Source: a virus
Length of the DNA stretch: 25,550 nt
IMG/VR virus record: IMGVR_UViG_3300009502_000185
Coordinates: 1-25,550 of that record
Direction: 5' to 3' (one strand)
Part shown: piece after piece, positions 1 to 25,550 of the stretch
Layout: every line of letters starts with the position of its first letter
Position numbering within the stretch: the stretch's first letter is position 1
Program-made: the position numbers and the translations under genes
The notes under the pieces: model-generated
Databases searched by the model: none
What the model was told of the DNA's origin: nothing
The model's input: the letters and a program-made list of their open reading frames with translations, nothing else

Positions 1-38
1 GCGACACGAGGACTCATCGGGGACAACGGGGGCGACAA

Positions 39-299
39 GTGACGTACCGGATTCCCGTGTATATTCGCTGCACCTGTGGACGGCGCTGCCGGACAGAGGT
101 TAGCATCGCCGCCGGTCCCGATGGGGTTGTAGATTGTCTACCGCAAGCGTTCGTGTCGCCTGCTGGGGAGGCCGGTGGCGGGTCATCCTCCGCACAGGAC
201 CAGGCAGCAACGGCCGCGCTATTGAAACGTGCCCGGACGAAGCCGCAGCCCGACGCCGCGCAGAACTCGTCGCGCAGCAAGTCCAGGCGGGGGCGCTGA
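39..299 (+). CDS. possible small Cys-containing protein overlapping the integrase start
   Basis: An open frame of 86 codons starts at GTG with a GGGGGC stretch a few bases upstream. The N-terminal part contains a CTCGRRC motif followed about 20 residues later by another Cys, which resembles one half of a zinc ribbon. The C-terminal half is Ser/Arg/Ala-rich and overlaps the integrase reading frame by about 165 bases, so at most the first third looks like real protein. No function is recognised. It may be a small regulator or leader peptide upstream of int, or a chance frame in GC-rich DNA. The overlap is the main argument against it. Confidence 0.28.
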   Translation: MTYRIPVYIRCTCGRRCRTEVSIAAGPDGVVDCLPQAFVSPAGEAGGGSSSAQDQAATAALLKRARTKPQPDAAQNSSRSKSRRGR

Positions 300-1252
300 C
301 ATGCAGCGAACCCCCACGCACGATCGCAACCCTGCTGGACACCGCAATCTCGGAGCGGCACAACATCGTCCCGGCGAGCGCGGAGGCGTATCGTACCCGA
401 GCTATACGCCTGAAGGCGGCCTTGGGCGAGGTCCAGCCGAAGGCGCTGACCCGGCAGGCAATCTCGCGCTACATCGAAACCCGCCTGCGCGCCCCAACCA
501 CCGGGAACGTCGTCCGGTCCGAGATCGCGTTGCTGTCGTCGGCCTGCCGCCTGGCGGTGGAACGGGGATGGCTCCAGATGCCCCTTCGGGACGTGTTCGG
601 CCGGCACCGCTACCCGGATGCGCCAGCGGTCGAATGGCTGCGCGCGGACGAACTGCGGCGCTTCCTCCAGGCCCTGGACGCGGAGCCGGACTGGATTCGG
701 TTCGCATGCCTGTTGGCCGCACGGGCGGGCCTTCGGGTCGACGAGGCGACGCATGTCCGGTGGATGGACCTGGACACGACGCGCCGCACCCTCGAAATCA
801 GGGCCTACGGCACCTGGAAGCCCAAAGGTGGGCACAACCGGACCGTGCCGGTGTCAAAGTCGCTCCTGGGAGCGTTGGGCGAAGCGCTGGACCCGCCCGC
901 GCCGATCGTCCCGGATGCCAACCCCGCACGGCGCCCGACGCGCAACCAACTCCTGACCGCAACGGCGCGAGTTTGCAAGGCTGCGGACATCCGGCGGGTC
1001 ACATTCCACGCCCTGCGGCACACGTTCGCCAGCCTGTACCTGGAGTCGGGCGGCTCCCTCGTCGAGTGCAGTCGCATCCTGGGGCACAAGTCGTGCGACT
1101 TCACGGCGAAGATGTACATCCACGTCTCCACGGCCCGGATGGTGTCGTCGGTCGACCGGATGGACGCGATGCTGGACAGCCCTGCAACGGCGCATGCAAC
1201 TGCAACGCGAGAACCGACCGAACGGCCCGCAATCGTTGCGAAAACCGCCTAG
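134..1252 (+). CDS. int: tyrosine-type phage integrase
   Basis: This is a 372-residue site-specific recombinase that would integrate and excise the phage by recombining attP with attB. The N-terminal 55 residues look like a short arm-binding domain (WGGRWRV...). They are followed by a core-binding SAM-like helical region at about 65-155 and a catalytic domain at about 165-345. All catalytic positions are visible: Arg in GLRVDEA (R201), Lys near 231 in the beta-hairpin, HALRH (H292, R295), His in LGHKS (H318) and nucleophile Tyr in MYIHV (Y328). The start is a TTG with GGGG about seven bases upstream. No ATG lies close by in frame, and the protein already looks full length from here. The gene points the same way as the structural genes. 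A repeat-rich intergenic region follows it directly. The Ala/Thr-rich tail after residue 345 is probably unstructured. Confidence 0.93.
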   Translation: MSTASVRVACWGGRWRVILRTGPGSNGRAIETCPDEAAARRRAELVAQQVQAGALTCSEPPRTIATLLDTAISERHNIVPASAEAYRTRAIRLKAALGEVQPKALTRQAISRYIETRLRAPTTGNVVRSEIALLSSACRLAVERGWLQMPLRDVFGRHRYPDAPAVEWLRADELRRFLQALDAEPDWIRFACLLAARAGLRVDEATHVRWMDLDTTRRTLEIRAYGTWKPKGGHNRTVPVSKSLLGALGEALDPPAPIVPDANPARRPTRNQLLTATARVCKAADIRRVTFHALRHTFASLYLESGGSLVECSRILGHKSCDFTAKMYIHVSTARMVSSVDRMDAMLDSPATAHATATREPTERPAIVAKTA

Positions 1253-1360
1253 TCCCTAGATGTAGTACATCTACAGACACGCAACGAAACCAGATAGTTA
1301 CATCGAACAACCTGCAACACTTCGCCGCAACTATCGGATACCGTTGCGCCCGGATGTTGC
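1184..1360. repeat. cluster of nine GCAAC/GTTGC motifs
   Basis: GCAAC occurs at 1184, 1196, 1202, 1281, 1314 and 1327. Its complement GTTGC occurs at 1235, 1343 and 1356. One pair forms the inverted repeat CGCAA-TCG-TTGCG at 1228-1240. The cluster spans the end of int and the gap after it. Well under one copy would be expected by chance in 177 bases, by my rough estimate. Short repeats in both orientations next to int are typical of integrase arm-type sites or of binding sites for an excision or replication protein. Confidence 0.55.
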
Positions 1361-1467
1361 AGATTAGATTTGACAAGCGGGTACGGGGCGGCGAAGGGTG
1401 GATGTACCCCGGCGCTGCCGAAAACAGCCCGAGGCGTGGTCTCAACCTGTTAGGGAGGTCTTGACGC
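1253..1467 (+). other. intergenic region after int, attP/control-region candidate
   Basis: This is a 215-base gap with no convincing gene. It is visibly more AT-rich than its surroundings between about 1255 and 1375. It holds a perfect 17-base palindrome, many GCAAC/GTTGC copies, and a 7-base inverted repeat (GATAGTT at 1293-1299 with AACTATC at 1329-1335). A TTGACA at 1370-1375 resembles a -35 box, but I see no matching -10. The gap ends with a good ribosome binding site (GGGAGG) for the next gene. A position directly downstream of int is a classic one for attP. The assignment is inference. Confidence 0.45.
1257..1273. promoter_or_regulatory. perfect palindrome TAGATGTA-G-TACATCTA
   Basis: Two 8-base arms surround a single G, beginning four bases after the int stop codon. 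No T-run follows, so it is a poor intrinsic terminator. It looks more like a dimeric protein-binding site, either an operator or a recombinase core site. The half-site GATGTA/TACATC recurs at 1299 and 1401, and as the palindrome GATGTACATC at 1111-1120 inside int. Confidence 0.5.
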
Positions 1468-1740
1468 ATGAAGTCTACCCGCGTTCCCGAGCCTCGCTTC
1501 AAGAATATTTTTACGCGACGAGACGGCTTCGTTCTTGACGCCGGCTTCTGCGACCAAATCGCAGTCCAATGTCCCTACCTGGATTGGAATCTCGACTCAG
1601 GAAACCCCGAATGCCGCCGACTTGGAATGGCGCATTGCATCAATCCTCACAACAAACAGCACGAGCGACACCCCGACTGCCCCTTCGGCCAGGGCGAACT
1701 ACTGATCGTGGTTCGCGGTCATGGGGAGGTTGAGGGATGA
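1468..1740 (+). CDS. small Cys-rich protein, probably zinc-binding
   Basis: This 90-residue protein of unknown function has a strong ribosome binding site (GGGAGG, about ten bases before ATG). Five cysteines lie at 28, 35, 49, 57 and 71, with several histidines between 56 and 68. The QCPYLDW, PECRR, AHCI and DCPFG motifs suggest a metal-binding fold. The stop overlaps the start of the replication gene (ATGA), so the two are probably translationally coupled. The spaced-cysteine style resembles the N-terminal half of the protein encoded at 3064-3540. The role is unknown; an early phage accessory or DNA/RNA-binding function is only a guess. Confidence 0.7.
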   Translation: MKSTRVPEPRFKNIFTRRDGFVLDAGFCDQIAVQCPYLDWNLDSGNPECRRLGMAHCINPHNKQHERHPDCPFGQGELLIVVRGHGEVEG

Positions 1741-2861
1741 GGATTCGCAGCCTGAAACCCGAGTTCTGGGGAGACGAGAAACTTGGCGCCGAAACTGACG
1801 CGGTCCGGCTGGCGTTCGTGTGGACGTGGTCTGAGGCGGACGATTCTGGCGTGCTCCGGCTGTCCGCAGGATCGCTTCGGAGTGGCGTATGGGAGCACCA
1901 AGATCGGACGATCGCGGAGGCCAAGAAGGTCATTTCGCGACTGATCGAACTGGGCCTGCTCCTATCCTGGCAGGTCGGCTCGGACGTGTTCGCCGCCGTC
2001 GTCCACTTCCACGAGCATCAGCGGGTTGATCATCCTGGCCGCACGTTCCTTCCTCCAATCCCTACGGAAGTATTGGAACTATTGCCAGTATCGTTCCAAG
2101 ACGGATACGCCAAGGTTCCGCGTTTTTCTCGCGACACCCTCGCGACACCCTCGCGAGACTCGCGCGAGACTGCCAGTAAAATTACGCCCCACGCGCGCGT
2201 CGCGGGAACCGGGGAACCGGGGAACCGGGGAACTGAGGAACCGAAGAGCAAGAACAAGCCCCTCCCGCGCACGATCGCGCGTGAGGACCAGCCCCAGCCT
2301 GCGGCGTCGTCGGCGTTGCCGACCGGTGTTACCTCTCCCGCTGTTCAAGTTCCAGTTCCCGGGAAGGCCCAGGCCACCAGCGCGATCGTCCGCCGCGTCT
2401 TCGAGCACTGGCAGCAGGTCATGGGCCATCCGGGCGCCAACCTCGACCCGAAGCGACGCGGCGTCATCGAGCGAGCCCTGAAACTCGGCTACGACGAGGC
2501 CGCGTGCTGCAAGGCCATCGACGGCTGCAAGCGCACCCCGTACAACCAGGGCGACAACGACGCCGGCACCACCTACGACTCCTTGGACCTGGTCCTACGG
2601 GACGGCACGCACATCGACCGGTTCATCGCGCACGCCGACCGACCACCGAAACCGCGCAACGGGTTCAGGATGCCGGCAATCCTGAGCCAGTCTCGGGAGG
2701 CCGCTCCGACTCGGCCGCCGACCGACCACTCGGCCGACCTCTGCTGCGACTGCGGGAAGCCCCTGGGTGGCAAACCGGGTGACACGTTCCCGCTGCACAA
2801 AGCGACGTTCGAACGCATGCACACCGCCTGCCACCAGGACGTGTACGGGGAGGGAGCATGA
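1737..2861 (+). CDS. phage replication protein (replisome organiser-like)
   Basis: This 374-residue protein begins RIRSLKPEFWGDEKL, the hallmark N-terminus of phage replication initiators with a winged-helix domain. That domain covers residues 1 to about 115 and includes VRLAFVWTWSEADDSG. A low-complexity linker spans about 120-205. A second helical domain at about 215-305 (VFEHWQQVMGHP ... DGTHIDRFIAHA) matches the C-terminal part of such proteins, which usually recruits helicase or loader. The C-terminus adds a Cys/His cluster (CCDCGKP ... HTACHQD) that could bind zinc. Two tandem-repeat arrays fall in the linker-coding DNA, as iterons do in lambda O. The start overlaps the preceding stop, and the end overlaps the next start (ATGA). 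Expected role: origin binding and helicase recruitment. The helicase partner is not in this window. Confidence 0.75.
   Translation: MRIRSLKPEFWGDEKLGAETDAVRLAFVWTWSEADDSGVLRLSAGSLRSGVWEHQDRTIAEAKKVISRLIELGLLLSWQVGSDVFAAVVHFHEHQRVDHPGRTFLPPIPTEVLELLPVSFQDGYAKVPRFSRDTLATPSRDSRETASKITPHARVAGTGEPGNRGTEEPKSKNKPLPRTIAREDQPQPAASSALPTGVTSPAVQVPVPGKAQATSAIVRRVFEHWQQVMGHPGANLDPKRRGVIERALKLGYDEAACCKAIDGCKRTPYNQGDNDAGTTYDSLDLVLRDGTHIDRFIAHADRPPKPRNGFRMPAILSQSREAAPTRPPTDHSADLCCDCGKPLGGKPGDTFPLHKATFERMHTACHQDVYGEGA
2128..2171. repeat. four tandem 11-base repeats inside the replication gene
   Basis: The units are CTCGCGACACC (2128-2138), an identical copy (2139-2149), CTCGCGAGACT (2150-2160) and CGCGCGAGACT (2161-2171). 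The 11-base period is not a multiple of three, so it is not a simple peptide repeat. An AT stretch TAAAATTA (2177-2184) and the palindrome ACGCGCGCGT (2191-2200) follow. Iteron-like organisation suggests a possible origin of replication; low-complexity linker drift is the alternative. Confidence 0.6.
2204..2243. repeat. five tandem 8-base repeats inside the replication gene
   Basis: The units are GGGAACCG (2204-2211, 2212-2219, 2220-2227), GGGAACTG (2228-2235) and AGGAACCG (2236-2243). The period of eight again ignores the codon frame. The array lies 33 bases after the 11-base array, on the far side of a short AT-rich stretch. Together they resemble an iteron-plus-unwinding-element origin. 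Slippage in a non-essential linker would look similar. Confidence 0.6.
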
Positions 2862-3064
2862 CGATGCGCCTTGGTGCCGTGCATCGCTGCGACCGCCGGA
2901 ATATCGACACAACCATCGGTGAATGCGTGGAGGGCTACGTCAGCGCGACGGCGATGGGGCGCATTCAGCACCCGTGCTGCCGCTGCCGAACAGGTGAGGC
3001 GATCAGACGCAAACTGGCCCTGGAGTTCGAGCGATACGGTTCGACTCGGGAGGGCCGCCACTGA
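2858..3064 (+). CDS. small Cys-rich protein of unknown function
   Basis: This 68-residue protein starts at an ATG that overlaps the replication gene stop, with a very strong ribosome binding site (GGGAGGGAGC). Cysteines lie at 11, 23, 40, 41 and 43, including an HPCCRCR motif followed by a basic helix (TGEAIRRKLAL). It could be a small metal-binding or nucleic-acid-binding protein. Its stop overlaps the next start (TGATG). I do not recognise the family. Confidence 0.65.
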   Translation: MTMRLGAVHRCDRRNIDTTIGECVEGYVSATAMGRIQHPCCRCRTGEAIRRKLALEFERYGSTREGRH

Positions 3065-3540
3065 TGGTCAATCGCGTGTTCGATCCCCCAACCCTCTGCT
3101 GCGCCAAGTGCGGCCACTTCCGAGTCGGACGTGGGGATGACGTCGGGTACGTGACCTGTACACGTAGCGAGATGGACGTGGACACGCACACCCCAGCATG
3201 GATGGATGAGTGCTCCAGGACCCGACAGAACGGCGACACGGAGTTCCTGATCGTCTGGGTGCGGCGAGACGCGGCACGGAAAGAGCAATGCTTCTGGCAC
3301 ACGAATGCGACCATCGCCCTCCTGCAGGACCGGAAGTCATCCGCGGCCGAGCTGGCGAAGTACTGCAAGTACCGGCGTCGCAAGCGCGCCGAGCAGCGCG
3401 AGGTCAACTCCCTTCGGGCGATGGTGCCATGCCCGTTCTGCGGAACCGCGATGCCAGAAGGCAACCGATGCTGCGGACCAAGGTGTGCCAGAAAGGCTAC
3501 GAAGCTGGGTAAGAAAGTGGCCGTGGACAAAGGAGCGTGA
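3064..3540 (+). CDS. double zinc-ribbon-like protein of unknown function
   Basis: This 158-residue protein has two cysteine modules. The first (C12, C13, C16, C32, C50) begins CCAKCGHF and resembles a half ribbon. The second (C123, C126, C136, C137, C141) reads CPFCG ... CCGPRC and looks like a C-terminal zinc ribbon. Between them is a basic helical segment at about 92-118 (AELAKYCKYRRRKRAEQR). The pattern suggests nucleic-acid binding, but I recognise no named family. It is the third Cys-rich protein in this early cluster. It ends just before the HNH gene. Confidence 0.65.
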   Translation: MVNRVFDPPTLCCAKCGHFRVGRGDDVGYVTCTRSEMDVDTHTPAWMDECSRTRQNGDTEFLIVWVRRDAARKEQCFWHTNATIALLQDRKSSAAELAKYCKYRRRKRAEQREVNSLRAMVPCPFCGTAMPEGNRCCGPRCARKATKLGKKVAVDKGA

Positions 3541-3542
3541 GA

Positions 3543-4073
3543 ATGGACGAACGGTGGGCACAGATCCCCGGGTTTTCCAGGTACAAAGTGTCGAGTTTGG
3601 GGCGCGTGAGGAATCTCACAACCGGGCGCCTGCTATCCGGCAGCCCGAGTACGAAGGGCTACATCAACATCAACCTGCAGGGCGAGCGTGGTCCTCGGAT
3701 GCAATCCCTACACCGGGTCGTGCTGGGTGCGTTCACGGGTGACCGGGCCGACCTTCAGGTGCGGCACATCGATGGCTGCAAGACGAACAACCACCTGGAC
3801 AACCTGGAGTGGGGCACGGCGAAGGAGAACGCCATGGACAAGGAGCGCGTGGGCACGTCGTATCGGTGTCGCGAGTCCCGTGGAGAAACAGCGCGGCAAG
3901 TCGAAGCGGTCATCGTCAAAGCCAAGCGAAAACTGACCCTGCAGGACGTGCGCGAGATGCGGGCGCTCTACCAACCCGGCATCGTTGGCCCTGGGTCGTT
4001 GGCGCGCCGCTTCGGTGTCTCGGAAGCCACCGCGGAGCGTGTGTTGACCCGCAAATCGTGGCGATGGGCTTGA
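3543..4073 (+). CDS. NUMOD4/HNH endonuclease
   Basis: This 176-residue HNH nuclease has an N-terminal NUMOD4 segment (WAQIPGFSRYKVSSLGRVRN, residues 5-24) and an HNH_3 core. The core shows LHRVVLGAF (H57), VRHIDG (H75, D77), the NN of TNNHLDNLEW and the usual KEN ending. The C-terminal 45 residues carry a helix-turn-helix-like stretch (SLARRFGVSEATAERVL) that probably contributes DNA binding. I chose ATG 3543 over GTG 3537 because AAAGGAG (3529-3535) sits seven bases before the ATG but only one before the GTG. Such genes are often free-standing homing endonucleases. HNH proteins beside terminase genes can also help cos cleavage, and the position directly upstream of terS fits either role. Confidence 0.87.
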   Translation: MDERWAQIPGFSRYKVSSLGRVRNLTTGRLLSGSPSTKGYININLQGERGPRMQSLHRVVLGAFTGDRADLQVRHIDGCKTNNHLDNLEWGTAKENAMDKERVGTSYRCRESRGETARQVEAVIVKAKRKLTLQDVREMRALYQPGIVGPGSLARRFGVSEATAERVLTRKSWRWA

Positions 4074-4195
4074 ATGACGGCGACCGCGCCTGCTGGGCTA
4101 GGGGGGGGGTGGGGCCACGGTTGGGTCCTTCCGCAGGGGGGTGGATCGATCGGGTACCGCGTGGCGGTCCAAAATCCTAGCAACAGGGGTCGAAA
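4074..4195 (+). other. intergenic region before terS with G-runs; cos candidate
   Basis: This 122-base gap is the longest between the endonuclease and tail genes. It contains nine Gs in a row (4101-4109), then GGGG, GGG and GGGGGG runs up to 4141, which fit a G-quadruplex pattern. Small palindromes follow: GATCGATC (4144-4151), GGTACC (4153-4158) and ACCGC-GTG-GCGGT (4156-4168). In lambda-like phages cos lies just upstream of the small terminase gene, so this is the natural place to look. No cos sequence is recognised directly. Confidence 0.4.
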
Positions 4196-4747
4196 GTGAG
4201 TAGGCGATCTGCCGGCAGCCGCCTCGGGTACGTTGGACACCGTCGCGCCGCCAGCCTACCCGGCGGAACCCGCCGCGCCGTCGACAAGGCGATCGACGAG
4301 GGGCGCGTGGACCTCCCCGTCATCCTGTCAGGCGACTACGCCGCGGCCGATGCGCAGTGGTTGGAGCGCACCAACCAACGCAAGGGCAAGGGCCCTCGGC
4401 CTGGCACGAAGCGACCGAGCCAAGACGGCCCGAAGCGAGCCGGCACACGCACCATGAACCGCGTCCAGTTGGACCGGATGAGCATGCGAAAGGAGCGCGA
4501 GGCGATCGAGTTGGCCGCGCTGAAGGGCACCTACGTCAACGCTCAGGACGTTTCCCGCGCCTGGTTTGCCGAGGGCCGCCGCTTGCGGGACCTCCTTCTG
4601 GCCCTGCCGGCACGTGTCGTCCCGGACCTCCTCGTGGTCTTCCGCAGGGAGATGGACGACGGGCGCGCGGTGGCCGCGGCAATCCCGATTCTGGACACCG
4701 CCCTGCGCGCGACCCTTGCCGGCCTCGATTCGGAGCCGACTACGTGA
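4196..4747 (+). CDS. terS: terminase small subunit, Nu1-like
   Basis: This 183-residue DNA-recognition subunit of the packaging motor starts at GTG with AGGGGT upstream. Residues about 13-60 fit the Nu1-type winged helix-turn-helix: a RRAVDKAIDEGRV helix, then AADAQWLERTN, matching the usual 'AVQKAI..GRI ... A..W..NT' pattern. A basic linker (65-85) leads to a long helical region. In that region RMSMRKEREAIELAALKGTYV and FAEGRRLRDLLLALPARVVPDL are typical of the oligomerisation and TerL-contacting part. The stop overlaps the terL start as GTGA, implying coupled translation. I infer binding to cos or pac in the preceding intergenic region. Confidence 0.85.
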   Translation: MSRRSAGSRLGYVGHRRAASLPGGTRRAVDKAIDEGRVDLPVILSGDYAAADAQWLERTNQRKGKGPRPGTKRPSQDGPKRAGTRTMNRVQLDRMSMRKEREAIELAALKGTYVNAQDVSRAWFAEGRRLRDLLLALPARVVPDLLVVFRREMDDGRAVAAAIPILDTALRATLAGLDSEPTT

Positions 4748-6705
4748 GCGATCTTGCGCCTATCGTCGCGTCGTTCTACCGCGGCCTGTGTCCCCCGAAG
4801 GTGCTCCCCTTGGACGAGTTCGCCCGGCGATTCCTGGAGTCTCCGATCTTCAAGGGCGGACGGTACGACCCCAGCCTGACGCCCTACGTCATCGAAATCA
4901 TGCACTGCCTGTCCATCGGCAGCCCCGTTCGAAACGTCACTGCGATTGCGGGGACGCAGACCTTCAAGACGGCGCTCGGCCTGGCGTGGCTGATCTACGT
5001 GATTTACTACTCCGACCACGAGTTCATGCACGTCCGGCCGAAGTTGGAGAGCGTTCGCCAGTTCGTCCGCCAGCGAATCGATCCCCTCTGGACGCTGCCA
5101 TGCCTCGTCGGCCGCGTTGCCCCTCCGCGGTCGCGGTCCAAAGCGAACACTGTGCAGTTGAAGCAATACGACGGCGGGTTCCTGTTCTGTTGCGGGACCC
5201 ACGCTCCCGACGATCTGGCGGCCCACACAGTCAAGAACACCTGGCAGGACGAGGTTGACCGCGAGGAGCCATCCGCGGGGAAAGAGGGGCCAGCCCACGG
5301 ACTGCTGCCTCGCCGCACGACGTCCTACGGCGCTACCGCTAAGCACCTCTGGACCTCGTCGCCAACCGTCGAATCGGGCCCGATCTGGCAGATGTGGCTC
5401 GGTTCGTCGCAGGGTGAATACCACGTGCCGTGCCCGCTCTGCGGCCGTTCGCAGGTGCTCAGGTGGGAATGCCTGCGGTGGACTGGCGATCCCCGGGGAC
5501 CCGCCGACGAACTGGACTGCTGGTACGAATGCCCCGCCCCCGACTGCAAGGGTCGGATCGACGAGTGGCGCAAAGCGGGCATGCTGGCGGCCGGGACCTG
5601 GGTTCACGCGCACCCCAATCGCCCGGACCGCGGCTTTCGGCTGTCGTCGCTCTACTCGCCGCCCGGGTGGTTGTCGTGGAAGGACATGGCGAAGGAATAC
5701 GCGCTAGCGGCCGACGCCTACAAGTTGGGCGACCCGGAACCGATGCGGATCTTCCGCAACACCAGCCTTGCGGAGCCATTCGAGCCGACCGGCGCCGACG
5801 AAGTCCCAGTCAATGTGCTACTGGCCAGACGCGAGTCCTGGCTGGAGGATGCGATTCCCGAGGGCATTCGCGTCCTGACCTGCGCTGTGGACGTCCATGA
5901 CGAGCGCCTGGATTGCCACGTGATCGGCTACGGGTTGGCCGGCGAACGGTGGACCATCGACTACCGAGTCATCCCAGGCGGACCAGTGCCCGACGAGTTC
6001 AGCCGCTTCGACTGGGATTACCTCGACGACCTACGGCGCGAGCGATTCCGAAGGGCGGACGGAGTCGAGTTGCCGATCGCGATCACGCTGGTGGACCTCG
6101 GCGGCCATCGAACCGACGACGCCTACAAGTACACCCGGTCGCGGAACCCTCGCCAGGTCGTGGGTATATTCGGACGCGACGACCACACACATCCACGCCC
6201 CGTCGTGGAGCGCCAGGCCCGCACCGACGAGAAGCGCAGGGGGGCGAAGTACCGCATCGTCGGCACCGATCCCGCGAAGAAGAACCTGTTTGCGTGCCTC
6301 CGGAACTGGGATCCGAAGCGTCCCGGGGGCCCGAACACCTGGCACTTCCCGTTGCGCGACTGGTGCGACAACGAATGGTTCAAGCAACTGACCGGCGAGC
6401 ACGAAGAATGGGTGACTACGAAGCGCGGTCGTCGGCAGCGCATCTACGTCCAGCACCGGCACGACAACCACGTCCTGGACACCGCCGCCTATTCGTATGC
6501 CGGCTTCCGCGTGCTCGAGATCGAAGGCCGCCTGCGGGGGCTGATGAACTCCGGCGCCTGCAACGACGGGAAGCGAAGCCGGCCACCAGGTCGAGCAGAT
6601 CGCGACGCTGACGAACAGGTCCTCGATGGTGGACGCCTTGATCGCCTGCTCGGACGGAACGACCCTGTAAGCGACCGTGCCCGACCCCAGACCTCGGGCA
6701 GATGA
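4744..6705 (+). CDS. terL: terminase large subunit, lambda gpA family
   Basis: This is the packaging ATPase/nuclease, 653 residues as read and close to lambda gpA. The N-terminal motif TPYVIEIMHCLS leads to a Walker A-like GTQTFKT (70-76), unusual in having Phe where Gly is expected. Walker B is WQDEVD (167-172). A zinc ribbon follows (CPLCG ... YECPAPDCKG). The nuclease domain shows AVDVHDERLD, VDLGGHRTDDAYKY and HRHDNHVLDTAAYS. The frame is open further upstream, but that part is shadow of terS. GTG 4744, overlapping the terS stop, is the natural start. After about 6570 this frame turns Arg/Gly/Asp-rich with poor third-position GC, while the +1 frame becomes the good one and stops at 6670. 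The true C-terminus may therefore lie in that frame, giving about 641 residues. Confidence 0.92.
   Translation: MSDLAPIVASFYRGLCPPKVLPLDEFARRFLESPIFKGGRYDPSLTPYVIEIMHCLSIGSPVRNVTAIAGTQTFKTALGLAWLIYVIYYSDHEFMHVRPKLESVRQFVRQRIDPLWTLPCLVGRVAPPRSRSKANTVQLKQYDGGFLFCCGTHAPDDLAAHTVKNTWQDEVDREEPSAGKEGPAHGLLPRRTTSYGATAKHLWTSSPTVESGPIWQMWLGSSQGEYHVPCPLCGRSQVLRWECLRWTGDPRGPADELDCWYECPAPDCKGRIDEWRKAGMLAAGTWVHAHPNRPDRGFRLSSLYSPPGWLSWKDMAKEYALAADAYKLGDPEPMRIFRNTSLAEPFEPTGADEVPVNVLLARRESWLEDAIPEGIRVLTCAVDVHDERLDCHVIGYGLAGERWTIDYRVIPGGPVPDEFSRFDWDYLDDLRRERFRRADGVELPIAITLVDLGGHRTDDAYKYTRSRNPRQVVGIFGRDDHTHPRPVVERQARTDEKRRGAKYRIVGTDPAKKNLFACLRNWDPKRPGGPNTWHFPLRDWCDNEWFKQLTGEHEEWVTTKRGRRQRIYVQHRHDNHVLDTAAYSYAGFRVLEIEGRLRGLMNSGACNDGKRSRPPGRADRDADEQVLDGGRLDRLLGRNDPVSDRARPQTSGR
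6548..6670 (+). other. coding-like segment in the +1 frame at the end of terL
   Basis: From about 6572 to TAA 6668-6670 this frame has G or C in nearly every third position. It translates to ordinary-looking sequence (GHQVEQIATLTNR ... DALIACSDGTTL). The annotated terL frame here gives low-complexity Arg-rich residues. The segment has no ATG, GTG or TTG after its upstream stop at 6545 except a Met only about 14 codons from the end, so it cannot easily be a separate gene. A one-base indel, a +1 frameshift or a broken small gene could explain it. Confidence 0.55.
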
Positions 6706-6715
6706 GGCAAGACGA

Positions 6716-6928
6716 GTGGCGGATCGTGACGAGGAACGACTCGACGATTTGGACGACCTGCGGTTCTCGGGCCTTCAATCCGTGCGCTACGCCGACCGCC
6801 AGATCACGTACCAGTTGGCGTCCGATCTGACCGCGCTGTCCAGGGAGCAAGCTCGCAAGATTCTCAGGCGAAAGCGCCGGGCCACCAGGACGTTCATCTC
6901 CAGCCCAGGCGGGGACCCGAATGAGTAG
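6716..6928 (+). CDS. head-tail joining protein, gpW-like
   Basis: This 70-residue protein is about the length of lambda gpW (68). The core SGLQSVRYADRQITYQLASDL matches the gpW-type pattern 'SG..SV.y.dRsvtY.s...L', followed by a basic C-terminus (RKILRRKRRATRTF). It should bind the portal after packaging and help attach the tail. The frame is open from GTG 6677, but codons before 6716 look non-coding and no ribosome site precedes 6677. GTG 6716 has GATGAGG upstream. The gene overlaps the portal start by eight bases, in the lambda order A-W-B. Confidence 0.75.
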   Translation: MADRDEERLDDLDDLRFSGLQSVRYADRQITYQLASDLTALSREQARKILRRKRRATRTFISSPGGDPNE

Positions 6929-8474
6929 CATCCGTCGCTCGTTCGTCCGTCGCGCGGAGATGGCCGCGGTCGCCAACCTGGCGCTGCTTCCGGACGCCGT
7001 TTCCCGACCCGTCGCGAAGGCCGCCGGACGAGCGCTGATGGCGCTGTCGGGAGTCTCCTCGTTCGACATCGCCCGCCACACCCACGAGACGCGTGGCTTG
7101 CCGACCACGCCCCGGGACGCGAACGCCGAGTACACGCTCGCGGGAACCGCGCTGCGCGACCGGCCGCACGAGCTGGTGCAGAACAGCCCCTACGCAAAGC
7201 GGGCGATCGACGCCCACGTTGCCCGGGTCATCGGCCGAGGCATCTGGCCGGTGTTCGCCAAGAAAGAGGCGAATGACCTGTTCGAGAAATGGGCCCCCGT
7301 CTGCTACACCCACAACCGCACCGGCTGGGAGGGCCTGCAGACACTGGCAGAGCGAACCCGATTCTCGTCGGGCGCCGCGTGGGGCCGACGGCGCTGGCGC
7401 AAGACCACCGACAAGGACCTCGACGGCCGGCCGCTGGCGGTACCGCTGCAGATCCAACTCTACGAGCAGGACCAGGTCGATACGACGAAGGAGGTTCCCC
7501 CGGACGATTCCGGCCGTCGAACCATGTCCGGCGTCGAGTACGACGGCGTTGGGCGTCCCGTCGCGGTCTGGTTCTATCGCGACCACCCCGGATCGATCGT
7601 TGCAACCCGCCTGGAATCGGTGCGCGTTCCTTACAGCGACCTCGCCCACCTGTACCGCGAGGACCGACCGAATCAGATTCACGGCGTGCCCGACCTCTCG
7701 TCAGTCGCCATGTCGTTGTGGAAGTTGGACAAGTACGAAAACAGTGAGCTGACCCGGAAGTGGCGGGAGTCCAACACGGTCGCGATCGTGGCCGGCGGCG
7801 AAGAGGACCCCAACGCCGACGACGCCGACGACCGCACCGCGTTCGCCGTGAAGGACGCAGATGGAAACGTGGTCGAGGAATGGGGCGACGGCCAGATCCT
7901 GTACGCGTTCGGCGACCGTCAGATTTCGTTCCACCAGCCGGCTACCGTCGGCGGCTACGCGGAGTATGTGACCAAGATCCTGCACAAGATCGCTGCCGGC
8001 CTGAACCTGCCGTACTACACGCTGTCGGGCGACCTGTCGCAGTACACCTACGCCTCAGCTCAGATCGGCGACAACGATGCCCAGGCGCACGTTCGGCCGT
8101 GGCAGGAACAGGGAATCGTCCCGATGTTCCTGCAGGTCATCGTTCGCTGGTTCGTCGAGGCTGCGGTTGCATCGGGCGCTCTCACGGGGGCGGTCGAGGA
8201 CTATTCCGTCGTCGAGTGGCAGTACCCGGTGCGCGAGGTGCACGACAGGGTGGAGGCCATCAAGGCCGACTTCCTGGAGATGCGCTCCGTCGTCACGACC
8301 CTGGAGGACGTCCTGGCCGCCCGCGGTCGGAACCTTGCGAAGGTGATCGAATCCGCGAAGCGTGTTGCTGAGGCGTTGGATGGTGCCAAATTGGTCAGCG
8401 ACGCGGACACCAGAAAGGTCACTCAGAACGGCATGTTGCAGACCGCCCCCCGTGCCCCCGCTCCCGCCGCCTGA
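6921..8474 (+). CDS. portal protein, lambda gpB family
   Basis: This 517-residue protein is close to lambda gpB (533). It would form the dodecameric portal through which DNA enters and leaves the capsid. Family-like features are RDRPHELVQNSPYAKRAIDA near residue 80, a WAP...D/E-rich wing region, the PYSDLAHLYREDRPNQIHGVP segment near 240-260, KYENSEL and GLNLPYYTLSGDLSQYTYAS near 360-380. The last matches the conserved 'G..Y..l..D.s..nySS.R' block of gpB proteins. A helical C-terminal region (about 430-490) is followed by an Ala/Pro tail. The start overlaps the gpW-like gene. The gap to the capsid gene is 61 bases and holds only its ribosome site. Confidence 0.9.
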   Translation: MSSIRRSFVRRAEMAAVANLALLPDAVSRPVAKAAGRALMALSGVSSFDIARHTHETRGLPTTPRDANAEYTLAGTALRDRPHELVQNSPYAKRAIDAHVARVIGRGIWPVFAKKEANDLFEKWAPVCYTHNRTGWEGLQTLAERTRFSSGAAWGRRRWRKTTDKDLDGRPLAVPLQIQLYEQDQVDTTKEVPPDDSGRRTMSGVEYDGVGRPVAVWFYRDHPGSIVATRLESVRVPYSDLAHLYREDRPNQIHGVPDLSSVAMSLWKLDKYENSELTRKWRESNTVAIVAGGEEDPNADDADDRTAFAVKDADGNVVEEWGDGQILYAFGDRQISFHQPATVGGYAEYVTKILHKIAAGLNLPYYTLSGDLSQYTYASAQIGDNDAQAHVRPWQEQGIVPMFLQVIVRWFVEAAVASGALTGAVEDYSVVEWQYPVREVHDRVEAIKADFLEMRSVVTTLEDVLAARGRNLAKVIESAKRVAEALDGAKLVSDADTRKVTQNGMLQTAPRAPAPAA

Positions 8475-8535
8475 CGGTGGACAGGTTGATCGCAGACCGA
8501 ACTGCCCTGACGCTTGCAACAGACGGAGGGGCCGC

Positions 8536-10482
8536 GTGTCCACGTTCCGCAAGCCGCTCGACCTGCCCGCGACCGACAGCATGGCGATGGCCATGGTGCC
8601 CGGGTCGTTCAATGCCGAGTCGAACGAAATCGACATCGTGTGGCTGGACGGCCTGACGCTGGATCGGCGGGACTGCTGCGGCGACAAGTACGTGCTGCAC
8701 TTCAACCCGGTCGGCTGCCACCTGGATCGCGCCAATTCCGGCGCCCCGTTCCTGTGGAACCATCCGCAGGCGAAGGGCTACAACGGCGCCCTGGGCATCG
8801 AACCCCAGCACGTGATCGGCAACTGCAAGCCGGCCAGCGTCATGCTGTCGCCCGTCGGCAAGGGCACCGCGACCATCCGCCTGATCCCCTTCAACCCCGA
8901 CCCGATCGCCGCGCGGCCGGCCGAACAGCAGGGCGCGTTCTTGGTGGCCAACGGCTACAGCCGCGGCATCTCCCAGGGCTGGCGGTACGACAAGGTCCGT
9001 GTGGTCGAGTACCCGGACACCGATCAACCGCCGGACGTGTTCGTGGACGAATGGACCGTTCTGGAGTTTTCCGCCGCCCCGATTCAGGAAGTCGAGGGCG
9101 CCGCAACCGCAGCCATGAAGGAGGCCGAGATGCCGAAGCCCACCGAGACCCCGGAGACCCCCGTGGCCCTGACCGAGCAGGACGTGGCCGCCGCGAAGAC
9201 GGCCGGCGCGAACGATGGGGCCGCGAAGGAGCGCGCCCGGACGAAGGGCATCCTGGCGACGGTGGCGGCGATGGGCCTGGACGCGTCCGTCGGCACGTCG
9301 GCCATCGACAGCGACGAGGACCTGTCCGCGTTCCGGGATCGGGTCATCAACGAGCGCGCCGCCGACACGTCGGCCGACCGCGTGTCCGGGCAGATCAAGC
9401 CCGGCCGCGACTCCCGCGACAAGTTGCGGGATGGCATCGCGGCCGTGATGTTCGACAAGGCGATGAACCGCGCGCCGTCGGACGCCTCCGCGGACCTGCA
9501 CGACCATTCGGTCATGCAGCTCTACAAGGCCTACGCCAGCGCCCTGGGCGTGACCGGTCGCCTGACCGATCAGCAGGCCGCGAAGATCGCCCTGGGCCTA
9601 GGCTTCTCCGCGGGGATGCAGACCCCGTCGGACCTGCCGAACGCCATGGAGGGCGTCGGGAACAGGTCCCTGAAGGAGAAGTCGGCCGAGTACCCGATCG
9701 ACTTCAACGACCTGGTCATCCCGAAGGTCGTGCCGGACTTCCGCGTGTCGACCCTGATCGGGTTCGGCCTGCAGGGCACGATGGAGAAGGTCCCGGCGGG
9801 CGGAAAGCCGACCCCGTGGAAGACCGCCGAGGAGGCCGAGGGCTTCAAGCCCTCCCGCTTCATGGGCAAGATCGTGTGGTCCTGGGAGGACCAGCAGAAC
9901 GACGACCTGGGCGTCATCGGCCAGACGGCCGAGGAACTGGCGAAGGGCCACACCAACGCGCGGCTGGACTCGTTCTGGACCGAGTTCATGAACGGTACCT
10001 ACGGCGGCGTGGCACTGTACGACGCGACCCACGCCAACGTCGTCGCCTCCCAGGGCGCGGACCCGTCGGTGGCGCAGCTCGGCAAGATGCGCAAGCTGCA
10101 CCGCAAGCAGGTGAACATCTCCGGCCGGCCGATGAACGCGGTCGTCAGCCACGTCATCTTCAACAGCGACCACGAGACGGCTGTGGACACGTTCGCGTCG
10201 TACCAGGTCAACGCGAACACGGTCGGCGGCGGCGTCCCGAAGTGGGTCCTCCCGCTGAAGTACATCTGCCAGCCGCGCCTGGATGTGGCGAAGTTTTGGT
10301 ACACGGCCTCGGTCATGGCGCAGAAGTGCTTCGTCGAGGCCGTGCTGAAGAACGCCCAGGAGCCGATGTTCCGCATGGTGGTCGACCCCGAGACGCTGGC
10401 GATCTCCTGGATCCTGGACCACTCCTGGGTCCATAAGGCGGTCGAATTCCGCGGCGTGGCCCGGAACAAGGGCGAGGCGTGA
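8536..10482 (+). CDS. fused prohead protease-major capsid protein
   Basis: This 648-residue protein starts at GTG with ACGGAGGGG upstream; the frame is open earlier, but that is portal shadow. Residues 1 to about 190 look like an S78/U35 prohead protease: the FLWNHP motif (H76, likely catalytic), GISQGW (S146, candidate nucleophile) and WTVLEFSAAPI, matching the conserved 'W.l.EvS.Vp..' block. An Ala/Glu/Lys-rich region at about 190-360 would act as the internal scaffold or delta domain. From about 365 on is a HK97-fold capsid subunit of the kind found in protease fusions (DLPNAMEGVGNRSLKE, DFRVSTLIGF, IVWSWEDQQNDDLGVI). Self-cleavage would release the capsid domain. This replaces separate lambda C and E genes. 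Confidence 0.87.
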   Translation: MSTFRKPLDLPATDSMAMAMVPGSFNAESNEIDIVWLDGLTLDRRDCCGDKYVLHFNPVGCHLDRANSGAPFLWNHPQAKGYNGALGIEPQHVIGNCKPASVMLSPVGKGTATIRLIPFNPDPIAARPAEQQGAFLVANGYSRGISQGWRYDKVRVVEYPDTDQPPDVFVDEWTVLEFSAAPIQEVEGAATAAMKEAEMPKPTETPETPVALTEQDVAAAKTAGANDGAAKERARTKGILATVAAMGLDASVGTSAIDSDEDLSAFRDRVINERAADTSADRVSGQIKPGRDSRDKLRDGIAAVMFDKAMNRAPSDASADLHDHSVMQLYKAYASALGVTGRLTDQQAAKIALGLGFSAGMQTPSDLPNAMEGVGNRSLKEKSAEYPIDFNDLVIPKVVPDFRVSTLIGFGLQGTMEKVPAGGKPTPWKTAEEAEGFKPSRFMGKIVWSWEDQQNDDLGVIGQTAEELAKGHTNARLDSFWTEFMNGTYGGVALYDATHANVVASQGADPSVAQLGKMRKLHRKQVNISGRPMNAVVSHVIFNSDHETAVDTFASYQVNANTVGGGVPKWVLPLKYICQPRLDVAKFWYTASVMAQKCFVEAVLKNAQEPMFRMVVDPETLAISWILDHSWVHKAVEFRGVARNKGEA

Positions 10483-10485
10483 TCC

Positions 10486-10499
10486 CAGCCGATCGGCTG
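10486..10499. other. 14-base perfect palindrome after the capsid gene
   Basis: CAGCCGATCGGCTG begins four bases after the capsid stop. It could fold into a five-pair GC-rich hairpin with a GATC loop. No T-run follows, so it is not a classic terminator. It may protect or partly terminate the capsid mRNA, or it may be chance. Confidence 0.35.
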
Positions 10500-10544
10500 C
10501 TGACAAGGTGCGCGACCCGGGGTTGACCCGGACGGAGGATGAAC

Positions 10545-11420
10545 ATGAACGCCCGCACGATGGACTCCTCGCCGCTGACCCTGATCGCCCCGTTCGGCGG
10601 CGTCGTGGCCGGCCAGTTCTACCAGGTCGGCGAGATCCGCGGCTTCGTCATCGAGAAGGCGGCCGAGGGTGAGCCCTTCGCGCTGGAAACGTGCTGCCGC
10701 AACAAGGACGCCCCGAAGGTTCCCGGGACCAACTGGTCGGAGGGTGCCGGCCTGATGTTCGACACCAACGCCGCGGGCTTCACCGACGTGGCGACGGCCT
10801 ACACCGGCCCGATGGTCGCGAAGGCCTGCGCCGCCGCCGCGACGGCCGACACGACGTGCGACCTGGTCCTGCTGGAAGACGCGCTGTCGTCGGTCACCGG
10901 GGACATCACCCAGGTGACGGCCGGAACGGGCCTGACGGGCGGCGGCACCAGCGGCGTCGTCACGGTCGCGCTGTCCACCGGGTCCATCACCTCGCTCGGC
11001 AAGGCCGACGCCGCGGTCCCGGCCGCGGACCTCCTGTCGCTGGCGCTCGGCAAGGGCGGCGCACTGGTGGGGCTGCGGATGCCCGAGGGCGCCCCGGAGT
11101 CGTTTGCGGCCGTCGAGAACCTGGACGAGTTCGTCGAGGCGCTGTTCGAGCAGTTCGGCCAGGACAGTTCCCACGAGAAGGACGTGACGGTCGTGGTCGC
11201 CCTGGGCGCGTCGACCGGCTCCTCGGCGGCCGACCCTGACCTGGTGACCGCGGCCAACCCGGTGCTGTCGGCGCCGATCCCGGTGAGCGGGAACGACCAG
11301 CCGATCGCGTCGGTTGGGATCGCCACCAATGGCGCGATCACGATCACCACCGCGGCCGTCGAGACCGCGAGGTCCACGTTCACGGTGCGCGTGCGGTACC
11401 AGGACCTGCCCGAGGCGTGA
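10545..11420 (+). CDS. DUF2190-like capsid decoration / head-fibre protein
   Basis: This 291-residue protein follows the capsid gene, where the decoration protein usually lies. The N-terminal ~105 residues fit the DUF2190 beta-barrel pattern: APFGGVVAGQFYQVG, an FALETCC...DAPK segment, then a conserved-looking GPMVAKACAAAATADTTCDLVLL. A linker with ITQVTAGTGLTGGGTSG follows, a motif common in phage tail fibres and adhesins. After it come helical (about 190-215) and beta-rich C-terminal segments. The length is two to three times a plain decoration protein, so it may carry a capsid fibre. ATG 10545 is preferred over ATG 10539 because GGAGG (10534-10538) is well spaced only for the former. Confidence 0.65.
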   Translation: MNARTMDSSPLTLIAPFGGVVAGQFYQVGEIRGFVIEKAAEGEPFALETCCRNKDAPKVPGTNWSEGAGLMFDTNAAGFTDVATAYTGPMVAKACAAAATADTTCDLVLLEDALSSVTGDITQVTAGTGLTGGGTSGVVTVALSTGSITSLGKADAAVPAADLLSLALGKGGALVGLRMPEGAPESFAAVENLDEFVEALFEQFGQDSSHEKDVTVVVALGASTGSSAADPDLVTAANPVLSAPIPVSGNDQPIASVGIATNGAITITTAAVETARSTFTVRVRYQDLPEA

Positions 11421-11454
11421 GCCTGGAGCCGCTGAAATCCCATGGGGCAACGTG

Positions 11455-11805
11455 ATGTGGGCGCGTCTGGTGGAAAGAGCGGAGAAGGGGATCCGAGACG
11501 TGCTCTCGGACTGCCGCGTCACGCTCGATCCTGACGGCGGCGCCTGCACCTGCACCGGCATCTTCTTCGCACCGCATCAGGAAGTTGTCGCCGACGGCGA
11601 AGGCTCCGTGGCTGTGGCCTCGACCGACCCCACGGTGGACATCCATGCGGCGGACCTGCCCGTGACCCCGAAGACCCGGGACGTCGTCGCGATCGAACTC
11701 CAGCAGGCCGACGGTACCTACGCCGCCCCGGTCCGCTATCGCGTCACGGATACCCAGGACAACGGCCACGGGTCCGTCAAACTCCAACTCGTGAAGGGGG
11801 GCTGA
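11455..11805 (+). CDS. head-tail connector, lambda FII-like
   Basis: This 116-residue protein matches lambda gpFII in length (117). It shows the same layout: an N-terminal helix (LVERAEKGIRDVL), a GGACTCTGIFFAP strand like 'GAVIRGVFDDP', TDPTVDIHAADLPVTPKTRDVVAI like 'SLFVRTDEVRQLRRGDTLTI', and a final DNGHGSVKLQLVKG like 'DDGGSCHLWLGRG'. It would sit below the portal and gpW ring as the platform for the tail. ATG 11455 follows GGGGC; a GTG three bases earlier is also possible. One base separates its stop from the next GTG. Confidence 0.75.
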   Translation: MWARLVERAEKGIRDVLSDCRVTLDPDGGACTCTGIFFAPHQEVVADGEGSVAVASTDPTVDIHAADLPVTPKTRDVVAIELQQADGTYAAPVRYRVTDTQDNGHGSVKLQLVKGG

Positions 11806-11806
11806 C

Positions 11807-12409
11807 GTGGCGCGGCCGACCCTCAGCCCGACCGGAATTCGAACCGACCTGGTGTCGCGCCTGGCCGGCAAGACGATTGCCGCCGACCGGGTGTTCAACT
11901 CGCGCCGCGCCAATCTCGAAACCGACGAACTGCCGGCCATCACTGTGACGTCGCTCGGCGCCACCGACGACCGATGGAGCATGGGCACGTTCCTGGCCAA
12001 GCACACGGAGCGCCTGGCGATCGTCGGGGATGTCGCCAACGAGGATGGGGACGAGGCGGCCCTGGCAGCCGACCTGGACATCATGGAGTCGCAGATCCTG
12101 GACGCCCTGGCCGGCGACGCGGAGTGGTTGGGCGCGTTCGAGTCGGTGGAGAAGATCGACTCGGCGAAGCGACTGGACGACTCCTCGGGCACGCTCCTGG
12201 GCCACGTGGGCATCGTCGTGGAACTGCACTACTCGGTCCAGTTCCCCTACGCAACCTCGCAGGCCCCGGAAGGCACGCCGCCCGGGCCGGGCCAGGGTGG
12301 AACGCCGATGCCTCCGGACCTCGAATCGATCCGAGTGGACACGCACAGCGCGCATCCGATCGGCGCGGACGTCTCCGACCGTCCCGTCCTCGACCATGAG
12401 GAGGGCTGA
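11807..12409 (+). CDS. tail terminator / minor tail protein, gpU-like
   Basis: This 200-residue protein starts at GTG with AAGGGGGGC upstream. The N-terminal half has the pattern of tail-terminator proteins: IRTDLVSRLAGKTIAADRVF, NSRR and ELPAITVTSLGA. A helical LAADLDIMESQILDAL segment follows, then a terminal strand GIVVELHYSVQF like the end of lambda gpU. It would cap the tail tube and join it to the connector. The last ~50 residues are Pro/Gly/Asp-rich and look disordered. Its position between the FII-like and DUF2635 genes supports the role. Confidence 0.7.
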   Translation: MARPTLSPTGIRTDLVSRLAGKTIAADRVFNSRRANLETDELPAITVTSLGATDDRWSMGTFLAKHTERLAIVGDVANEDGDEAALAADLDIMESQILDALAGDAEWLGAFESVEKIDSAKRLDDSSGTLLGHVGIVVELHYSVQFPYATSQAPEGTPPGPGQGGTPMPPDLESIRVDTHSAHPIGADVSDRPVLDHEEG

Positions 12410-12412
12410 ATC

Positions 12413-12634
12413 GTGGAACTGCGCATGCTGCTGATCCGACCGGCCGAAGGACGGCAGATCCGCCGGCCGGAGCCGCCCTACGGATTCCTGCCCGACGAGC
12501 CCGCGGCCGTCATGGAACACCCCTACTGGTGGCGTCGCCTGTCGCGTGGGGACGTGATCCTGTGCGACCCGGCCGTTCCGGTCGCCGAACCCAACGAGAC
12601 GGATGCCAGGGCCACCGGGCCCGTGGAGGAATAG
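12413..12634 (+). CDS. DUF2635 family small tail-module protein
   Basis: This 73-residue protein has the DUF2635 signature: an N-terminal MLLIRPAEGRQIRRPE strand followed by a YWWRRLSRGDVIL motif. In Mu-like contractile phages this small protein (Mu gp38) lies directly before the sheath gene, exactly as here. Its function is not established. GTG 12413 is well placed after GAGGAGGGC, and the stop falls two bases before the sheath ATG. Confidence 0.85.
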   Translation: MELRMLLIRPAEGRQIRRPEPPYGFLPDEPAAVMEHPYWWRRLSRGDVILCDPAVPVAEPNETDARATGPVEE

Positions 12635-12635
12635 C

Positions 12636-14285
12636 ATGTCCGGACCTTCCTTCAACCTGATCGCTGCTTCGATCCAGCCCGCGTTCCGGGCGGAAGTATC
12701 CAACTCCAAGGCCGCGGGTGGCGCGACCGCGCGGCCGTCGCTGGTCATCGGGCAGGCGCTCGGAACCGGGTACGTGGCGAACGTGCCCGTCAAGGTCCTG
12801 TCGACGGGCACGGCGAACGCCCTGTTCCGGACCGGCAGCCAACTCGCCCGGGCCATCGCGGCGTACCTCGCCAACGATCCCTTCGCGGAACTGTGGGCGC
12901 TTCCGGTGGACGATTCCGGCACGGGCGTGGCGGCGGCGCTGTCCCTGAAGTTCGTCGTCACCGGCACCCCCGGGTACGGCTCGCTGTACCTGTACATCGC
13001 TGGCCAGCGGCTCGTCATCAATGTGACCCCGGCCTCGACGGCCACCTCCATCGGCGACGCCATCGCGGCGGCCCTCGGGATCAACGAGGCCGCGGCGTTC
13101 GCGGCGGGATCGACGTTCCCCGTGACGGCCACCAACTCGTCCGGCACGGTCACGTTCCTCGCCCGCAACAAGGGCTCGCTCAGCAACCAGATCGACTTCC
13201 GGGTCAACTACCTGGGCAGCGCGTCCGGCGAGCAGTACCCGGTGGGCGTGGTCGCGCAGTACTACCCGACCGGCCTGGCTTGGACGGACCTGGCGCTGGC
13301 CTACCAGGGCAACAACGCGACGGCCCCGGCCTGCAACGCCTCGACGACCAGCACGTCGAACGGCACGATCCTGGGCGCGAACGACCCGTCGCTGACGACC
13401 GCCATCGCGAACATGGGCGACCGCCGGTACTCGTTCGTCGTGTGTCCCTACAGCACGAAGGGCACGGGCCTGCCCATCACGCTGCTTGCGACCGAGTTTG
13501 CGGATTCGCTGACGGGTCGCTGGGGCCCGCAGAAGCAGGTCTACGGGCACGTGTACAGCGCCCTGAATTCGACGGCGGCGACCCTGTACGGCCTGTCCAC
13601 GGACAACAGCCCGCACGTGAGCATCTTCGGGATCGAGGCCAGCCCGACGCCCCCGTGCGAGATCGCCGCGGCCTTCGCGGGCGCCATCGCCCCGTCCATC
13701 CGGAACGACCCGGCCCGGCCCCTGAACACGCTCATCCTGCAGGGCGTGCTGGCCCCGAGTCCGGCCGACCAGTTCAACTACACCGAGCGCGAGCAGATCC
13801 TGGCGAACGGGATCACCACCCCCCTGATCGACCCTGCCGGCAACGTCCGCATCCAGCGGGCGATCAGCACCTACACGAAGAACGCGTACGGCGCGGCCGA
13901 CAAGTCGTATCGCGACATCACGACCCCGGCGACCCTCGACTTCATCCTGACCGAGATGGGGAACTACATCTCGAACGCCTACAGCCGGGTCAAGCTGGTC
14001 GACAACGACATGCCGATTCAGCCGGGCACGAACTGCGTCAACTGCAATTCGATCCGCAACGCGCTGATCGACCTGTACGTCGGCTGGGAGCGCCTGGCGA
14101 TCGTCGAGAACTCGGCGGTCTTCTCGAAGTTGATCCGGGTCACGCGGGACACCGACGGGAACCCCGCCGGGGACCCGACGGTGGTGAACGTCTACTTCCC
14201 GCCGGACCTGGTCAACGGCCTGATGAACATGAACGCCCTGGCGGAATTCCGTCTCCAGTACAGCCCCGCCGACCTGGCGGCCTAG
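12636..14285 (+). CDS. contractile tail sheath, Mu gpL-like
   Basis: This 549-residue sheath subunit would polymerise around the tail tube and contract at infection. The N-terminus matches the Mu L type (AEVSNSKAAGGATARPSLVIGQ). Domain-like segments follow, and the conserved C-terminal half includes GNVRIQRAISTYTKNAYGAADKS, DITTPATLDFILTEM and a final LAEFRLQY. ATG 12636 is preceded by GGAGGA at good spacing; the frame is open slightly upstream without a better start. The sheath shows that the phage is a myovirus. Confidence 0.92.
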   Translation: MSGPSFNLIAASIQPAFRAEVSNSKAAGGATARPSLVIGQALGTGYVANVPVKVLSTGTANALFRTGSQLARAIAAYLANDPFAELWALPVDDSGTGVAAALSLKFVVTGTPGYGSLYLYIAGQRLVINVTPASTATSIGDAIAAALGINEAAAFAAGSTFPVTATNSSGTVTFLARNKGSLSNQIDFRVNYLGSASGEQYPVGVVAQYYPTGLAWTDLALAYQGNNATAPACNASTTSTSNGTILGANDPSLTTAIANMGDRRYSFVVCPYSTKGTGLPITLLATEFADSLTGRWGPQKQVYGHVYSALNSTAATLYGLSTDNSPHVSIFGIEASPTPPCEIAAAFAGAIAPSIRNDPARPLNTLILQGVLAPSPADQFNYTEREQILANGITTPLIDPAGNVRIQRAISTYTKNAYGAADKSYRDITTPATLDFILTEMGNYISNAYSRVKLVDNDMPIQPGTNCVNCNSIRNALIDLYVGWERLAIVENSAVFSKLIRVTRDTDGNPAGDPTVVNVYFPPDLVNGLMNMNALAEFRLQYSPADLAA

Positions 14286-14297
14286 GAGGTCCATCCC

Positions 14298-14660
14298 ATG
14301 CCCACCGGAATCACCATCGCTGGCAAGGGGTCCCTGCGGCTCGACAACAAGGTCTACAACTGCACGAAGTTGTCCGTGACGTTCGGTGCCGAGAAGACCG
14401 AGAAGTTGGTCGGCATGGGCGGCGTCGCCGGGGACAAGGTCACGCCCGTCGTGCCGAAGATCGACGCGACGATCATCGTCACCCGGGACGTGCTGCTGTC
14501 GGTGCTGTCCGCGCTGCGGAACATCCGCGCCGAGGGCACCTTCGCCGACGGCCGCTCGTTCGTCGCGACCGGCGCCTCGACCGCTGACCAGCTCAAGTAC
14601 GCGGCCGAGGACGGCACCGTGGATGTGTCGCTGGAGGCCTTGTCCTGCTTGGAGGTCTGA
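14298..14660 (+). CDS. tail tube protein, Mu gpM-like
   Basis: This 120-residue protein lies directly after the sheath and has a strong ribosome binding site (TAGGAGG). The beta-rich sequence fits the tube family: ITIAGKGSLRLDNKVYNC, EKLVGMGGVAGDKVTPVVPKIDATI, and EDGTVDVSLEALSC near the end. It would stack as hexamer rings inside the sheath. Two bases separate it from the chaperone gene. Confidence 0.88.
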   Translation: MPTGITIAGKGSLRLDNKVYNCTKLSVTFGAEKTEKLVGMGGVAGDKVTPVVPKIDATIIVTRDVLLSVLSALRNIRAEGTFADGRSFVATGASTADQLKYAAEDGTVDVSLEALSCLEV

Positions 14661-14662
14661 GC

Positions 14663-15004
14663 ATGCAGCCCGTCACTGTGACCCTGGACAAGCCCATCCT
14701 CGACTTCGGCCAGCAGGTCTCCGCGCTGGTGATCTCCCGCGAGGTCGAGATCGACGACCTGATCGAGGTGGAGGACGTCGAGAAGAAGACGCTGCGGTCC
14801 CTGATGCTGATGCAGCGCCTGTACCGGACGCCCGAGGGGAAGGAACTCCTGCTGGACTCGCTGCGGCACCTGCGCCCGGCCGACTTCGCCAAGTTGGACA
14901 AGGCCATGGGCCCTTTCTTGGTGCTTGGCCCCGCAACTGGCGAGCGGTTGCCGGAGCATTCGCCTTCCGCCAGCAGCAGCCCCTCGGCACCATCGAACGA
15001 TTGA
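14663..15004 (+). CDS. tail assembly chaperone, short (zero-frame) product
   Basis: This 113-residue protein is the equivalent of Mu gp41 or P2 gpE, between tube and tape-measure genes. Residues 1 to about 84 are conserved-looking (VTLDKPILDFGQQVSALVIS, a strand-helix start, then helices up to KLDKAMGPF). The last ~29 residues are Ser/Pro-rich. A double slippery site at 14908-14917 allows a -1 shift to a longer product. Such chaperones hold the tape measure protein during tail assembly and are absent from the finished virion. Confidence 0.85.
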   Translation: MQPVTVTLDKPILDFGQQVSALVISREVEIDDLIEVEDVEKKTLRSLMLMQRLYRTPEGKELLLDSLRHLRPADFAKLDKAMGPFLVLGPATGERLPEHSPSASSSPSAPSND

Positions 15005-15084
15005 CAGCACGCCGGCTCCGCTTCTGGATGACCGCATTCCGGGACGCCCAGGAGGAGACCCAGCGACACAGGGGTGAACCGTGA
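14663..15084 (+). CDS. tail assembly chaperone, -1 frameshift product
   Basis: A -1 shift at 14908-14917 would join the first 84 residues to a second frame ending at TGA 15082-15084, giving a protein of about 140 residues. The extension (AGAFAFRQQQPLGTIERL, then RRLRFWMTAFRDAQEE) resembles the P2 gpE' type 'aFaFhWp...l..l....l..W'. The extension has no start codon of its own that makes sense, and its codons look better than those of the zero-frame tail. A -1 shift in this gene pair is widely conserved in dsDNA phage tails. The end overlaps the tape measure start as GTGA. Confidence 0.82.
14908..14917 (+). promoter_or_regulatory. programmed -1 frameshift slippery site
   Basis: Zero-frame codons ATG GGC CCT TTC contain two overlapping X-XXY-YYZ heptamers: GGGCCCT (14908-14914) and CCCTTTC (14911-14917). 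About 15 bases downstream GCAAC (14933-14937) can pair with GTTGC (14947-14951), a modest possible stimulatory stem. Confidence 0.8.
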
Positions 15085-16868
15085 GCGCCCCCACTTTTCC
15101 GATCTCCGTCACGATCAGCGCCATCGATAAGGCGTCGGGCGAGATCAACAGCACCATCGGGAAGATCGCTGCCGCCCAGCGCCGGGCCGACGATGCCTCG
15201 GTCAGCGGCCTCAACCGCCGGTTCGATGCGACCGGGGTGCTGGGGAAGCTCGACCGGATGGAGGCCGAGGAGAAGGCGCGCCGCTGGGCCCCGATCGACG
15301 ACCTGATCGCGAAGGGGCGCGCTGACGCCGCTCGGGAAGCGGAGAGCGTTCACCACCGCACCGAAACCATGACCGAGAAGCTGGCTGCAATGGAGGAGCG
15401 GGCCGGGAGGGAGCGCACCGAGGCGCACAAGCGCCAGGTCGAGGCCCTGGGCAAGGTCAACGACAAGATCGGGGAAGGCATCGCTCGCATCGCAGAGTTC
15501 GGCGTTCGTGCGGTGGAGGTCATCGGTGCAGTCACCGCCGTAACGGTCGAACTGACCAGGCGCTGGGCGGAATACGTGGGTGGGATCAAGGAGGCTGCCT
15601 TCGTCGCCGGCATGGCCCGGGACGAGTACCAGCAGTGGTCCTATGCCACGAAGATGCTGGGCGTCGACACCGATACGTTCAACCTGTCGATGACCAGGTT
15701 CACGCGACAGATCTCCGAGGCTCGGCATCACCAGGGCGAGTTCTACAAGTCCTTCGCCGGGTCGCCGCTCCTGAAGCAAATCCAGCACGCGAAGTCCAAC
15801 TCCGAAGCGCTGGAACTGATGTACCGGGCGCTGGACAAAGCCAAGGACGCGAACGACCGGAACGCCATGGCGGTGGCCGCGTTCGGGCGTGGCGGCGCGT
15901 CGATGAACAAGGCCCTGCATGACGGCCTGCCGACGCTGCTGGGCATGACGAAAGAGCAGGCCCGGTTGGGCGGCGTCACCGAAGAGGGGTTCGAAGCGGC
16001 TGAGAAGTTCGAACGCTCCTGGACGCGGGCCAAGTTCGCGCTGATGGGCGTGGGGAACGCGATCGGGACCGAGTTGTCCCCGGTGCTGGCCGGCTACCTG
16101 GACCGGGCGAAGGAATGGCTCGTCAGCAACCGAGCGATCATCGCAACGAAGGTGACCGAATACGTGGAGAAGTTCTGGAAGGGCCTGGAGCGTGTCGGGA
16201 ACTGGCTCGCGGCGAACAAGACCCAACTGGAAAAGTTCTTCGTCACCACACTCGAAACGGGCGCCAGGGTCTCCGGATTCCTGGTGGACCACCTGGACGA
16301 CGTCGGGACCGCGATCAAGGTGATCGGCGCCGTCTGGGTCGGCTCCCAACTCGTGTCCGGCGTGACTGCCGTGAGCGTCGCTGCCACCACCATCGCTACC
16401 GCGTTCGGTGCGTCCGCCGCGTCCGCGGGCGTGATCGGCTCGTCGATGGGCGCTCTCACGGTCGCGGTCGGATCGTGGACCGCGGCCTACTACCTGTGGC
16501 GGAAGGCGCTGGACGAGTTCGACGAGTTCCAGAACTGGAAGAAGACCAACGCCGACGCCGGGGACAACGTGCGGAACAGTCACGAGGGCACCCGCCAGCG
16601 CGTGTATGGCGAGGCCGGCATGGGCACCTCCAGGAAGGACGTCGCTTTCTGGACCGACCTGCAGAGCAATCCAGCACTCCAGGCCATCTTCGGTGACCAG
16701 GGCATGTCGGTTCCCAAGGCGATGCAGGGGACTGTCACGGTCCAGGTATTGCTCGACGAGGGGCTGCGCGCCATCGCCAAGACCGAGCAGATCGCGGGCC
16801 ACATGCAACTCCAGACGCACGTCGACACGGGCCATAGGATGCCCTTCCTGAAGATGGGAGGCCGCTGA
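15081..16868 (+). CDS. tape measure protein
   Basis: This 595-residue protein follows the chaperone, where the tape measure always lies. Residues 1-145 are charged and coiled-coil-like (RMEAEEKARRW, MTEKLAAMEERAGRERTEAHKR). A hydrophobic stretch near 150 and a long Ala/Gly/Val-rich segment at about 410-473 could insert in the host membrane during DNA entry. At the usual rule of about 0.15 nm per residue the tail would be near 90 nm long (inference). It starts at GTG overlapping the chaperone stop, with AGGGGTG upstream. Its stop overlaps the next ATG. The protein is short but complete. Confidence 0.88.
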   Translation: MSAPTFPISVTISAIDKASGEINSTIGKIAAAQRRADDASVSGLNRRFDATGVLGKLDRMEAEEKARRWAPIDDLIAKGRADAAREAESVHHRTETMTEKLAAMEERAGRERTEAHKRQVEALGKVNDKIGEGIARIAEFGVRAVEVIGAVTAVTVELTRRWAEYVGGIKEAAFVAGMARDEYQQWSYATKMLGVDTDTFNLSMTRFTRQISEARHHQGEFYKSFAGSPLLKQIQHAKSNSEALELMYRALDKAKDANDRNAMAVAAFGRGGASMNKALHDGLPTLLGMTKEQARLGGVTEEGFEAAEKFERSWTRAKFALMGVGNAIGTELSPVLAGYLDRAKEWLVSNRAIIATKVTEYVEKFWKGLERVGNWLAANKTQLEKFFVTTLETGARVSGFLVDHLDDVGTAIKVIGAVWVGSQLVSGVTAVSVAATTIATAFGASAASAGVIGSSMGALTVAVGSWTAAYYLWRKALDEFDEFQNWKKTNADAGDNVRNSHEGTRQRVYGEAGMGTSRKDVAFWTDLQSNPALQAIFGDQGMSVPKAMQGTVTVQVLLDEGLRAIAKTEQIAGHMQLQTHVDTGHRMPFLKMGGR

Positions 16869-18049
16869 TGGTCAGCCTCCCCACCAGCCTGAAGCCTGCC
16901 GCCTGGCGCTACATCCCGTTCGAGGCGCGAGAGGTCGGCCGCGAGGCGGGCCGGCGCCTGGTGGTGCACGAATACCCCCAGCGCGACCAGCCGTCCTTCG
17001 ACGACATGGGCCGCAAGACGCGCAAGTGGAAACTCCAAGGTTTCGTCTGCGGCGAGCTGGCCCCCGCGATCCGGGACCGCATGATCGCCGCGTGCGAGAA
17101 GGAAGGGGCCGGGCCGCTGATGCACCCGACCCTCGGCCTGGTCCAGGCCCGGTGCGACTCGCTGTCCGTCCGCGAATCCGTGGACCAGGGCGTCAATGTC
17201 GTCGAGTTCACCTTCGATTTCGTCGAGGCCGGGGCCGCCTACTCGATCGGGGTCCTCCAGACGGTCGCGGCGCTGGCGAAGGCGGCGGCCGTCACGGCAT
17301 CCAGCGCGGTCGTGTACACCGCCCTGCACCGGTCCGAGGGCCAGCCCCAGGAAGTGCGCGCCCGAGCGGCGGCTGACCAGGCGGCCAGGGCGGCGTCACT
17401 GTCGGGACTGGCCGGGAAACTGTCGGACCGCGGCGCGGCCGAGGCGTTCAAGGGCGCGGTGGACGCCATCGCCGCTGGCGCTGCCACGCTCGCGGGCGAC
17501 CCTGCCGCGGCCGTCGACGCCTGGCAGACCACGTTCGCCACGGTCACCAGCGCGGCAGACCTGCGCGCCATCGCCTCGTCATTGCAGCCGTCGTTCGAAG
17601 CGTCGCAGGCCGCGGCCGTGGCGGGTCCGTCGTCCGGGACCTCCGCGACGCTTGCTCTGAACGCCGCGGCGCTCGACCTGTTGCTGTTCCCGTCCGCGCT
17701 GGCCCAGGCGGCTGCCGCGGCCACCAGCGACACCTACGTCACGTGGGATGACGCGGTGGACGTCCGGGACAGCCTGGCCGCTCAACTGGACGTCGCCTGC
17801 CTCTGGACTGTCGATGCGGACCTGTACGCCGCGCTGCTGGACCTGAAGGGCGTGATGGTGGGGGCAATCAGCGACGAGGCAGTGGCGCTGCCCCGGCTGC
17901 GGCCCCTCATCGTCCCCCGACCCAGGCCTGCGCTGGCGCTGGCATTCGACCTGTACGGCGACGCCACCCGCGCCGTCGAGATCGTGACCCGAAACGGCCT
18001 GTCCGACCCGTCTGCGGTGGCGGGCGAACTGAGGGTGCTGACTGCATGA
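16868..18049 (+). CDS. Mu gpN-like tail/baseplate protein (DNA circularisation N-terminal domain)
   Basis: This 393-residue protein has an N-terminal domain of about 120 residues with the family pattern: LKPAAWRYIPFEARE, GRRLVVHEYPQRD, WKLQGFVCG, then GAGPLMHPTLGLVQARC and VEFTFDFVEAG. The rest is Ala-rich and helical. In Mu, gpN lies between tape measure and gpP and is a baseplate hub component. The 'DNA circularisation' label of the domain is historical. ATG overlaps the tape measure stop (TGATG) after GGGAGG. Confidence 0.85.
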   Translation: MVSLPTSLKPAAWRYIPFEAREVGREAGRRLVVHEYPQRDQPSFDDMGRKTRKWKLQGFVCGELAPAIRDRMIAACEKEGAGPLMHPTLGLVQARCDSLSVRESVDQGVNVVEFTFDFVEAGAAYSIGVLQTVAALAKAAAVTASSAVVYTALHRSEGQPQEVRARAAADQAARAASLSGLAGKLSDRGAAEAFKGAVDAIAAGAATLAGDPAAAVDAWQTTFATVTSAADLRAIASSLQPSFEASQAAAVAGPSSGTSATLALNAAALDLLLFPSALAQAAAAATSDTYVTWDDAVDVRDSLAAQLDVACLWTVDADLYAALLDLKGVMVGAISDEAVALPRLRPLIVPRPRPALALAFDLYGDATRAVEIVTRNGLSDPSAVAGELRVLTA

Positions 18050-19149
18050 CGCGCGACCCGAACAAGGCGTACATCGAGGTGGGCGACATCCAGCACGCGG
18101 GCTGGCTGACCGTGTCCATCCAGAGGTCCATCGAGCAGGCCGCCGCGCAGTTCAGCGTGAGCCTGACCGACACCTGGCCCGGCCAGCCGAATCCGGTGCA
18201 CGTCCACCCGGGGGACCCGTGCCGCGTGCTGATCGGGGACGACGTGATCGTCACCGGGTACGTCGACGCCGTGCAGCTCGCCCACGACGCCAAGTCGCAC
18301 GCCGTTTCGATTTCGGGCCGGTCCCGAACCTCCGACATCATCGACTGCTCGTGCGTGGCCTCCAGGTCGAAGCCGAAGCAGTGGGGGCACAACCGCGCGA
18401 CGGTCCTCCAGATCGCCCGGGACGTCTGCAGCGACTATCACGTCGACGTCATTACGGACGTCGCAGATCTGAAGCCTCTGCCCCGCGGCTACAAGGCCGA
18501 GATCGGAGCCAAGGCCTTCGACGTGATCGAGCAGGTCTGCCGCGAGCAACGCCTGCTCGTCACCGACACCCGGGACGGGAAGCTCCTGCTGACCCGTGTG
18601 GGTTCGCAGTCGGGCCCGACGTTCGCGCACCCCGGGAACATCCTGTCCTCGTCCCTGCGCGCCAACGTCGCGGGTCGCTTCACCGAGTACATCGTGAAGG
18701 CGCAGACGGCCGGCGACGACGACAACTGGGGCACGTCTGCGGCCGGGGTCGAAAGCCGCGTCGAGGACCTGGGCGTCATCAGTCGGTATCGCCTGCTGGT
18801 GATCAAGGGCGAGAAGCAGATGGACAAGGCCCGGGCCAAGTGGCGGGCCAACTGGGAGGCCGTCACCCGCGCCGGCCGCTCCTGCCAGGTCGAAATCACC
18901 GTCGCCGGCTGGCGCGACGACCAGGGCCAGGTCTACGACGTGAACCGCCTGTGCAAGGTGGTGGACCCCGTGATCGGCGTGGACGCGATGCTGCTGTCCG
19001 TGAGCGTCGCATACAGCCTGAGCATCGGCGAGGGGCAGATCACGCGGCTCTCGCTGGCGCCCCCCGGTGCCTACGAACCGGAACTCCCGAAGAAGACGAA
19101 GGCAGGAAAGGGCGGCATCGGCCTGTTCCCCAATGCGAGTGCATTCTGA
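18046..19149 (+). CDS. baseplate hub protein, Mu gpP-like
   Basis: This 367-residue protein is near the length of Mu gpP (gp44). Features of the hub fold include an N-terminal WLTVSIQRSIEQAAAQFSVSLTD, GDPCRVLIGDDVIVTGYVDAV, then ISGRSRTSDIIDCS. A mid domain with KAFDVIEQVCREQRLLVTDT and GKLLLTRVGS follows. The C-terminus (YDVNRLCKVVDP) is typical of late-control/hub proteins. It would form the trimeric hub beneath the tube. The start overlaps the gpN stop (ATGA), and the end overlaps the spike start. Confidence 0.88.
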   Translation: MTRDPNKAYIEVGDIQHAGWLTVSIQRSIEQAAAQFSVSLTDTWPGQPNPVHVHPGDPCRVLIGDDVIVTGYVDAVQLAHDAKSHAVSISGRSRTSDIIDCSCVASRSKPKQWGHNRATVLQIARDVCSDYHVDVITDVADLKPLPRGYKAEIGAKAFDVIEQVCREQRLLVTDTRDGKLLLTRVGSQSGPTFAHPGNILSSSLRANVAGRFTEYIVKAQTAGDDDNWGTSAAGVESRVEDLGVISRYRLLVIKGEKQMDKARAKWRANWEAVTRAGRSCQVEITVAGWRDDQGQVYDVNRLCKVVDPVIGVDAMLLSVSVAYSLSIGEGQITRLSLAPPGAYEPELPKKTKAGKGGIGLFPNASAF

Positions 19150-19715
19150 TGAGCGATTCGAACAGGGCGGTTGTGAACCTGGTCCCGGACGACGGCGAGG
19201 CCCGCCGGATGCGGACGATCCAGGTGACGGTGTTCGAGGGCGACGTCCGGGACGACGTTGAGCACTTCGAGCCCTACGGCATCACCTCGCGCGTGCAGGA
19301 CGCTCCCGCGGACGGTAGGGGCGCCGAGGCTATCGTCATCGACCTGGGCGGCAACTCCGACCACCCGGTCGCGATCGTGGTGGCCGACCGCCGGTACCGC
19401 GTCACCGGCCTCGCGAAGGGCGAGGTCTGCATCCACGACGACCAGGGGCAGCGGATCACGCTGAAGCGGGACCGGATCCTGGTCGAGGCCCCGATCGTCG
19501 AGGTGAAGTCCCCGGACGTCCGGCTGGGGGAGACCGCCGACGCGGCGATCGCCAAGTGGCCGGCGCTCAAGACGTTCATGACCGACATCCTGGCCGCGCT
19601 GACGGCGGCCACGTCCTCGCCCACCGGGGGGACCCTGACGTTCATTCCAGCATCACCCCTCCCGGCAGTCCCTGCGGACGCCGACGGGGGCACGACCAAG
19701 GTCACTGCGAAGTGA
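19149..19715 (+). CDS. baseplate central spike, Mu gp45-like
   Basis: This 188-residue protein follows gpP, as in Mu. MRTIQVTVFEGDVRDDVEHFEPYG is the characteristic N-terminus, followed by an OB-like AEAIVIDLGGNSDHPVAIVVADRRYR. Beta-helix-type strands come next (GEVCIHDDQGQRITLKRDRILVEAPIVEVKSPDVRLG). The last ~45 residues (Ala/Thr/Pro-rich) extend beyond a usual spike tip. The protein would trimerise into the membrane-piercing needle. ATG 19149 overlaps the gpP stop (TGATG). Confidence 0.87.
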   Translation: MSDSNRAVVNLVPDDGEARRMRTIQVTVFEGDVRDDVEHFEPYGITSRVQDAPADGRGAEAIVIDLGGNSDHPVAIVVADRRYRVTGLAKGEVCIHDDQGQRITLKRDRILVEAPIVEVKSPDVRLGETADAAIAKWPALKTFMTDILAALTAATSSPTGGTLTFIPASPLPAVPADADGGTTKVTAK

Positions 19716-19722
19716 GGAAAAG

Positions 19723-20670
19723 ATGGCCTACAACGCCTGGGTGAATATCCCGATCGGTTCATACCTGGCCGGGCCGGTCTTCCGGATCTGGAAGGCGGTC
19801 ACCGCCCTCCTCTCCGGGGGGATGGCCGGGAAGATCTCCATCGTCGCTTGCTCCGCCGGGACGGCCGGGGCTTCGCCGCCCTTCTCCGACGCCGGATGGA
19901 CCTCCGATACCTCCCCGCCGAACGGCTCTTGGTTGGTCCTGGAATGGGCGAACGGCTGGGCGGACGGCTCGAAGATGCAGGTCTTCGTCGGGTACCGCTC
20001 GACGACCGGAGCGCTGGCCGGCTTCGGATCCCTGGGTGCTGGCTTGTACGTCTGTTGCTCTCCGACCGGCGGCTGGAACGTGGCGGGCTACTTCGGCGCG
20101 TCCCTGGCCGACTGGAGGAACGGAAGCATCAAGCAGGGAAACCAGGTCTCCCCGAATACCATGGCCCTCGTCCTGACCTCCGGGATCGCAGGCCTCCGCC
20201 CCGGGGCCCTGATCTATGCGGGGCGTTCCGGAGGCGGGAACCACGTGGCTGGCCTCTACGCCGGAGCCCTGGTCCCGGCCTCCGGATTCCCGGACTACAA
20301 GTATCAGTGCGCGGTTTGCTCCGAGGGCGCCTCCTCGATTTACGACTGGGATTGGTGGGGCTGGCTGGCCGGGATCTATTGCCTGGTGCCGAAGGTCACG
20401 CTGGACGGCTGGCAGAACGCCTACGCCGGGTGGGGGCGCTCCGGTTCCGGAACCTCGAATGGCGCGGTCACGATGACCAGCCCGGCCGGCGGGTACATCG
20501 GTCCCCAGGTCCCGATGATGAACCAGGTCACTGGGAACTGCCACGGCTTCCTCGACGAATTCGTCTACTACGGGGCGGCGAACGGTACGGTCTCCGGGGA
20601 TGGGACCCGCTGGTTCTGGAATGGCATGGGCTGGCCTCGCGAGGCTTCCCGCGACGGGTCCTGGGTCTGA
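19723..20670 (+). CDS. unrecognised Trp/Gly-rich protein in the baseplate locus
   Basis: This 315-residue protein starts at ATG after GTGAGGAAAAG. I do not recognise the family. It has about 18 Trp, very high Gly content and few charged residues. Aromatic-rich segments (SWLVLEWANGWADG, YDWDWWGWLAG, RWFWNGMGW) alternate with Ala/Gly/Ser stretches, suggesting a beta-sandwich or lectin-like structural protein. I see no clear signal peptide or coiled coil. It sits between the spike (gp45) and gp46 genes, where Mu has nothing, so a baseplate decoration or host-surface (glycan) binding role is a reasonable guess. Glycine codons are mixed GGG/GGA/GGC, while neighbours strongly favour GGC, hinting at separate acquisition. 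Confidence 0.8.
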   Translation: MAYNAWVNIPIGSYLAGPVFRIWKAVTALLSGGMAGKISIVACSAGTAGASPPFSDAGWTSDTSPPNGSWLVLEWANGWADGSKMQVFVGYRSTTGALAGFGSLGAGLYVCCSPTGGWNVAGYFGASLADWRNGSIKQGNQVSPNTMALVLTSGIAGLRPGALIYAGRSGGGNHVAGLYAGALVPASGFPDYKYQCAVCSEGASSIYDWDWWGWLAGIYCLVPKVTLDGWQNAYAGWGRSGSGTSNGAVTMTSPAGGYIGPQVPMMNQVTGNCHGFLDEFVYYGAANGTVSGDGTRWFWNGMGWPREASRDGSWV

Positions 20671-20682
20671 TAGGAGCGCTCC

Positions 20683-21837
20683 ATGGCAGACGTAGGGATC
20701 GCCCTCAACTTCGGGGCTTTCAATGGTATGGACCCGGTCGTCCGGACGCTGAACCTGGCCTCGGCCTCCCAGCCGGATCCAACCCACGTCCTCCTGACCT
20801 TCGACATTCCACCGGGCTCCGGAGCGCTCCTCCTGGCTTCCTATACCCTGGATGCGACGGACGGCGGGGCTGCCATCGCGGTCGCCTCGGTCGCCGAGGG
20901 CACGCCCGCGCCGGGCTCGGCCGTCGCTCTGACCATCCTTCTCAGTCTCGCCGCTCAGGGGACCTTGGGGAAGGCCTATCGGGTCACGGTGTCGGGCGTG
21001 CTTGGTGCTGAAGGCGAGGCGCTCGGAACGACCATCGTTTCCTGGACGGCGACCGCCGAGCGGCCAAACGTCGTAGCCGTCGCTGGCGCCGGCCGAATCG
21101 TCACTGTGGACTTCGACACCACCCCCGATCCCGCGACCGTGGGCGCCCCGGGTTCCTGGACCGTCCAGCCCCTCGCTGCTGGTGCCGTCGTCGTCGTCAC
21201 GGCCGTCGCGCTGGTCGGTTCCAGGGCGTCGCTGACCGTCCTGCCCGAGTTGACCACCGTCGAGTCCTACCGCGCGACCTGCCCCGCGACGCTCGCGGAC
21301 CTCCAGGGCAACCTCGTCGCGATCCGGACCGGCGACTTCCTGGCGCCGCGGGTGGTCGAACCTGAGAGCGCGACCACCTGGTCGGCCACTGGCGACGGGG
21401 CGCTCCTGGACATCGGCGCGGGCTGGTTCGAACTCGTCCCGTGGTCGCCGAGCCTGCCGCCGGTCTCCCTGGACCAACTCGTGTGGCTCAGCCTGTTCAG
21501 CGACCGCCGGGCGGGCCCCGACGACGAATTGTCAGTCACCAGCGGCGACCCGGTCTACCGCGGCGGCTGGTGGGCGGACACGTTCACGGGCGATTCCTTC
21601 GGTTCGAAACTGTGGTTGCTGGCCCGCTCGCCCGTCAACCCGACCACGCTCCTGCAGATCCAGCAGTTCGCCACCGAGGCGCTGGCGTGGATGGTCGACG
21701 CTGGGATCGCGGCCCGGGTGGACGTGTCGGTCGAACGTCAGGACCTCGGGCAGGTCGCCCTACAGGTCGTCGTGACCAGGTGCGACGGATCCAAGAAAGC
21801 GGTGTTGTACCCGGACCTGTGGTCGTCGTTCCTCTAG
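20683..21837 (+). CDS. baseplate gp46-like protein with two N-terminal Ig-like domains
   Basis: Of 384 residues, the last 123 (262-384) form the gp46 domain: SLDQLVWLSLFSDRRAGPDD, RGGWWADTF, GSKLWLLARS, ALAWMVDAGIAARVDV and a final YPDLWSS. Mu gp46 has only about 145 residues in all. The first ~235 residues are extra. They look like two SbsA-type Ig domains: HVLLTFDIPPGSG ... AYRVTVSGVLGAEGEAL, then RIVTVDFDTTPDPATVGAPG ... SYRATCPATLADLQGN. These may project from the baseplate wedge and bind the host or the neighbouring Trp-rich protein (inference). The ribosome site is TAGGAG. The gene order 45-(insert)-46-47-48 places it in the baseplate. Confidence 0.85.
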   Translation: MADVGIALNFGAFNGMDPVVRTLNLASASQPDPTHVLLTFDIPPGSGALLLASYTLDATDGGAAIAVASVAEGTPAPGSAVALTILLSLAAQGTLGKAYRVTVSGVLGAEGEALGTTIVSWTATAERPNVVAVAGAGRIVTVDFDTTPDPATVGAPGSWTVQPLAAGAVVVVTAVALVGSRASLTVLPELTTVESYRATCPATLADLQGNLVAIRTGDFLAPRVVEPESATTWSATGDGALLDIGAGWFELVPWSPSLPPVSLDQLVWLSLFSDRRAGPDDELSVTSGDPVYRGGWWADTFTGDSFGSKLWLLARSPVNPTTLLQIQQFATEALAWMVDAGIAARVDVSVERQDLGQVALQVVVTRCDGSKKAVLYPDLWSSFL

Positions 21838-21855
21838 GCTGCATGAGGTGCTGCG

Positions 21856-22992
21856 ATGGCGTTCGCGATCCCGACCCTGCCCGCACTGATCGACCGGATC
21901 AAGGGCGACATGAACGCGCGGATGGGGAACACCAACGCGCTCATCCCCAGGTCGCTGGCGTTCGTGCTGGCGCACGTCCTGTCTGGCGTGACCTGGGGCC
22001 TGTACCTGTACCAGCAGTGGATCGCACAGCAGGTCATCCCCGACCGCGCTGAGGGCGTGCAACTCGAACGATGGGCCCGGCTGTTCGGCGTGACCCGGGC
22101 ACCGGCTGCGAAGGCGGCCGGAATCATCAGCGTCACGGCTGCGGCGGGCTCCGACCTGGTGGACGGGACGGTGCTGCAGCGGGTCGATGGCACTGAGTAC
22201 CAGGTCGTCGGCAACTACCACTGGGCCTCGTCCAGCCCGCCGCCGGTGGCGGTGACCGTCCGGGCGATGGTCGCAGGCGGGTCGGCCGGCTTCCCCTGGG
22301 CAACCGACGCGGCGCTGCTGCTGGTGTCGCCTCCTGCCGGCGTCGTGGCCACGTGCCCCCTGGTCGCCCCGGGAATCTCCGGCGGCCTGGACATCGAGTC
22401 CGACGCGTCGCTGCTGGACCGCCTGCTGCAGCGCCTGGCGAACCCGCCGCAGGGGGGCGCCGCGTCCGATTACGTCGCCTGGGCCCGCCTGGTGGCCGGC
22501 GTGGATCTCGTGTGGCCGCAGGCGTTCGCCGACGGCGTTCCTCTCGGCCAAGTCCGTGTGCTGTTCACGATCATCGACGCGAACGACGACGGGTCGGTCC
22601 TTCCGGCCGAGCCGTCGCGGACGGCCGTCCAGGCCACCATCACCGCTCGGACTCTCGTCACGGCCGCGGTGACCACCGTCGTCCCGACCGACCACCCGGT
22701 GGCGATCGAGATGAGCGCGAGCCTGCTGCCGGGCTTTTCGCCCGAGCAGGCGACGACGAACGTGCGGCGCGAACTGCAGGCGAAGTTCCGGGCCCGCGCC
22801 GAACTGGACTTCTCGGCCGACGGCTGGCTGGTCGAGAACTCGCGCCTCCTCGATGCAATCGGCCGGGCGGACGGCATCGATACGTTCGACCTGCTGGATG
22901 TCGACGGCGGGGGCCCGCTCGCCGACGTCGTGCTGGCGAGCAACGCGTACCCGACCATCGTGGACGCTGGGGTCACGATCAACGAGGCCTGA
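21856..22992 (+). CDS. baseplate wedge protein, Mu gp47 / P2 gpJ-like
   Basis: This 378-residue protein has the baseplate_J layout. An N-terminal helical part includes LPALIDRIKGDMNARMG, LAHVLSGVTWGLYLYQQWIAQQ and LERWARLFGV. Then come the PAAKAAGIISVT strand region, DGTEYQVV, AGSAGFPWATDA-type spacing and GGLDIESDASLLDRLLQRL, a near-diagnostic J motif ('GG.d.Es...lr.R'). The C-terminal half contains VWPQAFADGVPLGQVRVLF and LRRELQAKFR-like helices. It forms the wedge ring with gp46 and gp48. ATG 21856 follows GAGGTGC. Confidence 0.9.
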   Translation: MAFAIPTLPALIDRIKGDMNARMGNTNALIPRSLAFVLAHVLSGVTWGLYLYQQWIAQQVIPDRAEGVQLERWARLFGVTRAPAAKAAGIISVTAAAGSDLVDGTVLQRVDGTEYQVVGNYHWASSSPPPVAVTVRAMVAGGSAGFPWATDAALLLVSPPAGVVATCPLVAPGISGGLDIESDASLLDRLLQRLANPPQGGAASDYVAWARLVAGVDLVWPQAFADGVPLGQVRVLFTIIDANDDGSVLPAEPSRTAVQATITARTLVTAAVTTVVPTDHPVAIEMSASLLPGFSPEQATTNVRRELQAKFRARAELDFSADGWLVENSRLLDAIGRADGIDTFDLLDVDGGGPLADVVLASNAYPTIVDAGVTINEA

Positions 22993-22993
22993 G

Positions 22994-23545
22994 ATGGGCA
23001 CGATCTGGATCGCCACGAACGACGACTTCCTGCGGGTGCTGCAGGACTTGCTCCCCCGCGGCCTGGTGTGGACACGCGACCCGGCCCGCCGCCTGACGCG
23101 GTTGCTGCAGGGCCTGGCCGACGAGTTGGTCCGGGTGCAGAACCGGGCCGCGGCGCTGGTGGAGGAGGCGGACCCGGCGACCACGACGGCCGCGGGGATG
23201 CTGCCCGACTGGGAGCGCGTCATGGGCCTGCCCGAGTTCGCCTACTACCCCACGGCCGAGTCCGACCGGCGGGTCGTGCTGGTCGGGAAACTGGCCGCGC
23301 AGGGAGGGCAGTCCGCCGCCTACTTTGAGGGCCTGGCTACGGCGATGGGCGTCGTCGCGGACGTCACCGACACGAGCATTCCCTACGTCTGGTCCGTGTC
23401 CATCCTAGCGCACATCACGCGGTGGAGGGCCGGCGACCGTGCCGGCGAACCGATCGTGACGTTCGATGACCTGGCGGTGCGCATCCGCCTGGCGTTCGAG
23501 AAGTACAAGCCTGCCCACACCGCCATCTGGTGGACGGGCGCCTGA
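22994..23545 (+). CDS. baseplate/tail protein, Mu gp48-like (DUF2313)
   Basis: This 183-residue protein shows the DUF2313 pattern. An N-terminal FLRVLQDLLPRGLVWTRDP is followed by a helix ending in VEEADPATTTAAGMLPDWERVMGLPE, which matches 'e.DP.ta.e.L.dWEr..GLp'. The C-terminal part (FEKYKPAHTAIWW) is also typical. It is the last wedge component in the order gp46-47-48 and may link the tail fibre to the baseplate. It starts one base after the gp47 stop. The ribosome site is weak (GAGG), so translation is probably coupled. Confidence 0.87.
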   Translation: MGTIWIATNDDFLRVLQDLLPRGLVWTRDPARRLTRLLQGLADELVRVQNRAAALVEEADPATTTAAGMLPDWERVMGLPEFAYYPTAESDRRVVLVGKLAAQGGQSAAYFEGLATAMGVVADVTDTSIPYVWSVSILAHITRWRAGDRAGEPIVTFDDLAVRIRLAFEKYKPAHTAIWWTGA

Positions 23546-23557
23546 GAGGAGTGAGCC

Positions 23558-24661
23558 ATGCACCGGATCGATACCCCTTCGAACACGGCTTCCTGCCCGA
23601 CCCCGTTGACCCCGGGAACGCCCGGCTACTTCAAGGCCCCGGACCCGGGCCAGCACAACGGCACGGAGGTCTCCAACGACTGGCTGAACACGGTTCAGGA
23701 GGAGATCGCCGCGGTCGTCGAGGGCCTGGGCGGGACCCTGAACAAGGCGCTGCGCAACCAGATGTGGCTCGCGCTCTTGAATCGCGTGCAGGGGATCTAC
23801 TCCGCAGCGGCCGATACGCAGGTCGTCACCACGCCGCACGACCGGGCGGTCATCGCGGCGATCGACTCCCGCGTGAAGTACGCGGCCTCGTTGGTCCTGG
23901 GCGGCTACCGGAACGTCGTTGGGTCCATCGGCTCCGTCATCCTGGGCGGGACGGACAATGCGACCGATGCAATGCACTCGGTCATCGCGGGTGGCGTCAA
24001 CAACATTCTCTCGCTGCTGGCAGCGCGCTCGCTCGTGCTGGGCGGCAAGAACGTGAAGGTCGCGACGCCCGACACGATTGGCTTCGGGGCCGGCGCGACA
24101 GCACCGACCGGCGACGCGACGAACCAAGCGCTGGGCGTGCGAATCGATGCCGCCACCGGCGGTATCCACATAAAGGGCAAGACCTACTTCGGCGGCAACC
24201 CGAACGGGTCCGATGGAGTCGCTTTCGATGGAGATGGGGCAACTGGCAGCGTGGACCCCGTTGCGGGCGCGGTGCAGTTCGTCGGTTCGGTCAAGGTTGG
24301 AGGCAATCCCGCCACCGGAGCCGGGTACACCGCGGACCTGGGCGGTCCCCGCGGCGAACTGACGGCGCAGCGCGTCACCCTTGGTAGTGGCGAGAACACG
24401 TCGTCTCGGACCATTGCGGGCGGAACCCCAGCAGCGGCTGGAAGCCCTGGGGACGAGGTCATCATCATCGAATACAACACGATGATCGCTGAGGCCTCGC
24501 ACGTCGACTGGGAAATCGTCAACGCTGGAGGAGCCAACTCGTTCCCGGTGAAGGGGTGGATCGATATCTCTGCCGGTCAGGTCATATTCCACATCAAGAA
24601 TCTCGGGGCCGGCGCCGTCACGACGAGCGAGATTCGATACAGCATTCTCAACCCGGCGTGA
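23558..24661 (+). CDS. tail fibre / receptor-binding protein
   Basis: This 367-residue protein lies at the usual fibre position after gp48. The N-terminal 80 residues are the phage-attachment type: HRIDTPSNT, GTEVSNDWLNTVQEEIAAVVEG, then LNKALRNQMWLALL. Residues 111-165 hold four copies of an S-[LV]-[VI]-[LA]-G-G motif spaced about 15 residues, as in beta-roll trimeric adhesins. The C-terminal ~120 residues (VIIIEYNTMIAEASHVDWEIVNAGG ... ISAGQVIFHIKN) form a compact beta-rich tip that would bind the receptor. A good ribosome site (GAGAGGAG) precedes ATG. No chaperone gene is obvious after it. Confidence 0.8.
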   Translation: MHRIDTPSNTASCPTPLTPGTPGYFKAPDPGQHNGTEVSNDWLNTVQEEIAAVVEGLGGTLNKALRNQMWLALLNRVQGIYSAAADTQVVTTPHDRAVIAAIDSRVKYAASLVLGGYRNVVGSIGSVILGGTDNATDAMHSVIAGGVNNILSLLAARSLVLGGKNVKVATPDTIGFGAGATAPTGDATNQALGVRIDAATGGIHIKGKTYFGGNPNGSDGVAFDGDGATGSVDPVAGAVQFVGSVKVGGNPATGAGYTADLGGPRGELTAQRVTLGSGENTSSRTIAGGTPAAAGSPGDEVIIIEYNTMIAEASHVDWEIVNAGGANSFPVKGWIDISAGQVIFHIKNLGAGAVTTSEIRYSILNPA

Positions 24662-24663
24662 CG

Positions 24664-25422
24664 ATGGGAAACGGCTTCGATATCCGCGTGGACACAGCAC
24701 CCTTCGTCGAAGGCCTGCGCGAATTCGTCCGGCAGGTTCCGTTCGCGATGTCGTTCGCGATGAACTCCACCGGGAAGGACGCGCTCGCCTACATGCGGTC
24801 GGACGTCCAGCGCATCTTCACGATCCGGACCAACCTCGACCGCCTGGGCATCAACGCGAAGTGGTCCACGAAGCACGACCTGAGCCTCGTGCTGGGGTCG
24901 GAGTTCAACATCTCCGTACTAGAGGTGCTGGGCGGCATGAAGACCGGGAAGGGCGGCCACGATGTCGCGGTGCCGATGGTCGGTCCCGGCGCGCCCCGGC
25001 CGACGATTACAGCGATGACCCGCCCGTCGAAGTGGCCGAAGGCGCAACTCGCCGACAGCAGCGGGACGTTCATCGGGACCGTGAAGACGAAGAAGGGCGA
25101 CGTCCGGGGCGTGTGGCGCCGCGTCGGCCGCAGCGAGGCTACCGGGAAGATCGTGCGCGGCGGTGGCAAGGGCAAGGGTGCCCGCCACGGCCTGAAGTTG
25201 CTCTACGAGCTGTTGCCGTCCGTGAACATCGATGCCCGGTGGCCGATGAAGGAACAGGTCGAGCACGTGTGGGCGGGCCGGTTCCCGGTCCACGCACAGG
25301 AAGCGATCGAGTACGCGATCCGCACCAGCCACGAAAAGGCGGGCCGGACCCACGTGGCGGGCATGCGGTACGGGGTCGGGTCGAATCAGCATGCCGGGAA
25401 GCTCGTCCCGGGGAGGTTCTGA
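24664..25422 (+). CDS. tail-completion / minor tail protein-like, function uncertain
   Basis: This 252-residue protein starts two bases after the fibre stop, with a poor ribosome site. Residues 10-75 (LREFVRQVPFAMSFAMNSTGKDALAYMRSDVQRIFTIRTN ... TKHDLSLVLGS) resemble phage minor tail or virion-morphogenesis proteins with the pattern 'vPfA...ALN.ta......l...m...F'. The remainder is basic and Gly-rich, with GGGKGKGARHG near 170 and a likely globular C-terminus. In other phages such genes lie near the head-tail junction. Here it follows the fibre, so another role (host takeover, fibre assembly) cannot be excluded. I chose ATG 24664; the frame extends upstream only within the fibre gene. Confidence 0.6.
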   Translation: MGNGFDIRVDTAPFVEGLREFVRQVPFAMSFAMNSTGKDALAYMRSDVQRIFTIRTNLDRLGINAKWSTKHDLSLVLGSEFNISVLEVLGGMKTGKGGHDVAVPMVGPGAPRPTITAMTRPSKWPKAQLADSSGTFIGTVKTKKGDVRGVWRRVGRSEATGKIVRGGGKGKGARHGLKLLYELLPSVNIDARWPMKEQVEHVWAGRFPVHAQEAIEYAIRTSHEKAGRTHVAGMRYGVGSNQHAGKLVPGRF

Positions 25423-25550
25423 TGGGGTACGCCGAAAAGCGCGTCCGCGTTGCCGACTTCGGGATCCTGCCGCTGTCGTCCGACCTACTGGTGTCGGTGC
25501 CGTCCGTTCCCGGGATGGACTGCAAGGTACACGTCCTCGCCGCGAGCGAC
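25422..25550 (+). CDS. start of an unidentified gene, cut by the window end
   Basis: ATG overlaps the preceding stop (TGATG) and has a strong ribosome site (GGGGAGG). The 43 visible codons have good third-position GC and no stop. The N-terminus begins MGYAEKRVRVADFGILPLSS; I do not recognise it. Tight coupling suggests it works with the preceding gene. Confidence 0.65.
   Translation, partial: MGYAEKRVRVADFGILPLSSDLLVSVPSVPGMDCKVHVLAASD

Follow-up and report, generated by a model that had tools for sequence, protein, structure and literature searches.

The stretch of DNA analysed here, which we refer to as the window, is an entire IMG/VR record of 25,550 bases. Its head genes (large terminase, portal, head protease/major head protein and decoration protein) are lambda-like, its tail is contractile, with sheath and tube genes, and its baseplate module is of the Mu/SfV type; positions 4357-24661 can thus be described as a mosaic, in which packaging and head genes of the lambda type (terminase, portal and head protease) are combined with a contractile tail of the Mu/SfV type. 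The window genes scanned included no transposase, and the term "Mu-like" therefore applies to the tail only. The baseplate genes follow the order gp43/DNA_circ, gp44, gp45, TRP, gp46, gp47, gp48 and fibre. Domain matches on the plus strand identify a gp44/GpP-like hub (18046-19149), a gp45-like spike (Phage_Mu_Gp45; 19149-19715), a gp46 wedge protein with an N-terminal Ig-like extension (20683-21837), a gp47-like Baseplate_J wedge (21856-22992) and a gp48-like wedge (22994-23545), and the tail fibre occupies its usual site after gp48 (23558-24661, same strand). Within gp46, the GP46 wedge domain (21472-21792) is preceded by a Big_5 Ig-like domain (21091-21315) that scores E 2e-4 in the window, 1.2 bits below the Pfam cut-off, and above the cut-off in three relatives. 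The fibre has a conserved short-tail-fibre N-terminus and, along its full length, shares 31-44% identity with the fibres of relatives. On its 3' side lies a gene for a 252-aa protein (24664-25422) that is 57-59% identical in relatives and matches phrog_1924, "minor tail protein", solely at its N-terminus (residues 7-74).

The gene that we designate TRP, for Trp-rich protein, lies between spike and gp46 on the plus strand (19723-20670) and encodes 315 aa from an ATG start. As the preliminary description had stated, the product is rich in Trp and Gly and poor in charge, with 18 Trp (5.7%), 17.1% Gly and 9.5% D/E/K/R, as compared with 2.4% Trp and 18.4% charged residues across the remaining baseplate proteins of this phage. 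TRP starts 7 nt past the gp45 stop, 12 nt separate its end from the gp46 ATG, and its third-codon GC of 0.87 matches that of its neighbours. The ORF is a genuine gene, since open orthologues of 300, 329 and 316 aa occupy the same slot in three further genomes and a fourth contig ends 57 codons into one. The two flanking genes are normally adjacent, as had also been claimed: in SfV and in Pseudomonas phage PG1 the two share an overlap of 1-4 nt, and TRP is therefore an insertion with respect to the common arrangement.

Searches of Pfam, PHROGs, NCBIfam, PDB sequences, annotated phage records and plasmids yielded no match to TRP, and the window protein used as a direct query retrieved nothing from phage records, IMG/VR viral contigs, genome contigs or the PDB. 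The earlier impression that TRP belongs to no recognisable family was thus borne out in these collections, but a small syntenic family does exist. Orthologues were reached by synteny from the neighbouring gp44, not by TRP homology. An IMG/VR contig (L005) with a gp44 71% identical to that of the window ends 57 codons into a TRP orthologue that is 44% identical over that part, and a contig of a Myxococcota metagenome-assembled genome (L020, from G001), with a gp44 68% identical, has an orthologue of 300 aa in the gp45-gp46 slot. When 379 Myxococcota genomes were searched with a profile, one further member, of 329 aa, came to light on a 214-kb contig of G032 (L024), and a gp45 search of the same genomes led to a 316-aa slot protein in G192 (L055) that is 24-29% identical to the other TRPs. 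The latter scores 18.2 bits against the profile of the three closer TRPs, a value reached by none of 19,791 shuffles, and is thus a divergent TRP homologue. The window TRP shares 48-50% identity with the two closer full-length orthologues and 27% with the divergent G192 allele. Judged by synteny and similarity, TRP is therefore no orphan, but a member of a small, rare family found in the same slot of five phages or prophages. Scanning viral contigs for a degenerate DNA motif recovered L005, the remaining matches being attributable to chance; a weak tblastn match in Pseudomonas phage KT1 proved to be a different gene, and weak matches in G031 and G026 (E 0.003-0.008) were taken as chance. The TRP-bearing genomes G001, G032 and G192 fall in one order of Myxococcota, represented by 14 genomes in the set, and for this reason the window phage most likely infects a myxococcote of the same order.

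Conservation is uneven along the protein. Residues 1-120 (19723-20082) are better conserved among the three closer orthologues, with 65-82% identity per 40-residue block between the window and G032, whereas residues 161-280 (20203-20562) form the most variable part, at 15-45% identity; the C-terminal tail (residues 281-315; 20563-20667) carries the pattern DGTR..W....PREA.RDG.W, common to the three closer orthologues. The four family members contain 18, 15, 11 and 11 Trp, so that abundance of Trp is not a conserved feature and an argument for glycan binding from Trp-richness is unsupported. AlphaFold2 runs on TRP with two alignments gave pLDDT values of 32 and 30 and no confident fold.

The slot between gp45 and gp46 holds other genes in related baseplates. 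A Myxococcota prophage with the same baseplate type (L053, from G056) carries there an unrelated gene of 294 aa, L054 has a gene of 145 aa in the slot, and L057 (from G207, of the same order) has no separate slot gene but a 675-aa gp46 with an N-terminal extension of ~395 aa before Big_5 and GP46. The related baseplates L052, L003, L004 and L006 have no slot insert. These varied contents in other Myxococcota prophages show that the gp45-gp46 slot is an insertion site. By eye, the L053 slot protein (L053:4312-5196), which is Trp- and Gly-rich, appears lectin-like, and the N-terminal region of the L057 gp46 (L057:3841-5868) resembles a right-handed beta-helix; neither has a Pfam match. The proposed co-occurrence of TRP with Ig-containing gp46 holds in one direction, in that all four complete TRP-bearing loci (4/4) have such a gp46, but an Ig-containing gp46 without TRP is present in L057. 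In L053, the gp46 downstream of the unrelated insert has 166 aa and is too short for an Ig domain, as judged by its length rather than by a domain scan.

Comparison of G032 with G192 revealed how sharply TRP departs from its surroundings. The two are 98% identical in gp45, 77% in gp46, 84% in gp47, 92% in gp48, 94% in the fibre and 87% in the minor tail gene, versus 29% in TRP. At the DNA level they are 94% identical up to 3 nt past the gp45 stop, drop to background through TRP and the first ~50 gp46 codons, and are alignable again from there to the contig end (mostly 70-97%, 86% overall). Because similarity stops after the gp45 stop and resumes ~50 codons into gp46, TRP and the N-terminal tip of gp46 have been exchanged as a cassette in this pair, the only clean replacement pair (n=1). 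The corresponding variable segment of the window gp46, its N-terminal ~40 residues, spans 20683-20802 on the plus strand; where comparable, these 40 residues are 23-35% identical among relatives, as against mostly 75-92% for the GP46 domain. The same tendency is evident in the window, where identity with the two closer relatives amounts to 48-50% for TRP, 57-79% for the other baseplate genes and 31-44% for the fibre, making TRP the most divergent gene of the module after the fibre. Across the same phages, the wedge proteins gp46-gp48 are 61-92% identical and TRP 27-50%. Since G032 and G192 have a common fibre and differing TRPs, the two genes change independently of each other. A search for a diversity-generating retroelement, covering the DNA of this record, found a single direct repeat of 32 nt and 72% identity in 19000-25550 and no reverse transcriptase among the genes scanned.

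The wholesale swapping of TRP between relatives in which the rest of the tail stays near-identical points to a role at the host surface, and the conservation of wedge and hub genes in these phages argues against an internal structural one. Exchange between close relatives on a conserved virion background is the behaviour expected of a receptor-binding protein, and TRP shows it. Our preferred reading, held with moderate confidence, is that TRP is an accessory baseplate virion protein in contact with the host surface, a module for adhesion or receptor binding which a family of contractile-tailed phages of Myxococcota would possess in addition to their fibre. With its gene placed as an exchangeable cassette after that for the spike and before that for the gp46 wedge protein, TRP would be incorporated into the virion at or close to the N-terminal arm of gp46, which bears the Ig-like domain, and would bind a surface receptor alongside the ordinary tail fibre. 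That the exchange reaches the N-terminal tip of gp46 suggests a need for TRP and this tip to match, for instance through docking of TRP on the gp46 arm; with one clean pair at hand, the recombination endpoint may instead have fallen within gp46 by chance. Of the two roles that the preliminary description had put forward, a baseplate-borne adhesin and a new wedge component, the adhesin is the better one, and it is so on evolutionary grounds: wholesale allele exchange favours it, and the tryptophans do not.

The suggestion of a wedge component fares worse. As a structural wedge or peripheral baseplate protein with no part in host recognition, TRP would be expected in the baseplate operon and could covary, as it does, with the gp46 N-terminus, but no wedge protein of these phages diverges nearly as fast as TRP does, and TRP is missing from the related, same-type baseplates L003, L004, L006 and L052, so we assign this reading little probability. 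Rapid change does not in itself single out host recognition, since injected effectors and anti-host genes diversify too. TRP might accordingly be cargo, an effector or tip protein carried on the gp45 spike, delivered on contraction and diversified by an arms race with the host. Its fast exchange would suit an effector, and its gene sits directly downstream of the spike gene, where spike-linked genes can be found; yet TRP matches no toxin, enzyme or PAAR-like family, and across the exchange it is the adjoining gp46 tip that changes while gp45 stays 98% identical, which leads us to consider cargo unlikely.

An accessory baseplate protein that degrades glycans, clearing surface polysaccharide in the manner of a depolymerase, would likewise account for the position of TRP, its exposure-like variability and its aromatic residues. 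No glycosidase or lyase family matches TRP, however, and its charged residues are few, and in our judgement such an activity is quite improbable. It is also very doubtful that TRP is a moron-like gene whose product stays outside the virion, acting for example in superinfection exclusion or defence, and that it was simply inserted in the tail operon: its presence is indeed accessory and it is exchanged as a unit, but it lies 7-12 nt from same-strand neighbours on both sides, keeps to one slot throughout the five loci and is replaced together with part of gp46.

What is new here is the rare TRP family, its slot and an exchange that is independent of the fibre. The analysis points to a cassette slot that is hypervariable, lies between the spike and wedge genes of contractile baseplates and is distinct from the fibre locus. 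If TRP recognises hosts, as we favour, these phages would have two independent host-range determinants, and the Ig arm of gp46 would become a candidate docking site for adhesins. A bolder version, to which we grant a modest chance, holds that this contractile baseplate of the Mu type has a second apparatus for recognising hosts, composed of TRP and the Ig-bearing gp46 arm together and independently exchangeable, with either a new fold or a distant relationship to the pilus-binding siphophage fibre proteins of JBD30. Phages of Myxococcota have been little studied, and TRP thus supplies an uncultivated lineage with a marker gene and an assigned host.

Comparison with known protein families returned two similarities. 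The profile of three TRPs matched phycoerythrin and phycocyanin beta chains in the PDB with E 6e-7 over ~110 near-gapless residues (20167-20562; residues ~149-280), and reversed and permuted controls gave no such match, indicating that simple composition is not responsible. Homology to phycobiliprotein beta chains was nevertheless rejected: two of the three members give no match when used singly, the E-value weakened to 7e-5 once the fourth homologue was added, and none of the three members matches the Pfam phycobilisome family at E 10. The similarity is probably due to chance, although it is not fully explained.

A second likeness, first spotted by eye, is to phrog_687 (YuA gp70, D3112 orf48), a family of tail proteins encoded beside the siphophage tape-measure gene, usually in two tandem copies. 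It includes JBD30 gp47 and gp48, which are tail fibres binding the type IV pilus (PMC11445458; PDB 8rk3). TRP is close in length to some members and, like them, rich in Gly and aromatic residues. No phrog_687 match to TRP was found at E 10, and hhalign of the three-member TRP profile gave a probability of 0.5%; with the four-member profile, a 37-residue stretch aligned at the anticipated site (score 25.5, probability 2.4%, P 0.019). This score exceeds those of all 150 permuted profiles (150/150), a test that is optimistic because the family had been picked by eye. Tail type and gene position differ as well, TRP not being in tandem beside a tape-measure gene. The similarity is only suggestive, and we treat the link to the JBD30 gp47/gp48 family as a lead, not as membership.

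With variable tail fibres and receptor-binding proteins in general, TRP shares a better conserved N-terminal part, a variable remainder and allele exchange between close relatives; unlike tail fibres, it lies away from the fibre locus, in phages that have a separate fibre varying independently. The closest counterpart of the locus as a whole is the Mu/SfV-type baseplate operon (gp44-gp45-gp46-gp47-gp48-fibre), with which the window shares the order and families of all flanking genes. It differs from that operon in two respects: gp45 is followed not directly by gp46 but by an extra gene of 315 aa, and gp46 itself carries an N-terminal Ig-like extension.
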